A program made the position numbers and the translations under genes. From Desertivirga arenae (GTDB lineage Bacteria; Bacteroidota; Bacteroidia; Sphingobacteriales; Sphingobacteriaceae): a stretch of 64,000 nucleotides of DNA. Position 1 is the stretch's first letter. The number at the start of each line of letters is the position of its first letter. The stretch spans positions 1 to 64,000 of the forward strand of contig NZ_JAFEWE010000019.1 of assembly GCF_017355785.1 (NCBI RefSeq), in the 5' to 3' direction. Under the pieces are notes generated by a model. That model was not told the origin of the DNA. It made no database searches and saw only the letters and a program-made list of their open reading frames with translations. Positions 1-64,000 of the stretch are shown here, piece after piece.

Positions 1-110
1 ACGAGATGAGTTTTCCATATAGGATCGTAGTAGACTACTACGTTGATAGGCTACAGATGTAAAGGTGGTGACACCATAGTCAAGTAGTACTAATCATCCG
101 AAGCTTTCTT
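1..110 (+). rRNA. 23S ribosomal RNA, 3' end only
   Basis: The window opens inside the 3' end of a large-subunit rRNA. The stretch with GACTACTACGTTGATAGGCT, followed by a TAGTACTAAT segment, is the conserved domain VI tail of bacterial 23S rRNA. The rest of the gene lies left of the window. The exact 3' end is an estimate. It is followed by an 85-90 bp AT-rich spacer and then 5S rRNA, the normal order of an rRNA operon. An imperfect inverted repeat around 161-190 with a GAAA loop may be a processing stem just before 5S. Confidence 0.9.
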
Positions 111-197
111 AGAGCAGATAAAAGCTGTTGTTTTCTAAATTACTTCTTTCAATATATGTCTTAGGTAAAAGCGAAAAGCTTTCACCTTAAATGATCT

Positions 198-308
<111 letters not shown>

Positions 309-315
309 TTTTAAA

Positions 316-349
316 CAAAAGCCCTTCAGGAAACTGATAGGGCTTTTTC
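316..349 (+). terminator. rRNA operon terminator
   Basis: An AGCCCT / AGGGCT stem with flanking A and T runs follows 5S rRNA directly. This is the shape of a Rho-independent terminator and ends the rRNA operon. Confidence 0.8.
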
Positions 350-585
350 ATTTGGGGATTTTTCTACTTTTAATTATGCCCCTAGTAAAGATCTTTCGTT
401 TTATAAGAATTCCTACAGCCATTTGTGCCCTCTACGTTTACTTGAAACATATAATAGTTTTAACCCTGGTCTTTAGCTTCTAATGAAAATTTTGAAATAA
501 CAGGATAGATATTAGACTCCAATACACCTTGCTTATTCACAGGGGTATAAGTGTCGGTCCGAGAATTCTACTAATTAAAATGCAG

Positions 586-2043
586 CTATATTAGTTCTGA
601 AGTGATCTTTGCTGATAGCAATGCCAAAGGTATTCCCCCTCCGGGATGTACACTTCCCCCCACAAAATATAGATTTTTAATGGAGGAACTGAAATTGGGG
701 TGGCGTAAAAACGCGGCAAAACGACTGTTTGAACTGGTACCGTATAAAGAGCCTTGATAAGAGCTTGTTCTGCTTTCAATGCTTCTCGGATCAAGTATAT
801 CTTCGCAAACTATATAGTCTCTGAGATTAACATTCAAATTACGGCTAATCTTATTTATAACATTTTCCCTTGCTTCTGCAATCAGTTTATCCCAATCTTG
901 TCCTGCGTTAGCTGGTACATTGATCATGACAAACCAGTTCTCACATCCTGCCGGAGCATCAGAGGCATTATATTTAGAGCTTATATTAATATAAACGGTA
1001 GGATCATTGAAGATCTTCTTTTCTTTCCAGATTGCTCTGAACTCCGCTTCGTAGTGTTCGCTAAATAGAATATTGTGAAGGTCAAGTTCTTGAAAGGTCG
1101 TGTTTATTCCCCAATAGAAAATAAGTGCCGAACTACTTCTCTCTTGATTCAATACTCTTGACGAAACGTACAGGTTTTTTAAAAGCTTTTTGTAAGTATG
1201 CCACACATCCATGTTAGAAATTACCAAATCAGCTTCTTCTAACTGACCTTGCAACCTTATGCCTTTAACTTTTTCGTCTTCCAATACAATTTCCTCAACT
1301 TTGCTGTTATACCGGAACTTCACGCCCAGCTCCTCAGCTAGTTTAACCAGGCTTGCCGTTATCATATTCATTCCGCCTTTAGGGAAGTATGCACCAAAAT
1401 GCTGCTCAAGGTGAGGAATAACATTTAAAGTTGCCGGGGCTCGGTAAGGATCAGATCCATTATAGGTGGCATAACGATTAAAAAGCTGCGTAGTCCTTTG
1501 ATCAATAAAATAACTCTCGTTCGCCTCATTCATTGACCTGAGAGAATCGATCTTTCCAATTTTAAGAAGGGAGTTAAGCGTAGCCGTATTAAGGTAGGTC
1601 CTTATTTTGTGAAGGGATTTTTCAAGGAATACATGGTGTGTTATTTCGTAGATCTCTTCAGATCTCTTAAGAAAGTCATGTACAGCATGCTCTGAATCTG
1701 CAGTTTTTCCCGCTATTTCCCGCGCAAACTTATGTTTATCTGCCCATGCGGTTAAGCGGGTTCCGTCTTCATAGAAATAGTTGCAGATAGAAGATAGCTT
1801 GTAGTAAGAAAAGTACTCTAATGGATTCTTTCCTGCCAGGTGAAATAATTCTTCAACATATTGAGGCATGGTAAATAAACTGGGTCCGGCATCGAAACGA
1901 TATCCATCAATCACTATCTCAGACAGCTTGCCACCCGGATAAGCGTTTGATTCGAAAACTTCAACTTCGAAACCTTTAACCGCCAGTCGTATCGCTGAAG
2001 CAATACCTGCCACTCCTGCACCTATGATGATTGCCTTTGGCAT
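586..2043 (-). CDS. CrtI/CrtD-family carotenoid desaturase
   Basis: This is a 485-residue FAD-dependent desaturase of the phytoene desaturase family, normal full length. The N-terminal dinucleotide-binding motif GAGVAG (about residues 8-13) opens a Rossmann fold. The family C-terminal motif GGSVHPGGGIPLALLSAK lies close to the end. The GYRFDAGPSLFTMP segment resembles the 1-hydroxycarotenoid 3,4-desaturase (CrtD) branch in Bacteroidota more than CrtI, which usually has DMGPSWYWMP there. It probably acts at the inner membrane on acyclic carotenoids. Its ATG overlaps the stop of the upstream 57-residue ORF (TAATG), which suggests translational coupling. No other crt gene is near, so the pathway must be split over the genome. 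The exact substrate is inferred. Confidence 0.85.
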   Translation of the reverse strand: MPKAIIIGAGVAGIASAIRLAVKGFEVEVFESNAYPGGKLSEIVIDGYRFDAGPSLFTMPQYVEELFHLAGKNPLEYFSYYKLSSICNYFYEDGTRLTAWADKHKFAREIAGKTADSEHAVHDFLKRSEEIYEITHHVFLEKSLHKIRTYLNTATLNSLLKIGKIDSLRSMNEANESYFIDQRTTQLFNRYATYNGSDPYRAPATLNVIPHLEQHFGAYFPKGGMNMITASLVKLAEELGVKFRYNSKVEEIVLEDEKVKGIRLQGQLEEADLVISNMDVWHTYKKLLKNLYVSSRVLNQERSSSALIFYWGINTTFQELDLHNILFSEHYEAEFRAIWKEKKIFNDPTVYINISSKYNASDAPAGCENWFVMINVPANAGQDWDKLIAEARENVINKISRNLNVNLRDYIVCEDILDPRSIESRTSSYQGSLYGTSSNSRFAAFLRHPNFSSSIKNLYFVGGSVHPGGGIPLALLSAKITSELI

Positions 2044-2216
2044 TATTTATCCTTATTAACAAAATAGGCCACTATTACTGCAAAGATCACCAGGGCAGCT
2101 AATACTGCAACTCCTATCTTTCTTGTTTTCGCGTCTTTCCATACAATAAAGTAGAAAAAGAAGAAGATCATTGGTATAACGAAAACGAGACCAAAGATTA
2201 TAGTTGAAAAACTCAT
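2043..2216 (-). CDS. small two-helix membrane protein upstream of the desaturase
   Basis: A 57-residue ORF starts with ATG at 2216 and its TAA stop shares one base with the ATG of the carotenoid desaturase. It encodes MSFSTIIFGLVFVIPMIFFF, a charged turn WKDAKTRK, then a second hydrophobic stretch (about residues 35-52) and a NKDK tail. Two transmembrane helices with a short positively charged loop are predicted. I do not recognise a family. The 1-bp overlap and the hydrophobic pattern argue for a real gene co-transcribed with the desaturase. It may help membrane association of carotenoid enzymes, but that is speculation. Confidence 0.6.
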   Translation of the reverse strand: MSFSTIIFGLVFVIPMIFFFFYFIVWKDAKTRKIGVAVLAALVIFAVIVAYFVNKDK

Positions 2217-2242
2217 GTATACGTGTTCAAATAAGATTAAAA

Positions 2243-3262
2243 TTAAAAAGGCATTCTGGCTAAAGGAGCGATATCCTGTCCTACAAAGTCTTTATTAAGG
2301 AATTTGTAATAACCGGCAATTGCGATCATTCCAGCGTTATCGGTGCAATATTGAAACTCGGGAATAAAAACCTTCCATCCTTGTTGTTGCGCCATTTCTT
2401 TCAATGCAGATCTTAAGCCCGAATTGGCAGACACCCCACCGGCAATGGCAATACTTTTTATACCGTACTGTTTTGCCGCTTTTTTAACCTTACTTAAGAG
2501 AATGGTAATGATACGGTACTGAACGGAAGCACAGACGTCTGCCATATTCTTTTCCAAGAACTCAGGATCGTTCTTCTGTTTATCCCTCACAAAATATAAA
2601 ATGGAGGTTTTGAGTCCGCTGAAGCTGAAGTCGAAGCCCGGTATTTGAGGTTCTGGAAACTGAAACGCATCTGGATTGCCTTCCTTAGCATATTTATCGA
2701 TCAGTGGTCCACCCGGATAAGGCAGGTCGAGTATCTTAGCTGTTTTATCAAAGGCCTCTCCTGCAGCATCGTCCATTGTTTGTCCGATGATTTCCATATC
2801 AAAGTAATCTTTCACCAGAACCACTTGCGTATGGCCGCCAGAAACGGTAAGGCATAAAAAAGGAAATTCAGGAGCTGACCAGTCCGGATGATTATCATAA
2901 GGGATGAAATGAGCCAGAATGTGCGCCTGCATATGGTTAACCTCAATTAAAGGGATATTTCTAGCAAGGGTAAACGCCTTTGCAAAAGAAGTTCCAACCA
3001 GGAGTGAACCTAATAAGCCGGGACCACGAGTAAAAGCTACTGCATCAATCTCTTTTTTGTTTACTTTTGCGTTAGAAAGTGCTTCCTCTACGACGGGGAT
3101 GATGTGCTGTTGATGCGCACGGGAAGCTAATTCTGGCACTACTCCACCATATTTTTGATGAACTTGCTGAGTAGCTATAATATTAGACAGCATTTTGCCG
3201 TCTTTACATACGGCTGCTGATGTTTCATCACACGAAGATTCAATTGCGAGGATTGTTGCCAA
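2243..3262 (-). CDS. tsaD: tRNA N6-adenosine threonylcarbamoyltransferase TsaD
   Basis: TsaD transfers the threonylcarbamoyl group to A37 of ANN-decoding tRNAs, making t6A. The 339-residue length is standard. The ASKHA-fold signatures are present: AIESSCDETS at the N terminus, the metal-binding HMQAH motif (His about 110 and 114), VSGGHTQ, GEAFDK and GGVSANSGLR. The start codon is TTG at 3260-3262; upstream in frame to the neighbouring gene there is no ATG, and the MATILAIESS start matches the family. tsaC, which makes the threonylcarbamoyl-AMP substrate, is in this window at 61.5 kb. It is divergent from the tamB-like gene across only about 45-85 bp. Confidence 0.97.
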   Translation of the reverse strand: MATILAIESSCDETSAAVCKDGKMLSNIIATQQVHQKYGGVVPELASRAHQQHIIPVVEEALSNAKVNKKEIDAVAFTRGPGLLGSLLVGTSFAKAFTLARNIPLIEVNHMQAHILAHFIPYDNHPDWSAPEFPFLCLTVSGGHTQVVLVKDYFDMEIIGQTMDDAAGEAFDKTAKILDLPYPGGPLIDKYAKEGNPDAFQFPEPQIPGFDFSFSGLKTSILYFVRDKQKNDPEFLEKNMADVCASVQYRIITILLSKVKKAAKQYGIKSIAIAGGVSANSGLRSALKEMAQQQGWKVFIPEFQYCTDNAGMIAIAGYYKFLNKDFVGQDIAPLARMPF

Positions 3263-3307
3263 ACCGGATATCTTTATTATTGTTTTACTTATACAAAACG
3301 CAAAACT

Positions 3308-6300
3308 ATTAAAAAAGTACTTAAAATAACGCTTTGGACACTGACTGTGATCATTCTATTGTTTGCAGCTTTAGTTTTCTCCTTGCGATATAAGTCGGTA
3401 CAAACCTACATAGCAAAAAAAGCGGCTGCTTACCTTTCTAAAGAGCTTAAGACATTAGTTGACCTAAAGGGCATTTATGTAAAGCCTTTTAAATCCCTGG
3501 TTCTTGAAGGACTATATGTGCAGGACCTGGACAAGGATACGCTACTTTATTCTCCTCAACTTACGGTAGATATTAATGTCTTCTCTATTGAGAACCGCCG
3601 GATAGGTATTGAATCTGCCCAACTTGATAGCGGGCAGTTCTACTTCAAGAGCTATAAAGGCGGAGGCAATAACCTGAAGTTTATAATTGACTATTTTAAA
3701 CCTAAGCCTAGTGGCAAACCTAAAGGGAAGCCCTATGACATTACTGTGGATAGGATTGTACTTAATAAAATAGCTTTCAAGTACCGCAATTTTAGTCGGG
3801 ATAATGCATTAAAACGAATTAATTTCGATGATATTGACCTTTCCGCTCTAAGTACTACAGTTCTAAATATCGATACCAAAAAGCATTTGTTTGATGCCCA
3901 GGTTAACAATTTGACTTTCAGGGAGAAGAGCGGTTTTAAGCTTCTTAATCTAACTACGAAAGCAAGTATCGATACTAATAAGATGGAATTCAGCAGGTTG
4001 TTGCTGCAAACGCCTCATTCCAGGGTCAGCAACTACTTACTAATGCGGTATAATCGCTTTTCCGACTTTAAAAGTTTCGTAAGTAAGGTTTATGTAAAGG
4101 CTAACTTAAAACAATCTCACATCCACTCAAAAGATATCTCCTTCTTTGCAGATGCCACCAGGAAAATGAACCTTGATCTTAGGGTTAAAGGAAATTTAAA
4201 TGGTTATGTAAATAATATAAGGGCAAGGAATTTCATAGCAAGTGCAGGACAGGCGACCTATTTGAAAGGGAATTTTACTGTCAAAGGATTGCCTTCAATC
4301 AGTAAAACTTACCTCGAACTTCGGTTTGACCAATTGCATACCAACAGTAAAGACATACAATATTTGTCAAAGGCACTTGCACTTAAATTGAAAGCGCTGC
4401 CTCCGGTTGTAACAAAATTGGGAAATGTTAGTTATTCGGGTGTTTTTAAAGGGCTCGTTAAGAACTTCAGCATTAACGGGGAGGTGAAAACAGCCTTAGG
4501 AAGACTTCAGCCAAACCTGCGTATGAACCTGGCAGGAACTCCAACTTATTCGGGTGTTGTTAAGGCAATTGATTTTGATCTGCAGAGCTTGTTGAATCGA
4601 CAGGACCTTGGTCGTGCAACTTTAACTGCAAACATCTCCGGCAAAGGGTTTGATGTTAAGAACCTAAGTGAAACGGTAGAGGCACGAGCTGATTATTTTG
4701 ATTTCAGAGGTTATCGGTACACAAACATCGCTATCAACGGAACGTACAACCGCCGGTTCTTCCGGGGTAAGGCTAGTATTAATGACAGAAATATTCATCT
4801 TCAATTTAATGGAGGGATAAATTTGGACTTGAAAGTGCCCGAGTTCCATTTCGTGGCCAGCTTAAGGAATACTGATTTCAGGAAACTTGGATTCACCAAA
4901 GACACTTTAAAAGTTGATGCCGATATCAGGACAAATTTTACAGGCACCAACCTTAATAACATCCAGGGAAATTTTGTGGTGAGGAATATCCATTTGATCC
5001 GTCCGGGAAATTCTTTGGTTGTTAATTCTTTGGATCTGGTAGCTGGAGGCACAGGTAGATCTCGTTCACTTACAGTTAAGTCTGATATACTCGATGCTGA
5101 AATAGTAGGTCAGTACGGCCTGCAAGAGCTTCCTGCCTATTTCAAGTCGGTAGTCAAGAAATATATACCTTCTTTGCAGCTAAAAACTCAGAGAACTGCT
5201 CCTCAGATTTTTGATATTAATCTCAAGATTAAATATTTCGAACCGATAGCAGCTTTCTTTATGCCGCAATTGAAACTACCCGAGGGTGCGGTGTTCAATG
5301 GCAAGTTTAACTCAACTACTAACACTGCTACGATCAACGGGTCAAGTCCGGTTATCGAGTATCAGCAAATTAAACTTACTAATTTTATCCTCGACGAGTC
5401 CACTACTCCGGAAGCTTTAAATATTTTCGCTACTGCGGATCGTATCGACCTTAATAATAAATTTTATATACAGAATATAAACGTTGCTAACATCCTCAGA
5501 AACGATAGTCTGGCACTGAATGTTAAGTTATCGGATAAGGACGCAACGAACCAGCTCGACTTGAACGGCCTCGTTGAATTTTCTACTGATACCGCTGCAC
5601 GATTATCTGTACTGCCGTCTGACGTTGTTATCAACAAAGAGGGTTGGAGGATTCAGGAGAAGGTTAGGCTGAAGTTTGATCAGAAGAAGGTTTATATTGA
5701 AAACTTTGAATTATTCAGGGATAACCAGTTGCTGACAGTAGACGGGGTATTGTCTGCCGATCCAAAGGATGTTCTTAACGTAGGTTTCAAGCAGTTCAAG
5801 CTGGCTACCTTCAATTCTTTAACCGCCGGGTCTAAGGTTGCCCTTGGAGGCATGATGAACGGTCACCTTATTATAAATACACCACTTAAAAAGCCTAAGC
5901 TAGAATCTGATATCAGCATAGATTCCCTAACAATGAATAGTACTCATATTGGGGACCTTACCTTAACTGCTAATCTCGACAACGAAACGAAGCTGGTAGA
6001 GGTCGAAATGAATATTCTGAAGGAAGGCAAGGAGACAATGTTCATCTCGGGAACTTATAATGCTAATTCAGAAAATAACAAGCTGAACCTTGATCTCATC
6101 ATGAATAATAGTGAGGCTGTACTTTTTCAGCCTTTTATAAAAAACCTTGTTTCTGACTTGAATGGTAATGTTTCGGCATCCTTCAAGGTAACAGGTAATC
6201 CTCTAAATCCACACATCCGGGGAAGAGCTAAACTTGATGGGGTCGGATTAACAGTTAATTATTTAAAAACGCATTATCTCATAAACGATAGTGTAAGGGT

Positions 6301-7783
6301 TGAGAATAGTGTGATCCTTTTAAGGGATCTTGCTATCAACGATATTTATGGTCATACTGCTACTGCCAACGGGACCGTGGATATGAAGAACCCCAAGGTT
6401 CCTGATATAGACATTGTGATCAAGGCGGATGGTATTCAGGCTTTAAATACAACGGCCAAGGATAATCCTTTGTACTATGGAACCGCCTTTGGCACGGGTA
6501 CGTTTAAGTTTAAAGGACCAACAAATAATATGAGGATTGATATTACCGCCCGGACAGAAGACAGGACGGTATTCAATATCCCTCTGAATAGTTCTGAGCG
6601 GGTAGGTAACAGTAATTTTATTACTTATGTAACTAAGGATTCAGCACTGGCTCCACCAAAGGCAAACTACTTTGCTGGTTTAGTGATGAATTTTGAGCTA
6701 ACAGTGGGAGAATCCTCTCAGGTGAATATTATCACTGACCTTGGTAAGCTAAGCGGACAAGGCCGCGCCGATCCTCTTGTTATGAAGATCACCAGTGCAG
6801 GGGACTTCGAAATGCGTGGAGAATACCAGATCTCTCAGGGTAAATTTATCTTCACTGCGCAGGATTATTTCAACAAGCAGTTTGATATTTATCAGGGTGG
6901 TACCATTCGTTGGACAGGAGATCCTACTCAAGCTTTGATCAATGTTAACGCAGTATATAGTGTAAGAGCTAATCTTAAAGATCTTTATCTGGCAGCTAAT
7001 GCCGGGCAGCAGTCTCAGACTGCTCTTACAGAAGCAATTATTAACCTGCAGGGAATTATCACTCAGCCCAAGATAAATCTCGACCTTAACTTCCCTAACG
7101 ATGCGTACATAAAGGATCAATTGCAAAGTTATTTCAGCAATCCCGATAATACCCGTACACAAGCGATCAGTATTATCGTAAGAAGAGCTTTTACCAATAC
7201 CAGTAACTTTGAAAATACTGCGACATCAACACTTGCCAACGCAGGTACAGAGCTGACGGTGAATATTCTTAACTCAATTATTGCCAAGTCTTTGAACCTT
7301 AAAACTGTCGATATAAACATCAGGTCGGTAAACGATTTCGGTTTGTCTGGCAGGTTCTTTAATGACAGGCTAAGGATCACAGGAAGTTTAACAGACGTAA
7401 GGGCCACTTCAAGTAATCTCGTTAATTTCAATAGTTCGACTGGAAATACCTATTACGCCCGCGATATTGAGTTGCAATACCTGATCAAGAAAGATGGGAC
7501 ATTAATTGCTCGGGCCTCTAACCGCCTGAGTAATCGCAGTATCCTTACTGCTACAAATGTGAACGGGCAGGACTATGTGAATGCATTGGGAGTAGTCTAT
7601 AGGAAAGATTTTGATTCGCTTGGAGAATTTATCAGAGCATTTGTAGGAAAGAGCAGGAAGGAAGAAAGAAAGGATGGAACTCCTATTCCTAATCCAGCCG
7701 GCCCCGTAACTCCTGTAACTCCCAGTACTCCGGTTCCGGCTCCAATATCAGGTGAACCTGCCAAAAAAGCGGCAGGCCGTTAA
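3308..7783 (+). CDS. TamB-like translocation/assembly module protein (DUF490)
   Basis: This very long protein (about 1490 residues) has an N-terminal transmembrane anchor followed by repetitive beta-rich sequence. The C-terminal DUF490/TamB domain includes [19 protein letters not shown] and [14 protein letters not shown]. TamB-type AsmA-like proteins form long grooved tubes across the periplasm, help outer-membrane lipid transport, and pair with BamA-type barrels. The C terminus is Pro-rich ([13 protein letters not shown]). A GTG at 3347 is the first standard start, but it falls inside the membrane helix. The frame stays open upstream and reads [13 protein letters not shown] from an ATT at 3308, like the MKKxLKI start of relatives, so ATT initiation is proposed. 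The stop overlaps ribBA's stop tail to tail by 4 bp (TTAA). Confidence 0.85.
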
Positions 7784-9000
7784 TCTTGTTCGTTCTTCAT
7801 TATCGAATGCCCCATCTTATCCCTTTTCGTTTTCAAGTATAACTCGTTATGCTTGTTTGACTGGATTTCGATAGGAACGTTTTCTATAACTTCTAATTGA
7901 TAACCAATTAAACCAGCCCTTTTAGTCGGGTTATTTGACATCAGGCGCATTTTTTTAACACCAAGGCTGCGAAGGATCTGGGCTCCTACACCGTAATCCC
8001 GCTGATCCATTTTGAACCCTAGCTGAAGATTAGCTTCGACGGTATCAAAACCATTTTCCTGCAAGTTATATGCATGTAATTTATTGATCAGGCCAATACC
8101 TCGGCCTTCCTGATTCATGTAAATGATCACGCCTTTTCCTTCCTGGTCAATCATCTCCATAGCTTTATGAAGCTGAGGACCGCAATCGCAGCGGCAAGAA
8201 CCAAATATATCTCCGGTAATACATGAACTATGAACACGTACCAGGATGGGTTCTTCTGGATCCCAGGTCCCTTTGACAAGTGCAATATGGTGTTCCCCTG
8301 TATTGATCTGTGTATAGGCAACCATTTCGAAATCGCCCCACTCTGTAGGAAGTTTAACCGCTACTTCTTTTTTAATAAGAGATTCGGTACGCAACCTATA
8401 GGCAATAAGATCCTTTATAGAAATGATCTTCATGTCGAATCTTTTAGCGATCTCTACAAGATCATATAGACGGGCCATTTCTCCGTCCTCTTTCATGATC
8501 TCTACGATCAGACCTGCAGGCTCAAAACCTGCCATTGCTGCAAGGTCTGTAGCTGCTTCTGTATGTCCAGCTCTTCTAAGCACACCGCCTTCTACAGATC
8601 TTAGAGGAAAGATATGTCCCGGTCTGCCTAATTCTTCTGGCTTGGTTGCTGGATTTATCAGGGCAAGCACCGTTTTAGCACGGTCTGAGGCAGAAATGCC
8701 AGTAGTACAGCCATGTCCAATTAAATCTACCGAAATAGTGAAATTAGTTTCATGGGTAGCGGTATTGTTGCCTACCATCATATCCAGCTTTAGTTCATCG
8801 CATCGTTCTGCTGTAAGAGGTGCACAGATTAAGCCTTTGCCATGAGTAGCCATGAAGTTGATCACTTCAGGAGTGGCATTAGCTGCAGCAGTTAGGAAGT
8901 CGCCTTCATTTTCGCGATCTTCATCATCCACTACAATGATCACTTTTCCGGCTTTTATATCGTCAATAGCTTCTTCTATTGTATTTAATTTGATATCCAT
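7780..9000 (-). CDS. ribBA: bifunctional riboflavin enzyme RibBA (DHBP synthase / GTP cyclohydrolase II)
   Basis: A 406-residue fusion catalyses two first steps of riboflavin synthesis. The N-terminal half is 3,4-dihydroxy-2-butanone 4-phosphate synthase, with the acidic [11 protein letters not shown] motif (about 25-35), the RPGHIFPLR segment (about 126-134) and His146 in GHTEA. The C-terminal half is GTP cyclohydrolase II, with zinc cysteines about 260, 271 and 273 in [17 protein letters not shown] and the RGIGL motif. Both halves look active. No other rib gene is adjacent. The upstream gap is only about 60 bp and holds no FMN riboswitch. A TAATTTTG sequence just upstream (9009-9016, minus strand) could be a -7 element, but the -33 spacing is poor. 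Confidence 0.97.
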
Positions 9001-9063
9001 GTTAAGAACAAAATTACGCTATTCGAGCAAGCAAAAAATGGGAGTATATAATTGAAAGGTAAA

Positions 9064-10491
9064 TTATGTGGATTTCTTAAACCGCTTGAATAGCTTCTGG
9101 AAGTATTGCTTATAATAATCCAGGTCAAACAACACAGAATCGGAAGCCGCTTTATAGGTTAAAAATGCTCCGAGAGGCGCAAGTACTACAATTGCTATCC
9201 ACATACCCAACAGTGGGGTGATTGATCCTTCACGAGCTGCTTTCTCCCCAATGGTAGAAATAATGTGGAAGATCAGGAAGAAAATGATAGACACCACCAC
9301 AGGCAATCCCAAACCACCTTTTCTTATAATTGCACCTAAGGGAGCGCCAATGAAAAATAGCACCAGACAGGAAAGGGCCAGGGTGAATTTACGATGATAT
9401 TCTACAATGTACCTTCTGATGAGCTTATAATATCCCTCCTGTTCTTCTTTTCGCATCGTAAGTGACTCAGAAAGCGTTCTAGCCTGACTCATGGCATACT
9501 CGATCGACTGACTACGGTTGGTTTCGGGAATGATTTCAAGAACTGGCTTATTAGCAGCTTTAATCTTTGGATGCTGTGCTATTCTGTAATTCGAGAAGAA
9601 TACACGGTAGGATGGTAGTAATGTTCTGTAGATTGCACTGGCATTGCTGTCGGCAATTTTTCCGGTAGAGTCCTGGTAGTATTTCAGCTGCTTTAGATTA
9701 AGCATAGCAGCATTGTTTTTGAAAAGATCTTCATCGGTGCGTTTCATCTTGAAACTACTGATGTTAAACTTTTGCTCGGTCTGTTGGAAAAAGAATCTGC
9801 TGAAGCGTTGACGGGGATTGTACACTTTATCTCCTGAAGTTTCCTCATAACGTACCCCATCTTTCAGGATCATTACAAGGAACTGGTCATCATGTGTTTT
9901 ATACATTTTGCCAGACTTCGCTTTGATTACCGAAGAAGCGCCATTAGCTCCATTATTTTCGTAGATCAACACATTGTGAAGTGTTTGACCGTCAGGGTCT
10001 TTCTTTTCCACCTTTATGGCATAATTATCAAAGGTGCTGTTAAAGACCCCTTCCTGAATAAGTTTGGTGGATTTCTGGTTCCTAACATCCCAAAGCAGCG
10101 AACCCATTTTAAGGTTAGCTACGGGAAGCATATAGTCTGAGAAGAGGAATGCCGCAATACTCAGCATAGAAATGAGTACGACCAAAGGCATCATCGCTTT
10201 CTGTAAAGAAATTCCTGCTGCTTTTATTGCTACAAGTTCATAGTTCTCTCCCAGGCTACCAAAGGTCATAATAGAGGAAAGCAGCATCGCGAGCGGCAAT
10301 GCCATTGCTACGTTTGTAGCCGAAGCATACCACATTAACTCCAGAATAACGTACCATTCGAACCCCTTTCCAATAAGATCATCGATGTATTTAAATAAAA
10401 ATAGCATCAATAATACAAACATTACAATAAGAAAGGTCACGAAGAAAGGCCTTATAAATGCCTTAATAACCAGCAGGTGAACTTTTTTCAC
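9064..10491 (-). CDS. LptF/LptG-family lipopolysaccharide export permease
   Basis: This 475-residue integral membrane protein belongs to the YjgP/YjgQ (LptF/LptG) family. Those permeases extract LPS from the inner membrane with the ATPase LptB. The sequence shows the family layout: N-terminal helices (FVTFLIVMFVLLMLFLF and a second pair), a large periplasmic beta-jellyroll region (about residues 130-350), and C-terminal helices beginning near LALSCLVLFFIGAPLGAII. Start is GTG at 10491. It could be either LptF or LptG; Bacteroidota usually encode the two apart. A TAAGTTTG sequence lies immediately before the start (10496-10503). It lies 96 bp downstream of the START-like gene, on the same strand. 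Confidence 0.9.
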   Translation of the reverse strand: MKKVHLLVIKAFIRPFFVTFLIVMFVLLMLFLFKYIDDLIGKGFEWYVILELMWYASATNVAMALPLAMLLSSIMTFGSLGENYELVAIKAAGISLQKAMMPLVVLISMLSIAAFLFSDYMLPVANLKMGSLLWDVRNQKSTKLIQEGVFNSTFDNYAIKVEKKDPDGQTLHNVLIYENNGANGASSVIKAKSGKMYKTHDDQFLVMILKDGVRYEETSGDKVYNPRQRFSRFFFQQTEQKFNISSFKMKRTDEDLFKNNAAMLNLKQLKYYQDSTGKIADSNASAIYRTLLPSYRVFFSNYRIAQHPKIKAANKPVLEIIPETNRSQSIEYAMSQARTLSESLTMRKEEQEGYYKLIRRYIVEYHRKFTLALSCLVLFFIGAPLGAIIRKGGLGLPVVVSIIFFLIFHIISTIGEKAAREGSITPLLGMWIAIVVLAPLGAFLTYKAASDSVLFDLDYYKQYFQKLFKRFKKST

Positions 10492-10587
10492 TATGCAAAC
10501 TTAGATAAAATTTTTACTATGTGTCCCATACAAATAACACATAAAAACCTATCTTATTTTAGCAATTTAAAATTCAGGAAAATAAAA

Positions 10588-10968
10588 TTAGGCTCCTAAT
10601 ACGCTGATAAGGTATTCTATCTGGTTATCCCAGATCTTCTTTCTTTCTTCTATTGCATCTTCCGGTGCAAAATCTGTAATAGCCAGGGCAACATCATTGG
10701 TTAGCTCGTCTTGCATCACCTCCATTTCAAAATAACAGTGCGGCTCGTCGTCAATCCATTTGAATTTTACGAGTTTGTTATCTTTTGCTGAAAGAAGTTT
10801 GGCTTTGTGCTCCTCGCCATCCCAAACGAAAGTATACGTTTGATCTCTGTAGGTTACCTCGTCTGCAAACCATTGAGACAGAGCATTTGGCTCGCTCAAA
10901 AAGCTGTATAAGATCTTAGGAGAAGACTTTATTTCGTACTCTAAATTAAACTTCTTTTTTTCTGCCAT
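10588..10968 (-). CDS. START-like domain protein (SRPBCC/AHSA1 superfamily)
   Basis: A 126-residue protein with the helix-grip pattern of the AHSA1/START superfamily. It begins KFNLEYEIKSSPKILYSFLSEP, then LSQWFADEV, and ends with a long amphipathic helix (RKKIWDNQIEYLISVLGA). The motif of first strand, LSEPxxLxxWFAD and C-terminal helix is what Bacteroidota START-like proteins of this size show. Such domains bind hydrophobic ligands or act on partner proteins. The ligand here is unknown. It is divergent from tRNA-Met and upstream of the LptF/G-type gene on the same strand. Confidence 0.8.
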   Translation of the reverse strand: MAEKKKFNLEYEIKSSPKILYSFLSEPNALSQWFADEVTYRDQTYTFVWDGEEHKAKLLSAKDNKLVKFKWIDDEPHCYFEMEVMQDELTNDVALAITDFAPEDAIEERKKIWDNQIEYLISVLGA

Positions 10969-11034
10969 TCTTATTCCGTTTGTACGATGTCGTGTTTTTT
11001 TAGAATTTTCTTTTTAAAGAAAGGTAAATTAATC

Positions 11035-11080
11035 TATATTTGCAAACCCTTTCGGGGAGGCACTCATCATAAGTGCAAAA
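11035..11080 (+). promoter_or_regulatory. tRNA-Met promoter -7 element and leader
   Basis: TATATTTG at 11035-11042 matches the Bacteroidota -7 consensus TAnnTTTG. The -33 element is only a T-run. Immediately downstream the leader reads CAAACCCTTTCGGGGAGG and then a GCACT/AGTGC hairpin. The same leader plan is found before tRNA-Thr at 44.63 kb. Confidence 0.6.
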
Positions 11081-11119
11081 TATAAAAAGTTTTGATCTTT
11101 GTTGAAACTTTAAAATAAT

Positions 11120-11193
11120 GGCGGGGTAGCTCAGATGGTTAGAGCGCAGGATTCATAACCCTGAGGTCGGCAGTTCGATCCTGCTCCCCGCTA
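11120..11193 (+). tRNA. tRNA-Met (CAT anticodon, elongator or Ile2)
   Basis: A 74-nt cloverleaf with a 7-bp acceptor stem (GGCGGGG/CCCCGCT, first pair G.T), D-arm GCTC...GAGC, anticodon loop TTCATAA, and T-arm with TTCGATC. The anticodon is CAT. The GGG/CCC anticodon stem of initiator tRNA is absent, so this is elongator tRNA-Met or, if C34 is lysidine-modified by TilS, tRNA-Ile2. CCA is not encoded. The T-stem and anticodon stem each contain one weak pair. Confidence 0.93.
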
Positions 11194-11198
11194 CTTGG

Positions 11199-11236
11199 AA
11201 AAAAGGCTTTTAGGCGTTGCTTAAGAGCCTTTTTTA
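11199..11236 (+). terminator. terminator after tRNA-Met
   Basis: An 11-bp stem (AAAAGGCTTTT with AAGAGCCTTTT, one G.U pair) followed by a T-run lies 6 bp after the tRNA. The rest of the gap up to 11473 shows no gene or structure. Confidence 0.75.
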
Positions 11237-11473
11237 TTGTTTGTTAGTTTGCCGGGCCAGGTGGCGCGTTTACTATTTTAAATTCCTAAGTAGTAAGTCT
11301 AGTTAGCCTTTCAACTTAAATCACTGTATTGATAATAGGGTAAATCAACCTATTTTTTCTTCCTTAATTATTTCGCTTTATAATCGAAAATGAGAGGTTA
11401 CGAATTTCTTTGGCCTGATTTCTGAAAAGGTATAAGGCCAAGGGCACAACTTCGCCCCTGGCTTTTAAAACTA

Positions 11474-12298
11474 TTATAACTTACTATACCGCTCTTTCAG
11501 CAGCTTCATCATGTAAACGTTATTAGCCCACTGATCAGAAATTGGTTTTTGAGAATATGGTAAGTGTACCATATAAGGGTACGGTCCGAATTCTGGGGTT
11601 ATGGTTACCAATTCAGCATTTTCTGATTGTTTACGCTCCACAATCTTATCCCACCACCCTAGGTGATGCTGTAAGGCTTCATTCCATTCTGGTGCCGCCG
11701 GATCCGGAACTTGTGGTCCTTCTGGGTATCCAACCCGGGCATGAATATGCTCTGTTCTTGCGATAGCGAGTTCCAAAGCTGCCTGCTGATCTTCCAAAAA
11801 AGATTCTGCTACGTTTACCCAATGCGAGGCATCGAGGGTGATACGCAGCTCAGGAATCCTTTGGAGGTAGTCGAAGGTGATGTGCGCAGCGAAAGTGAAC
11901 TTATTGCGATGAGTTTCATGATATACTTCAACCCCTGTAGCGTTTGTATGTTCTGCCGCCCGTTCTACCAGCTTTTTGTTCTGCTCAAAGCTGAAGTAAT
12001 CTTTTCCGGTCTGCGAATCTATTTTCAAGGCCTTGTAAGGCTTTACCATATCTAACCACCCGCCATAGTTTTCGTAGTGTTTAGAGAAGTCTGAGTCGTA
12101 GGTTCCGTAATGTTGCGGGATAGCATCTAATCCGAACTTATCGAAATTAGTCCAGGCTTCGTCCAATTCCTTTACGTCGACCTCGTTCGGAATGCCATAT
12201 TCAACACCGTCGTATCCTTCGTCCTGCACCCTCTGACAGAACGAATCCCAACTTACATGTTCATTACCCCATCTGGGGCAAAAGAATTTAAATTTCAA
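11474..12298 (-). CDS. sugar phosphate isomerase/epimerase-like TIM-barrel protein
   Basis: A 274-residue protein of the xylose-isomerase-like TIM-barrel (AP endonuclease 2) superfamily. It begins MKFKFFCPRWGNE. It has the usual series of acidic and His residues at strand ends: YDGVEYGIP, VEVYHETHRN, ITLDASHW, HIHARVGYPEGPQ and TPEFGPYPY. These form the divalent metal site of isomerases and epimerases. The substrate is unknown. It is the last gene of a four-gene minus-strand operon, 25 bp after the PhyH gene. Two such barrels in one operon suggest successive isomerisation or epimerisation steps on a sugar, polyol or keto-acid. Confidence 0.8.
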   Translation of the reverse strand: MKFKFFCPRWGNEHVSWDSFCQRVQDEGYDGVEYGIPNEVDVKELDEAWTNFDKFGLDAIPQHYGTYDSDFSKHYENYGGWLDMVKPYKALKIDSQTGKDYFSFEQNKKLVERAAEHTNATGVEVYHETHRNKFTFAAHITFDYLQRIPELRITLDASHWVNVAESFLEDQQAALELAIARTEHIHARVGYPEGPQVPDPAAPEWNEALQHHLGWWDKIVERKQSENAELVTITPEFGPYPYMVHLPYSQKPISDQWANNVYMMKLLKERYSKL

Positions 12299-12323
12299 AG
12301 TAGTAGTTTAAAAATTTATGTTT

Positions 12324-13154
12324 TTATTTCACCTTCAGCGTGATTTCGTCTTCTTTTTGAAGGAAATCTCGGTCAGCAGATAAGCCTTTCGCCTCTGAAG
12401 AAATCACTGCGTTATTTGGTACTGTTTGCACTGGCGTAATGCAGGATAAGTTCTTCTCGCGGAAAGGTTTATTATAACTTAAATTATAAGCGGAGATCAT
12501 AGACCAGCGAGGCTTATCGGAAGTGTTAGCTTCAGACATATGAAGCGTATTACTATGGAAGAACAAAAGGTCTCCTGGCTCTAGTTCAACGTATACCCTT
12601 TCAAAGCGGGTAAGTGATTCATTCACGAAGTCCATATCTGCACCCTGCTGCTCTCCAGCGAAACTGTGTTCTACCCGTCCGATCTTATGAGAGCCTTTCA
12701 ATACTTGTAAGCAGCCGTTTTGCACGTTAGCTTCAGTAAGGGCAAGCATCACGCTGATCATCGCATCCGGAAACAGGAAGCCGTTCTTGTACCAGTAACC
12801 ATAGTCCTGATGCCATTCCCAGGCACCGCCCACCTGTGGCTCCTTCTGCATCAGCTTGGAATGGAAGTGACAAACTTCTCCTTCACCTAGCAGGTCTTGC
12901 ACAGCATTTACCAAAGCTTCGCTTCTGGTAAGTAAGCCATATGCATCGTCTCCCGGAGTGAACCAAAGGGTAAGCTTTGTTCTTTTTCCGGATTGGTCGT
13001 TGAAGTCGAAGGCCTTGTTCTTCAGGACGTCATCTTCTGTAGCAATCCCATACAAAAGGCTTACCTCTTCTTTTGACAGGAAGTTTTTTACAATAATATA
13101 TCCATCTCTGTCGTATGCCGCTTTTTGTTCGGCTGTTAATCTTAACTCATTCAT
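12324..13154 (-). CDS. phytanoyl-CoA dioxygenase (PhyH) family protein
   Basis: A 276-residue Fe(II)/2-oxoglutarate-dependent oxygenase of the PhyH family. The metal triad is readable: WHQD (His about 115, Asp about 117) and the distal His about 205 in HSNTLHMSEAN. It is followed by the 2-oxoglutarate-binding Arg about 216 in DKPRWS. In bacteria such proteins hydroxylate small molecules, and PhyH genes are common in sugar and cyclitol clusters. The genes on either side encode TIM-barrel isomerases and upstream lies an NAD-dependent oxidoreductase, so the substrate is probably a carbohydrate-like compound rather than a lipid. That is inference from context. Confidence 0.85.
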   Translation of the reverse strand: MNELRLTAEQKAAYDRDGYIIVKNFLSKEEVSLLYGIATEDDVLKNKAFDFNDQSGKRTKLTLWFTPGDDAYGLLTRSEALVNAVQDLLGEGEVCHFHSKLMQKEPQVGGAWEWHQDYGYWYKNGFLFPDAMISVMLALTEANVQNGCLQVLKGSHKIGRVEHSFAGEQQGADMDFVNESLTRFERVYVELEPGDLLFFHSNTLHMSEANTSDKPRWSMISAYNLSYNKPFREKNLSCITPVQTVPNNAVISSEAKGLSADRDFLQKEDEITLKVK

Positions 13155-13180
13155 AGTATTAGTTCTTTAGGTAAATATTT

Positions 13181-14098
13181 TTAGGCACCAACTGCCTTTA
13201 GTGTATCATCAACAAAGCGTTTTGCACGCGGAATATCTTCTTCATCCAGATGCTCTATGATCAAAGGAATATTTGGATGTTTTTTAGAAAGTAATTTCAG
13301 ATATAATTCATAGTTTAATATACCCAAACCTGCTGCAGGAAGTTCAACATCCCCTGCTCCGCGGAAAGTATGAGATTCTACAGCATCAATTGCTGCATGT
13401 TTTTCTTCGCTGTTTTCTGCTTGCTTTATGTCTTTCGCATGAGCAATCTTGATTCGGTCTTCAAGTGCATTGAAAATGCGGTAAAGCTCTGCATCTACGT
13501 TTTTAATATTTGCTCCATTGAAATAATTTGTAGGGTCCATAAGTAGCCCCAACCCAGGATGATCTACTTCTCTGAATAAACGAAGGAGCTGATCAACACT
13601 GCCAATTACATTATTTACGTAGTTTTCCACGAGGAACACCGAATCGTGTTTATAAGCGAATTCCGCAAGTTCTTCAATAACTGCTTTAATTTCCTGGAAG
13701 GCTTCTTCTGTGGCGTTGTTTTCGTGGAACACCCAATCACTGCTGGGCTCGTAGGTCCCGGTTTCACTGATCACATAAGGGGTACCAAATTCCCTGGCGA
13801 ACTTTAATAAGGTCTTCACATATTCAATGTTCTTACGCTTTTTCTCTGGATCAGGAGAAATCAGATTGGTATACCCGGAGATAGCAACGATTTCAATATT
13901 AGCATCACGGAAAGCATTCCGGATAGTACGGGCTTTTTCGACGGTAAGGGTTTGCGGTAAAGTGTAAGGATCGTTCAGGTCGAAGTCTTTAAAACTTAGA
14001 TCCAGCTGAATACAATTGAACCCATCTTTTTTCACTTTAGCGATAGTTTCTTCTAAGGTGTAGGGGTAGTATCCGTTAAAAATACCTACTGATATCAT
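13181..14098 (-). CDS. sugar phosphate isomerase/epimerase (TIM barrel)
   Basis: A 305-residue xylose-isomerase-like TIM barrel. It begins MISVGIFNGYYPYTLEE, and strand-end residues of the metal site appear as VISETGTYEP, FLVENYVNNV, LLMDPTNYF, IKIAHAKDI, and LIIEHLDEEDIPRA near the C terminus. This set resembles inosose/sugar epimerases more closely than the second barrel of the operon does. It lies 6 bp after the oxidoreductase gene and 26 bp before the PhyH gene, so co-transcription is very likely. The exact substrate cannot be read from the sequence. Confidence 0.85.
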   Translation of the reverse strand: MISVGIFNGYYPYTLEETIAKVKKDGFNCIQLDLSFKDFDLNDPYTLPQTLTVEKARTIRNAFRDANIEIVAISGYTNLISPDPEKKRKNIEYVKTLLKFAREFGTPYVISETGTYEPSSDWVFHENNATEEAFQEIKAVIEELAEFAYKHDSVFLVENYVNNVIGSVDQLLRLFREVDHPGLGLLMDPTNYFNGANIKNVDAELYRIFNALEDRIKIAHAKDIKQAENSEEKHAAIDAVESHTFRGAGDVELPAAGLGILNYELYLKLLSKKHPNIPLIIEHLDEEDIPRAKRFVDDTLKAVGA

Positions 14099-14104
14099 TT
14101 CTGT

Positions 14105-15214
14105 TTATTTAAGGGTTTGTAATGTTTCGGTTAGTTTTACTGTTCTTTCTTCCTTGATAGAGAGATAAAGTGCGTCGATAGTGGCCATGGTGCGCAGATT
14201 ATCACGACCGTTTATTTCTGGCAAGCGGTCTTCCTCTACTGCACAAAGCAATGAAGCCATGGTCCCTTCAAAAGCATCGGGGAACCAAACGGTATCCCAA
14301 GAAGGCTCAATCCACTGATCAGGGAATTTACGTGTAGTGAACTTTAAGGTACTTAAACCTTTTTCAGGGAATTTAGGCCAACCGATTTCTCCAAGGGCCA
14401 TTCCTTCTGTACCTTCTACCCTCCATTTTATATACATATCCTTTTGAGTTCCTTCGCCCTGCCATGCCCATACATCGTCCAGGCTGGTTGCCATTAGTCC
14501 ATCTGCATACTGGAAGGTATATTGAGTGATACCATCAATATGAGGGAATTTGGTGCGTGGGTCATTTCTGGTAATAGCCGTTACTTTTTCAGGATCACCA
14601 AAGAGATACCGGAAGGTATCAATATGATGTATTCCCATGTTAAGCATCTCTAGCCGATCATATTCTTTCAGGAACTCCTGCCAGTGAGGAATAGCACGCA
14701 TATCGATGGTTGCAAGGACGATTTCTCCGAAGTAATTATGTTCAAGGAGGGTTTTTAGGGCACGGATAGATTGGTCGTACCGCATGTTGCTATTAACAGC
14801 GAGCTTGATTCCTGCCTGCTCGCACAGCAACACTATTTCGTTGGCTTCTTCAAGGTTCATCGCCAAAGGTTTCTGGCAGAGTATTCCCCTGATGTGATCG
14901 TTTTCTTTAACCGCTTCCCGTACTATTTCAAGTTGCCTGTTCGGAGGGACAGCAATGTCAAGGATCTCAATGTCCTTATCCTTTATCAGTTCCTGCCAGG
15001 AATTATGAATCGTTGGAATATTAAATTCTGCAGCTACCTCTTCTGCCTTTGAGCGGTCTCTGGAAGCAATAGCATAAGAATTGAAGCCGGCACTACGGTA
15101 GGCTACCTGGTGACATCCCCGGACGATTGCACCTGAACCTATAGTCCCAATGCGCCAATCCTTGCGGGAAGGCATGCGGGCTGTTAAATTCAGATCTAAT
15201 GTAAATTCATTCAT
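14105..15214 (-). CDS. Gfo/Idh/MocA-family NAD(P)-dependent oxidoreductase
   Basis: First gene of the four-gene operon, 369 residues. A Rossmann motif (IGTIGSGAIVRG, about 22-33) opens the protein. The family active-site segment appears as CQKPLA, with catalytic Lys about 115; the usual Glu before Lys is Gln here. The second-domain motif GIHHID (His 196-197, Asp 199) is intact. Enzymes of this family oxidise or reduce sugars, inositols and related compounds, often to 3-keto sugars. Combined with two epimerase-like barrels and a PhyH oxygenase, this gives an uncharacterised oxidative pathway. No transporter or regulator is adjacent. The 270-bp upstream gap shows no clear TAnnTTTG promoter. Confidence 0.9.
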   Translation of the reverse strand: MNEFTLDLNLTARMPSRKDWRIGTIGSGAIVRGCHQVAYRSAGFNSYAIASRDRSKAEEVAAEFNIPTIHNSWQELIKDKDIEILDIAVPPNRQLEIVREAVKENDHIRGILCQKPLAMNLEEANEIVLLCEQAGIKLAVNSNMRYDQSIRALKTLLEHNYFGEIVLATIDMRAIPHWQEFLKEYDRLEMLNMGIHHIDTFRYLFGDPEKVTAITRNDPRTKFPHIDGITQYTFQYADGLMATSLDDVWAWQGEGTQKDMYIKWRVEGTEGMALGEIGWPKFPEKGLSTLKFTTRKFPDQWIEPSWDTVWFPDAFEGTMASLLCAVEEDRLPEINGRDNLRTMATIDALYLSIKEERTVKLTETLQTLK

Positions 15215-15484
15215 TGTTTATTTAGGAAATGGTTTTGATGGTTATAAAATGTTCCTAGCTAAAGGCTTAAAACAAGAAATGTCTTACCTCACGTTATGCT
15301 ATCCCCGCGCTCTGGTCTTAAGCTCGTATTTATAAAATATCCTCCTTGAGTTTCATAGGTAAGGAAGGACTAGTACTTGATTCAAATTAGTTTGCTTACC
15401 AAAGCTAATTATGCGCGGGAACAGGATTTTATAGGATATTTACATATTGATGTGAAATACTACCATGCTTTTGCCCTGGTAGTT

Positions 15485-16594
15485 TTACCTGCATACCTTC
15501 TCTAGGAAGGAGGTGACTGCATAAGTGGATAATTGCCCACCGGGACCGTTTATATTAAAGTCAAACCCGTGCGTTGCCCAGGGGAGGCTTAGGAAATGGG
15601 TCTGTATGTTATTCTCCTGGAGTTTCTTGTATAGTCGCTGGCTGTGTTCGTAGGCAACCAATACATCATTTTTTCCGTGAATAATTAAGGTTGGAACCGA
15701 TTGTTTATTAACAAATAACAGGGGAGAGCTCTTTTGGTATTGTTCAGGTATTTGCTGGTAGGTGCCACCCAGATAATCTTCCATTACTTTTCTGGAATCC
15801 ATTACAAGAGGATTGGCAGGGATAGAGTATCCCCAGACCATATCGGCCGGACCATAAAAATCCACAACGCCTTTAATTCCTGCATTTGCAATAGTGTATG
15901 CTGCCAGAAGAGCAATTTGAGCTCCAGCAGAGCGGCCAAGTAATACAAATTTTGTGGTGTCAATAGAAAGTTCCTTGGAATGCTCGATTAGATAGCTTAA
16001 TGCCTGTTTCACATCTTCAATTGGCGATGGACTCTTGTATATTGGAGCGAGCCGGTAATTGATCGCAGCAACATGGTACCCCTCATATGCGAGATAGGAG
16101 TTCAATTCAGGCAATTGATCATTGTCTCCGCTTTTCCAGGAACCTCCATGAATAACAATGACACATGGCCTGATTCCTGCTTTTGAAGATGGAAAAAATT
16201 TTAGTTCTAATTTCTGTTTATCTTCCCTTGTATAGCGAAAGGACTTATAAGCAATAGTTCTAGTGTTGCTTCGAGTTAACAAGGTACTGAAGCTAAATGG
16301 AATGCTTTCGGAATTTGACTGTTGCTGCATGTTCCATTTTAATGAGCTACCGATGAAATAGGCTTTTATAATTGGATAACTGAAAAGCAGGATTGCTAAA
16401 ATACCTATTGCATTGCCTGTGGTTTGCCATGATGAACTTTTCAACACCACCAGTGCCAGCAGACTAAGGAGTACAAAGGCCAATGAGTATTCAGTAACCA
16501 GTATTGCGATTAACCAAAGATGATAAGTGGGTGCTGGAAAAATAGTCAGCAGCGATAAAAGGAAAAGTATAACCAGAAATATCAGTCGGATCAT
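15485..16594 (-). CDS. membrane-anchored alpha/beta-hydrolase (esterase-like)
   Basis: A 369-residue protein with about three N-terminal membrane helices (residues about 1-20, 26-50, 58-80) followed by an alpha/beta-hydrolase of the BD-FAE/HSL type. The oxyanion motif HGGSW (about 149-153), nucleophile elbow GRSAG (Ser about 222), acid Asp about 310 in HGKND and His about 342 in WATHGFD form a full catalytic set. The membrane anchor places the enzyme at the cytoplasmic membrane, and the orientation is not clear. It lies 41 bp after the GH1 gene on the same strand, so the two may form an operon acting on acylated glycosides. That function is inferred. Confidence 0.85.
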   Translation of the reverse strand: MIRLIFLVILFLLSLLTIFPAPTYHLWLIAILVTEYSLAFVLLSLLALVVLKSSSWQTTGNAIGILAILLFSYPIIKAYFIGSSLKWNMQQQSNSESIPFSFSTLLTRSNTRTIAYKSFRYTREDKQKLELKFFPSSKAGIRPCVIVIHGGSWKSGDNDQLPELNSYLAYEGYHVAAINYRLAPIYKSPSPIEDVKQALSYLIEHSKELSIDTTKFVLLGRSAGAQIALLAAYTIANAGIKGVVDFYGPADMVWGYSIPANPLVMDSRKVMEDYLGGTYQQIPEQYQKSSPLLFVNKQSVPTLIIHGKNDVLVAYEHSQRLYKKLQENNIQTHFLSLPWATHGFDFNINGPGGQLSTYAVTSFLEKVCR

Positions 16595-16635
16595 AGAAGC
16601 TGTTAGTAAAAAAGGAAAGACGAAAGATCTATTCT

Positions 16636-17991
16636 TTACGATCCTAAAAAGCTACTGAACCATTTTCCGGAATCTTTAACTATTCTTTCCTGTGTTTTGA
16701 AGTTAACATAAATCAGACCGAAACGAGGATGATAGCCTTCTGCCCATTCAAAATTATCGGTAAGGGTCCACACGAAATATCCTTCTACCTTACATCCTTC
16801 CTGTTTGGCTTTTAATACTTGTGCTATATGATCCTGCAAATACTTGACTCTTTTTTCGTCTTTGACAGACCCGTCCTGAACAGTATCAGGAAAAGCTGCG
16901 CCATTTTCAGTAATTATGATCTTTCTTATCTGCGGGTACGCGTCGAACTTTTTAAGGATATGGTATATTGCTGAAGGATAAACCTCCCAACCCATAGTTG
17001 TGGTGGGCACTTTTCTTTTTTCAGCTTTTACCAGTCTTGCACCGATATAGGGTGTGAAGAAGGATGACTTTACGATTTCTCTGGTATAATTTTGCAAGCC
17101 AATAAAATCAAAATCGAAGGTAAGTTTTGCTTCGTCTCCAGATTTAATATGTTTTTCGAGCTTTCTTAGTACCGGGAGGTCATTTACAGGATAACCCAGG
17201 CCAAGAACCGGCTCGATAAATAGGCGGTTTAATAAAGTATCGGCCCTTTTTGCTGCAGCTAAGTCTCTCGGACTGTTAGAATAGGGTTCGATATAGGTAC
17301 AGGAAAATGTAGTTCCTATTTCGGCATCTGGGATAGTATTGCGTAGAATACGTCCGCCCTCGGCAATTGAAAGGGCTGTGTGATGAATTGCAGGAGCAAA
17401 GTTGCCCATGCCTCGACGCCCCGGAGCGTGGATGCCCATGAAATAGCCTGCCCCTGTAAATACGGAGGGCTCGTTCATAACCATCCAGTGTTTTACAGTA
17501 TCTCCAAAGTTCTGCGCACAGAGGGAGGTGAAATCCGAGAACCAGCCTACAACATCGCGATTAGTCCAGCCTCCTTTTTGTTCTAATGCGAAAGGCAGAT
17601 CCCAGTGGTAAACAGTTAACCATGGATTTATATCCTTTTCCAGGCAATACTCTATAACTCTTTTGTAGTAATCAATTCCTGACTGATTTATTCGTCCTTT
17701 ACCTTCAGGCAAGATACGGGACCAGCTAATTGAAAAGCGGAAATCGGGGATGTTGAGCTGTTTGATTAGATTGATGTCCCCCTGGTAGCAATTGTAAAAA
17801 TCACAAGCTACTTGTCCGTGTTGCCGATCTTTAACTTTTCCTCTTTTTTGCGTAAAGACATCCCAGATGGACAGACCTTTTCCATCTACATCAAAGGCTC
17901 CTTCTATCTGATATGCGGCCGTTGATACACCCCAGCGAAAATTATCTCCGAATTGTTCTCGTTTTAGATTTTGCAAATTATCCTCTTTCAT
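16636..17991 (-). CDS. GH1 family beta-glucosidase
   Basis: A 451-residue retaining beta-glycosidase of family GH1. The acid/base Glu about 174 is in the MNEPS motif and the nucleophile Glu about 362 is in the ITENG motif. N-terminal WGVSTAAYQIEGA, YHWDLPFAL and C-terminal FVWTLTDNFEW are diagnostic of family GH1. No signal peptide is seen, so it probably acts in the cytoplasm on imported beta-glucosides or cellobiose-like disaccharides. It precedes the membrane esterase on the same strand. Upstream lies a 488-bp gap. Confidence 0.95.
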   Translation of the reverse strand: MKEDNLQNLKREQFGDNFRWGVSTAAYQIEGAFDVDGKGLSIWDVFTQKRGKVKDRQHGQVACDFYNCYQGDINLIKQLNIPDFRFSISWSRILPEGKGRINQSGIDYYKRVIEYCLEKDINPWLTVYHWDLPFALEQKGGWTNRDVVGWFSDFTSLCAQNFGDTVKHWMVMNEPSVFTGAGYFMGIHAPGRRGMGNFAPAIHHTALSIAEGGRILRNTIPDAEIGTTFSCTYIEPYSNSPRDLAAAKRADTLLNRLFIEPVLGLGYPVNDLPVLRKLEKHIKSGDEAKLTFDFDFIGLQNYTREIVKSSFFTPYIGARLVKAEKRKVPTTTMGWEVYPSAIYHILKKFDAYPQIRKIIITENGAAFPDTVQDGSVKDEKRVKYLQDHIAQVLKAKQEGCKVEGYFVWTLTDNFEWAEGYHPRFGLIYVNFKTQERIVKDSGKWFSSFLGS

Positions 17992-18479
17992 TTTGGCGCA
18001 CAGGCCGTCTTTCTTCGCCCAATATCAGGAAATTTAATTAATGGCGGAAAGAAGATATCATAGCCTTTAGAAAAAGCCATTCTTTGAATGATAGCAACAT
18101 TTGAAAAATTGAGTATTTCATAGCGTTTGTTTTTATCTCTTATCAAATCTAACTAGGATGTCTTTCCTTAATGTATAAAAGCTGTTATTAATATGTTAAG
18201 GATTTAGGGATGAGATTTAAACCTTTTGTTTTTCTATAGGTCTGATTTTCATAGCAATTTAAAAGAGGGTGAAGATGTTGGATTATGCTGAGGGATGGTG
18301 GAATAAGCCATATAAAGATGATTTACCACGTAAATACTTTGGGTTCTAAAACAAAGTTGTGAAGCGTTAATTATTGTTAAAAGAAAAATTCACTTTTGTC
18401 GGATTTTTGTAGTTAAGGAATTTGTTAATAATTTACTAGCGTAACGTTGCGTTTAGTGTAACACTTAGATAATTAGAGT
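17992..18479. other. 488-bp intergenic region between divergent GH1 and subtilase genes
   Basis: The gap is AT-rich and must hold promoters for both directions. No perfect TTTG-N19-TAnnTTTG pair was found. One short ORF is present on the plus strand: ATG at 18275, 24 residues (MLDYAEGWWNKPYKDDLPRK then YFGF), stop at 18347-18349, preceded by AGAGGGTGA. It may encode a small peptide or be chance. Nothing else is visible. Confidence 0.4.
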
Positions 18480-20222
18480 ATGATTCTACTAAAAAGGATA
18501 ATAATATTGGGGCTTCTTTTGCCCTTGGGCGTCTATGCGCAGAAGAAGGAGGCGGTGAAGCCTAACTGGCAAAATCTTGACCTTCAGAAAGATGGAGTTT
18601 TTGGAATTAGTACAGAAAAGGCTTACGACCTTGTTAGAGGTAAGAAAAGCGTTCCGGTGGTAGTGGCTGTTATTGACGGTGGCGTAGACGAGGAGCATGA
18701 GGACTTGAGGAGCGTGATGTGGAAGAATCCTAAAGAAATAGCAGGAAACAATAAAGACGACGATAATAATGGTTATGTTGATGATATTTATGGTTGGAAC
18801 TTTTTAGGTTCAGCTAAAGGCAACGTGCGTTTTGATAACCTTGAGGCTGTTCGTTTAATCCGCATTTACCAGGATAAGTATGCCTCTGTCCTTAATTCAA
18901 CGCCACTTACTCCTCAGGAGCGAAAAGAGTTTAGTTTGTATAAGAAGCTGGTGACTGAGCAAATGGATAAGTTGCAGCGAGCACGCGTGGGCTATGAAAA
19001 TTACTCAGTAGTTGCTAAGACACTTGATTCTATCGAGGCAAGGATTGGAAAGAAACCGGTAACGAAAAAGGATATTGAAGATTATAACTCAAGGAATGAT
19101 GTTGAATCAAAAGTTCTGAAAATCGTAAAATCGGAGTTGAAAGATAATCCGGATTATCCAGCGGTTAAAGAAGAGCTTATGGACGCTGTGAAGTATTTTA
19201 ACAGTCAATTGAACTATCATCTCAATGTGTCTTTTGATCCAAGAGATTCTATAGGTGACAATTATGCAAATAGCTACGAGAAGATATATGGAAACGCTGA
19301 TATTACTGGTCCGGATGCTCTTCACGGAACTCACGTAGCTGGGATTATTGCAGCTGATCGTACGAACAAATTAGGAATTAAAGGTGTAGCGGACAATGTG
19401 CGTATTATGGGAGTGCGTACCGTTCCTGATGGTGACGAAAGGGATAAGGATGTGGCTAATGCAATAAGATACGCCGTTGATAATGGCGCGAAGGTGATTA
19501 ATATGAGTTTTGGTAAAAGCTTTTCCTGGGATAAGGCTGCAGTAGACAGTGCAGTTAGGTACGCTGAAAAGAAGGACGTCCTTCTTGTTCATGCCGCTGG
19601 TAATGATGGTAAGAACAATGATTTTAGTAATAATTTTCCGAATAAGTATTACCATACTGACACAACTAACGTAAACTTTGCCAACCTGCCAGGTAACAGA
19701 CTTGATCTTCTTGCCAGGGGAGCTCAAGGGAGAGGTCCCCAAACTATGGGTATGGGAGGTATGATGCGTCCTATGGAGATGCCTAAGCCGAAACCTGATT
19801 CTGTAAAGTTTAATGGACCACAAGCAAAAAATTGGATAGAAGTGGGAGCTTCAAAATGGAAGAATGATGAAACGCTTGTGGCTAACTTCTCCAACTATGG
19901 AAAGTACGCAGTTGATGTGTTTGCTCCAGGTGTTCAGATTAACTCAACTACTCCTGGTTCTAAATATAAGGAGGAAGATGGCACCAGTATGGCTTCTCCG
20001 GTAGTTGCTGGTCTAGCTGCCTTAATTCGTTCCTATTATCCTTCACTGACAGCTCCTCAGGTAAAAGACATCATTATGAGGTCTGTAGTAAAGGTTGAGC
20101 AAAAGGTGAAGATTAAAGAAGATGGAGAAAATAAGAAAGTAAAGTTATCTGATATTAGCGTAACTGGTGGTGTTGTTAATGCTTATAATGCATTAAAACT
20201 TGCAGCAGAAATAAGTAAATAA
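18480..20222 (+). CDS. secreted S8 family subtilisin-like serine protease
   Basis: A 580-residue subtilase with an N-terminal signal peptide (MILLKRIIILGLLLPLGVYA, cleavage near the AQ pair). The catalytic triad is Asp about 66 (VIDGGVD), His about 282 (HGTHVAG) and Ser about 503 (GTSMASP). The oxyanion Asn is in AAGND (about 375). An insertion of about 200 residues, rich in charged helices, separates Asp and His. A Gly/Met/Pro-rich loop (about 415-440) sits before the Ser region. Similar subtilases are common secreted proteins in Bacteroidota. No type IX secretion tail is present, so it likely stays periplasmic. A convergent terminator follows. Confidence 0.93.
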   Translation: MILLKRIIILGLLLPLGVYAQKKEAVKPNWQNLDLQKDGVFGISTEKAYDLVRGKKSVPVVVAVIDGGVDEEHEDLRSVMWKNPKEIAGNNKDDDNNGYVDDIYGWNFLGSAKGNVRFDNLEAVRLIRIYQDKYASVLNSTPLTPQERKEFSLYKKLVTEQMDKLQRARVGYENYSVVAKTLDSIEARIGKKPVTKKDIEDYNSRNDVESKVLKIVKSELKDNPDYPAVKEELMDAVKYFNSQLNYHLNVSFDPRDSIGDNYANSYEKIYGNADITGPDALHGTHVAGIIAADRTNKLGIKGVADNVRIMGVRTVPDGDERDKDVANAIRYAVDNGAKVINMSFGKSFSWDKAAVDSAVRYAEKKDVLLVHAAGNDGKNNDFSNNFPNKYYHTDTTNVNFANLPGNRLDLLARGAQGRGPQTMGMGGMMRPMEMPKPKPDSVKFNGPQAKNWIEVGASKWKNDETLVANFSNYGKYAVDVFAPGVQINSTTPGSKYKEEDGTSMASPVVAGLAALIRSYYPSLTAPQVKDIIMRSVVKVEQKVKIKEDGENKKVKLSDISVTGGVVNAYNALKLAAEISK

Positions 20223-20253
20223 TTTAACGGTTTAAATTTAGAAATTTAAGTAT

Positions 20254-20291
20254 AAAAAAGCGGCTCATCGATTTCTGAGCCGCTTTTTTAT
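20254..20291. terminator. bidirectional terminator between subtilase and the phosphoesterase gene
   Basis: A 9-bp stem (AGCGGCTCA / TGAGCCGCT) with A-run before and T-run after fits a terminator acting in both directions, between two convergent genes. Confidence 0.85.
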
Positions 20292-20300
20292 TGCCTTTAA

Positions 20301-23300
20301 TTAAAAAGCGAAGCCACCATTGATGGAAAAATAGCCTCCTTCTTTAGACATTCCGTAACCTGCTGAAACGAGAAACTTATTGTAGAAGTTAACCCATATA
20401 CCTGGCCCATAACCTGTGTGCCAGGTATTCTTCTCAGGATTATCAGAAAATACTCTTCCCGAATCAAAGAAGCCGAAAACTCCGTATGTCCCTGTCAAAA
20501 AGTAGTTTCGTACGTTAGATACTGTTAATCGAAGTTCTGTATTGTTGAACAAATAGCTCCTGCCTGCGAACCTGTTATTTCTGTAGCCTCTTAAATATGT
20601 ATTGCTTCCCAATGAATTAGCCTGAAAAAACTTATAATCACCAATATTCGTAGCAGCGCCAAATTGAACCGCAAGTGTCATTGGGAAACTAAAATTAGGT
20701 GTTCCATAAAAAGCAACATTACTTTTTAGCTGTAAGAAGTTGTGACCTGTTCCTCTGACTTCAGAAAAATACCTTGCGCTGTTAAACCATCTAATACCGC
20801 GAGTAGGAAAAATCTCCTGATCTACATAGTTAAGATTGGCAAAGGTGTTTACGGTTGCGAAACGGGAAGGATTATCGGTGTCCTTTTTATCCGGAAAATC
20901 CGCACTAGTAAGGAACCTGTTATCTTGTTTTTCCAGCCAGTAGTGCTCATAACCCGGCCCGATTCCTACTCTGAAAGCTTCTGTGAAGCGTTTCTGATAG
21001 AAGGCAGCAAGGCTCAAATTCTTTGTCCTTACCCTGAAGAAGTCGATGTCGTCCCCAATGTTAGGCGTCGAGTTACCCTCTCCGTAATAGTTGAAAGTAT
21101 ATTTAGGTCCATTGAAAGAACTGCGTATCAGCAAGTCGTTGTTTCGTTTAAAGAGTGAATAGAAATCTCCCTTGTAGTTTATTGTATAGGCTCCTGTTTT
21201 AGGTGCATAATTTGCTTTAACTGTTTGTTTGTAGCTGTAAGGTTGCTTTCTAAATCCGTAGTGGACCCTTGAAAAACCTGCCCCAAAAAAGAAACCATCG
21301 TCTGCATTGTAATCGAAAGACGGAAGGGGAGTAGCTATATCATAGTTAAACCAGTTTGGATCATAATAGTGAATGTAAGGGTTACCTGATAATTGAGTGC
21401 GAAGATTGTCTCCTTTATCTATTTTGTTACCTTCATTGCTGTCATAAAAAACAATTGAATTGCCCAGGGCTGCTTCACTCTTATCGGCAATAAAGTCTTT
21501 ACCTTCACCTCCCACAACTCTGACCTTTATTTTAGATTTGTCTCCGCTTGCAACGATACTATCTCGTCCGCTAAGTGTAAAGATCTGAATTTCATCAGTT
21601 TCGGTTTTTTTGAAGGTTCGATCATAAATAGTTTGTTCAATCTTTTCTTCGCGGTTGATCTTGTTGATTTTTATCCGTGTGCTATCTCCGAGGCCAATGA
21701 TTTGCACAAACTCCTTTTTGTCGGTGCCGGAGATGCGGACTTCCCTGGCGAGCTCTTTGTAGTAATCTTCTGCAACTTGTGTTATCTGGCTGCGTCTTGC
21801 TTTCAATTTGGCACTTATTTCCTCTCCAGACATTTTATATGCTTCTGGAGGCATACTCCTTACAGCCGAATCAATAGTTGCATCTGTTAATTTGCTCTTA
21901 ATATCGTTAGAGATTTCCATCCATTCATTGGAGGTTAATTTATTTAAGAAGTTCCTGTCCAGATTTCGGGCTGCGGTATTTATTTTTTTAACGTTTTTTA
22001 TTCTGTCTGTGAACGCTTCAATGCCCGGGGCTATGCTGCTTACCAATGACGGGATAAAACCGTCGTATTTAGAAAATGCCTGATCATGATCACGAGGAAT
22101 AGGACGGAATAACGAACCTTTTTCCTTTTTAAATTCGGCCCATCGCCATTGGTCCTCATGGCGGTCCCAGTCATTGATCAACATATCGAATAGCCTTGCT
22201 CTCAGGAACATCTTCTGGTCTACTTCGTTATCATTGTCCTCACGTATTTCCTCATACATTTTCCGGGTACTAACAGCTTTATCTGCATTTCCAAAAGCTT
22301 TTACCCCTGATACGTCTTCGTCGGGCCTTATTTCGATGGTTCCTAACTTGCCTCCCACTTGCTGAATGTAAGGCCCAAGCAAACGGCTTGCCGGCATATA
22401 CACTAGCTGGGGATTAACATAATAGATGCCGATCTTTTTAGCCATTGGCGGAATTACCAAACCTCCATAAGGGTTTGCCGAAGATATCTGATCCTGAAGG
22501 AAATCTTCGGCAAAGGTTTTTACAAGTCCCTGCGGGAGCAACGAACTAGGATCTTTACTGATAGATCTGAACTGGTAAAGCTTTCCATCTTTTCCTTGTA
22601 GCTGTAAGGAGGTTGTCTGTTTTCCTCCACCCATTTTTATCGGGGTTAGTCCTCCTCCGTAGGTTGAAAGGTCGAGATATGGCGCAGTGACGGGCACTGC
22701 CCAGGTATCACGATAGTGTTCACCATACAGGCGTCTTCTATACCCGCTGGCCTGATACTCTTCACCTGCTGCAATAACCTTTACACTGTCTTTATAATTC
22801 AGCTGTTTTTCTTCAGCCAGTTCTACTTTGCCTTTGGGTGGAATTGCATACAGTGGAGTCCGGAAAACAAGTTTGCCTGTCGACCCGTCTCCTTCAGGTT
22901 CCCAGAATTCCACCCAGCACTGACCGTTATCGTAGTAATTCAAACGGGCGAAGCCTTTATCTCCATGAGCAAAACTAGCTCCATTGCCTTTTACCAGGGG
23001 ACTTGATTTTGATCCTGCACCACTGATAATATGGTTCAGGTTCTCGTATTTGTTAAATTGTAAAGCGTGCTCATGCCCCGTTGCCATCACAACGTTCGGT
23101 TCGTCTGCAAGAATGGCAAGTAAACCCCGTTTCAACTGCTGATAGTCCTTGTTGGAAAGGTCCTGGGGGGAAACTCCATATTTCCGCATCAGGGGATAAA
23201 TTGATCCGATAACCGGAAGTGGAATATAGGCCCTATCTCGTATAAGGGTTAATGGGAATATATAGTCTTTTAGCGAAAAGAATCCTCCGTGTGTACCATT

Positions 23301-24056
23301 GGTAAACAAGGGATGATGTTGAGCAAGCAAAATATTTTTTCCTTTGTTACGAACGATAATATCTTTCACTTGCTCGATAACTTCAAGACGACTTCCTGCA
23401 GTACAGCCATTGTCGGGGGCTATCGGCTTTTCATATTTATGCAACCACCATTCACTGTCGATAAGGATCATTACCAGATCTTTATTCACCTGTAGCTCGA
23501 CAGGCCCGGGACAACCATTGGTAGGTATGAAGGTATCTCCGTCGTTCAGATATGCTTCTACGAATGCTTCTTCGCGATTAACTGCTGCCAGCCCTCCCGG
23601 CCTCATCTCGTTCCAGTCGTGATTTCCGGGGATGAAGATCTTTTTGCCCCTGAAGTTTTTTACAACCTTCATCTGTTCAACTATTCTTCGCTCCTTTTCC
23701 TTCCGGTCTGCCGCTTCGGGCTCTGGTAAACCGGTCTCGTAGATGTTATCTCCAAGGAATATTATAATATCTTCTGGCCTTGAATAATTAGTATCTGCTG
23801 CCGAAAGAGTTGTTCTTGTACTATCATAAAGTTGTTTCTGCAATAATTTCAAAACAGGTTCCTGCCGGTTATCACTAGGTTTTCCAGCATCTCCTATTAA
23901 AAAGACCGAATATTTGAGTTTTATAGAGTCGGGTGGCGAAACTTCATTCCACTTTGATTGATTCTTCGCGTAATACGGCTTCAAGCTTATGCAGCTGCTT
24001 AAGGGAAGGAAACTTAACAGAACGTAAAAAAAGCACTTCACTAACTTACTCTGCAT
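20301..24056 (-). CDS. lipoprotein fusion: metallophosphoesterase, kinase-like region, outer-membrane beta-barrel
   Basis: A 1251-residue protein with a lipobox LSSC (Cys about 22). Residues about 50-400 form a calcineurin-type phosphoesterase: IGDAG (Asp 56), LGDN (103-104), GNHDW (144-148), AQHHPL (247-248) and GHEH (327-330). Residues about 440-780 contain NDWDRH (Asp 631, His 633), and PRDHDQAF (654-661), which resemble catalytic motifs of CotH/FAM20-like atypical kinases. From about 900 to the C-terminal Phe lies a BamA/TamA-type beta-barrel with alternating strands. The protein is therefore probably anchored in the outer membrane with its enzymatic part in the periplasm or outside. The 5' end overlaps the neighbouring lipoprotein gene by 11 bp. 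The kinase assignment is my inference. Confidence 0.8.
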   Translation of the reverse strand: MQSKLVKCFFYVLLSFLPLSSCISLKPYYAKNQSKWNEVSPPDSIKLKYSVFLIGDAGKPSDNRQEPVLKLLQKQLYDSTRTTLSAADTNYSRPEDIIIFLGDNIYETGLPEPEAADRKEKERRIVEQMKVVKNFRGKKIFIPGNHDWNEMRPGGLAAVNREEAFVEAYLNDGDTFIPTNGCPGPVELQVNKDLVMILIDSEWWLHKYEKPIAPDNGCTAGSRLEVIEQVKDIIVRNKGKNILLAQHHPLFTNGTHGGFFSLKDYIFPLTLIRDRAYIPLPVIGSIYPLMRKYGVSPQDLSNKDYQQLKRGLLAILADEPNVVMATGHEHALQFNKYENLNHIISGAGSKSSPLVKGNGASFAHGDKGFARLNYYDNGQCWVEFWEPEGDGSTGKLVFRTPLYAIPPKGKVELAEEKQLNYKDSVKVIAAGEEYQASGYRRRLYGEHYRDTWAVPVTAPYLDLSTYGGGLTPIKMGGGKQTTSLQLQGKDGKLYQFRSISKDPSSLLPQGLVKTFAEDFLQDQISSANPYGGLVIPPMAKKIGIYYVNPQLVYMPASRLLGPYIQQVGGKLGTIEIRPDEDVSGVKAFGNADKAVSTRKMYEEIREDNDNEVDQKMFLRARLFDMLINDWDRHEDQWRWAEFKKEKGSLFRPIPRDHDQAFSKYDGFIPSLVSSIAPGIEAFTDRIKNVKKINTAARNLDRNFLNKLTSNEWMEISNDIKSKLTDATIDSAVRSMPPEAYKMSGEEISAKLKARRSQITQVAEDYYKELAREVRISGTDKKEFVQIIGLGDSTRIKINKINREEKIEQTIYDRTFKKTETDEIQIFTLSGRDSIVASGDKSKIKVRVVGGEGKDFIADKSEAALGNSIVFYDSNEGNKIDKGDNLRTQLSGNPYIHYYDPNWFNYDIATPLPSFDYNADDGFFFGAGFSRVHYGFRKQPYSYKQTVKANYAPKTGAYTINYKGDFYSLFKRNNDLLIRSSFNGPKYTFNYYGEGNSTPNIGDDIDFFRVRTKNLSLAAFYQKRFTEAFRVGIGPGYEHYWLEKQDNRFLTSADFPDKKDTDNPSRFATVNTFANLNYVDQEIFPTRGIRWFNSARYFSEVRGTGHNFLQLKSNVAFYGTPNFSFPMTLAVQFGAATNIGDYKFFQANSLGSNTYLRGYRNNRFAGRSYLFNNTELRLTVSNVRNYFLTGTYGVFGFFDSGRVFSDNPEKNTWHTGYGPGIWVNFYNKFLVSAGYGMSKEGGYFSINGGFAF

Positions 24057-24972
24057 AATTAACCTCTATTATATTAGCTGGAAATTTTTTTCCTTCATTC
24101 GAGATATATAGCTTACCATCTGGTGAAAAGGCGAGCCCCTCGGGCTGGCTGAATTCTTTACCATCAAATTCCAATATCCGTGTTATTTTACTGGTCTTAT
24201 CAAGGATCGCTATTACATTATTTAAAGAAGATAACGCATAAAGTTCTCCCGTTTGAGGATTAAGGGTGATCGCAGATGTCCGGAATACCTCGTTTAAGTT
24301 TTTATTCCCGACCGTCTTTAGTAGTTTTTTCGAGAACTCTTCCAGCTTGTCGCCGGAAAAATAACTCTCCACTTCTGTCAAACTGATGGAATAAACAGCT
24401 TTCGTATTGAGGGTTTTTGTTTTTAGATCAAAAGCGTAAATGTCTTTGTGAGATTTATCTCCGTCAAGGCTCAAGTCCTTCACTGATAACAGGAGGCGGT
24501 TATTTTTTTGATCATATGCCAACCCTTCCATGTTGTTTTCTGAGCTAAGCGGTGTTTTGTAAACCGTAGGCCTGGAAATACCCGCTTTAAAATTTTTCAT
24601 TTCGTACAACGTACCATTGCTCTGCAGGACGTAAAGATCGTTACCTGCGATAACGAGATCTTCATAGTCTTTCCCCTTCCAAAAATCTTGTTTCTTTACG
24701 ATTTCTTTTTGAATGAGATCATAGTAATAAAGGATCCCTTCTTCATCTTGAATAGCGATAACGGTATGGTCGTCCAGGAAAGCTATTCCAGAGATCTCTT
24801 TAAGTTCCATAGGTAATGGATAAAGCTTTGTGTCGTCTGGTTCGAGCACCTCTTTATCTCTCTCTGATTGCTCGGTCTTATCCTCCTTTCCGGCTTCTGA
24901 CCGGTTTTTACTGTCGGAGTTTTGACAGGAAGTTAAAAAAGCTACTAACAAAAAAGCAAATATTCTGTTCAT
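24046..24972 (-). CDS. SdiA-regulated domain lipoprotein
   Basis: A 308-residue protein with a lipobox LTSC (Cys about 16) and a Lys/Glu/Asp-rich linker. A beta-propeller-like domain of the SdiA-regulated (YjiK) type follows: LKEISGIAFLDD, NNMEGLAYDQ, SAITLNPQTGELYALSS and QPEGLAFSPDGKLYISNEG. Such proteins bind or hydrolyse unknown ligands at the cell surface. Its 3' end overlaps the start of the large phosphoesterase fusion gene by 11 bp, so the two are translated together and may act as partners. Confidence 0.85.
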   Translation of the reverse strand: MNRIFAFLLVAFLTSCQNSDSKNRSEAGKEDKTEQSERDKEVLEPDDTKLYPLPMELKEISGIAFLDDHTVIAIQDEEGILYYYDLIQKEIVKKQDFWKGKDYEDLVIAGNDLYVLQSNGTLYEMKNFKAGISRPTVYKTPLSSENNMEGLAYDQKNNRLLLSVKDLSLDGDKSHKDIYAFDLKTKTLNTKAVYSISLTEVESYFSGDKLEEFSKKLLKTVGNKNLNEVFRTSAITLNPQTGELYALSSLNNVIAILDKTSKITRILEFDGKEFSQPEGLAFSPDGKLYISNEGKKFPANIIEVNYAE

Positions 24973-25078
24973 TGGATGTTCTGATGATTAGTGCTGTAAC
25001 ATTAAAAGTTTTATAATAACCCGCATTATAAATTATAGTTTTAAGCTTTGGGAAGAACTAATTGCCGGAATTTTGAGT

Positions 25079-25111
25079 TTTGGTCGGCAAATAAAAAAGA
25101 ACTTTCCTTTG
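25079..25111 (+). promoter_or_regulatory. candidate promoter of the HD-PycTM-like gene
   Basis: TTTG at 25079-25082, a 21-bp spacer, and TTCCTTTG at 25104-25111. This is one base off TAnnTTTG and lies 36 bp before the start codon. Confidence 0.45.
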
Positions 25112-25147
25112 CAGCGATATCATCTTTAATAAAAACAGTTTTTTTAA

Positions 25148-26353
25148 ATGAAAAATAATAACCCTATTGTTAAAAGCGCTCAGGAGTTTGTTTTCAATTT
25201 ACTGCGCGAGAAGTTAAAACCAGACTTTGTTTACCATAACTATAAGCATACATTGCAAACCGCAAAGGCATGCCGTGAACTGGCAGAAGCCTATAATCTA
25301 ACCAGTCGCGACTTTGAAATCTTAATGCTTGCAGCTCTTTTTCACGACACCGGTTACACAGAAACTTGCCAGGGGCACGAAGAAGTAAGTGTTAGAATAC
25401 TGAAAGATTTTCTAAAGAATGATTATCCGCAGGAAGATATAAATAAGATTGAGGATTTGATCTTATCGACGAAGGCGTCCTCAAAACCGAGCGGTACGCT
25501 TCAGGAAATACTACATGATGCGGATTATATAAATATGGGTAAGAAGCGGTTTGCTGAACGTGCAGAGTTGCTTCGTATTGAGTGGGAGAGGGTGTTGAAT
25601 AAGAAGTACACCGATTTGGAGTGGGCGGAAGAACAGTTAGGTTTTTTGATTTCAAAATCTTTTGTAACGGAAGAAGCTACGGTTCAATTTGGCGACTTTA
25701 GAGAGGAGAACATAAGGAAGCAGCGTGAAAAAATAGAAGTTTTGAGAGTTGAGTATGAAAAGTTGAAGGTTAAGCTTGAAAAAAACACGCCGGACAATAA
25801 GCCGAAAAAGGAAGGTCGCGGAATTGAAACTCTTTATCGTGCAGTTTATTCATATCATATCAATCTCAGTTCTATTGCCGACAATAAAGCCAATATAATG
25901 ATCAGTATTAACACTATTATTATTTCACTGGTAATAACGCTCTTTGGTTCTGGCTATACTTTTTCAGGGCAGGATGAGTTCGGCAGTCTTCGCTTTGTAA
26001 TACCTATTGCACTTCTGTTGGTAACAAGTTTACTCGCTGTAGTATTTGCTATATTATCCTCAAGGCCTAATGTTACTACAAAAGAACGTTATGAGCTTTC
26101 TAAAAAGGATAGCAGTATTTTGTTCTTCGGAAATTTCGCTCAATTGCAGCTTAATGAGTTTTTGGGCAGAATGAAAGAATTGAAGGACCGGAATGATGAA
26201 TTGTATGACAGTATGACGGTAGATATTTATTACCTGGGTGCTGTATTGGTTAAAAAGTATAAGTTGTTAAGCTGGTCTTATAATATCTTTATGGGTGGCC
26301 TCATCCTATGTGCAATGGGCTTCGTAATAATAATGATGTTCTCCTATGGTTAA
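25148..26353 (+). CDS. HD-domain protein fused to a Pycsar-effector-type (PycTM-like) membrane domain
   Basis: A 401-residue protein. The N-terminal part (about 15-170) is an HD hydrolase domain: His34 (YKHTLQT), His66-Asp67 (LFHDTGYT), His77 and Asp124 (LHDADYI) supply the metal ligands. A charged helical linker follows (about 185-222). Residues about 226-401 match the Pycsar effector (PycTM, DUF5706-type) layout: IETLYRAVYSYHINLSSIAD, then KAN, with TM1 about 249-269, TM2 about 283-303, an SRPNV motif and TM3 about 378-398. In Pycsar systems such membrane effectors respond to cCMP or cUMP and kill infected cells. Here the effector part is fused to a possible phosphodiesterase. It faces a cyclase-homology gene across 52 bp. 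Confidence 0.8.
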   Translation: MKNNNPIVKSAQEFVFNLLREKLKPDFVYHNYKHTLQTAKACRELAEAYNLTSRDFEILMLAALFHDTGYTETCQGHEEVSVRILKDFLKNDYPQEDINKIEDLILSTKASSKPSGTLQEILHDADYINMGKKRFAERAELLRIEWERVLNKKYTDLEWAEEQLGFLISKSFVTEEATVQFGDFREENIRKQREKIEVLRVEYEKLKVKLEKNTPDNKPKKEGRGIETLYRAVYSYHINLSSIADNKANIMISINTIIISLVITLFGSGYTFSGQDEFGSLRFVIPIALLLVTSLLAVVFAILSSRPNVTTKERYELSKKDSSILFFGNFAQLQLNEFLGRMKELKDRNDELYDSMTVDIYYLGAVLVKKYKLLSWSYNIFMGGLILCAMGFVIIMMFSYG

Positions 26354-26366
26354 AAACCTTCGGGCT

Positions 26367-26384
26367 AAGCAGCAAGTGCTGCTT
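26367..26384. terminator. hairpin between the convergent HD-PycTM-like and DUF2652 genes
   Basis: AAGCAGC-AAGT-GCTGCTT forms a 7-bp perfect stem. It is placed where a shared terminator would be, but has no clear T-run, so its strength is uncertain. Confidence 0.35.
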
Positions 26385-26405
26385 GGCTCTTATAATTCGT
26401 GTCAG

Positions 26406-27041
26406 TTAGGGCTTTACCGGTTGAACTGCCTCGATGAACTGCCGCTGGTAAGGAATATAGTAATAATGTACCTGTCCCAAATGATCATATTCTTCTGTGC
26501 CTTGCTTTAGCTCGTCCCAATGGAACCAAAAACTTACATCTTTCTTTTTTATCTTATTCAGGTAGCTTTCCGTTAAAAGGATATATTCGTATTCTTCGAT
26601 TCCGTTTTTCAAAAGTTTATGAGTGATTATTACATCTTCTCCTATAAGCTTAGTTCGTCCTTTAATATTGGCAGAGCTAATATGACCAAAATGGATAATG
26701 ATCTTTAATCCAAGTCCTCCATTCGCCAAATGCTTTTCATAATTCTCAGGATCTTCTTTTTGCACAACGTCAATGTAATTGTAAAAAGTTTCAAATAAGC
26801 TTTGACACTGTTTTGCAACTTGCTTAATAGCAGGCAGTCTACCTGTTCTGTAAAAGAAAATAGCATCCCCCTCGATCTCTCCTATATTCATACGCAGCAT
26901 GTTCGCATTTATCAACCGCCTGAGTAGTCCTGCAATGAAGTCCTTGCTAAAGGAAATATCTGCCGTGGCGATAAATTTCGTAAAGCCCGTGATGTCTGGT
27001 ACGCAAAAAAAAGCTGGTAAAATGTCGTCGTTTTTTTCCAT
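26406..27041 (-). CDS. DUF2652-type cyclase-homology-domain protein
   Basis: A 211-residue protein whose core resembles class III nucleotide cyclases. VPDITGFTKF (Asp16) matches the first metal-binding motif and GEIEGDAIFF (Asp59) the second; the substrate-position residue four before Asp59 is Glu. In the segment equal to the VNxAxRL motif it reads VIITHKLLK, so the transition-state Asn and Arg are Ile and Lys. This is the pattern of DUF2652 proteins. Catalysis is thus doubtful, or the chemistry differs; nucleotide binding is plausible. It is convergent with the HD-PycTM-like gene, with 52 bp between. Confidence 0.75.
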   Translation of the reverse strand: MEKNDDILPAFFCVPDITGFTKFIATADISFSKDFIAGLLRRLINANMLRMNIGEIEGDAIFFYRTGRLPAIKQVAKQCQSLFETFYNYIDVVQKEDPENYEKHLANGGLGLKIIIHFGHISSANIKGRTKLIGEDVIITHKLLKNGIEEYEYILLTESYLNKIKKKDVSFWFHWDELKQGTEEYDHLGQVHYYYIPYQRQFIEAVQPVKP

Positions 27042-27204
27042 ATATTGGATATACGATAAGCATTTAAGAGCCGTTTTTGTTTGTTAGGTTTAAAGGCTTT
27101 GAAAATATAATATTGATTTTTTGCAGAATTAATTGTTTCTTAAAAATCAATTCCTAATTTTATAATTATCTTCCTAACTATCCTATTATTGAAAAATATT
27201 ACAT

Positions 27205-27405
27205 ATGAAAAAACACGTTCAACTTTCTGAAGGGCAGAAGCTAGTATTTAAAGGTAAAGTTTTTGACGGCTTTGATTCCAATGATCCTTACCTTGTTTTC
27301 CTCGGTTATGATAGTAGTGGTTGGAATGATCTTTGGGTAGATTATCAGGGTAGGAAGCTTATGGTGAGAACTGAGGATGTAGAGCTTACAGAGGAAAATA
27401 TTTAA
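27205..27405 (+). CDS. conserved-looking small protein, unknown
   Basis: A 66-residue acidic protein, MKKHVQLSEGQKLVFKGKVF, then aromatic-rich strands (YLVFLGYDSSGWNDLWVDYQ) and a charged end (RTEDVELTEENI). It looks like a small beta-barrel fold of SH3 or OB size, with no signal peptide or membrane segment. The ATG at 27205 is preceded by an A/T-rich region with no Shine-Dalgarno. It sits alone between the divergent cyclase-like gene and dnaE, 220 bp upstream of dnaE. I do not recognise the family. Confidence 0.65.
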   Translation: MKKHVQLSEGQKLVFKGKVFDGFDSNDPYLVFLGYDSSGWNDLWVDYQGRKLMVRTEDVELTEENI

Positions 27406-27624
27406 ATAGGATTAGAAAGCTTTTAAAGACAAACTTTAATCCTGATCTTACTAAGTATTCCATTAGCTTCAGGAGGATATATGCTTTTTTATCGGCCTTC
27501 AAATCTTGTTTCAAAATAGGGTATTGTGGTTTAATTCTCTTTGTTTAAGTCACATTTTCTCAACAGCTACTTCCAAAAACAATAAAATCCGTAACTTCGA
27601 AATCGTCTTTTGAATGATTAGCTG

Positions 27625-30600
27625 ATGCCGGAATTTTCTCATTTACACGTACATACACAATTTTCACTGCTTGATGGGGCTGCGGATATTTCCCGGCTTT
27701 ATAAAAAAGCTGCGGCCGATGGAATGAAAGCCCTTGCTATTACTGATCATGGTAATATGTTTGGTGTATTCAAATTTGTAGCTGAAGCAGCAAAGCACAA
27801 TGTAAAGCCAATTGTAGGATGTGAGTTTTATGTTGTAGAGGACCGTCATAAAAAGCAATTTACCAAAGAAAATAAAGACGTACGTTGTCACCAATTATTT
27901 CTTGCTAAAAACCCTACCGGATATAAAAACCTAGTAAAGTTATGCTCTTACGGATTTATGGAGGGCTTGTATAGCAAGTGGCCTCGTATTGATAAAGAGC
28001 TTATTTTAAAGCATCACGAAGGTCTTATAGCCACTACCTGCTGTATTGGAGCGTCTGTACCTCAGGCTATCCTGAAAAAGGGTGAGGAGGAAGCTGAGAA
28101 GGAGTTTAAGTGGTGGCTGGATATTTTTGGCGAGGATTATTATATAGAACTGCAGCGTCACCGTATTCCTGAGCAGGAGATCGTAAACCAGGTGCTTTTG
28201 AAGTTCGCGAAAAAGTACAACGTAAAGATCATCTGCTCGAATGATTCACACTACGTAGATCAGGAAGATTCCAATGCTCACGATATTTTGTTATGTGTGA
28301 ACACAGGGGATTTGCAGAGTACGCCAATTGCTACCGATGAAGAAGGTGGTAAAGGGTATCGCTTTGGTTTCCCTAACGATCAGTTCTATTTTAAAACGCA
28401 GGCAGAGATGGCTCAGCTGTTTCATGATCTCCCTGAGTCGTTGGATAATACAAACGAAATAGTAGATAAGGTAGAACACCTAAAGTTGAAGCGGGACATC
28501 ATGCTTCCTAACTTTCCTATTCCTCAGGAATTCAAGATTCACGCCGATGATGTTTTAAACCAGTGGGAATTTCTACGTCACTTAACAATGACAGGAGCCC
28601 GTCGGCGGTATGAAGTAATTACACCCGAAATTCAGGAGCGCCTGGATTTTGAGTTAAACACGATAAAGATTATGGGTTTTGCCGGATACTTCTTGATTGT
28701 ATCCGACTTTATCAAAGCTGGGCGCGATTTGGGAGTGTTTGTAGGGCCAGGCCGGGGTTCGGCAGCTGGTTCGGCAGTAGCCTATTGTATAGATATCACC
28801 AATATTGACCCCATTAAATATAATCTTCTGTTTGAGCGTTTCCTTAATCCAGACAGGAAGTCGATGCCCGATATTGATACGGATTTCGATGATGAGGGAC
28901 GCCAGAAGGTAATTGATTATACGGTAGACAAATACGGGAAAAATCAAGTAGCTCAGATTATTACTTATGGTTCAATGGCTGCCCGTACCAGTATTCAGGA
29001 CGTTGCACGTGTATTGGATGTTCCTTTATCAGAGGTAGCTGCGCTTAAAAAGCTTGTTCCAGACACCTTAGGGATTACTCTTAAGGATGCATTTGCTCAG
29101 GTGCCAGAGCTTCAGGATATCCTAAAAGGGACTGATCTGAGAGCGAAAGTTCTAAAGGAGGCTGGAAAGCTTGAAGGTTCGGTTAGAAATACGGGTATTC
29201 ACGCTGCGGGTATCATTATTGCCCCGGAAGATCTTACCAATATTATTCCGGTTGCTACGGCTAAAGATTCTGATCTTTTAGTTACGCAGTTTGACGGTAA
29301 AGTGATAGAGGATGCTGGCGTTATCAAAATGGACTTTTTGGGTCTTAAAACGCTGACTATTATCAAGGATGCCCTCCGTATGATTAAGCGTAATCATCAC
29401 GTAGATATTGATATTGATTACGTTTCGCTAACGGACGAAAAAACATTTGAGCTGTATCAGCGCGGAGATACAAACGGGACATTCCAGTTTGAAAGTGATG
29501 GGATGCAGATGTATTTGCGCGAGCTAAAACCGGACAAGTTTGAGGACCTGATCGCCATGAATGCCTTGTATCGACCGGGACCAATTGAGTACATTCCGAA
29601 TTTCATCGCGCGTAAACACGGTCGCGAAATTGTGCAGTACGATTTGGCCGATATGGAAGAGTATTTGGCCGATACTTACGGGATCACAGTTTACCAGGAG
29701 CAGGTGATGCTTCTATCGCAGAAGCTGGCCAACTTTACCAAAGGTGATGCTGACGTTCTGCGTAAGGCGATGGGTAAAAAGGACCGGAAAACGTTGGATA
29801 AGCTGAAGCCTCAGTTTATTGAAAATGCCAAGAAGAATGGCCACGACGAGAAAACCCTTGAAAAAGTTTGGACTGACTGGGAAGCTTTTGCATCTTATGC
29901 ATTCAATAAGTCGCACTCTACCTGCTATGCATTCGTTGCTTATCAAACGGCCTATTTAAAGGCTCATTATCCTTCTGAATATATGGCTGCGGTTTTAAAT
30001 AACCAGGGCAATATTGAGAAGATTTCTTTCTTTATGGAAGAGTGCCGGAAAATGGGTGTCAATGTACTAGGTCCGGATATCAACGAGTCTGACTTCAGCT
30101 TCGGTGTAAATAAGAAGGGGGAGATACGATTTGGAATGGCGGGAATTAAAGGTGTAGGTGAGAAGGCGGTAGAGAGTATTATTGAGGAAAGAAGGATCAA
30201 TGGCCCATATGCGGATATTTGTGATTTCGCCAAAAGGACAAACTCACGCACGGTTAATAAAAGAGTTTACGAGAACCTGGTTTATAGCGGTGCGTTTGAC
30301 TGCTTTGGTTTTCACCGGGCACAGTTTTTCTTCAAACCAGAAGGCGCCATGTTAAATGGCATTGAGAGACTCATTAAATATAATAGTGACTATCAGAATA
30401 GTTTGAGTACTTCACAAGCCTCGCTTTTTGGTGGGACTTCTGATGCTCAGATTGCGGAGCCGCAATTAATGGACTGTCCGGAATGGGGACTGATTGATAA
30501 GCTGAAATACGAACGCGACATGATCGGTATCTATTTAACGGGGCATCCGTTGGATAATTATAAATTTGAGATGGAGCACTTCTGTCAACATCGTGTAGCT

Positions 30601-31200
30601 CATCTGTCTTTAATTAACAAAGCTAAGAGTGGTGAGTTGTCAGAGGTTGATACAGAAGAGTTTGCTAAGATTAAAAACAGAGAACTTGTAATCGGGGGAC
30701 TGGTATCAAGCGCTTCGCACAGGACTACCAAAATGGGTAAGCCTTTTGGTGCTATGATGTTTGAAGACTATCACGAATCTTTTGAAATTGCTTTGTTTGG
30801 AGAGGATTACGTGAAGTGGAAGCAGTTTTTCACTGAAGGTTATTTCTTGCAGATCAGAGGAACTGCCTCTGAGAGGTTCAGGCAGAAAGACAACTGGGAG
30901 TTTAAGGTTACTTCTATTACACTTTTATCTGATCTTAGAGATAAAATGTCTAAAAGTCTTACTATTCAGCTTCCACTTCAGGAGCTTTCAAGTAAGCTGA
31001 TCGACGATTTAGACGAGATGTTCAGAGTGAATGCCGAGCAGTATCCTAACCGTAACTGTGCATTGAAATTCACTGTTTACGATAGGATTAAGGAGGAGAC
31101 TGTTGTGATTGATATGCCCTCGAAAACTTTCAAAATATTTCCTGGGAATGAGTTTTTAGATAAGTTACAGGAACATAACATCACGTATAAATTAAACTAG
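27625..31200 (+). CDS. dnaE: DNA polymerase III alpha subunit DnaE
   Basis: The replicative polymerase, 1191 residues, normal length. The N-terminal PHP domain starts HLHVHTQFSLLDGA. The polymerase active site includes GPGRGSAAGS and PDIDTDFDDEGR (about residue 415-425, catalytic aspartates). The fingers/thumb region with ALYRPGPIEYIP and the HHH segment follow. An OB-fold domain (about 1000-1090, with ELVIGGLVSSASH) and the C-terminal domain complete the protein. It acts in the cytoplasmic replisome. The 219-bp gap before it has TAACTTCG at 27592-27599 as a possible -7 element, but no good -33. No dnaQ or other replication gene is adjacent. Confidence 0.97.
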   Translation: MPEFSHLHVHTQFSLLDGAADISRLYKKAAADGMKALAITDHGNMFGVFKFVAEAAKHNVKPIVGCEFYVVEDRHKKQFTKENKDVRCHQLFLAKNPTGYKNLVKLCSYGFMEGLYSKWPRIDKELILKHHEGLIATTCCIGASVPQAILKKGEEEAEKEFKWWLDIFGEDYYIELQRHRIPEQEIVNQVLLKFAKKYNVKIICSNDSHYVDQEDSNAHDILLCVNTGDLQSTPIATDEEGGKGYRFGFPNDQFYFKTQAEMAQLFHDLPESLDNTNEIVDKVEHLKLKRDIMLPNFPIPQEFKIHADDVLNQWEFLRHLTMTGARRRYEVITPEIQERLDFELNTIKIMGFAGYFLIVSDFIKAGRDLGVFVGPGRGSAAGSAVAYCIDITNIDPIKYNLLFERFLNPDRKSMPDIDTDFDDEGRQKVIDYTVDKYGKNQVAQIITYGSMAARTSIQDVARVLDVPLSEVAALKKLVPDTLGITLKDAFAQVPELQDILKGTDLRAKVLKEAGKLEGSVRNTGIHAAGIIIAPEDLTNIIPVATAKDSDLLVTQFDGKVIEDAGVIKMDFLGLKTLTIIKDALRMIKRNHHVDIDIDYVSLTDEKTFELYQRGDTNGTFQFESDGMQMYLRELKPDKFEDLIAMNALYRPGPIEYIPNFIARKHGREIVQYDLADMEEYLADTYGITVYQEQVMLLSQKLANFTKGDADVLRKAMGKKDRKTLDKLKPQFIENAKKNGHDEKTLEKVWTDWEAFASYAFNKSHSTCYAFVAYQTAYLKAHYPSEYMAAVLNNQGNIEKISFFMEECRKMGVNVLGPDINESDFSFGVNKKGEIRFGMAGIKGVGEKAVESIIEERRINGPYADICDFAKRTNSRTVNKRVYENLVYSGAFDCFGFHRAQFFFKPEGAMLNGIERLIKYNSDYQNSLSTSQASLFGGTSDAQIAEPQLMDCPEWGLIDKLKYERDMIGIYLTGHPLDNYKFEMEHFCQHRVAHLSLINKAKSGELSEVDTEEFAKIKNRELVIGGLVSSASHRTTKMGKPFGAMMFEDYHESFEIALFGEDYVKWKQFFTEGYFLQIRGTASERFRQKDNWEFKVTSITLLSDLRDKMSKSLTIQLPLQELSSKLIDDLDEMFRVNAEQYPNRNCALKFTVYDRIKEETVVIDMPSKTFKIFPGNEFLDKLQEHNITYKLN

Positions 31201-31266
31201 GAGTTTGTTTTACTATTGTTTAACATCTTTTAACTATTTTTCTAACTAAATTAATTTTTATTTAAC

Positions 31267-31286
31267 ATGCAATAACTATATTGCAT
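31267..31286. promoter_or_regulatory. palindrome upstream of the outer membrane protein gene
   Basis: ATGCAATA-ACTA-TATTGCAT, with 8-bp perfect arms and a 4-bp centre, 30 bp before the ATG. It could be a regulator binding site. A short CA run (31294-31305) follows. Confidence 0.35.
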
Positions 31287-31315
31287 TAAATAAACACACA
31301 CACACTTAGACAATT

Positions 31316-31945
31316 ATGAAAAAAACCTTATTCGCTGCGCTACTTGCGCTTGCCTGCACATTTACTGCCAAGTCACAAACAAAAGGAACGAATGCTATTG
31401 GGTTGGGAGTTAGTACTGAAGAATACAAGGACACCTACAAGGGGAACTCGTCTAGCACAACTACTAACCAAAAGCAGAACCGGTATTCCCTAACTTATGG
31501 CTACTTTTTTACCGATAATGCAAGAATTAAATTAAGCGGATTTTATGGCAAGCAGAAGTTTGATCAGGAAAATTCAAACTATGAAAATAGTAACAGCAGT
31601 TTTGGAGGCGCCCTAGCTTTGCAAAAGTACTATCCTCTATATAAAAAATTCTATGCCTATACAGAAGGTGGATTAGGATATTCACAAAATAGGACCAAAT
31701 TTGTAAATTTTAGTGATCAACAAGAGTCAAAGATCAATTTGTATAGTTTAAATGCAGGGGGCGGAGTAGCCTTTTTTCCCTTCAAGCATCTTGCTCTTGA
31801 AGCTAATTTACTTAACGCAAGTGCTACGTATAGTAAAAATAGTCGGGACGAGAGTCCAAACCGCGATTTTAAAGGATCCTCCTTTAATCTTTCCACTTCT
31901 GGCTCTATAACAAATCTTGGTTTCAATATCTACTTCCTCTTTTAA
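31316..31945 (+). CDS. outer membrane beta-barrel protein
   Basis: A 209-residue protein with a signal peptide (MKKTLFAALLALACTFTAKS, cleavage near AKSQ) and alternating beta strands ending in a terminal Phe (NIYFLF). The strand pattern (RYSLTYGYFF, ARIKLSGFYG, FYAYTEGGLGYS, NLYSLNAGGGVAFFPFKHL, NLGFNIYFLF) fits a small 8-stranded OmpX/OmpA-type barrel of the outer-membrane beta-barrel superfamily (OMP_b-brl). The function is not known. It stands alone between dnaE and trxA on the same strand, with an inverted repeat just upstream. Confidence 0.85.
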   Translation: MKKTLFAALLALACTFTAKSQTKGTNAIGLGVSTEEYKDTYKGNSSSTTTNQKQNRYSLTYGYFFTDNARIKLSGFYGKQKFDQENSNYENSNSSFGGALALQKYYPLYKKFYAYTEGGLGYSQNRTKFVNFSDQQESKINLYSLNAGGGVAFFPFKHLALEANLLNASATYSKNSRDESPNRDFKGSSFNLSTSGSITNLGFNIYFLF

Positions 31946-31974
31946 TCATTTCCCTGTCAGATTGTCTTGCTCCA

Positions 31975-32006
31975 TTTGTGGTAAGGTTATTGATGATGTA
32001 AATTTG
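31975..32006 (+). promoter_or_regulatory. trxA promoter
   Basis: TTTG (31975-31978), 20-bp spacer, TAAATTTG (31999-32006). This is a full match to the Bacteroidota consensus and lies 28 bp before the trxA start. Confidence 0.7.
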
Positions 32007-32034
32007 AATTCAATAACTGTTAATATTTATAATT

Positions 32035-32355
32035 ATGGCTTTAGAAATTACAGATGCAAACTTCGAAGAAGTAGTGCTGAAATCAGATAAACCGGTTCTT
32101 ATTGACTTTTGGGCTGAATGGTGTGGTCCGTGCCGTATGGTGGGTCCTGTAGTTGAAGAGCTATCTAAGGAATATGAAGGTAAAGCGATTGTAGGTAAAG
32201 TAAATGTTGACCACAATCCTGGTGTATCAATGAAATTTGGTATCCGTAATATCCCTGCTTTGTTGTTCTTCAAAAACGGCGAAATCGTTGACAAACAAAT
32301 CGGTGCGGTGCCGAAATCAGTCCTTGCCGATAAATTGAGCAAGCAAATAGCATAA
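32035..32355 (+). CDS. trxA: thioredoxin
   Basis: A 106-residue thioredoxin with the active-site motif WCGPC (Cys about 30 and 33), the FWAEWCGPCR context, and the cis-Pro segment IRNIPALLFFKNG. It reduces protein disulphides in the cytoplasm together with thioredoxin reductase. No signal peptide is present. It is a single-gene unit, bounded by a consensus promoter and a terminator. Confidence 0.97.
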   Translation: MALEITDANFEEVVLKSDKPVLIDFWAEWCGPCRMVGPVVEELSKEYEGKAIVGKVNVDHNPGVSMKFGIRNIPALLFFKNGEIVDKQIGAVPKSVLADKLSKQIA

Positions 32356-32379
32356 CAAATAATATTTTAATAGAATGAT

Positions 32380-32413
32380 TGAACTCCGTCCAGTTAATGG
32401 TCGGAGTTTTTTG
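32380..32413 (+). terminator. terminator after trxA
   Basis: AACTCCG / CGGAGTT stem with a 12-nt loop followed by TTTTTTG. Confidence 0.75.
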
Positions 32414-32469
32414 TTTTAGAGCAATACTTTAAACCGCTAACTTTAATAATGTTAATTTGTACTTCTTGA

Positions 32470-33393
32470 ATGCAGCCAGATTTAAATACTTATAAAGACT
32501 TGCAGGATTTTGGAGGCCTGGAGCTGATAGCCAAACAAGTGGTTGAAGGCTTTATTACCGGCTTGCACAAGAGTCCCTTTCATGGATTTTCTGTAGAGTT
32601 TGCGGAGCACCGCTTGTATAATACCGGAGATCCGATAAAGAATATTGACTGGAAGCTGTATGGCCGTACCGATCGTATGTTTGTAAAACGATTTGAAGAG
32701 GAAACAAACCTTCGTTGCCAATTGATAATCGATATATCTTCTTCCATGTACTACCCCAAAACGGACTTTAATAAATTGCTGTTCTCAGTTTACTCAGCAG
32801 CCTCTTTGATGTATTTATTTAAAAGACAGCGGGACGCTTTCGGTTTGAGTTTTTTTTCTGATAAAGTAGAGTTTTCTTCCCCGGCTAAGTCAACTACCGC
32901 TCATCAGAAGTTTCTATTCACGGAAATGGAGAAGCTGATTAAAAATGTGGGTAAAGATGTAAGAACATCTGTCTCATTAGCTTTGAATGAGATTGCGGAG
33001 CTTATTCATAGAAGATCTTTAGTTATGATCTTCAGTGATATGTTTGAAACTGGCACTGATGAAAAGGGCCTTTCCGATATTTTTTCGGCATTGCAACACC
33101 TTAAATATAATAAGCACGAAGTTGTTGTATTCAATGTTCTGGATTTTAAGCATGAGGTTAATTTTGACTTTGGAAATATACCTTATCATTTCGTTGATAT
33201 TGAAACGGGAGAGGACATGAAGGTGCATCCACATCGGGTGAAAGAAAAGTATCAAGAGAGTATTGTGAGTTTCAGGAAAGAGTTGACGTTGAAGTGTGCC
33301 CAATATGGAATAGATCTTATAGATGCAGACATTAATAAAGGCTTTTACAACATCTTACACAGCTATTTATTAAAGAGAGGTAAGATGTTTTAA
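32470..33393 (+). CDS. DUF58 domain protein
   Basis: A 307-residue cytoplasmic protein of the DUF58 family. The conserved segment FAEHRLYNTGDPIKNIDWKL, then FVKRFEEETN, and the vWA-like strand LRCQLIIDISSSMYY (with the DxSxS MIDAS motif) are present. DUF58 proteins are usually found with MoxR ATPases and BatA-type vWA proteins in aerotolerance or chaperone-like operons. Here no moxR lies next to it, so the partner must be elsewhere. The start ATG has an AT-rich upstream region. It is followed 58 bp later by the cupin gene on the same strand. Confidence 0.9.
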   Translation: MQPDLNTYKDLQDFGGLELIAKQVVEGFITGLHKSPFHGFSVEFAEHRLYNTGDPIKNIDWKLYGRTDRMFVKRFEEETNLRCQLIIDISSSMYYPKTDFNKLLFSVYSAASLMYLFKRQRDAFGLSFFSDKVEFSSPAKSTTAHQKFLFTEMEKLIKNVGKDVRTSVSLALNEIAELIHRRSLVMIFSDMFETGTDEKGLSDIFSALQHLKYNKHEVVVFNVLDFKHEVNFDFGNIPYHFVDIETGEDMKVHPHRVKEKYQESIVSFRKELTLKCAQYGIDLIDADINKGFYNILHSYLLKRGKMF

Positions 33394-33451
33394 TCGTTCT
33401 TCCTTAAATCTTAATGCTCATTCTTTTGTTATCCAAGAAAAGACAATTTCT

Positions 33452-33985
33452 ATGAGCCACGTTTCTGAAGTTATACACGGGCATGTCGCTTCTCATATTT
33501 TTGAAGACGACGGGCAATTTCCTAACAATCCTAATTTGCCAGCACTAGTCTATAAAGGTGCTTTACATCTTCATCCTGGCGATGAATCGCAAGCTATTGT
33601 AGAGCGGTTTAAATTGAATAACTGGACCAATAGCTGGAAAGATGGAATTTTCGATTATCATCACTATCATAGCAATACACATGAAGTTTTAGGTGTATTT
33701 TGTGGTATGGCGGATATTGAATTAGGGGGTAAGGAAGGTGTATGTGTGGAGATCGTTCGTGGTGATGTTGTGATAATACCTGCTGGAGTAGCTCACAAAT
33801 GCTTGAAGTCAAGCGATGACTTTTTGTGTATTGGCGCCTATCCTGATGGTAGTTCTTATGATCTTTTAAAGGGGGAGCCTGCTGAACACGAGAGAGCATT
33901 AGCTAATATATCTCAGGTGCCCATCCCTTCAACCGATCCGATTTTCGGTGAAGAGGGTCCTTTGTTTGAGTATTGGAAAAAATAA
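33452..33985 (+). CDS. cupin-fold protein (YjlB-like)
   Basis: A 177-residue single-domain cupin. The metal-site histidines are readable: FDYHHYHSNTHEVLGVFCG with the first motif, and VIIPAGVAHKCL with the second. This matches the YjlB group of cupins, of unknown substrate. It has no signal peptide. It is followed directly by a strong terminator and then the convergent manganese catalase gene. Weak functional hint: metal-dependent small-molecule enzyme. Confidence 0.8.
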   Translation: MSHVSEVIHGHVASHIFEDDGQFPNNPNLPALVYKGALHLHPGDESQAIVERFKLNNWTNSWKDGIFDYHHYHSNTHEVLGVFCGMADIELGGKEGVCVEIVRGDVVIIPAGVAHKCLKSSDDFLCIGAYPDGSSYDLLKGEPAEHERALANISQVPIPSTDPIFGEEGPLFEYWKK

Positions 33986-33987
33986 AT

Positions 33988-34020
33988 AGAAAAAGAGATG
34001 CGGAAAGCATCTCTTTTTCA
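33988..34020. terminator. bidirectional terminator between the cupin gene and Mn-catalase
   Basis: AAAAAGAGATGC-GGAAA-GCATCTCTTTTT: a 12-bp perfect stem with a 5-nt loop and T-runs, between convergent genes. Confidence 0.9.
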
Positions 34021-34030
34021 TTAATAGCTA

Positions 34031-34909
34031 TTATTTGCTAACCATATCACTGAGGGTTCCCAGGATACCGTCGTTGTTTGCCATTTGTTCTGTTTGAGCA
34101 AAGCCTTCGGGAGCAGGGGCACCCAATTTAGGTTCGTCTCCCAGAGGTTGCGCTTTTACAACTTTGAACTCTCCTTTGCCATCTATCGACGTGCCGTGAG
34201 TAAAGCGTGAACCCTCGTAAGTGAGCGCTTCATTTTCAATGTTGGTAGATACGAAAGAGTAATTGAACTGTTGATTTTCTTCAGCTTGAGGGAAACTGTT
34301 TGGAACAGGGTGAGCGTTGATTCCTCCAAGTTCTTCAATTACTGCTAGCCACTGGTTCTGGTGCATCGTATCTCTGGCGATCAGGAAGGAAAGCATGTCT
34401 TTCATCCCCGGATCGTCGGTGGATTTCCATAAACGAGTTGCCAAGGCCCTTCCTGTTGATTCTGCAGCAACGTTGGAGTACATATCAGCAACTGTGTTAC
34501 CGCTGGCAACAATCCACGAACCATTAAAAGGAACTCCATTTGCGTCAGTTGCCATTGCGGCCAATCCTGCAGAAAGATAATGACGGGGATCCATTCCTCC
34601 CATTATTTCACCTACAACCGGGTTTTCTTGTACAATTTTTTCAACAATGTTTCCCGATGCCCCTTCAAGGTTTAAAGCGACAGCCGTAGATAGCATCTCG
34701 ATGTGTGAAATCTCTTCCGTTCCAGTTTCCAGAAGCATATCCCTGTATTTCACCGGGCCACGGTTTCCCCATGCCTGAAATAGATACTGAAGACATACTC
34801 TGATCTCTCCTTCAATTCCTCCGATAGCTTGTTGAAGAAGTCTTGCAAATTGAGGATTTGGTTTTTCGACACGTACATGGTACTGCAGTCGTTTGTCATG
34901 ATAAAACAT
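34031..34909 (-). CDS. manganese catalase
   Basis: A di-manganese catalase of about 292 residues. The longer reading from 34951 adds 14 residues. I chose the internal ATG at 34909 because MFYHDKRLQYHVRVEKPNP is the normal N terminus and because numbering then places the metal ligands at Glu35 (IEGEIRVCLQ), Glu66 and His69 (GTEEISHIEML), Glu about 150 (AAESTGRAL) and His about 183 (RDTMHQNQW), as in characterised Mn-catalases. It removes hydrogen peroxide without haem in the cytoplasm. The 200-bp upstream region shows no clean consensus promoter. Confidence 0.93.
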   Translation of the reverse strand: MFYHDKRLQYHVRVEKPNPQFARLLQQAIGGIEGEIRVCLQYLFQAWGNRGPVKYRDMLLETGTEEISHIEMLSTAVALNLEGASGNIVEKIVQENPVVGEIMGGMDPRHYLSAGLAAMATDANGVPFNGSWIVASGNTVADMYSNVAAESTGRALATRLWKSTDDPGMKDMLSFLIARDTMHQNQWLAVIEELGGINAHPVPNSFPQAEENQQFNYSFVSTNIENEALTYEGSRFTHGTSIDGKGEFKVVKAQPLGDEPKLGAPAPEGFAQTEQMANNDGILGTLSDMVSK

Positions 34910-35155
34910 AGTAGATGATTTTGTTAGAGTAAATAATTTGTTAATTATCAAAAGGGCTAACAGGTGTTATCGTGCTATGTTTAAGGTAATTAGGAATTGT
35001 TTGAATGTAAAAGAAAGTGCTTGTAATTTAAATTTCATACGCCGAAGCAGGCTAAGTATTTAACCCCGGCGTGGGTTATTGCACGGGTAATAAGTTCAAG
35101 CATTTTTGTTGAACAGGTAAATTTTCTCAAATCGGTTGGATTTTAAGCTGGAAGA

Positions 35156-36109
35156 TCAAAGCCAATTCTTTTTCTTAAAATAAATCAAGGTTCCTGCTGA
35201 AGAGAGGATCATTAATAAAATAGCTAGCAAGTATCCATAATCCCATTCAATCTCGGGCATAAACTTAAAGTTCATTCCGTAAATGCTGGCAATGAGTGTT
35301 GGGGGCATAAAGGCAACGGTTGCAACAGTAAATATTTTTATAATATGGTTTTGCTCAATATTTACGAATCCCATAAAGGTGTCTTGCAAGTATTCAAGTC
35401 GCTCGAAGGCAAACTTATTGTGTTCAACGAGAGAACTAATATCTTTGATCATTATTCTTAAAACTCCCATATACTCTTCAGGGAAGATGGAGCTTTTCAT
35501 TAAGGCAGAAACCAGACGTTGTTTGTCTATGATGTTTTCTCTTAAAGACATGGTTTCATTCTGAAATGAAGAGATTTGTATCAAAAATTCTTCGTCTGAT
35601 CTCTTTTTTCTTAAGATTAACTGCTGATTAAGCTCTGCAATTCGTCTGGCAAGATTTTCAATCAGGTCGGCGTCGTTATCTATAGAGGTTTCTAGGATGG
35701 TAAGAAAAATCTGGTAACCATTTATGTAACTCGCAGGACTTGCTTTAATTCTTTTTACAGCTTCGCCGAAAGTTTTAAGATCATCATCGCGGTAAGTGAA
35801 AAGTATGCCTTTTTCTACGATGATAGATACCGGGCAATAAGCGAAGCCTTTCTCCTTGATAGATAAAAAGTTGGAGTTTATAATCAGCTCATCTTCCACT
35901 TCATTAAAACGTGAAGAACTTTCAATTTCCTGCGATTCTTCTTCAGAAGAGTATTTTATGTCAAAATAGGTCTCGACTGTTGCTTTCTCTTTATCTGTTG
36001 GATTTTGTAGATCTACCCAAATCAAGCTTTCGATAGGGATTTCTCTCAGTGAATCCAAATCGGTCTCCTTCGCCAATCTTCTATCTTTTTTGTAGTAAAT
36101 CCTAAGCAT
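35156..36109 (-). CDS. corA: CorA-family magnesium/cobalt transporter
   Basis: A 317-residue CorA-type channel. The long N-terminal cytoplasmic domain with helices (about 1-255) is followed by two transmembrane helices (about 260-283 and 291-312) at the C terminus. The selectivity motif YGMNF (GMN) lies between them. It forms pentameric inner-membrane channels for Mg2+ and related divalent ions. Lengths and motif are standard. Neighbours do not add information. The upstream 278-bp gap separates it from the divergent radical SAM gene. Confidence 0.93.
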   Translation of the reverse strand: MLRIYYKKDRRLAKETDLDSLREIPIESLIWVDLQNPTDKEKATVETYFDIKYSSEEESQEIESSSRFNEVEDELIINSNFLSIKEKGFAYCPVSIIVEKGILFTYRDDDLKTFGEAVKRIKASPASYINGYQIFLTILETSIDNDADLIENLARRIAELNQQLILRKKRSDEEFLIQISSFQNETMSLRENIIDKQRLVSALMKSSIFPEEYMGVLRIMIKDISSLVEHNKFAFERLEYLQDTFMGFVNIEQNHIIKIFTVATVAFMPPTLIASIYGMNFKFMPEIEWDYGYLLAILLMILSSAGTLIYFKKKNWL

Positions 36110-36305
36110 AGGCCTTAAAAGTAAAAAGTAAAACCCGTAAGAGCAAGCAACGGCCTTATTAAGTATGGGATCACTAGATTCACTGTTGATTCCTAACGTG
36201 TAGGGAAAATATTAGTGGCTTTTGCAAGTAATTAAAGGCCGTTATTAAATTAGGCCTTGGTAAAGGATCCAAGAATCGTAAAAAAGCCTTTTTTTGTTAG
36301 CTAAA

Positions 36306-36337
36306 TTGTTCAGCGGCAATCCGTTTTCCTATCTTTG
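36306..36337 (+). promoter_or_regulatory. candidate promoter of the radical SAM gene
   Basis: TTG at 36306-36308, 21-bp spacer, TATCTTTG at 36330-36337, which matches TAnnTTTG. It lies 50 bp before the ATG. Confidence 0.55.
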
Positions 36338-36387
36338 AGGTTTATTTTACTGGTGTAGTTCAATCTGCACCTTATTTTATATAAGCA

Positions 36388-37344
36388 ATGGGGACGCCGT
36401 TAGATTTTGGAGTAAAGCCGTACAATTATTATGGAGCGTATTTGAAAAAGAAATACGAAGGGAAGCGTGTGTTTAAGATAATAGTAGACGGTGGTTTTAC
36501 CTGCCCTAATCGCGACGGAAGCAAGGGGTATGGGGGCTGTTCGTATTGTAATGTAGATTCTTTTACTCCTGAGCTATCCCGGAAAGGTCCCACCATCCGG
36601 GAGCAGATAGAAAAAGGTATGGAGAGAGCAATAAATGGATATGCAGCGGAAAAATTCATCATTTATTTTCAGCCTAATACTAATACTTATGCACCGACCC
36701 ATTATTTAAAGATGATGTACGATGAGGCTTTAAGTATCGCTCCTGAGAATGTGGTCGGATTATCTGTAGGGACAAGGCCTGATTGTATAGATGCTGAAAA
36801 GGTTGCTCTGCTGGAAAGTTATATAGATCGCGGCCTTGATGTAGATCTTGAAATGGGCATGGAATCTGTTTATAATGACACATTATTAAGAATAAATCGC
36901 GGTTGTACACACGAAGAGTTGGAAACAGCCTTAAATCTGGTTCAAGATTCTCCTTTAGACGTGTGTGTGCACACTATTTTCGGGTTTCCCTGGGAAACAA
37001 GGGAGATGATGTTGAAATATGCCGATGAAATAAACCGTTTTCCTCAAATCAAGTTTGCAAAATTGCATCATTTGCATATTGTTGAAGGATCTATAATGGG
37101 AGTTCAATATAAGCGGAATCCCTTTCCTGTCTTTTCGATAGCAGAATATACGGATTTTCTTGCTGAATTTATTCCACTGCTCAGACCCGATATTGTCCTT
37201 CAACGCCTTTTCGGCCTGGCTGATTATGATCTGCTTATTGCACCTAACTGGGGATTAAAGAAGGCCGAGATCCAGACCTACATAGATAAAGAGTTAGAAA
37301 GACGAGGGGTTTTACAAGGAGCTAATTATGAAGCCCTGGTATAA
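36388..37344 (+). CDS. TIGR01212-type radical SAM protein (YhcC-like)
   Basis: A 318-residue radical S-adenosylmethionine protein. The 4Fe-4S cysteines appear in FTCPNRDGSKGYGGCSYC (Cys about 39, 51, 54), the spacing specific to the YhcC/TIGR01212 group rather than the common CxxxCxxC. Supporting motifs are FIIYFQPNTNTY, VGLSVGTRPDCI and HTIFGFPWETREM. The target of this group is not known to me; related enzymes modify tRNA or proteins. It is cytoplasmic. A 567-bp gap follows. Confidence 0.9.
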   Translation: MGTPLDFGVKPYNYYGAYLKKKYEGKRVFKIIVDGGFTCPNRDGSKGYGGCSYCNVDSFTPELSRKGPTIREQIEKGMERAINGYAAEKFIIYFQPNTNTYAPTHYLKMMYDEALSIAPENVVGLSVGTRPDCIDAEKVALLESYIDRGLDVDLEMGMESVYNDTLLRINRGCTHEELETALNLVQDSPLDVCVHTIFGFPWETREMMLKYADEINRFPQIKFAKLHHLHIVEGSIMGVQYKRNPFPVFSIAEYTDFLAEFIPLLRPDIVLQRLFGLADYDLLIAPNWGLKKAEIQTYIDKELERRGVLQGANYEALV

Positions 37345-37911
37345 GAGTCATGTTTGATAGGTTCAATTTATATTATCAATCCAAACCTTTCTCTCTTGTG
37401 TTCCTAATATTTATTCGATAATTACCGGCACTCCTGGGACTTTTCATACTATCTATGAAGTTGTTTTTAATAAAGTAGTTTTTATAGATTTATTTCTCCT
37501 CTCGTTGTTTTTCTGAAATCTTATTGCTGCACGAGCTATTTCCCAGGTCGTCTTTTCTTAACCCCAAAATTTCTTTCAGCCTTTCTGCTTTTCTCCTAGT
37601 TAAGTTCAAACCTTTAGAATTATTAGGACTCTCTTTTCTTTGTTATTTTTTTAGGCCTTATTGTTTAAACTCAGCTTTTGGTTTGTTTTTCTATAGTAAC
37701 AGTTCGTTTTGCTGGTATAATCCTATTTTTACCATTATTAATTTTCTGTTTTTGACTTTTTTTAAAGTTTTGGGTATTTATAATCGTGTTTCTTCGTGTT
37801 TGTCTATTAAATCAGCCTGATTTGTCTTTGATTTTTGTCTTTTTGTAAAAAAAACATGAAAAATATTATGACTTTAAATGAAACTTGTTACTTTTACATC
37901 TATAATAATAA
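37345..37911. other. 567-bp T-rich intergenic region before amt
   Basis: No convincing gene. The plus strand is strongly T-rich in long stretches (about 37480-37850), with few purine runs. A 98-codon open frame (37524-37820) is rich in Phe, Leu and Ser as expected from T-rich sequence, and has no recognisable feature, so it is not called. The region probably contains the amt promoter and 5' UTR; TACTTTTA at 37889-37896 is near the -7 consensus. Confidence 0.5.
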
Positions 37912-39345
37912 ATGAAACAACAGTTTATTGTTAACAACACCAAAATAACAACCAAAATGAGTAAAAATGTAGTAAAACAAGCCGGACCATTCCTGGTTTT
38001 AGCGATTGCAGCAATCGCCGCGCTATTTATTCCTTCTCTTCCTGACTTTGACGGAAGTAAAGTTTACAACAGCTCCGACATCGCGTGGGTAATTGTGTCG
38101 ACAGCCCTGGTATTCTTAATGACTCCAGCCTTGGCATTCTTCTATGGTGGGATGGTTCATCGTAAAAACGTGCTTTCAACCATGATTAAAAGCACTGTGG
38201 CAGCAGGAGTAGTGACGGTACTATGGATAGTGGTAGGATTTAGCCTTTGTTTCGGAGAATCAATCAACGGCTTTATTGGAAATCCTTCGACTTTCCTTTT
38301 CTTTAAAGGAGTTAATTCTGGAGCTCCGTGGAGTCTTGCTCCGACCATTCCCTTTACATTATTCTCATTATTTCAATTGATGTTTGCTATCATCACACCT
38401 GGTTTGGTTGTTGGTGCAGTGGCTGAGCGTATTCGATTTACATCTTACGTGAGTTTTATAGTTCTTTTTGGATTATTCGTGTATGCTCCCTTAGCGCATT
38501 GGAGCTGGCATCCCGAAGGCTTCTTGTTTAAAATGGGAGCATTAGATTTTGCAGGAGGAACAGTAGTTCATATTTCTGCAGGTTGTGCAGCATTAGCGGG
38601 AGCATTAGTTCTTAAGCGTCGTAAGGTACATATGGCGAATGAAGAAGTTCCACCAGCAAATATTCCCTATGTATTGATAGGAACCGGGTTGCTTTGGTTC
38701 GGATGGTTCGGATTTAACGCTGGTTCTGCTCTAGGAGCAAATGCCCTGGCTGTATCGGCATTCGCTACTACCAATACAGCAGCCGCGTCAGCTGGATTAT
38801 CCTGGATGTTTTTCGATGTCATCCGTGGGAAAAAGCCCTCAGTATTAGGTTTCTGTATCGGGGCCGTTGTGGGACTTGTTGCAATTACTCCGGGTGCGGG
38901 TTTTGTAGCTATTCCTCAAAGTATCTTTATTGGCTTCATTGCGGCTATAATCTCAAATCTTGCTGTTTATTACAAACAGAAGTCAACACTCGATGATACC
39001 CTTGACGTGTTCCCTTGTCATGGATTAGGTGGTATGGTAGGTATGTTGCTTACAGGTGTATTTGCAACTAAAACAGTTAACGCTGCCGGTAATGATGGCT
39101 GGTTTTATGGAAATATTGATTTCTTTATTACACAAGCTAAGGCAATGTTAATTGTTGTAGGATATAGCTTCACAGTGTCTTACGGTATTTTCAAACTAAT
39201 CAACTTGTTTCAACCAATTCGAGTGAGCTCAGAGGAAGAAGAATTGGGTCTTGATGAAAGTCAGCACAATGAAAAATATGTTCAAGGTACACTACTTGTT
39301 TCAGAGAACGGAGTAGTTGTTGAGAAAGAAGTGAAGGACTTCTAG
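37912..39345 (+). CDS. amt: ammonium transporter Amt
   Basis: A 477-residue Amt/MEP/Rh family channel. Key family segments are present: ALAFFYGGMVHRKNVLS, FTLFSLFQLMFAIITPGLVVGAVAER, VHISAGCAALAGALVLKRR (twin-His region, first His) and GLLWFGWFGFNAGSA, plus DDTLDVFPCHGLGGMVGMLLTG (second His). Eleven or twelve helices are expected. The protein may start at Met16 (MSKNVVKQAG); both starts are possible. No glnK (PII) gene is adjacent, although it often is; instead a porin follows 73 bp later. It acts in the inner membrane for ammonium uptake. Confidence 0.95.
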   Translation: MKQQFIVNNTKITTKMSKNVVKQAGPFLVLAIAAIAALFIPSLPDFDGSKVYNSSDIAWVIVSTALVFLMTPALAFFYGGMVHRKNVLSTMIKSTVAAGVVTVLWIVVGFSLCFGESINGFIGNPSTFLFFKGVNSGAPWSLAPTIPFTLFSLFQLMFAIITPGLVVGAVAERIRFTSYVSFIVLFGLFVYAPLAHWSWHPEGFLFKMGALDFAGGTVVHISAGCAALAGALVLKRRKVHMANEEVPPANIPYVLIGTGLLWFGWFGFNAGSALGANALAVSAFATTNTAAASAGLSWMFFDVIRGKKPSVLGFCIGAVVGLVAITPGAGFVAIPQSIFIGFIAAIISNLAVYYKQKSTLDDTLDVFPCHGLGGMVGMLLTGVFATKTVNAAGNDGWFYGNIDFFITQAKAMLIVVGYSFTVSYGIFKLINLFQPIRVSSEEEELGLDESQHNEKYVQGTLLVSENGVVVEKEVKDF

Positions 39346-39418
39346 AATCTTCTAATCTCGCACATTAATCATTATTCAACATTCGATAAACACTATTTAA
39401 CAATCAATCTTTTCTATT

Positions 39419-40477
39419 ATGTTTAAAAAAGTACTAGCTCTTATCGCGCTGGCGGGGACCAGCTATGCAAATGCTCAAGATTCAACTTCAACACCTTTGA
39501 GTATTTCCGGATCAGTTGATGCCTATTACAAATATGACTTCTCTAAGGTTCCAAATATCCCTACAAGCTTTGCAACTGATCAAAATTCAGTTTCTCTCGG
39601 AATGATTGATATAGCGTTAAAGAAATCAACAGGCAAAGCATCTTTTGTAGGAGAGGTTTCTTTCGGGCCAAGAGGACAATATCAATCTATTCCAAACGGC
39701 GATAATGTAGATGACAATTCATTTCATATTCAAAATCTATACGCCACATATGCGTTCACAGACAAATTTTCTATGACTGCAGGATATATGGGCACATTTG
39801 TGGGATATGAAGTTATTTCACCGGTAGGTAATGTCAATTATTCAACTTCTTACCTGTTTACTAACGGACCATTTCAAAATGCTGGGATAAAGGCTAACTA
39901 CGCTATTTCAAGTAAAGTTGGTTTAATGGCCGGGTTGTTTAATAATAAGTGGAATGTTTATCAGGCTGATGCCAACCAAGGTGTTAATACCTTTGGTGCT
40001 CAGTTGTCAGTTACTCCAATAGAGGGCTGGACTGCATATTTTAATTTATTAACGGGATATTCTTCTGGAACAATCCTGGATTTGACTACGGCTTATCAAA
40101 TTACTGATAAATTTAAATTAGGTCTAAATGTTGCTGATTGGTCCGCTGGCGAAGGCGCTGATGATACTGGTTATACTGGTGTGGCGCTTTATCCTTCAGT
40201 TGCTCTGACTTCTTCTATTGGTCTTGGTTTGCGAGGTGAATATTTCAAAACAAAGAAAAATGGAGGTGTTGGTTTCGGTCCGGCAGCAGATGAATCTGTT
40301 ACAGCTCTTACTGTTTCTGGTAACTTAAAAGCAGGTGGTCTAACTTTTATTCCTGAAATAAGATTTGACAATGCTTCAGTTAATTCTTTCTATAAAAAAC
40401 CAGAGAGCCTTACCCTTGGAACTGCCGATACGAAATCTGCTTCTCAGTTTTCTCTAGCGGTAGTTTACGCGTTCTAA
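39419..40477 (+). CDS. porin-like outer membrane protein
   Basis: A 352-residue outer membrane barrel with a signal peptide (MFKKVLALIALAGTSYANAQ, cut near ANAQ). It ends in Phe (VVYAF). Strands alternate throughout, e.g. LSISGSVDAYYKYDF, ATYAFTDKFSMTAGYMG and GWTAYFNLLTGYSSG. This is the OmpL/porin type (outer membrane beta-barrel, Porin_5-like) that follows amt in several Bacteroidota. It lies 73 bp downstream of amt on the same strand, which suggests co-expression and a role in taking nitrogen compounds across the outer membrane. The substrate is inferred. Confidence 0.8.
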   Translation: MFKKVLALIALAGTSYANAQDSTSTPLSISGSVDAYYKYDFSKVPNIPTSFATDQNSVSLGMIDIALKKSTGKASFVGEVSFGPRGQYQSIPNGDNVDDNSFHIQNLYATYAFTDKFSMTAGYMGTFVGYEVISPVGNVNYSTSYLFTNGPFQNAGIKANYAISSKVGLMAGLFNNKWNVYQADANQGVNTFGAQLSVTPIEGWTAYFNLLTGYSSGTILDLTTAYQITDKFKLGLNVADWSAGEGADDTGYTGVALYPSVALTSSIGLGLRGEYFKTKKNGGVGFGPAADESVTALTVSGNLKAGGLTFIPEIRFDNASVNSFYKKPESLTLGTADTKSASQFSLAVVYAF

Positions 40478-40581
40478 TAACAAAAAACGATAGATTGACA
40501 TTGAACGAAACTAATTTTGGTTTAGTGTTGTGAGGAGGGTCTGGCGTGAGTCAGCCCTCTTCTTTCTTTTTTTAATGCTTC

Positions 40582-40914
40582 CTATTTTTTGCCTAAGAGC
40601 AACACATCATTTACTACTATTTCAGTTACATGCCTCTTGACTCCGCTCTTATCAGTGTAACTTCTCGAGCTGAGCTTCCCTTCAATGCTTATCTTTGATC
40701 CTTTAGAAAGATACTTTTCTGCAATTGAAGCATTCTTATGCCACAGTATAAGATTATGCCATTGTGTTTCTTCTATCTTTTCCCCGTTCTCATTTCGATA
40801 ATTAGTATTTGTTGCAATTGAAATTTTTGCAACTTTTTTGTTTCCAACTATTCTGATTTCGGGATCGTTTCCAAGGTGACCTATTAGTCTTACGCTATTT
40901 CTTAAATTACTCAT
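40582..40914 (-). CDS. ssb: single-stranded DNA-binding protein, short form
   Basis: A 110-residue OB-fold SSB. It begins MSNLRNSVRLIGHLGNDPEI and contains the TQWHNLILWHKNASIAEKYL and GSKISIEGKLSSRSYTDKSG segments. The C-terminal acidic tip (DDDIPF-type) that recruits repair proteins is missing, and the flexible linker is absent; it ends at VLLLGKK right after the OB fold. Most likely it is a second, specialised SSB, and a full-length ssb should exist elsewhere. It is on the minus strand, convergent with the porin gene and divergent from the zinc-ribbon gene. Confidence 0.92.
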   Translation of the reverse strand: MSNLRNSVRLIGHLGNDPEIRIVGNKKVAKISIATNTNYRNENGEKIEETQWHNLILWHKNASIAEKYLSKGSKISIEGKLSSRSYTDKSGVKRHVTEIVVNDVLLLGKK

Positions 40915-41054
40915 GACGTATGTTATTTTTTTAGTTTTAGTTTTTGTTTACTTTCAACGATACAAAGTTGGGTAAGAAGGGTGAAGGTAGTCGGATATTA
41001 AATGCTTTTATACGTTTATAAGCGTTTGTACATGGATAATATAGGCCGTTAAGT

Positions 41055-41420
41055 ATGATAGAGCGCTATTGCCTTGATTGCGGAAATTCGATAAAAGGAA
41101 GGTCGGATAAGAAATTTTGTGATGATCACTGTCGCAATAATTATAATAATCGACTTAAGATCGAAGATAGTTCTACTGTGAAGCAGATAAATGCGATTCT
41201 TAGAAAGAACAGGAGTATTTTACAGAAATTAAATCCTGAGGGAAAACTGAAAGTTAGCGCTCAGAAGATCTTAAGACTCGGTTTTAATTTCAATTATTTT
41301 ACCCACACCTACGAGACCTATAAAGGGTCTGTATATTTTTTCTGTTATGAATACGGTTACCTGAAGCTAAACCAAGATGATGTTTTGCTAGTGAAGAGAA
41401 ACGGCCAATTTAATTTATAA
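41055..41420 (+). CDS. zinc-ribbon protein of unknown function
   Basis: A 121-residue protein with an N-terminal CxxC zinc-ribbon: CLDCGNSIKGRSDKKFCDDH followed by CRNNYNN. The four cysteines suggest one structural zinc. The rest is a mainly helical stretch with ILRKNRSILQKLNPEGK, then a hydrophobic beta-rich end (YFFCYEYGYLKL). Similar zinc-ribbon proteins of the DUF2116 kind exist, but the match is uncertain. It lies 14 bp before the acetyltransferase gene, and 33 bp after that begins the ComEA-like gene, so the three form a likely operon. I cannot assign a function. Confidence 0.7.
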   Translation: MIERYCLDCGNSIKGRSDKKFCDDHCRNNYNNRLKIEDSSTVKQINAILRKNRSILQKLNPEGKLKVSAQKILRLGFNFNYFTHTYETYKGSVYFFCYEYGYLKLNQDDVLLVKRNGQFNL

Positions 41421-41433
41421 TTTCATATCTGAA

Positions 41434-41982
41434 ATGTTTAAAGTTCGTCCCGCAGTTAGTGAAGATTTTGATGGAATCTTCAACTTATACAAAATAGTAG
41501 CTTGCACAGTGGGAGGAATATCCCGGCTGGAAGAAGAGATATCTGAGACTTATATTAGGGAATTTATGTCCCAAGCTCAGACAAATGGGATTCAACTAGT
41601 GGTCTGTCTCAAAGAAGATCTAAATCAGATTCTTGCCGAAATCCACTGTTATAAGCCAGTTCAAAGTGTATTTGCTCATGTACTTACTGATTTGACTATC
41701 GTTGTTGCCCCTGAAGTACAAGGGAAGGGCTTAGGTAAACTTCTATTCAGAAGCTTGCAACACGAGATAAGAACTAAACGAAAAGATATTTTAAGGGTGG
41801 AGTTAATTGTTAGAGAGACTAATTTCCGGGCCATTTCTTTTTACAGGAGTATAGACTTTAGGATAGAAGGTCGATTTGAGAGGCGGATAGATTCGAGAAA
41901 CGGCCGGTTTGAGTCGGATATTCCTATGGCCTGGTTTAATTCGGAATTTGAAAATCCGTACCTGAAGCGCAAAGAAGAATAA
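41434..41982 (+). CDS. GNAT-family N-acetyltransferase
   Basis: A 182-residue acetyltransferase of the GNAT fold. The acetyl-CoA pyrophosphate-binding motif is readable as VVAPEVQGKGLGKLLF (Q/RxxGxG/A type). The following motif RVELIVRETNFRAISFYRSI (N and Y near the end) also fits. Start MFKVRPAVSEDFDGIFNL is the standard first strand and helix. Substrate unknown. It is second of three plus-strand genes between the zinc-ribbon and ComEA-like proteins. Confidence 0.85.
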   Translation: MFKVRPAVSEDFDGIFNLYKIVACTVGGISRLEEEISETYIREFMSQAQTNGIQLVVCLKEDLNQILAEIHCYKPVQSVFAHVLTDLTIVVAPEVQGKGLGKLLFRSLQHEIRTKRKDILRVELIVRETNFRAISFYRSIDFRIEGRFERRIDSRNGRFESDIPMAWFNSEFENPYLKRKEE

Positions 41983-42014
41983 TTTCACGCCTAATTTCTA
42001 TCAACCTTATCAAG

Positions 42015-42923
42015 ATGAATCTAAAAGAGTATTTTGAGTTTTCTAAGAAAGAACTGAATGGGTTAATTATATTATGTGTTCTACTAGTGCTTATTTTTCT
42101 GGCTCCGGATGTTTACTTGCAACTTAGGTCGGTAGATCAGGAAGTCCAGGACACAGCTTTCGATGCGGAAGTTGCAGAATTTCTGGCTTCTGCTGTCGAT
42201 GATAAAGAGTATGGTACTAAGATCTTCAGTCATAACAAATGGACGTTGGAGAGGAGGAAGAAAAATGTTAAGTACTTTTTATTTAATCCCAATAATCTTC
42301 CAGAATTAAAGTGGCTAGATCTGGGGTTGTCTGCCCGGCAAGTTAAAGTCATAAAAAATTTTGAGGCGAAAGGTGGCCGTTTCTATAGGAAGGAAGATTT
42401 AAAGAAAATCTACTCTTTAGCGGCTGAAGATTACGCCCGATTGGAGCCCTACATTTTGATTCCCGAGTCCAAAAACAGCAAACCTCATTACAAAAAATTC
42501 GAGAGGGTATATCTCAAGAAGGAAGATGCTATTATAAATATAAATACGGCTGACTCGGCACAGTTAGAAACACTACGAGGGATAGGACCGGCTTTCGCAA
42601 GTCGCATTATCAAATATCGGAATCGATTAGGGGGCTTTTGGAAAAAGGAACAGCTGCTAGAAGTGTACGGCCTAGACTCTTTAAGATATAAAGGCTTAGA
42701 GAGTAAGATTCTGGTAGAACCGGAAACGATATTGAAAATTAATGTAAACTCTGCCACCTTTAATGAACTCAAGAGATTCCCTTATTTAAGTTATAAACAA
42801 ATTAACGCTATTGTTCAGTATCGAAAGCAGCACGGAAACTATATATCTGCTAATGACTTGAAAAAGGTGCTTCTCCTGGATGATGAGGTAATAGGGAAAA
42901 TAGCGCCTTACATCACCTTTTAA
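42015..42923 (+). CDS. ComEA-like helix-hairpin-helix protein with membrane anchor
   Basis: A 302-residue protein. A single N-terminal membrane helix (LNGLIILCVLLVLIFLAPDV, about 15-35) is followed by several helix-hairpin-helix repeats: INTADSAQLETLRGIGPAFASRIIKY and INVNSATFNELKRFPYLSYKQINAIVQY. An additional one at about 100-140 reads WLDLGLSARQVKVIKNFEAK. These HhH motifs bind DNA non-specifically, as in ComEA. Such proteins can hold DNA in the periplasm. No other competence gene is adjacent. A periplasmic location is inferred from the anchor. Confidence 0.85.
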   Translation: MNLKEYFEFSKKELNGLIILCVLLVLIFLAPDVYLQLRSVDQEVQDTAFDAEVAEFLASAVDDKEYGTKIFSHNKWTLERRKKNVKYFLFNPNNLPELKWLDLGLSARQVKVIKNFEAKGGRFYRKEDLKKIYSLAAEDYARLEPYILIPESKNSKPHYKKFERVYLKKEDAIININTADSAQLETLRGIGPAFASRIIKYRNRLGGFWKKEQLLEVYGLDSLRYKGLESKILVEPETILKINVNSATFNELKRFPYLSYKQINAIVQYRKQHGNYISANDLKKVLLLDDEVIGKIAPYITF

Positions 42924-42973
42924 AGTAGTTTATGGAATTAAGGGGGAGTAGATGATTATTTTTAAATTAATAT

Positions 42974-43002
42974 TTTGACTGTGAATAATTTACTTAAATT
43001 TG
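42974..43002 (+). promoter_or_regulatory. rpsU promoter
   Basis: TTTG (42974-42977), 17-bp spacer, TAAATTTG (42995-43002): a full match to the Bacteroidota consensus. The transcript would start near 43009, about 30 nt before the rpsU ATG, placing the Shine-Dalgarno sequence inside the short leader. Confidence 0.75.
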
Positions 43003-43022
43003 CAATCCCGAAAAAAAATGAG

Positions 43023-43030
43023 AGGAGGTA
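43023..43030 (+). promoter_or_regulatory. strong Shine-Dalgarno sequence of rpsU
   Basis: AGGAGGTA at 43023-43030, 7-8 nt before the ATG at 43038. This is a near-perfect SD in a group of bacteria that normally do not use one. It decides the start: the upstream in-frame ATG at 42975 would overlap the promoter. Confidence 0.8.
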
Positions 43031-43037
43031 TAAGAAC

Positions 43038-43229
43038 ATGATTATTATCAACGTAAAAGACGGAGAATCTTTAGACAAAGCTTTAAAGCGCTTCAAGAAG
43101 AAATTTGAGAAAACCGGAGTATTAAGAGAATTACGTAGTCGTCAGGCATTCGAGAAGAAATCAGTTGCACGTCGTAACGTGGTTAAGAAAGCTGTTTACA
43201 AACAAACTCTTACTCAGGAAACTGCTTAA
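43038..43229 (+). CDS. rpsU: 30S ribosomal protein S21
   Basis: A 63-residue S21 protein, MIIINVKDGESLDKALKRFK, with the usual basic C-terminal half. A longer frame begins at 42975 but would place translation across the promoter, so the ATG with the strong Shine-Dalgarno is taken as start. In Bacteroidota, S21 is the protein that helps to block the anti-Shine-Dalgarno end of 16S rRNA; a strong SD on its own mRNA fits the known autoregulation model studied in Flavobacterium. It leads a run of translation genes: xerC, hpf, tRNAs, tuf. Confidence 0.95.
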   Translation: MIIINVKDGESLDKALKRFKKKFEKTGVLRELRSRQAFEKKSVARRNVVKKAVYKQTLTQETA

Positions 43230-43302
43230 GATTTTTTTAAAATTTCTTTAAATAATATTAACCTATTTGTATATTGCTTTTGCATTATTCAAATAGGTTT
43301 TT

Positions 43303-44184
43303 ATGTTTCTAGAGCGTTTTAAGAGTTATCTTCAGTATGAAAAACGATTCTCTGAGCATACAGTGACCGCCTACATGAATGACCTGGATCAATTCAGGAG
43401 TTTCATTGAATCACAAAATCCCGATATTTTATCTGTTGGTCATCAGGATGTACGTTCCTGGATGGTTGACTTAATAAATAGTAGTATTGCTCCTAATACT
43501 ATTAATCGAAAACTTTCAACTTTACGTACTTTCTATACCTTCCTTCAGCGGGAAAAGCTGATTGAGTTGAATCCAACACTTTTGATAAAAGCATTGAAGG
43601 CACCAAAGCGACTGCCAGTAGTAGTGCATGAGTCGAAAATGGATGATTTGCTGGATAGTGAAGGTGCTTTTGCTGAAGATTTCGAAGGCCGGCGGGATAA
43701 GTTAATTATAGAGTTATTATTTGGTACGGGAATTCGCCTTGCTGAACTCTTAAATATAAAGGAGGCGGACATTAATCTTTTTGATCAAAGTATTAAAATT
43801 TTTGGTAAAAGGAGTAAAGAGAGGATCGTTCCTTTAACATCACAAATTATTAATGAGATTAAAGAGTATTTGTCTGCAAGACAACTGCAAAATTTCGAGA
43901 ACCTTCCAATTGAATTATTCGTAACAAAAGATGGAAAGAGGGCATATCCTAGTTTAATTTACAGGATAGTAAAGCGGTATCTTGATCATATTACTACGAA
44001 TCAGAAGAAGAGTCCGCACGTTTTGAGGCATTCCTTTGCTACCACTTTGTTAGATAATGGTGCAGATTTAAACGCAATAAAAGAGTTACTGGGCCATGCA
44101 AGTTTAGCTGCTACGCAGGTTTATACTCATAATTCTGTTGAAAAGTTAAAATCAATTTATAAACAGGCCCATCCAAGGGCGTAA
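43303..44184 (+). CDS. xerC: XerC-type tyrosine recombinase
   Basis: A 293-residue tyrosine recombinase with N-terminal SAM-like core-binding domain (about 1-85) and C-terminal catalytic domain. Active-site residues: Arg145 (GTGIRLAELL), Lys169, His239 and Arg242 (HVLRHSFATTLL), His265 (LLGHAS) and nucleophile Tyr274 (TQVYTH). It acts with XerD at dif to resolve chromosome dimers. It sits between rpsU and hpf on the same strand; there is no sign of an integrated element, so this is a housekeeping copy. The name XerC rather than XerD is inferred. Confidence 0.88.
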   Translation: MFLERFKSYLQYEKRFSEHTVTAYMNDLDQFRSFIESQNPDILSVGHQDVRSWMVDLINSSIAPNTINRKLSTLRTFYTFLQREKLIELNPTLLIKALKAPKRLPVVVHESKMDDLLDSEGAFAEDFEGRRDKLIIELLFGTGIRLAELLNIKEADINLFDQSIKIFGKRSKERIVPLTSQIINEIKEYLSARQLQNFENLPIELFVTKDGKRAYPSLIYRIVKRYLDHITTNQKKSPHVLRHSFATTLLDNGADLNAIKELLGHASLAATQVYTHNSVEKLKSIYKQAHPRA

Positions 44185-44186
44185 AA

Positions 44187-44194
44187 AAAGGAGG
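44187..44194 (+). promoter_or_regulatory. Shine-Dalgarno sequence before hpf
   Basis: AAAGGAGG at 44187-44194 with 4-5 nt to the ATG at 44199. Together with rpsU it is one of two clear SD sequences in this block. Confidence 0.65.
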
Positions 44195-44198
44195 AAAA

Positions 44199-44543
44199 AT
44201 GAGAATTTCTGTTCAATCTATCCACTTCAATGCAGACAAAAAATTGTTGGCTTTTATTCAAAAAAAAGCTGAAAAGCTGTATCAGTTTTCTGATAATATC
44301 CTAAATGCAGAGGTGTATCTGCGATTAGAAAACACCGAGGATGACGCGAATAAAATAACCGAAATTAAACTGAACCTCCCGGGTAGTCAACTTTTTGTTA
44401 AAGAGCAATGTAAGTCGTTTGAAGAGGCTATAGATCTGGCAATAGAGTCATTAAGAAGACAGGTAACAAAACATAAAACTAAGAACCGTTTAAGGCTAAC
44501 TAATTACAAAGCGGAGATGAACTCCGTCCAAGCGTGGGCTTAG
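44199..44543 (+). CDS. hpf: ribosome hibernation promoting factor (HPF/RaiA family)
   Basis: A short HPF-type protein, 114 residues, MRISVQSIHFNADKKLLAFI, then KAEKLYQFSDNILNAEVYL, with the expected beta-alpha-beta-beta-beta-alpha layout. It lacks the long C-terminal dimerisation domain, so it is the short RaiA/HPF type. It binds the 30S A/P site and silences ribosomes in stationary phase. It has a strong Shine-Dalgarno upstream. It begins only 15 bp after xerC, and a terminator follows before the tRNA cluster. Confidence 0.93.
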   Translation: MRISVQSIHFNADKKLLAFIQKKAEKLYQFSDNILNAEVYLRLENTEDDANKITEIKLNLPGSQLFVKEQCKSFEEAIDLAIESLRRQVTKHKTKNRLRLTNYKAEMNSVQAWA

Positions 44544-44562
44544 TAGTATGTTGTTCAATATA

Positions 44563-44595
44563 TGTCCGGCTGTTTTCTACTGCCGGATTTTTTTT
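44563..44595 (+). terminator. terminator after hpf
   Basis: TCCGGC / GCCGGA stem with an 11-nt loop and a T-run of 8 or more. It ends the rpsU-xerC-hpf unit. Confidence 0.8.
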
Positions 44596-44604
44596 AAAAA
44601 AAAT

Positions 44605-44672
44605 TTTGATGGATATAATATTTGCGTAGATTTGCATTCCCTTTCGGAGAGGTTCTCAATAAGAGAAAAACG
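44605..44672 (+). promoter_or_regulatory. promoter and leader of the tRNA-Thr transcript
   Basis: TTTG (44605-44608), 18-bp spacer, TAGATTTG (44627-44634), an excellent match. The leader continues CATTCCCTTTCGGAGAGG and then a TTCTC/GAGAA hairpin, the same plan as upstream of tRNA-Met at 11.04 kb. Confidence 0.7.
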
Positions 44673-44713
44673 CTTAAAGGGACGTTCTTTAAAAGGATAT
44701 AATAAAATTAAAA

Positions 44714-44786
<73 letters not shown>

Positions 44787-44805
44787 CAAAAATTTTAATT
44801 TTTAG

Positions 44806-44836
44806 TTTGCGTTAATCAATTTAAGTTGTACCTTCG
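44806..44836 (+). promoter_or_regulatory. promoter upstream of tRNA-Tyr
   Basis: TTTG (44806-44809), 19-bp spacer, TACCTTCG (44829-44836), one base from TAnnTTTG. It lies 20 bp before tRNA-Tyr, so the downstream tRNAs can be transcribed separately from tRNA-Thr. Confidence 0.55.
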
Positions 44837-44856
44837 CAGACCGAAAAAGAAAGCCT

Positions 44857-44937
44857 GGGGAGATACCAGAGCGGTCAAATGGGGCGGACTGTAAATCCGC
44901 TGCTTCGGCTACGAAGGTTCGAATCCTTCTCTCCCCA
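44857..44937 (+). tRNA. tRNA-Tyr (GTA)
   Basis: An 81-nt class II tRNA with long variable arm, acceptor GGGGAGA/TCTCCCC, anticodon loop CTGTAAA (GTA), T-loop TTCGAAT. Confidence 0.96.
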
Positions 44938-44940
44938 CAA

Positions 44941-44960
44941 TGGTGAATTTAGGTTCACCA
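44941..44960 (+). repeat. hairpin between tRNA-Tyr and tRNA-Gly
   Basis: TGGTGAA-TTTAGG-TTCACCA: 7-bp perfect arms in the short spacer. It may mark a processing site. Confidence 0.5.
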
Positions 44961-44966
44961 GTTCAT

Positions 44967-45039
44967 GCGGAAGTAGCTCAGTTGGTAGAGCGATAGCCTT
45001 CCAAGCTATAGGTCGCGAGTTCGAACCTCGTCTTCCGCT
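44967..45039 (+). tRNA. tRNA-Gly (TCC)
   Basis: Acceptor GCGGAAG/CTTCCGC, D-arm GCTC..GAGC, anticodon loop CTTCCAA (TCC), T-loop TTCGAAC. Confidence 0.96.
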
Positions 45040-45053
45040 CATGAGCTAATAAA

Positions 45054-45089
45054 AGTTAACTACTAAGATGTATTTCTTAGTAGTTAACT
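45054..45089 (+). repeat. 15-bp perfect inverted repeat between tRNA-Gly and tRNA-Thr
   Basis: AGTTAACTACTAAGA and its exact reverse complement, separated by TGTATT. The RNA would form a long stable hairpin in the 62-nt spacer between the two tRNA genes. It has no T-run typical of a terminator, which favours RNase processing or another RNA role. Confidence 0.75.
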
Positions 45090-45101
45090 ATTTAGTATAA
45101 G

Positions 45102-45173
<72 letters not shown>

Positions 45174-45234
45174 CAGCGAAAAATTATTCGTTTTATTTAG
45201 AAAGTAAAATTAACCTACTAATTAGTATAAAAAC

Positions 45235-46422
45235 ATGGCAAAAGAAAAATTTGACCGCAGTAAACCGCACTTAAATATCGGTACTATCGGTCACGTTGAC
45301 CACGGTAAAACTACTTTGACTGCAGCTATCACTAAAGTATTGGCTGACGCTGGTTTGTCAGAAGCTCGTTCATTTGATTCAATCGACTCTGCTCCTGAAG
45401 AAAAAGAAAGAGGTATTACAATCAATACTGCTCACGTTGAGTATTCTACAGCTAACCGTCACTATGCACACGTGGACTGTCCAGGTCACGCTGACTATGT
45501 GAAGAACATGGTTACTGGTGCTGCTCAGATGGACGGTGCAATCCTTGTAGTTGCTTCTACTGATGGTCCGATGCCACAAACTCGTGAGCACATTCTTTTA
45601 GCTCGTCAGGTAGGTGTACCAGCTCTAGTTGTTTTCATGAACAAAGTAGATATGGTTGACGATCCTGAATTGTTAGAGCTTGTTGAAATGGAAGTTCGCG
45701 AATTGTTATCGTTCTACGATTTCCCTGGTGATGATATCCCTGTAATCAAAGGTTCTGCATTAGGTGGATTGAACGGTGATGCTACTTGGGTAGGTAAGAT
45801 CATGGAGCTTATGGATGCTGTAGATAACTACATTCCAATTCCTCCACGTTTGACTGATCTTCCATTCTTGATGCCAGTTGAAGACGTATTCTCAATCACT
45901 GGTCGTGGTACAGTTGCAACTGGCCGTATCGAGCGTGGTGTAATCAACTCAGGTGATCCTGTTGAAATTCTTGGTATGGGTGCTGAGAACTTGAAATCAA
46001 CTGTAACTGGTGTTGAGATGTTCCGTAAGATCCTTGACAGAGGTGAAGCAGGTGACAACGTAGGTTTATTGTTACGTGGTATTGAGAAAACTGATATCCG
46101 TCGTGGTATGGTTATCTGTAAACCAGCTTCAGTAACTCCTCACACAGATTTCAAAGCTGAGGTTTACGTATTGTCAAAAGCAGAAGGTGGTCGTCACACT
46201 CCATTCTTCAACAAATACCGTCCACAGTTCTATTTCCGTACTACAGACGTAACTGGTGAGATTTCACTAGCAGAAGGTGTAGAAATGGTTATGCCTGGTG
46301 ATAACGTTACAATCACTGTAAAGTTGATCAACGCTATCGCAATGGAAAAAGGTCTACGTTTCGCTATCCGTGAGGGTGGTAGAACAGTAGGTGCTGGTCA
46401 GGTAACTGAAATCTTGAAATAA
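45235..46422 (+). CDS. tuf: elongation factor Tu
   Basis: A 395-residue EF-Tu with intact GTPase motifs: GHVDHGKT (about 19-26), DCPGH, NKVD and SAL. Domains 2 and 3 follow, with the standard end [12 protein letters not shown]. It brings aminoacyl-tRNA to the ribosome. Sequence composition shows strong codon bias for high expression. It lies 61 bp after the tRNA-Thr gene and is followed by a hairpin and tRNA-Trp, an arrangement common in Bacteroidota. Own promoter not clearly seen. Confidence 0.98.
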
Positions 46423-46440
46423 GATACACTAATAATATAA

Positions 46441-46465
46441 TAAGTCCGTTCTTGTGACGGACTTA
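46441..46465 (+). repeat. hairpin between tuf and tRNA-Trp
   Basis: TAAGTCCGT-TCTTGTG-ACGGACTTA: 9-bp perfect arms, no T-run. A possible processing site or weak terminator, like the hairpins between the upstream tRNAs. Confidence 0.6.
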
Positions 46466-46471
46466 TTCATC

Positions 46472-46544
46472 CACGGGAATAGTTCAACGGTAGAATAGAG
46501 GTCTCCAAAACCTTTGATCAGGGTTCGAATCCTTGTTCCCGTGC
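46472..46544 (+). tRNA. tRNA-Trp (CCA)
   Basis: Acceptor CACGGGA/TCCCGTG, anticodon loop CTCCAAA (CCA), T-loop TTCGAAT. It lies 12 bp before secE, the classic tRNA-Trp-secE-nusG order. Confidence 0.95.
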
Positions 46545-46556
46545 AAAAGCTTTAAA

Positions 46557-46751
46557 ATGGCTAACGTAATTCAATTTTTAAAAGAATCATACGACGAGAT
46601 GACAACGAAAGTTTCATGGCCTACTTGGTCTGAACTTCAAAGTTCTGCTGTCATCGTACTTGTTGCTTCCCTGATAATTGCTCTTGTTGTTCTAGCAATG
46701 GATCAAATGTCTGGAGGTAGCTTGAAGTTGTTCTATCAATCAGTTGCATAA
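46557..46751 (+). CDS. secE: preprotein translocase subunit SecE
   Basis: A 64-residue single-helix SecE: MANVIQFLKESYDEMTTKVS, then WPTWSEL, and one membrane helix (VIVLVASLIIALVVLAM). The Trp-Pro-Thr-Trp segment is a SecE hallmark. A longer frame from 46533 would run through tRNA-Trp, so the ATG at 46557 is used. SecE stabilises SecY in the protein channel. nusG follows 12 bp later. Confidence 0.95.
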   Translation: MANVIQFLKESYDEMTTKVSWPTWSELQSSAVIVLVASLIIALVVLAMDQMSGGSLKLFYQSVA

Positions 46752-46763
46752 TTTAGAGAATCA

Positions 46764-47306
46764 ATGAGTGATCAACTGAAGTGGTACGTAGTACGGGCTG
46801 TTAGCGGCAAAGAGAAAAAAGTAAAACAGTATATAGAAGCCGAGGTTAATCGCCTTGGTATTTCTCATTTAGTTCCACAGGTTCTTATACCTATGGAAAA
46901 ATATTATCAAATGCGTGAGGGGAAAAAGATTGCAAAAGAGCGCAATTATTATCCAGGTTACGTGTTGATAGAAGCAGCTTTAGATGGTGAGCTTGAACAT
47001 ATCATCAAAAATGTCAACAGTGTTATCGGGTTCCTTGGAGATAAAGGAGGTAATGCTGTACCTATGCGTCAGGCAGAAATTAACCGGATCCTTGGAAAAG
47101 TAGACGAAATGTCCTCTCAGGGAGAAACGATGAATGTTCCATATTACGTTGGCGAAAACGTTAAAGTAATGGATGGTCCATTCAACGGATTCAGTGGTGT
47201 TATCGAAGAGGTGAATGAAGAGAAGAAAAAACTGAAAGTTATGGTTAAGATTTTCGGTCGTCGTACCCCTCTCGAATTAAACTACATGCAAGTAGAAAAA
47301 GAATAA
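46764..47306 (+). CDS. nusG: transcription termination/antitermination factor NusG
   Basis: A 180-residue NusG. N-terminal NGN domain begins [20 protein letters not shown]. The C-terminal KOW domain reads [20 protein letters not shown]. NusG binds RNA polymerase and affects elongation, pausing and coupling to ribosomes. The gene sits in the standard secE-nusG-rplK order. A 143-bp leader region separates it from rplK. Confidence 0.97.
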
Positions 47307-47449
47307 GTCAGATCTGGGATTTTACATAACAAGATTGAGGTAAGGTATCGAGCCTCAGATCTTAATTTTGCGATCTCATATCTCATTATAAAGATCTTAA
47401 ATGTTACATGCTTCCACTACTAACATTAAGTACTAATTAAATTAATAAA
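47307..47449 (+). promoter_or_regulatory. rplK leader region
   Basis: 143 bp between nusG and rplK with short inverted repeats, including GAGG...CCTC at about 47336-47355. Leaders at this place often hold the L1-binding autoregulation site of the rplK-rplA operon in other bacteria, but I cannot identify the site itself. Confidence 0.3.
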
Positions 47450-47893
47450 ATGGCAAAAGAAGTCGGTGCGTTAGTAAAATTACAAATCAAGGGCGGCGCT
47501 GCTAATCCATCTCCTCCGGTAGGACCTGCATTGGGTGCTAAGGGTGTGAATATCATGGAATTTTGCAAGCAATTCAACGCACGTACCCAAGATAAGCCAG
47601 GTAAAGTATTACCTGTTGTAATCACTGTGTATGTAGACAAGTCATTTGAATTTATCATTAAAACTCCTCCTGTTGCAATCCAGTTACTGGAAATTACAGG
47701 ATTAAAGAGTGGATCAGCGGAGCCAAACCGTAAAAAGGTGGCTCAGGTTTCTTGGGAACAAGTTGAAACCATTGCTAAAGACAAAATGGTTGATTTAAAT
47801 GCATTTACTGTAGAGTCAGCTATGAAAATGGTTGCCGGTACAGCACGCAGCATGGGGATTACCGTTTCTGGTACTGCTCCTTGGAACAATTAA
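47450..47893 (+). CDS. rplK: 50S ribosomal protein L11
   Basis: A 147-residue L11, with the N-terminal [24 protein letters not shown] segment and the Gly-rich signature near the C terminus. It forms the GTPase-associated centre with 23S rRNA. It is the first of four ribosomal genes before rpoBC, followed by rplA at 22 bp. Confidence 0.98.
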
Positions 47894-47915
47894 TTAACAC
47901 AAATTCAGTTAAGAA

Positions 47916-48614
47916 GTGGCTAGATTAACAAAAAATCAAAAACAGGCACTATCCAAAATTGAGGCTGGTAAAGTTTATTCTTTACAAGATGCATCTGCAT
48001 TAGTTAAAGAAATCACTACTACCAAGTTTGATGCTTCTGTAGATATCGACGTTCGTTTGGGCGTTGATCCACGTAAGGCAAATCAAATGGTACGTGGTAT
48101 CGCTTCACTACCTCATGGTACAGGGAAAACTGTTCGTGTTTTGGCTTTGGTAACTCCGGATAAGGAAGAAGAAGCTAAAGCTGCCGGAGCAGATTTCGTT
48201 GGACTAGATGAGTATATTGCTAAAATAGAGGGTGGATGGACAGATGTTGATATCATTATCACTATGCCTAGTGTTATGGCTAAAGTTGGTCGTTTGGGAC
48301 GTATTTTAGGTCCTCGTAACTTAATGCCTAACCCTAAGTCAGGAACTGTAACAACTGAGGTTGGCAAAGCAGTTACTGATGTTAAAGGTGGTAAGATCGA
48401 CTTCAAAGTTGACAAAACTGGTATCATCCATACTTCAATCGGTAAAGTATCTTTCGATGCAGATAAAATTTATGAGAATGCACTTGAAGTTCTTCAAACA
48501 TTATCAAAATTAAAACCATCTGCAGCAAAGGGAACGTATTTTAAGAGTATCCATATCTCTTCTACTATGTCTCCTGGAATTGAAATTGAAACTAAATCAG
48601 TAGCGGGGATCTAA
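47916..48614 (+). CDS. rplA: 50S ribosomal protein L1
   Basis: A 232-residue L1 with the conserved [13 protein letters not shown] and [11 protein letters not shown] segments. Start codon is GTG at 47916 (GTG GCT AGA), since no ATG is better placed. L1 forms the stalk that releases E-site tRNA, and in many bacteria represses its own operon. rplJ begins 2 bp after its stop. Confidence 0.98.
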
Positions 48615-48616
48615 GC

Positions 48617-49135
48617 ATGAACAGAGAAGAAAAACACGAAATTGTTCAGGCTCTTTCTGAGCAGATCAAAGAGTACGGTAATTTCTATATTACTGATACT
48701 GCAGACCTTACTGTAGCGAAAATTAACGCTATCCGTCGTAAATTTTTTGACAACGGAATTTCAATCCAGGTTGCTAAGAACTCTCTTATTCGTAAGGCTA
48801 TGGAAGCTGCTGGAGTTGAAGCTCCTGAGCTTTCAGAAGCATTGAAGGGTTCATCAACAATATTGTTTTCTACAGTAGCAAATGCTCCTGCTAAATTGAT
48901 AAAAGAACTTAGAAAAACTGGTGACAAACCGGTTTTGAAGGGTGCTTACATTGATACGGCTGTGTTTGTTGGAGACAAACAATTAGATGCACTTGCGAGC
49001 CTTAAATCTAAGGAAGAGCTTGTTGGAGATATCATTGGATTGTTACAATCACCTGCGAAAAACGTACTTTCTGCTCTTCAATCAGGCGGAACTACAATTG
49101 CAGGATTAGTAAAAACATTACAAGAAAGAGGTTAA
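48617..49135 (+). CDS. rplJ: 50S ribosomal protein L10
   Basis: A 172-residue L10, MNREEKHEIVQALSEQIKEY, anchors L7/L12 dimers via its C-terminal helix. Only 2 bp separate it from rplA, and rplL follows after 60 bp. The L10 leader regulation of other bacteria cannot occur in the 2-bp gap here; any control site would be upstream. Confidence 0.97.
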   Translation: MNREEKHEIVQALSEQIKEYGNFYITDTADLTVAKINAIRRKFFDNGISIQVAKNSLIRKAMEAAGVEAPELSEALKGSSTILFSTVANAPAKLIKELRKTGDKPVLKGAYIDTAVFVGDKQLDALASLKSKEELVGDIIGLLQSPAKNVLSALQSGGTTIAGLVKTLQERG

Positions 49136-49195
49136 GACGGACACCTGTAAGGACGTCAATTTAAACAAAGTATTGAATTTTAAAATTTAAATAAA

Positions 49196-49573
49196 ATGGC
49201 AGATTTAAAAGCGTTTGCTGAACAATTAGTAAACTTAACAGTTAAAGAAGTTAACGAGTTAGCTCAGATCCTTAAAGACGAGTATGGCATTGAGCCTGCT
49301 GCTGCAGCTGTTGCTGTTGCTGCTGCTCCTGCTGGTGATGCACCTGCAGCTGCAGAAGAAAAGACTGCGTTCGACGTTATCTTGAAAGAAGCTGGTGGTC
49401 AGAAATTAGCTGTAGTTAAACTAGTTAAAGATCTTACAGGCCTTGGTCTTAAAGAAGCTAAAGATCTAGTTGACGGTGCACCTAAAGAATTGAAAACTGG
49501 TGTTGCTAAAGACGAAGCTGAAGCTTTGAAAAAACAATTAGAAGAAGCAGGAGCTGTAGTTGAGATTAAATAA
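49196..49573 (+). CDS. rplL: 50S ribosomal protein L7/L12
   Basis: A 125-residue L7/L12 with N-terminal dimerisation domain, Ala-rich hinge ([18 protein letters not shown]) and C-terminal domain ending VEIK. The [20 protein letters not shown] segment binds translation factors. It lies in the standard position before rpoB. Confidence 0.98.
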
Positions 49574-49600
49574 TAATCGAACTCAATAAATTAATGGACT

Positions 49601-49624
49601 AGACTCCGGTTTTCACCGGGGTCT
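49601..49624 (+). repeat. hairpin in the rplL-rpoB spacer
   Basis: AGACTCCGGT-TTTC-ACCGGGGTCT: a 10-bp stem with one G.U pair. No T-run follows. It could be an attenuator or RNase cut site separating ribosomal and polymerase genes, as in E. coli. Confidence 0.55.
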
Positions 49625-49722
49625 ATTGCCATTTCTATCATACCCATTTTTGTCTGACTTGCAGAAATTGGTACAAAAGTCCAAATAAGTCGCAGTTTAT
49701 TATAAACTAAAATCTTAATCCA

Positions 49723-52700
49723 TTGGCAAACAGAAATCAAAGCGAAAGAGTAAATTTTGCAACCAGCAAACACGTGATAGATTATCCCGATTTTCTGGAT
49801 GTGCAACTGCAATCTTTCAGAGAATTTTTCCAGCTGGAAACAACTTCAGACGACCGTCATCAGGAAGGGTTGTTTAAAGTGTTTGCTGAAAATTTCCCTA
49901 TCTCTGATTCAAGAAACATCTTCGTACTGGAGTTTCTTGATTACTTTATAGATCCTCCTCGTTACGACATTCAGGAATGTATTGAGCGCGGGTTAACGTA
50001 CAGTGTTCCATTAAAAGCTAAATTACGTTTATCTTGTAATGACGAAGAGCACGAAGATTTTGAAACAATTGTTCAGGATGTGTATTTGGGAACGATCCCA
50101 TATATGACTCCTAAGGGAACGTTTGTAATCAATGGAGCTGAGCGTGTGATTGTTTCACAATTGCATAGATCACCGGGTGTGTTTTTCGGTCAAAGCCGTC
50201 ACACTAACGGAACAAAATTATACTCAGCCCGTGTAATACCTTTTAAGGGTTCATGGATTGAGTTTGCTACAGACGTTAATAACGTGATGTATGCATATAT
50301 CGATCGTAAGAAGAAATTCCCTGTAACTACTCTCTTACGTGCCATCGGTTATGATTCGGATAAAGACATTCTGGAATTATTCGAGCTGGCAGATGAAGTA
50401 AAAGTTAGCAAGTCTGGCCTGAAGAAATTCGTTGGTCGTAAGCTGGCTGCAAGGGTTCTTAAAAAGTGGGTAGAAGATTTTGTGGATGAGGATACCGGTG
50501 AAGTGGTTTCTATCGACCGTAATGAGATAATCCTTGAAAGGGAAACTATTTTAGAAGATGACCACATTGATATGATCATTGATGCTGGTGTTAAGACCGT
50601 AATCCTTTCGAAAGATGATGGTGTTAGCGCAGCAGATTATTCAATTATATATAATACTTTACAAAAGGATACCTCGAACTCTGAGAAGGAAGCGGTAGAG
50701 CATATCTATCGCCAATTGCGGAATGCAGAACCACCAGATGAGGAAACTGCTCGTGGTATCATTGAACGTTTATTCTTTTCGGATAAAAGATATGACTTAG
50801 GAGATGTTGGTCGTTACCGTATCAACCGTAAGCTTAAATTAGATACACCTGATGAGACTAAAGTTTTAACGAAAGCTGATATCATCGCTATCGTTAAGTA
50901 TCTTATCAAATTGATCAATTCTAAGGCTGAAGTGGATGATATTGACCACTTATCTAACCGTCGTGTTCGTACGGTAGGGGAGCAATTATATGCTCAATTT
51001 GGCGTTGGTTTAGCCCGTATGGCTCGTACCATTCGCGAACGTATGAATATTCGTGACAACGAAGTATTCACTCCTACTGACTTAATTAATGCACGTACAC
51101 TTTCATCTGTGATCAACTCGTTCTTTGGAACCAATCAGTTGTCTCAGTTCATGGACCAGACAAATCCTCTTGCGGAGATTACGCACAAGCGTCGTTTATC
51201 TGCGTTGGGTCCTGGTGGTCTTTCCCGTGAGCGTGCAGGTTTCGAAGTTCGTGACGTTCACTATACTCACTATGGTCGTTTGTGTACCATTGAGACACCC
51301 GAGGGGCCAAACATCGGTTTGATTTCTTCCCTGTGTGTTCACGCTAAAATCAATAATCTTGGTTTTATCGAAACTCCATATAGAAAAGTAGAAAATGGTA
51401 GGGTTGTAGTTGAAGAGCCTGTTATCTACTTGTCTGCTGAAGACGAAGACGGAAAGACGATAGCTCAGGCGAACGCTCAGTATGACGAGAAAGGCAATTT
51501 CGACTCCCCGCGTGTAAAAGCACGTTTTGAAGGTGACTTCCCTGTTATTGAGCCGGAAAGGCTTGATTTAATGGACGTGGCTCCTAATCAAATCACATCT
51601 ATTGCTGCTTCATTAATTCCATTCCTGGAACATGATGACGCAAACCGTGCATTGATGGGTTCGAACATGCAACGTCAAGCTGTTCCTTTGTTACGTCCAG
51701 AAGCGCCTGTAGTAGGTACTGGTCTGGAAGGCCGCGTAGCGCGTGACTCACGTACGCTTATTAATGCTGAGGGGGATGGAGTTGTGGAATATGTGGACGC
51801 TAACGAAATCCGTATCAAATACGATAGAAATGACGATGATCGTTTAGTATCTTTTGAGGGTGAATCGAGGACATATCGTTTAACTAAATTTAAGAAAACT
51901 AACCAAAGTACTTGTATCAACCTGAAGCCGATTGTTAAGAAAGGCCAAAGGGTAGCTAAAGGCCAGGTTCTTTGTGAAGGATACGCAACTCAGGATGGAG
52001 AGCTTGCTTTAGGTCGTAACCTGAAAGTTGCATTCATGCCTTGGCAAGGTTTTAACTTTGAGGATGCGATCGTAATTTCAGAACGTGTGGTATCTCAGGA
52101 TATCTTTACGTCTCTTCATATTGAGGAATTTGAATTAGAAGTTCGTGATACTAAACGAGGAGAAGAGGAATTAACTCCAGATATTCCTAACGTATCAGAA
52201 GAAGCAACCAAGGACCTTGATGAGAACGGTATCATTCGTGTTGGTGCTGAAGTTAAGGAAGGTGATATTCTTATTGGTAAGATCACTCCTAAAGGAGAGT
52301 CTGATCCTTCGCCAGAAGAGAAATTATTACGTGCAATCTTTGGTGACAAAGCAGGGGATGTGAAGGATGCTTCATTAAAAACTCCTCCTTCGATTAGCGG
52401 TGTTGTAATTGATACAAAGCTGTTCTCACGTGCTAAAAAGACATCTAAAGCGGAAGAAAAGTCTCAGCTTGATAAATTAGATGCAGGTCATGATAGAGCA
52501 ATGAAGCAACTTAAAGATAGTTTGATCGATAAGTTATTCACAATTGTTAATGGTAAAACTTCTCAGGGAGTTTATAATGTTTACAAAGAACTTCTTATAC
52601 CAAAAGGGGCTAAGTTCACGCAAAAAATGTTGGTTGAGCTGGAATATGCAAATATCAACCCTACTAAATGGACTACCGACGACGATAAGAATGAGCTAAT

Positions 52701-53529
52701 TAAGCAATTACTTCACAATTACAACATCAAGTTGAACGAAGAGCTTGGTGCTTATAAACGTGAGAAATTCGCTATCAGTGTAGGTGATGAGCTTCCATCT
52801 GGAATTGTTCAGATGGCCAAAGTATACATCGCTAAGAAACGTAAGCTACGTGTAGGGGATAAAATGGCGGGCCGTCACGGAAATAAAGGTATCGTTGCCA
52901 GAATTGTTCGTGATGAGGATATGCCGTTCCTTGAAGACGGTACTCCCGTTGACATTGTTCTTAACCCATTAGGGGTGCCTTCCCGTATGAACCTTGGACA
53001 GATTTATGAAACTGTACTTGGTTGGGCTGCAAAAGAGCTTGGAGTGAAATTCGCTACTCCTATTTTCGATGGAGCGACACACGAAGAGGTAGAAGAGTGG
53101 GTTGCAAAAGCAGGTGTGCCTGCTTCTGGAAGAACTTATCTCCACAATGGCTTAACAGGTGAGCGTTTTGATCAACCAACTACTGTAGGTATTATTTATA
53201 TGCTGAAGCTGGGGCACATGGTTGATGATAAAATGCACGCTCGTTCAATTGGTCCATACTCGTTAATAACACAACAACCTTTGGGCGGTAAAGCACAGTT
53301 CGGTGGTCAGCGATTTGGAGAGATGGAGGTGTGGGCACTTGAAGCGTTTGGTGCCGCCAATATCCTGCAGGAGATCTTAACAGTAAAATCGGACGATGTT
53401 GTTGGACGTGCGAAAACATACGAAGCGATTGTAAAAGGCGAGAATCTTCCAACTCCTTCTGTTCCAGAATCATTCAACGTGTTGGTTCACGAGTTAAGAG
53501 GACTTGGTTTAGATATCACACTAGATTAA
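49723..53529 (+). CDS. rpoB: RNA polymerase beta subunit
   Basis: A 1268-residue beta subunit. Start codon is TTG at 49723; an in-frame stop lies 15 bp upstream (49708), and [12 protein letters not shown] is the expected N terminus. The rifampicin-binding segment [17 protein letters not shown] and [20 protein letters not shown] has the susceptible-type residues at the D516, H526 and S531 positions (E. coli numbering). The C-terminal active-site motifs [12 protein letters not shown] and [18 protein letters not shown] are intact. rpoC follows 78 bp later. Confidence 0.98.
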
Positions 53530-53571
53530 TAATGAATGATAGAAGGATCGAATTCAAGAGTTCAATCCTTC
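53530..53571 (+). repeat. long imperfect hairpin in the rpoB-rpoC spacer
   Basis: GAAGGATcGAAttC pairs with GAGTTCAATCCTTC (one mismatch, one G.U), with an outer AATGAA/TTCATT pairing. It fills most of the 78-bp spacer. Confidence 0.55.
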
Positions 53572-53607
53572 CTTCATTCTCTCATTCAATTATTTGAATA
53601 AAGAGAT

Positions 53608-56600
53608 ATGTCTTATAAAAAGGATAATAAAATAAAAAGTAACTTCACCTCGATTACTATCAGCTTAGCGTCTCCAGAGTCTATTCTTGAACGTTCAAGC
53701 GGTGAGGTTTTAAAACCGGAAACAATCAACTACCGTACTTACAAGCCGGAGCGTGATGGTTTGTTCTGCGAGCGCATTTTTGGTCCTGTGAAGGATTATG
53801 AGTGTCATTGCGGTAAATACAAACGTATCCGTTATAAAGGCATTGTGTGTGACCGTTGTGGTGTTGAGGTTACTGAAAAGAAAGTACGTCGTGAGCGTAT
53901 GGGACACATTAACCTTGTTGTTCCTGTTGCCCATATCTGGTACTTCCGTTCATTACCTAATAAGATAGGTTATTTGTTAGGCCTTCCTACCAAAAAGCTA
54001 GATCTTATTATTTATTATGAGCGCTACGTTGTAATTCAAGCAGGTATTAAAGAAACAGACGGAATCGCTAAAATGGATTTCCTTACTGAAGAAGAATACC
54101 TTGATATTTTAGATACGCTTCCAAAAGAAAATCAGTACTTAGACGATAAAGATCCTCAGAAATTTATTGCTAAAATGGGTGCTGAAGCCCTTGAGGAATT
54201 GTTAAAACGTATCGATCTTGATCAGTTGTCATACGACCTTCGTCACCAGGCAGCTAATGAAACTTCCCAGCAACGTAAAAATGAAGCATTAAAACGCCTT
54301 CAAGTAGTTGAAGCATTTCGTGGTGCGAGGGAGAATATTGAAAATCAGCCAGAGTGGATGATCGTTAAGATTGTTCCTGTTATTCCACCGGAACTTCGTC
54401 CATTAGTGCCATTAGAGGGCGGGCGATTTGCTACTTCTGATTTAAATGACTTATATCGTCGTGTTATCATCCGTAACAACCGTTTAAAAAGACTTATTGA
54501 GATCAAAGCTCCTGAAGTAATCTTACGTAACGAAAAACGTATGTTACAGGAAGCAGTTGATTCGTTATTCGATAATTCTCGTAAGGTTAATGCTGTTAAA
54601 ACTGAAGGTAACCGTGCTTTAAAATCTCTTTCAGACATTTTGAAAGGTAAACAAGGTCGTTTCCGGCAGAACCTGTTAGGTAAACGTGTGGATTATTCTG
54701 CTCGTTCTGTAATCGTTGTAGGACCAAATCTGAAACTACACGAGTGCGGATTACCCAAGGATATGGCTGCTGAGCTATTTAAACCATTCATCATTCGCAA
54801 GATGATTGAAAGAGGTGTAGTTAAGACAGTAAAATCGGCCAAGAAAATTGTTGATCGTAAGGATCCATTAGTTTGGGATATTTTGGAAAATGTTCTTAAA
54901 GGACACCCAGTGTTACTAAACCGTGCTCCTACACTACACCGTTTGGGTATTCAATCATTTCAACCAAAGCTCGTTGAAGGTAAAGCGATCCAACTACACC
55001 CATTAGTTTGTACAGCATTCAACGCCGACTTTGACGGTGACCAGATGGCGGTTCACGTTCCACTTGGTAATGCGGCAATCCTGGAAGCTCAAGTATTAAT
55101 GCTAGCTTCCCATAACATTCTTAACCCTGCAAATGGTACTCCTATTACTGTTCCTTCTCAGGACATGGTACTTGGTCTCTATTATATTACCAAAGGTCGT
55201 AAGACGGATGATAAGCGGGTAATGAAAGGTGAGGGGCAGACTTTCTATTCTGCTGAAGAGGTTATTATTGCTTATAACGAGAAGAAAATTGATCTTCACG
55301 CTTTTATCAAGGTAAAAGGAAAGATTAAAGAAAAAGACGGTTCGATCGTTACTAAGTTAATTGATACTACTGTGGGACGCGTATTATTTAATCAACATGT
55401 TCCTGAAGAAGTAGGTTATATTAATGAACTCCTTACTAAAAAATCACTTCGTGATATTATTGGTGAGGTGGTAAAGATGACCGGAATGGCTCGCGCTGCT
55501 CAGTTCCTTGATGACATCAAGGAATTAGGGTTCCAGATGGCATTCCGCGGTGGCCTTTCATTTAACCTTCAAGATCTTAATATCCCTGAAGCTAAGGTTA
55601 AATTGATCGAGCAGGCTTCTCAAGAGGTTGAGGAGGTAATGAATAACTATAACATGGGATTCATTACCAATAACGAGCGTTATAATCAGATCATTGACAT
55701 TTGGACACGTATCAACAATCGTTTGACAGCAAACGTGATGGAGATCTTGTCGACGGATAATCAAGGTTTTAATTCTGTGTACATGATGCTTGATTCCGGG
55801 GCGCGTGGTTCTAAAGAGCAGATCCGTCAGCTTTGCGGAATGAGAGGCTTGATGGCTAAACCTCAAAAGTCAGGTTCAGGTGGTGAAATTATTGAGAACC
55901 CGATCCTTTCTAATTTTAAAGAAGGATTATCGGTACTTGAATATTTCATTTCTACTCACGGTGCTCGTAAAGGTCTTGCGGATACGGCATTAAAGACAGC
56001 TGATGCTGGTTATCTAACACGTCGCTTACATGACGTGGCTCAAGATATGATTGTTGGAGAAACAGATTGTGGTACTTTAAGAGGTATCTTCACAACAGCA
56101 TTAAAAGACAACGAGGATATTGTTGAGCCTTTATACGATCGTATTTTAGGTAGAACTTCTTTACATGATGTTTACGATCCAATTTCAAATGAACTTTTAG
56201 TATCGGCGGGTCAGGATATAGATGAAGATATTGCTCATGCTGTTGAAAACTCAGCACTTGAAGGAATTGAAATTCGTTCAGTTCTAACCTGTGAGAGCAA
56301 GCGCGGTGTTTGTGCCCTTTGTTATGGACGTAACCTTGCAACTGGTAAGCGTGTTCAGGCAGGTGAAGCTGTTGGTGTAATTGCAGCGCAGTCGATCGGT
56401 GAGCCTGGTACTCAGTTAACACTTCGTACATTCCACGTGGGTGGTACTGCATCAAACATTGCCGCAGAATCTCAGATCAATGCGAAATTCGATGGTGTTA
56501 TCGAGTTTGAAAATATACGAACTGTTCCTTATACAACAGAAGAAGGTCCGGTAGAAGTAGTTCTTGGTCGTTCTGGTGAGTTCCGAATTGTTGAACCAAA

Positions 56601-57894
56601 CAGTGGAAGAGTAATCATGACTAACAACATCCCTTACGGTTCGTATCTGTATGTTAAAGAAGGTGATAAAGTAACTAAAGGTGACAGAATTTGTAGCTGG
56701 GATCCGTATAATGCGGTTATTATTTCAGAGTTCTCTGGTAAAATTGAATTTGAAGCTGTTATCGAAGGTGTTACCTTCCGTGAGGAATCAGATGAACAAA
56801 CAGGGCACAGAGAAAAAGTTATTATCGATACCCGCGATAAAACTAAGAACCCGGTTATTAAGATTGTCGATAGCACTGGTGGGGCAGTAAAAGGTTACAA
56901 TATTCCAGTAGGTGCTCACATTGCAGTTGATGAAGGCACTAAAGTTAAAATGGGTGAGGTTATTGCTAAGATCCCTCGTTCCACAGGCAAAACTCGTGAC
57001 ATTACGGGTGGTCTTCCTCGTGTAACCGAGTTGTTCGAGGCTCGTAACCCTTCAAATCCAGCTGTAGTAACAGAAATTGACGGTGTAGTTACCTTGGGAG
57101 GTGTTAAACGTGGTAATCGTGAAATATCTATCGAATCAAGAGATGGACAAATTAAGAAATACCTTGTTCCACTTTCTAAGCACATCCTTGTACAGGATAA
57201 TGACTTTGTGAAAGCTGGTATGCCACTTTCTGACGGATCTATTTCTCCTGCAGACATCCTTGCAATTAAAGGTCCTGCTGCAGTTCAGGAGTATCTGGTA
57301 AATGGTATTCAAGAAGTTTACCGTCTACAAGGCGTAAAGATCAACGACAAGCATTTTGAGGTCATTGTTCACCAGATGATGCAAAAAGTTAGAATTGAAG
57401 ATCCGGGAGATACACGTTTCTTAGAGAACGATGCTGTAGATCGTTGGGATTTCATGCTTGAAAATGATGACATCTTCGATAAGAAAGTTGTTACAGAACC
57501 AGGTGATTCTCCAAACTTAAAGCCAGGTCAGATAATTTCTGTACGTAAGCTTAGAGATGAAAATTCTATGCTTAAACGTAAGGATATGAAACTTGTAGAA
57601 GCACGTGACGCAATCGCTGCAACTTCAAGCCCACTATTGCAAGGTATTACGCGTGCATCACTAGGTACCAAATCATTCATATCAGCTGCTTCCTTCCAGG
57701 AAACAACTAAAGTGCTTAACGAAGCAGCTATCAGTGGTAAACGTGATAATCTTCTAGGATTGAAAGAAAACGTAATTGTTGGTCACTTGATTCCTTCAGG
57801 TACTGGTTTACGAAGCTATGATCGTATCATTGTTGGTTCTCAGGAAGAGTACGATAAACTTATGGCTTCAAAGTACGAAGAAGCTGAGGCTTAG
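53608..57894 (+). CDS. rpoC: RNA polymerase beta' subunit
   Basis: A 1428-residue beta' subunit. The N-terminal zinc ribbon ([20 protein letters not shown], about 66-86), the catalytic [12 protein letters not shown] motif (about 472-483, three Asp for Mg2+), the bridge helix/trigger loop region and the second zinc site ([13 protein letters not shown]) are present. The C-terminal end KYEEAEA is normal. With rpoB it forms the polymerase core. A hairpin and a strong terminator follow. Confidence 0.98.
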
Positions 57895-57902
57895 TTAACT
57901 TT

Positions 57903-57967
57903 AAGGTCTTAAATCTAGACCTTCTTAAATAGAATAAAGTCCCTTCATTTATGGAGGGACTTTTTTA
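57903..57967 (+). terminator. rpoBC terminator with a preceding hairpin
   Basis: First a 7-bp hairpin (AAGGTCT/AGACCTT, 57903-57923), then AAAGTCCCT/AGGGACTTT (57936-57963) followed by TTTT. The second has the shape of a Rho-independent terminator and overlaps the longest possible start of the DUF3467 gene. Confidence 0.85.
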
Positions 57968-57977
57968 TTTTTACAAT

Positions 57978-58286
57978 ATGGAAGAGAATAATAACGACAA
58001 TCAGTTAAATATAGAATTATCGGAAGAGGTAGCTGAAGGAACCTATGCTAATCTTGCCATTATTACACATTCAAACTCGGAGTTTGTATTGGATTTTATT
58101 CGTGTGATGCCTGGGGTACCGAAGGCGAAAGTGAAATCGAGAATTGTTCTTACACCTGAGCACGCAAAGCGTTTGCTGCATGCCCTGGAGGATAACATTG
58201 CCAAGTTTGAGTCTGTAAATGGACGAGTGAGAATTCAGGAGGAAGGATTACCATTAAACTTTGGAGGTCCGACAGCTCAGGCTTAA
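57978..58286 (+). CDS. DUF3467 family protein
   Basis: A 102-residue protein (MEENNNDNQLNIELSEEVAE, then GTYANLAIITHSNSEFVLDF), typical of the DUF3467 family, which follows rpoC in many Bacteroidota. A longer ATG at 57951 would begin inside the terminator, so the ATG at 57978 is preferred. It may bind nucleic acid or ribosome components; the role is unknown. It would then be transcribed by read-through or from a promoter inside the terminator region. Confidence 0.88.
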   Translation: MEENNNDNQLNIELSEEVAEGTYANLAIITHSNSEFVLDFIRVMPGVPKAKVKSRIVLTPEHAKRLLHALEDNIAKFESVNGRVRIQEEGLPLNFGGPTAQA

Positions 58287-58312
58287 CGTTTTATGCATAA
58301 GAAAGGGCAGAA

Positions 58313-59227
58313 TTAAAGGTCTTCTGCCTTTTCAGTTATATGGTTAATTATCAGATCCAGTTCAGACGGCTCGAACCAATTAAAACCTTTATCTTTTTTA
58401 AACCATGTAAGTTGCCTTTTGGCAAATCTTCGTGTGTTTTGTTTGATTTGTTCTACTGCTTCCATCTGTGTTATTTTCCCGTCTAGATAATCGAAAACTT
58501 CAGAATAGCCTACAGTATTAAGTGCGTTTAGATTACGATAAGAGTTAAGCTGCTTCACTTCTTCAACGAGGCCTGCCGTAAACATCATTTCTACACGATG
58601 ATTAATTCTGTTATAAAGCTTATCTCTATCCATATTAAGCCCAATTTTTATGATATTAAAATCTCTGTTTCTCCGTGTTCCTGTCCTAAAGGACGAAAAG
58701 GGTAAACCTGTACTTAAGCAAACTTCTAATCCTCTAATTATTCTTTGGGGATTGGAAAGGTCAACTTCGGAGTAGTATAGGGGATCGAGCTGCTGAAGTT
58801 TTTTTTGAATTACTTCAATTCCATGCTCTGCAAATATCCTGTTTAGATCTTCTCTTATAGAAAGTGTCGCTTTAGGAACTTGGTCAAAACCGTCTGTAAT
58901 GGCTTTAACAAATAGCCCCGAACCACCAGCAAGAATTAGTAAATTGTGCTTTTCGAACAGTGTTTTAATTAATTCAAGTCCCTGCTTCTCAAAATCGCCC
59001 ACTGTAAAATTATCAGTTATGTGATGAGAGTTTATAAAATGATGAGGCGCAGCCCTTAGTTCTTCAAATGATGGTTTAGCCGTGCCAATAGACATTTCTT
59101 TATAGAACTGGCGAGAATCGGCGGAGATAATTTCTGTTGAAAAGTGCTGTGCTATTTTTATTGCCAGTTCTGTCTTACCTATCGCTGTCGGCCCTGCTAT
59201 TACTATTAATGTTTTCTTTAAGCTCAT
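58313..59227 (-). CDS. miaA: tRNA dimethylallyltransferase MiaA
   Basis: A 304-residue MiaA with the P-loop GPTAIGKT (about 12-19), the ISADSRQFY segment, the YSEVDLSNPQRIIRGLE segment and NTRRFAKRQLTWFK. It adds dimethylallyl to A37 of UNN-decoding tRNAs using DMAPP. It is the last gene of the minus-strand set dapD, GT4, tsaC, cca and pRiA4b-like, and convergent with DUF3467. Confidence 0.97.
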   Translation of the reverse strand: MSLKKTLIVIAGPTAIGKTELAIKIAQHFSTEIISADSRQFYKEMSIGTAKPSFEELRAAPHHFINSHHITDNFTVGDFEKQGLELIKTLFEKHNLLILAGGSGLFVKAITDGFDQVPKATLSIREDLNRIFAEHGIEVIQKKLQQLDPLYYSEVDLSNPQRIIRGLEVCLSTGLPFSSFRTGTRRNRDFNIIKIGLNMDRDKLYNRINHRVEMMFTAGLVEEVKQLNSYRNLNALNTVGYSEVFDYLDGKITQMEAVEQIKQNTRRFAKRQLTWFKKDKGFNWFEPSELDLIINHITEKAEDL

Positions 59228-59307
59228 GGCATAAATAGAAATAGTTCGTAGCTTGTTATAAATTAACTAACTACGAACTATTTGTCTTCTAAAACTCTAA
59301 TCAGGAT

Positions 59308-59967
59308 CTAATAGTCGTCCTTATTGTTGTTTCCGTAATCGTCAGAATCGTAGTTCTCGTTGTCCGAGAACTCGTCCATAAATTCGTCTTTCTCCTCTTC
59401 ACCTTCACCTTCCTCTGTATGATGGCTCATACCAACTCCAAGATCTTCATCTTCTACTGCTAAATCATCTGTTTCCTCTGGTTCGAAGTCGTCGTCATTA
59501 AGTAAGAAGTCAAGATCATCAGGCTCTTCTCCGGTGCCAGCAGGAGCGATGGTTGGTACTATAGCTTTTGGAGCCTCTCCAACACTTTTTGAAAGTGAAG
59601 GATATTCTTTTCCTGGCTCAAGATCTAAAATTTTTACCAGCTCTACGTGAAAGTCGAAGGGGCGATCGAAATTATATGTATAATAGAACTTTTGGTGAGG
59701 ATCATCAATGAAGCGGTTCAGCTTAGTCCCCGTCATCTGAGTGATACCACGATCTAATTTTCTTTGAGTAGGTAAGTAAGCTATTTCATCCCCTTTGATC
59801 CATTGATCGTTACTCACGTAGAACGACGAAGACTGTTCCGGATTGTATCCCGTACTTTTATGTATGGCATGATGCAAATCTTCGAATGTTTGAGTGGATT
59901 TTATATCGATCTCTCTTATTATATCATCGTAATCTTCGAATGAAACCCTAAATCTGTAAATCGCCAT
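59308..59967 (-). CDS. plasmid pRiA4b ORF-3-like protein with acidic tail
   Basis: A 219-residue protein. The N-terminal half (about 1-130) resembles the pRiA4b ORF3-like domain: MAIYRFRVSFEDYDDIIREI, TFEDLHHAIHKSTGY and KFYYTYNFDRPFDFHVELVK. Residues about 145-219 form an extremely acidic low-complexity tail (DDLDFLLNDDDFEPEE, EEGEGEEEKDEF, DNENYDSDDYGNNNKDDY). The domain is known from plasmid and IS passenger proteins, but neighbours here are housekeeping genes, so the gene looks chromosomal. No function known. The tail could bind basic proteins or metal. Confidence 0.75.
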   Translation of the reverse strand: MAIYRFRVSFEDYDDIIREIDIKSTQTFEDLHHAIHKSTGYNPEQSSSFYVSNDQWIKGDEIAYLPTQRKLDRGITQMTGTKLNRFIDDPHQKFYYTYNFDRPFDFHVELVKILDLEPGKEYPSLSKSVGEAPKAIVPTIAPAGTGEEPDDLDFLLNDDDFEPEETDDLAVEDEDLGVGMSHHTEEGEGEEEKDEFMDEFSDNENYDSDDYGNNNKDDY

Positions 59968-60043
59968 GTCTGTATTATTTTATGCGAAATAATAAAATTG
60001 GAGTAACATTTAACGCCATTTTTATTACAAAGTTTTAAAATTG

Positions 60044-61456
60044 TTAATTCTGATCTGTTAAAGGAGCAAGTCCTAATTCTTTAGCCTTTTCGAGCATAAA
60101 GTGAAATGCTTCATCTCTGGAGTTTTTAATTTCCCCCTCAAGAATAGCCTCCCGTATCTGATTCTTTATTATACCAACTTCCTTGCCAGCAGGTATCCCA
60201 AATGTTTCCATTATATCATTTCCGGTAACAGGTGGCTGCCAGTTTCGAATCTGATCACGTTCTTCCACGTCCTTCAATTTTTGTTTTACTAATTCGAAGT
60301 TTTGGCGATATTTCTTTTTCTTGAAATCGTTCTTGGTGGTAACGTCGGCATGGCATAACATCATCAAGCTGTCGATATCTTCTCCTGCATCAAAAAGCAA
60401 TCTTCTTACTGCTGAATCTGTGACTACATCTTGAGCTAATACAATCGGTCTTAAATGTAGCTGAACAAGTTTTTGGACAAACTTCATTTTTTCATTCAAA
60501 GGAAGCTTCAGTTGAGTGAAGATCTTAGGAACCATCCTGGCTCCTTTATCCTCATGACCATGGAAGGTCCAACCGTGGATTTCATCGAAACGTTTGGTTG
60601 CTGGTTTTGCAATGTCGTGTAAGATTGCTGCCCACCTTAGCCATAAGTCATTGCTTAGTTCAGCTACGTTATCTAATACCTCAAGGGTATGATAGAAATT
60701 ATCTTTGTGTCCTTTTCCGTTTTTATAATCCACGCCATATAGGGCTACCATTTGAGGAAATATAAGATGCAGCAATCCCGTGTCAAACATAAGCCGAAAA
60801 CCAGTAGAAGGTTTTTTGGAAAGAACTACTTTATTGATTTCATCAATAATCCTTTCTATCGACACTATTTTGATTCTTTCTCTGTTTTGATTTATGGCAT
60901 TTAGAGCTTCATCATTAATAGTAAAGTCTAGTTGAGTTGCAAAGCGAATAGCTCTCATCATCCTAAGGGGATCATCAGAAAAAGTCTCTGCGGGATTTTG
61001 AGGTGTGCGGAGTATTCTGGAATTAAGATCGTCCAAGCCGCCAAAAGGATCCAGTAATTCACCGAAAGTAGCTCCATTAAGCGATATTGCCATGGCATTT
61101 ATGGTAAAGTCTCTGCGCTTCTGATCGTCAGACAAGGTCCCGTCTTCTACAACTGGCTTACGAGAGTGTGCTCTGTAAGACTCTTTTCTGGCACCCACAA
61201 ATTCAACCTCAAGTTCATTGAACCTCAACATTGCAGTACCGAAATTCTTAAAGACATTTAATTGTACTTTAAGCGCATCTGCTACTTTTTCGGCAAAAGC
61301 TATCCCATTGCCAACAACTAAAATATCTATGTCTTTTGAGGGACGACTTAGAAAGATGTCTCTAACAAAACCTCCAATTACATATATTTCAGCCCCCTCG
61401 TTATCTGCAAGGACTGAAAGCTTTTTGAAAATAGGAAGTTTGAGGTGCTGTTTCAT
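60044..61456 (-). CDS. cca: CCA tRNA nucleotidyltransferase with HD domain
   Basis: A 470-residue class II nucleotidyltransferase. The N-terminal motif VIGGFVRDIFLSRPSKDIDI supplies the DxD catalytic aspartates. The RRDFTINAMA motif follows, then the neck/body region (RIKIVSIERIIDE). A C-terminal HD domain (FYHTLEVL with ILHDIAKPATKRF) is fused, as in the HD-containing branch. It adds or repairs the CCA end of tRNAs; the tRNAs in this window lack encoded CCA and need it. It might also degrade cyclic phosphates by the HD domain. Confidence 0.93.
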   Translation of the reverse strand: MKQHLKLPIFKKLSVLADNEGAEIYVIGGFVRDIFLSRPSKDIDILVVGNGIAFAEKVADALKVQLNVFKNFGTAMLRFNELEVEFVGARKESYRAHSRKPVVEDGTLSDDQKRRDFTINAMAISLNGATFGELLDPFGGLDDLNSRILRTPQNPAETFSDDPLRMMRAIRFATQLDFTINDEALNAINQNRERIKIVSIERIIDEINKVVLSKKPSTGFRLMFDTGLLHLIFPQMVALYGVDYKNGKGHKDNFYHTLEVLDNVAELSNDLWLRWAAILHDIAKPATKRFDEIHGWTFHGHEDKGARMVPKIFTQLKLPLNEKMKFVQKLVQLHLRPIVLAQDVVTDSAVRRLLFDAGEDIDSLMMLCHADVTTKNDFKKKKYRQNFELVKQKLKDVEERDQIRNWQPPVTGNDIMETFGIPAGKEVGIIKNQIREAILEGEIKNSRDEAFHFMLEKAKELGLAPLTDQN

Positions 61457-61523
61457 AAAAAGGAAATCTCCTTCCTTACTGAGGAGAGGATGATTTTTGA
61501 CAAAAATAACTTAATTGTTTGGA

Positions 61524-62090
61524 TTACCTGCGAATAAAGGCAAATCGGCCGTCTGGCTCAAGTTTCATTATTGTAGAGACTTTTTTTTCATCCAGGTCAT
61601 CTTGCCCAAAGCTGGCTATTAAATCCACCCCATCTTTAACTGCCTCTGAAACTTCGCTAAAGTTTCTTGGGCTCGGCTGCCCAGAAATATTGGCAGAGGT
61701 GGATACTATTGGTTTGCGAAATCTTTGGATCAACTGTTGACAGAATTGATGCTTCACAATACGAATACCAATACTTCCATCTTCATGAATAACATTTTTT
61801 GCAAGATTTTTAGCACCGGAATAGATAATAGTTAAGGGGTTTTCAGCATACTCTATTAAATCATAAGCAATTTCTGGAACGTTAGAAACATAGCTCTCAA
61901 GCTTGTTTTCTGAGTCAAGTAATACTATCAAACTTTTACCCGCATCACGCCCTTTAAGCTTAAATATTCGTTCAACTGCTGCTTCGTTAGTTGCGTCGCA
62001 ACCTACTGCCCAAATAGTGTCAGTTGGATATAGAATTACACCTCCCGAATTAAGAATCTCTAAAGCTTTGTTTATGTCGTCTTTAAGCAT
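61524..62090 (-). CDS. L-threonylcarbamoyladenylate synthase (TsaC/Sua5 family)
   Basis: A 188-residue short-form YrdC domain: PTDTIWAVGCD, GRDAGKSLIVLL, GSIGIRIVKHQF and the STSANISGQPSP segment. It makes threonylcarbamoyl-AMP from threonine, bicarbonate and ATP for the t6A modification finished by TsaD (2.2-3.3 kb in this window). It lacks the C-terminal Sua5 domain. Its start overlaps the end of the glycosyltransferase gene by 8 bp. Confidence 0.94.
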   Translation of the reverse strand: MLKDDINKALEILNSGGVILYPTDTIWAVGCDATNEAAVERIFKLKGRDAGKSLIVLLDSENKLESYVSNVPEIAYDLIEYAENPLTIIYSGAKNLAKNVIHEDGSIGIRIVKHQFCQQLIQRFRKPIVSTSANISGQPSPRNFSEVSEAVKDGVDLIASFGQDDLDEKKVSTIMKLEPDGRFAFIRR

Positions 62091-63201
62091 TGTTAAGCGC
62101 TTTATAGTATGTTTGAATCAAATTTTTTGAAAGCGTATTTTCAGTGAATTTTTGAACATATCGATGGCCTTCGGTCACTATAGAAGCTCTTTTTTCGGGG
62201 TTATTTATAATGTTATTAATCTGCCACGCAAGTTGAATTTCATCCTGGGGATGGACATACCTGGATGCAGGTCCTCCTGCTTCTTCCAAGCAAGACCCCG
62301 TAGCTGCTATAACCGGAACTCCTGAATACAGTGCTTCTATTACAGGGATTCCAAACCCTTCAAATTCAGAAGGATATACAAAAATTTCAGCTGATTGATA
62401 AATTACTGGCAGATCATTTATGGGAACATTTTTAAGAAAGATCACACGTTCATGCATTTGATGAGCCGCTATGTATTCTTTAACTTCCCTTGCATAGTCA
62501 GTTTCCCTGCCAATAACAACCAGCTTGATATTTTTTTGCACGGCATTATTAAGAGCTTTTACAATAAGCAGCAAGTTCTTTCTCTCTTCGATTGTGCCAA
62601 CATTCAGAATGAATTTCTCGGGCAATTTATACTCCTTACGAATTTTCTGTTTCTCTTGCTCTGTGGCCTGATTCTGAAACAAATGATTACAGCCTTGATA
62701 AACGACGTCAATCTTATCTTCCTGGATACGGAAAAAGGATACAATGTCTTCTTTGGTTTGCTTACTTACTGCGATTATCCTGGATGCATTCTTACATGCA
62801 TATTCAAATTTGTACTTGTATATCTGTCTGTCGATATAAGGATAGTAATCAGGAAAGCGGAGGAAAATCAGGTCGTGGATTGTCACAATAGAGGGAATGC
62901 CAGATTTAGCAATACCCATTGGTAGCTCATTACTCAATCCATGAAATAGATCAACTTTGTCTTTCTTGAGATCAGATACAATAAGCCCACTGCGCCATAA
63001 GGTTGAGTTTATTAGTTTGGATGGCTGACGGTATTTAATACAATTTGGAATACCCAGATTGTTTTTAGGCGACTTGGGAGTGTATAAGTAATATTGATTC
63101 TCTGGAAAATGATCAGCAAGAAGATTCAGAACGAAGCGACTGTAATTGCCAAGTCCGGTAAAGTTCTGAACAGCTCTTTTTCCATCAAATCCTATACGCA
63201 T
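62083..63201 (-). CDS. GT4-family glycosyltransferase
   Basis: A 372-residue GT-B fold glycosyltransferase. The C-terminal GT4 motif EGFGIPVIEALYSGVPVIAA holds the nucleotide-sugar-binding Glu residues (ExxxxxxxE). The N-terminal part (MRIGFDGKRAVQNFTGLGNY) resembles mannosyltransferases. It probably transfers a sugar in cell-surface polysaccharide or LPS synthesis at the cytoplasmic face. It overlaps tsaC by 8 bp, so the two genes are co-transcribed, although not linked by function. Confidence 0.9.
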   Translation of the reverse strand: MRIGFDGKRAVQNFTGLGNYSRFVLNLLADHFPENQYYLYTPKSPKNNLGIPNCIKYRQPSKLINSTLWRSGLIVSDLKKDKVDLFHGLSNELPMGIAKSGIPSIVTIHDLIFLRFPDYYPYIDRQIYKYKFEYACKNASRIIAVSKQTKEDIVSFFRIQEDKIDVVYQGCNHLFQNQATEQEKQKIRKEYKLPEKFILNVGTIEERKNLLLIVKALNNAVQKNIKLVVIGRETDYAREVKEYIAAHQMHERVIFLKNVPINDLPVIYQSAEIFVYPSEFEGFGIPVIEALYSGVPVIAATGSCLEEAGGPASRYVHPQDEIQLAWQINNIINNPEKRASIVTEGHRYVQKFTENTLSKNLIQTYYKALNNA

Positions 63202-63223
63202 GTTTTTAGGTTTACTAAGAGGC

Positions 63224-63273
63224 TAAAGGTAAAAGTAAAACATTGTCTAAGCAATTTTGCTTCACCTTTTACC
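63224..63273. terminator. inverted repeat between dapD and the glycosyltransferase gene
   Basis: AAGGTAAAAG and CTTTTACCTT form 10-bp arms around a long loop that itself contains AGCAATTTTGCT. A weak terminator or RNA structure between two minus-strand genes. Confidence 0.35.
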
Positions 63274-63300
63274 TTCTGCCTTTATACTTTTTCCCGATCG

Positions 63301-64000
63301 TTATACTGCAACGTTATGCTCCCGTAAAGCATCGTTAAGGGAAGTCTTCTTGTCAGTTGATTCTTTGCGCTGGCCAATAATAAGAGCACAAGGTACCTGA
63401 TACTCTCCTGCTGGGAATTTTTTAGTATAAGAACCCGGAATAACTACTGAACGGGCAGGCACTTCGCCTTTATATTCAATAGGTTCAGGACCAGTTACAT
63501 CAATAATTTTGGTAGAAGCAGTTAAACATACATTTGCACCAAGAACAGCTTCTTGTCCAACACGAACACCTTCTACAACAATTGCTCTTGAGCCGATAAA
63601 GCAGTTATCTTCGATAATAACAGGAGATGCTTGTACCGGCTCTAAAACACCACCAATTCCCACACCACCACTAAGGTGGACGTTTTTACCAATTTGTGCA
63701 CATGAACCAACAGTTGCCCAAGTGTCAACCATTGTACCTTCATCAACATAAGCACCAATGTTAACATAAGAAGGCATCATAATCACCCCTTTAGCCAGGT
63801 AGGCCCCATAACGGGCCGTAGCCTGAGGGACAACGCGAACACCTAATTCTTTATAGTTTGTTTTCAACTTCATTTTGTCGTGGAAAACAAATGGACCAAC
63901 TTCTATAACTTTCATCTGACGAATAGGGAAGTAAAGGATTACAGCTTTCTTTACCCAATCGTTCACATGCCAAACACCAGCAACAGGTTCAGCGGTACGA
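63301..64000 (-). CDS. dapD: 2,3,4,5-tetrahydropyridine-2,6-dicarboxylate N-succinyltransferase DapD (5' end outside the window)
   Basis: The first codons are outside the right edge. An internal GTG (63966) could pass for a start, but reading continues upstream as RTAEPVAGVWHVNDW, the normal DapD sequence, so the gene is cut by the window. The left-handed beta-helix (hexapeptide repeats) is clear: VNIGAYVDEGTMVDTWATVG, IGKNVHLSGGVGIGGVLEP and VIIEDNCFIGSRAIVVEG. It makes N-succinyl-2-amino-6-oxopimelate in the lysine/diaminopimelate pathway. About 233 of an expected 270 residues are visible. Confidence 0.96.
   Translation of the reverse strand, partial: RTAEPVAGVWHVNDWVKKAVILYFPIRQMKVIEVGPFVFHDKMKLKTNYKELGVRVVPQATARYGAYLAKGVIMMPSYVNIGAYVDEGTMVDTWATVGSCAQIGKNVHLSGGVGIGGVLEPVQASPVIIEDNCFIGSRAIVVEGVRVGQEAVLGANVCLTASTKIIDVTGPEPIEYKGEVPARSVVIPGSYTKKFPAGEYQVPCALIIGQRKESTDKKTSLNDALREHNVAV

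Follow-up and report, generated by a model that had tools for sequence, protein, structure and literature searches.

A predicted phosphatase and kinase-fold protein on an outer-membrane barrel in Desertivirga arenae and other Bacteroidota

The window analyzed here is the whole 64,000-nucleotide stretch of Desertivirga arenae contig NZ_JAFEWE010000019.1 (positions 1 to 64,000). It contains a 1251-aa open reading frame at 20301-24056, which the first-pass annotation described as a single lipoprotein with phosphoesterase, kinase-like, and outer-membrane barrel parts. All of these parts were recovered, the kinase-like one as a predicted fold, with the correction that the open reading frame lies on the minus strand. 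The features of the locus are as follows.

20252..20291, minus strand, hairpin resembling an intrinsic terminator, with a stem of 16 pairs and a T-rich tail, just 3' of the stop codon, from a simple scan
20301..24056, minus strand, CDS of 1251 aa with lipoprotein signal, phosphatase, predicted kinase-fold domain, beta linker, and 16-strand barrel
20304..21338, minus strand, Omp85/BamA-type barrel of 16 strands (about residues 907-1251), from PF01103, the Foldseek match to BamA, and the model
21387..21740, minus strand, linker domain of beta strands only, joining the kinase fold to the barrel (about residues 773-890), from DSSP of the model
21741..22796, minus strand, predicted atypical kinase-fold domain (about residues 421-772), from AlphaFold2, Foldseek, and VIA-align
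22074..22097, minus strand, putative metal-site segment PRDHDQAF (residues 654-661), from conservation of D656 and D658
22146..22172, minus strand, putative catalytic-loop segment DWDRHEDQW (residues 629-637), from conservation in 69 middle regions
22842..23924, minus strand, purple-acid-type phosphatase domain (residues 45-405), from PF00149, the TRAP/purple acid phosphatase profile match, and residue conservation
23991..24056, minus strand, signal peptide with a lipobox-like LSSC, Cys22 (residues 1-22), assigned by eye and with a hydropathy check
24046..24972, minus strand, beta-propeller lipoprotein (SdiA-regulated / phytase-like) that overlaps the CDS start by 11 bases; a recurrent partner
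25148..26353, plus strand, HD-PycTM protein, a frequent neighbor of the family
26406..27041, minus strand, DUF2652 protein, which adjoins the HD-PycTM gene in several loci

The terminator scan returned 6 sites where 4.4 were expected; the stem at 20252..20291 is the longest, and the others have 5-6 pairs. The 1251-aa protein scores 28.5 bits for Pfam Metallophos (gathering cut-off 21.5) and 31.7 bits for Omp85 (cut-off 24). Each of the motifs quoted in the first-pass annotation is present, namely the calcineurin-type GDAG (D56), GDNIY (D103), GNHDW (N145-W148), and GHEH (H328, H330), followed by NDWDRH (D629, D631-H633), PRDHDQAF (654-661), and a barrel with a C-terminal Phe. Judged from the Pfam scores and the conservation that back them, these motifs are not chance occurrences. 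The protein also has a lipobox cysteine (LSSC, Cys22) by eye, and a simple pattern finds a lipobox in 30 of 99 three-domain relatives, a low estimate given that start sites are uncertain and the first ATG, GTG, or TTG was taken as the start codon.

A profile of the phosphatase domain matches solved TRAP/purple acid phosphatases (best E 8.4e-15). The blocks GDxG, GDNxY, GNHD, HH, and GHxH, which we take to be the purple acid phosphatase motifs, are all present and conserved in the family, so that by sequence comparison the phosphatase is of the purple acid type. The phosphatase site has degenerated in several lineages: of the 99 three-domain proteins, 18 lack one or more of the seven residues tested. 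Part of the single or double losses in this count may reflect misalignment, and one of the proteins (L126) is cut by a contig end.

The region between phosphatase and barrel has no significant sequence match in Pfam, NCBIfam, or the PDB, including the 25 most frequent of 46 chance-level families, and a PDB search with the single protein returned TRAP matches only (E 0.5-0.65). The first-pass annotation proposed that this region may be an atypical kinase and set structure prediction beforehand as the check, with a propeller or plain linker as the contrary outcome. An AlphaFold2 model of residues 411-905 (86 sequences) has a pLDDT of 94.7, a pTM of 0.93, and a two-lobed kinase fold. The predicted fold is that of a kinase, so the contrary outcome did not arise; the D-R-H and D-x-D segments are near-invariant (see below). 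The one argument for an ordinary linker or propeller with coincidental motifs is the absence of a Pfam match; the model confidence, the fold matches, and the conservation all contradict that reading, which we regard as very improbable.

In Foldseek searches with the model, the best six matches were all CtkA (E 7.9e-7 to 7.8e-6), followed by PI4KIIalpha (E 4.6e-5) and HipT (E 1.1e-3), although the superpositions were loose (for CtkA, a target-normalized TM of 0.48-0.51 and an rmsd of 8-10 A). VIA-align gave Z-scores of 15.1 for PI4KIIbeta, 15.0 for CotH (3.9 A over 253 residues), 13.4 for CtkA, 11.3 for HipA, and 10.6 for Fam20C. The first-pass annotation named CotH, FAM20C, and HipA for comparison; the amendment is that the predicted fold is nearer to PI4KII, CotH, and CtkA than to Fam20C.

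CotH proteins are known from spore coats and not from barrels; hhalign aligned their GNWD and DyDntF segments with GDWD and DRDQAF, at a weak score (P 0.004, probability 8.3%, compared with P 0.06-0.54 for four unrelated control families). The window protein differs from CotH in carrying DRHxDQW and in having no match to Pfam CotH at E 0.1. The motifs DRGNDNW and DNGLAF of PI4KII, the best VIA-align match and a group of eukaryotic lipid kinases, resemble DRHEDQW and DRDQAF. When a profile of the middle region was compared with PDB chains, only non-significant matches were obtained, and CtkA (E 0.45) came behind YaaH (E 0.33); the CtkA alignment placed its DRH..NW on DRH..QW. To our knowledge, CtkA, HipA, and HipT carry neither a barrel nor a phosphatase. 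Kinship to HipA was not recovered by hhalign (P 0.09, probability 0.6%, no better than the unrelated controls), and the protein is unmatched by HipA_C. Membership in Pfam CotH (PF08757), HipA_C (PF07804), or PI3/PI4 kinase (PF00454) was rejected, as scores stayed below the gathering cut-offs, and PF00454 was absent from all 61 genomes examined in the phylum, that of the window among them. The PADLOC model PDC-M03A matches residues 614-762 (E 0.0025), a weak, HipA-like single match on which we did not adopt a defense-protein reading; the same model finds family members in two genomes (E 2.1e-7 and 1.2e-4), and its places coincide with those of HipA_C in several genomes.

The kinase-fold domain could be catalytic in another way (AMPylation, NMPylation, or polyglutamylation), or be a lipid or inositol kinase like PI4KII, one of its two closest fold matches; kinase folds with other activities exist, SidJ being an example, but nothing indicates any particular alternative, and we consider this reading rather unlikely.

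Conservation was measured in 69 homologous middle regions (68 plus that of the window) gathered regardless of motif. The commonest residue is kept at D629 in 68, D631 in 65, R632 in 67, H633 in 66, and D656 and D658 in 68 each; at position 657, 65 of the 69 regions carry Arg and the window protein carries His. All eight tested kinase positions are kept in 57 of 61 relatives that were likewise chosen without the motif. Counts of the DRH motif in loci L078-L157 are biased, because the pattern WDRHx[DG]QW itself served to find them; the unbiased figures are those of the 69 regions and the 61 relatives. By motif and alignment, a putative catalytic Asp (D631), a metal-binding residue at +5 (Q636; Asn in 7 of 148), and a DFG-like Asp (D656) are all present. 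R497 and K501, near a strand, are both candidates for the phosphate-binding beta-3 Lys position, and D522, on the next helix, may be its acidic partner on helix C; each of the three is found in 147 of 148. The spacing from D631 to Q636 is five residues, as between D166 and N171 of PKA, whose equivalents are reported to be kept by CotH (PMC12189002). On the strength of the model, we predict with high confidence that the middle region adopts a protein/lipid-kinase fold and retains its putative catalytic residues.

The barrel has BamA as its best Foldseek match (E 6.1e-10), 16 strands in the model, and a PF01103 score above cut-off. In the model, residues 773-890 form beta structure only, without the helices that POTRA domains contain. 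In BamA-type barrel proteins, the portion that precedes the barrel normally lies in the periplasm; the description of this molecule as a surface protein is doubtful, and by analogy the kinase-fold and phosphatase domains most likely lie in the periplasm. A hydrophobic export-type stretch within the first 90 residues is present in 136 of 147 kinase-domain proteins (three-domain, 96/99; kinase-barrel, 18/25; kinase-only, 22/23), compared with 0/17 PPK1, 0/16 HipA, and 2/9 DUF2652 controls. The 11 proteins under the threshold (L034, L077, L126; L021, L072, L112, L136, L139:1316, L150, L153; L129) include two that start at a contig edge (L112, L126), several others with uncertain starts, and two that fall barely under (L021, L136). 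The kinase domain thus looks exported in nearly all of its forms; among phosphatase-only proteins, 4 of 12, including L071 of the window's own genome, are without the stretch.

ATP is not known to occur in the bacterial periplasm, a point against an ordinary kinase there. D631 is replaced by Ser in five paralogues and by Gly in another, and one copy is degenerate. The fold could be a pseudo-enzyme that only binds or senses and in this way controls the phosphatase or the barrel. An exported site without known ATP and Ser at 631 in paralogues would fit such a module, but 97 of 99 three-domain proteins retain the full putative catalytic set (in L105, one of the two exceptions, the sole change is Glu for D522), compared with 81 of 99 for the phosphatase set, and the kinase domain is also encoded in proteins that lack the phosphatase or the barrel. 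We therefore hold a pseudo-enzyme to be improbable.

The phosphatase-kinase-barrel fusion is modular and widespread. The family was found in 70 of 198 Bacteroidota genomes, with further forms comprising the kinase alone, kinase-barrel, and the phosphatase alone. One locus (L068) has phosphatase, kinase, and barrel as three adjacent genes, and in three (L139, L141, L072) a phosphatase gene directly precedes a kinase-barrel gene. The kinase and barrel of L144 are two open reading frames, which may reflect a frameshift. An 1855-aa open reading frame (L077:11501-17065; PPK1, then phosphatase-kinase-barrel) was rejected as a true fusion; a signal-peptide-like stretch inside it makes two starts in one frame likelier. 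Nineteen viral-contig stretches matched a pattern, and none encodes a relative.

Frequent neighbors of the family are the propeller lipoprotein, the (HD-)PycTM protein, and, for some members, the polyphosphate kinase PPK1 in tight operons. Of 80 named loci, 24 have PPK1 at a distance of up to about 6 kb; of 69 evenly drawn loci, 6 have it at up to about 9 kb and 63 do not, compared with 1 of 19 control regions that holds one. In the genome of the window itself, none was found close to the gene. These neighbors could point to phosphorus acquisition, in which the phosphatase and a polyphosphate-binding or -hydrolyzing kinase fold would feed a barrel that passes phosphate or polyphosphate. The phosphatase type, the phytase-like propeller, and PPK1 are consistent with this, as is the induction by Pi starvation of a PPK-like gene and a lipoprotein "putative phosphatase" (Fjoh_3414) in Flavobacterium johnsoniae, which may be related to the genes here (PMC8115612, Table 1). 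That table describes no phosphatase-barrel protein, however, and several lineages of the present family have lost the phosphatase site but kept the kinase set; we judge phosphorus acquisition slightly less probable again than a pseudo-enzyme.

Our preferred reading, held with somewhat more belief than doubt, is a periplasmic atypical phosphotransferase and a phosphatase on one barrel protein. This exported, outer-membrane-anchored enzyme would combine two opposite chemistries on a BamA-type 16-strand barrel. Its core function would be phosphoryl transfer by the PI4KII/CotH/CtkA/HipA-like domain to an envelope substrate, candidates for which include the propeller lipoprotein encoded next to it, lipids, and glycans, and the phosphatase domain would remove the phosphoryl groups so added. 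Polyphosphate is proposed as the donor because PPK1 shares an operon in part of the family; it would answer the lack of ATP and is the most speculative step.

Enzymes N-terminal to an Omp85 barrel have precedent in PlpD, and the window protein has the same enzyme-before-barrel order. Animals pair the secretory-pathway kinase Fam20C with the phosphatase TRAP/ACP5; here too a non-cytosolic kinase fold stands beside a TRAP-type phosphatase, but the eukaryotic proteins are separate, whereas these are one polypeptide on a barrel. No description of a phosphatase-kinase-barrel combination was found in the literature searched, in keeping with the first-pass annotation, and the main text of an Omp85 survey has no word starting with "phosphatase," "phosphoesterase," or "kinase" (PMC4104836).

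The broader proposal, a polyphosphate-fueled family of extracytoplasmic kinases at the inner face of the outer membrane, many with a phosphatase in the same chain and together a bacterial counterpart of animal Fam20C/TRAP, is tentative and in its full form doubtful. If true, many Bacteroidota and members of related phyla would carry out reversible phosphorylation in their envelope, a location where the lack of ATP makes it unexpected; the question of the donor would be open to direct test, and the family would provide a bacterial model for a kinase and a phosphatase that are paired outside the cytoplasm.

The window protein, a probable lipoprotein that joins two putative enzyme domains to an outer-membrane barrel, is encoded by the following feature.

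20301-24056, minus strand, coding sequence of 1251 aa

Its N terminus carries a signal peptide and, by eye, a lipobox-like LSSC sequence (Cys22). Pfam places Metallophos (residues 54-263) and Omp85 (985-1228) in this protein, each above its gathering cut-off, and finds no match between them. A 308-aa propeller lipoprotein gene (SdiA-regulated, phytase-like) lies directly upstream with an 11-base overlap, and because a terminator-like hairpin of 16 pairs follows the stop codon of the coding sequence, the two genes are probably co-transcribed. Among the matches listed, in a search that may omit records very close to the window, the closest named relative was Desertivirga xinjiangensis (Sphingobacteriaceae; 69% identity over the best middle-region segment). 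Searches of an open-licence full-text collection yielded no title or abstract on this fusion or the kinase-fold family, which is weak evidence of absence as subscription papers fall mostly outside that collection; in the main text of an Omp85 survey (PMC4104836), no word begins with phosphatase, phosphoesterase or kinase.

The first-pass annotation had proposed that the region between phosphatase and barrel may be an atypical kinase. Relatives of this middle region were collected both in whole genomes and in named genome contigs; at least 587 stretches of the latter encode one, and 80 of these were kept. An AlphaFold2 model of residues 411-905, built from 86 aligned sequences, had a mean pLDDT of 94.7 and a pTM of 0.93. 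When this model was compared with the PDB by Foldseek, CtkA ranked first (E 7.9e-7) and PI4KIIalpha next (4.6e-5), and eight chains passed 1e-3, the eighth being YihE, also a kinase-fold protein; the superpositions were loose (CtkA TM ∼0.5 by target, rmsd 8-10 Å). VIA-align against 992 chains gave Z values of 15.1 for PI4KIIbeta, 15.0 for CotH, 13.4 for CtkA, 11.3 for HipA, and 10.6 for Fam20C, all above 8, the level below which a match may be due to chance, over model residues ∼48-360 (protein residues ∼458-770). The predicted structure is strong support for a kinase fold in the middle region, as had been proposed. Between this fold and the barrel, residues ∼773-890 (window 21387-21740) are modelled as a domain made up entirely of beta strands, which contains a GGxGxD-like segment.

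A profile of 53 phosphatase domains matched seven distinct PDB sequences at E ≤0.01, six of them purple or tartrate-resistant acid phosphatases (best E 8.4e-15) and the seventh glideosome-associated protein 50 (E 3e-10). A larger model (residues 52-1251, 60 sequences) had a mean pLDDT of 87.8, a pTM of 0.77, and 16 barrel strands as counted from DSSP; its best 50 Foldseek rows were all BamA, TamA, SAM, and TOC barrels. Since both ends of BamA-type barrels are on the periplasmic side, the phosphatase and kinase-fold domains are probably periplasmic.

Conservation of putative catalytic residues was counted in 69 middle regions chosen without regard to motif. The commonest residue was kept at D522 in all 69, at R497, K501, D629, W637, D656, and D658 in 68, at R632 in 67, at H633 in 66, at D631 in 65, and at Q636 in 64. 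The five-residue spacing from D631 to Q636 is that of D166 and N171 in PKA, equivalents of which CotH retains (PMC12189002). In weakly scoring profile alignments, DRHNGNW of CtkA was aligned with DRHEDQW of the window protein, and GNWD and DyDntF of CotH with GDWD and DRDQAF (P 0.004); the HipA alignment (P 0.09) fell within the range of four unrelated controls (0.06-0.54). Either R497 or K501 may be the counterpart of the ATP-binding lysine. Across 148 sequences, position 631 is Ser in five, Gly in one, and Glu in one. L073, the Gly copy, has all three domains, and its phosphatase site is broken. At the loci of the Ser copies (L065, L066, L090, L109, and L122) and the Glu copy (L075), kinase-domain paralogues adjoin, one lacking D631 or degenerate and the other intact, a pairing that may resemble the pseudokinase-kinase pair Fam20A-Fam20C.

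The 163 distinct relatives comprise 99 three-domain (phosphatase, kinase-fold, barrel), 25 kinase-barrel, 23 kinase-only, 12 phosphatase-only, and 4 other proteins. At locus L068 the three domains are encoded by separate, adjacent genes that run in the same direction (kinase, phosphatase, barrel), and at L139, L141, and L072 a phosphatase gene immediately precedes a kinase-barrel gene. A hydrophobic stretch (13 residues of mean Kyte-Doolittle ≥1.8 within the first 90) is present in 96/99 three-domain, 18/25 kinase-barrel, and 22/23 kinase-only proteins (136/147 overall), so that, judging from hydropathy, almost every form of the kinase-fold domain is exported; the stretch occurs in 8/12 phosphatase-only proteins and, among controls, in 0/17 PPK1, 0/16 HipA, and 2/9 DUF2652 proteins. 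Five kinase-only forms (L061 (G000:C34), L062, L063, L064, and L069; 401-423 aa), one of them in the window's own genome, have a single, anchor-like hydrophobic N-terminal stretch. When eight putative kinase positions and seven phosphatase residues were scored in the 99 three-domain proteins, both sites were intact in 80, only the phosphatase site was broken in 17, only the kinase site in 1 (D522 replaced by Glu), and both in 1. At least three of the seven phosphatase residues are lost in 12 (13 with L022, which is gapped there), among them Adhaeribacter, Rufibacter, Hymenobacter, Marinifilaceae-type, and Saprospiraceae loci. As the phosphatase site is broken far more often, the kinase-fold domain seems to have the more constrained function.

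Of 198 genomes sampled throughout the phylum, 70 contain the middle region, one of them being the window's own, and named loci also come from Ignavibacteria, Calditrichaceae, Gemmatimonadetes, Balneolaceae, and Rhodothermales MAGs. Within 6 kb of the match at the 80 named loci, we found the (HD-)PycTM cluster at 51, the propeller cluster at 33, PPK1 at 24, and a SixA-like phosphatase at 18; the PPK1 loci are not independent because 11 come from Pontibacter, Rufibacter, or Hymenobacter. Within 9 kb (less at contig ends) of 69 evenly drawn loci, the neighbours were (HD-)PycTM at 45 (32 long, 13 PycTM only), propeller at 24, cyclase-type at 21, SixA at 8, PPK1 at 6, DUF2652 at 2, and DUF6268 at 1. 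Nineteen control stretches ∼200 kb away held one short PycTM, one PPK1, and none of the other types, and by themselves do not settle whether PPK1 is enriched. The six PPK1 neighbours compare with 0.3-0.7 expected if a 4-Mb genome has 1-2 copies, a figure that treats related genomes as independent, which they are not. The window's genome has two PPK1 genes, both on other contigs.

More telling than the control counts is a recurrent gene order: at five loci from the family to which the window belongs (L265, L273, and the hand-added L309, L310, and L311, which are outside the even draw), HD-PycTM, PPK1, propeller, and kinase-fold family genes follow one another on the same strand, overlapping or separated by <80 bases. 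The distant Carboxylicivirga locus L145 has the order PPK1, propeller, kinase-fold family gene, HD-PycTM, and Pontibacter/Hymenobacter, Cyclobacteriaceae, and Ignavibacteria loci have different orders. At L077:11501-17065, PPK1 and phosphatase-kinase-barrel share a single 1855-aa open frame with an internal signal-peptide-like stretch.

A cyclase- or DUF2652-type gene adjoining an (HD-)PycTM gene recurs at loci of the kinase-fold family (window 25148-27041; L078-L086; L223-L227), and at L223 the genes for a family member, a TPR protein with a guanylate-cyclase domain, and a PycTM protein are consecutive. DUF2652 may be a cyclase, to judge by a resemblance; Pfam gave the DUF2652 protein no match besides DUF2652. 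It is possible that a Pycsar-like signalling pair is linked to the kinase-fold enzyme.

ATP is not known to be present in the periplasm, so a kinase there would need another phosphoryl donor. The presence of PPK1 within the operon makes polyphosphate a candidate, although only 6/69 evenly drawn and 24/80 named loci showed a PPK1 nearby, and the use of polyphosphate as donor, including its route into the periplasm, is speculation. The protein is probably an envelope phosphotransferase that carries its own phosphatase.
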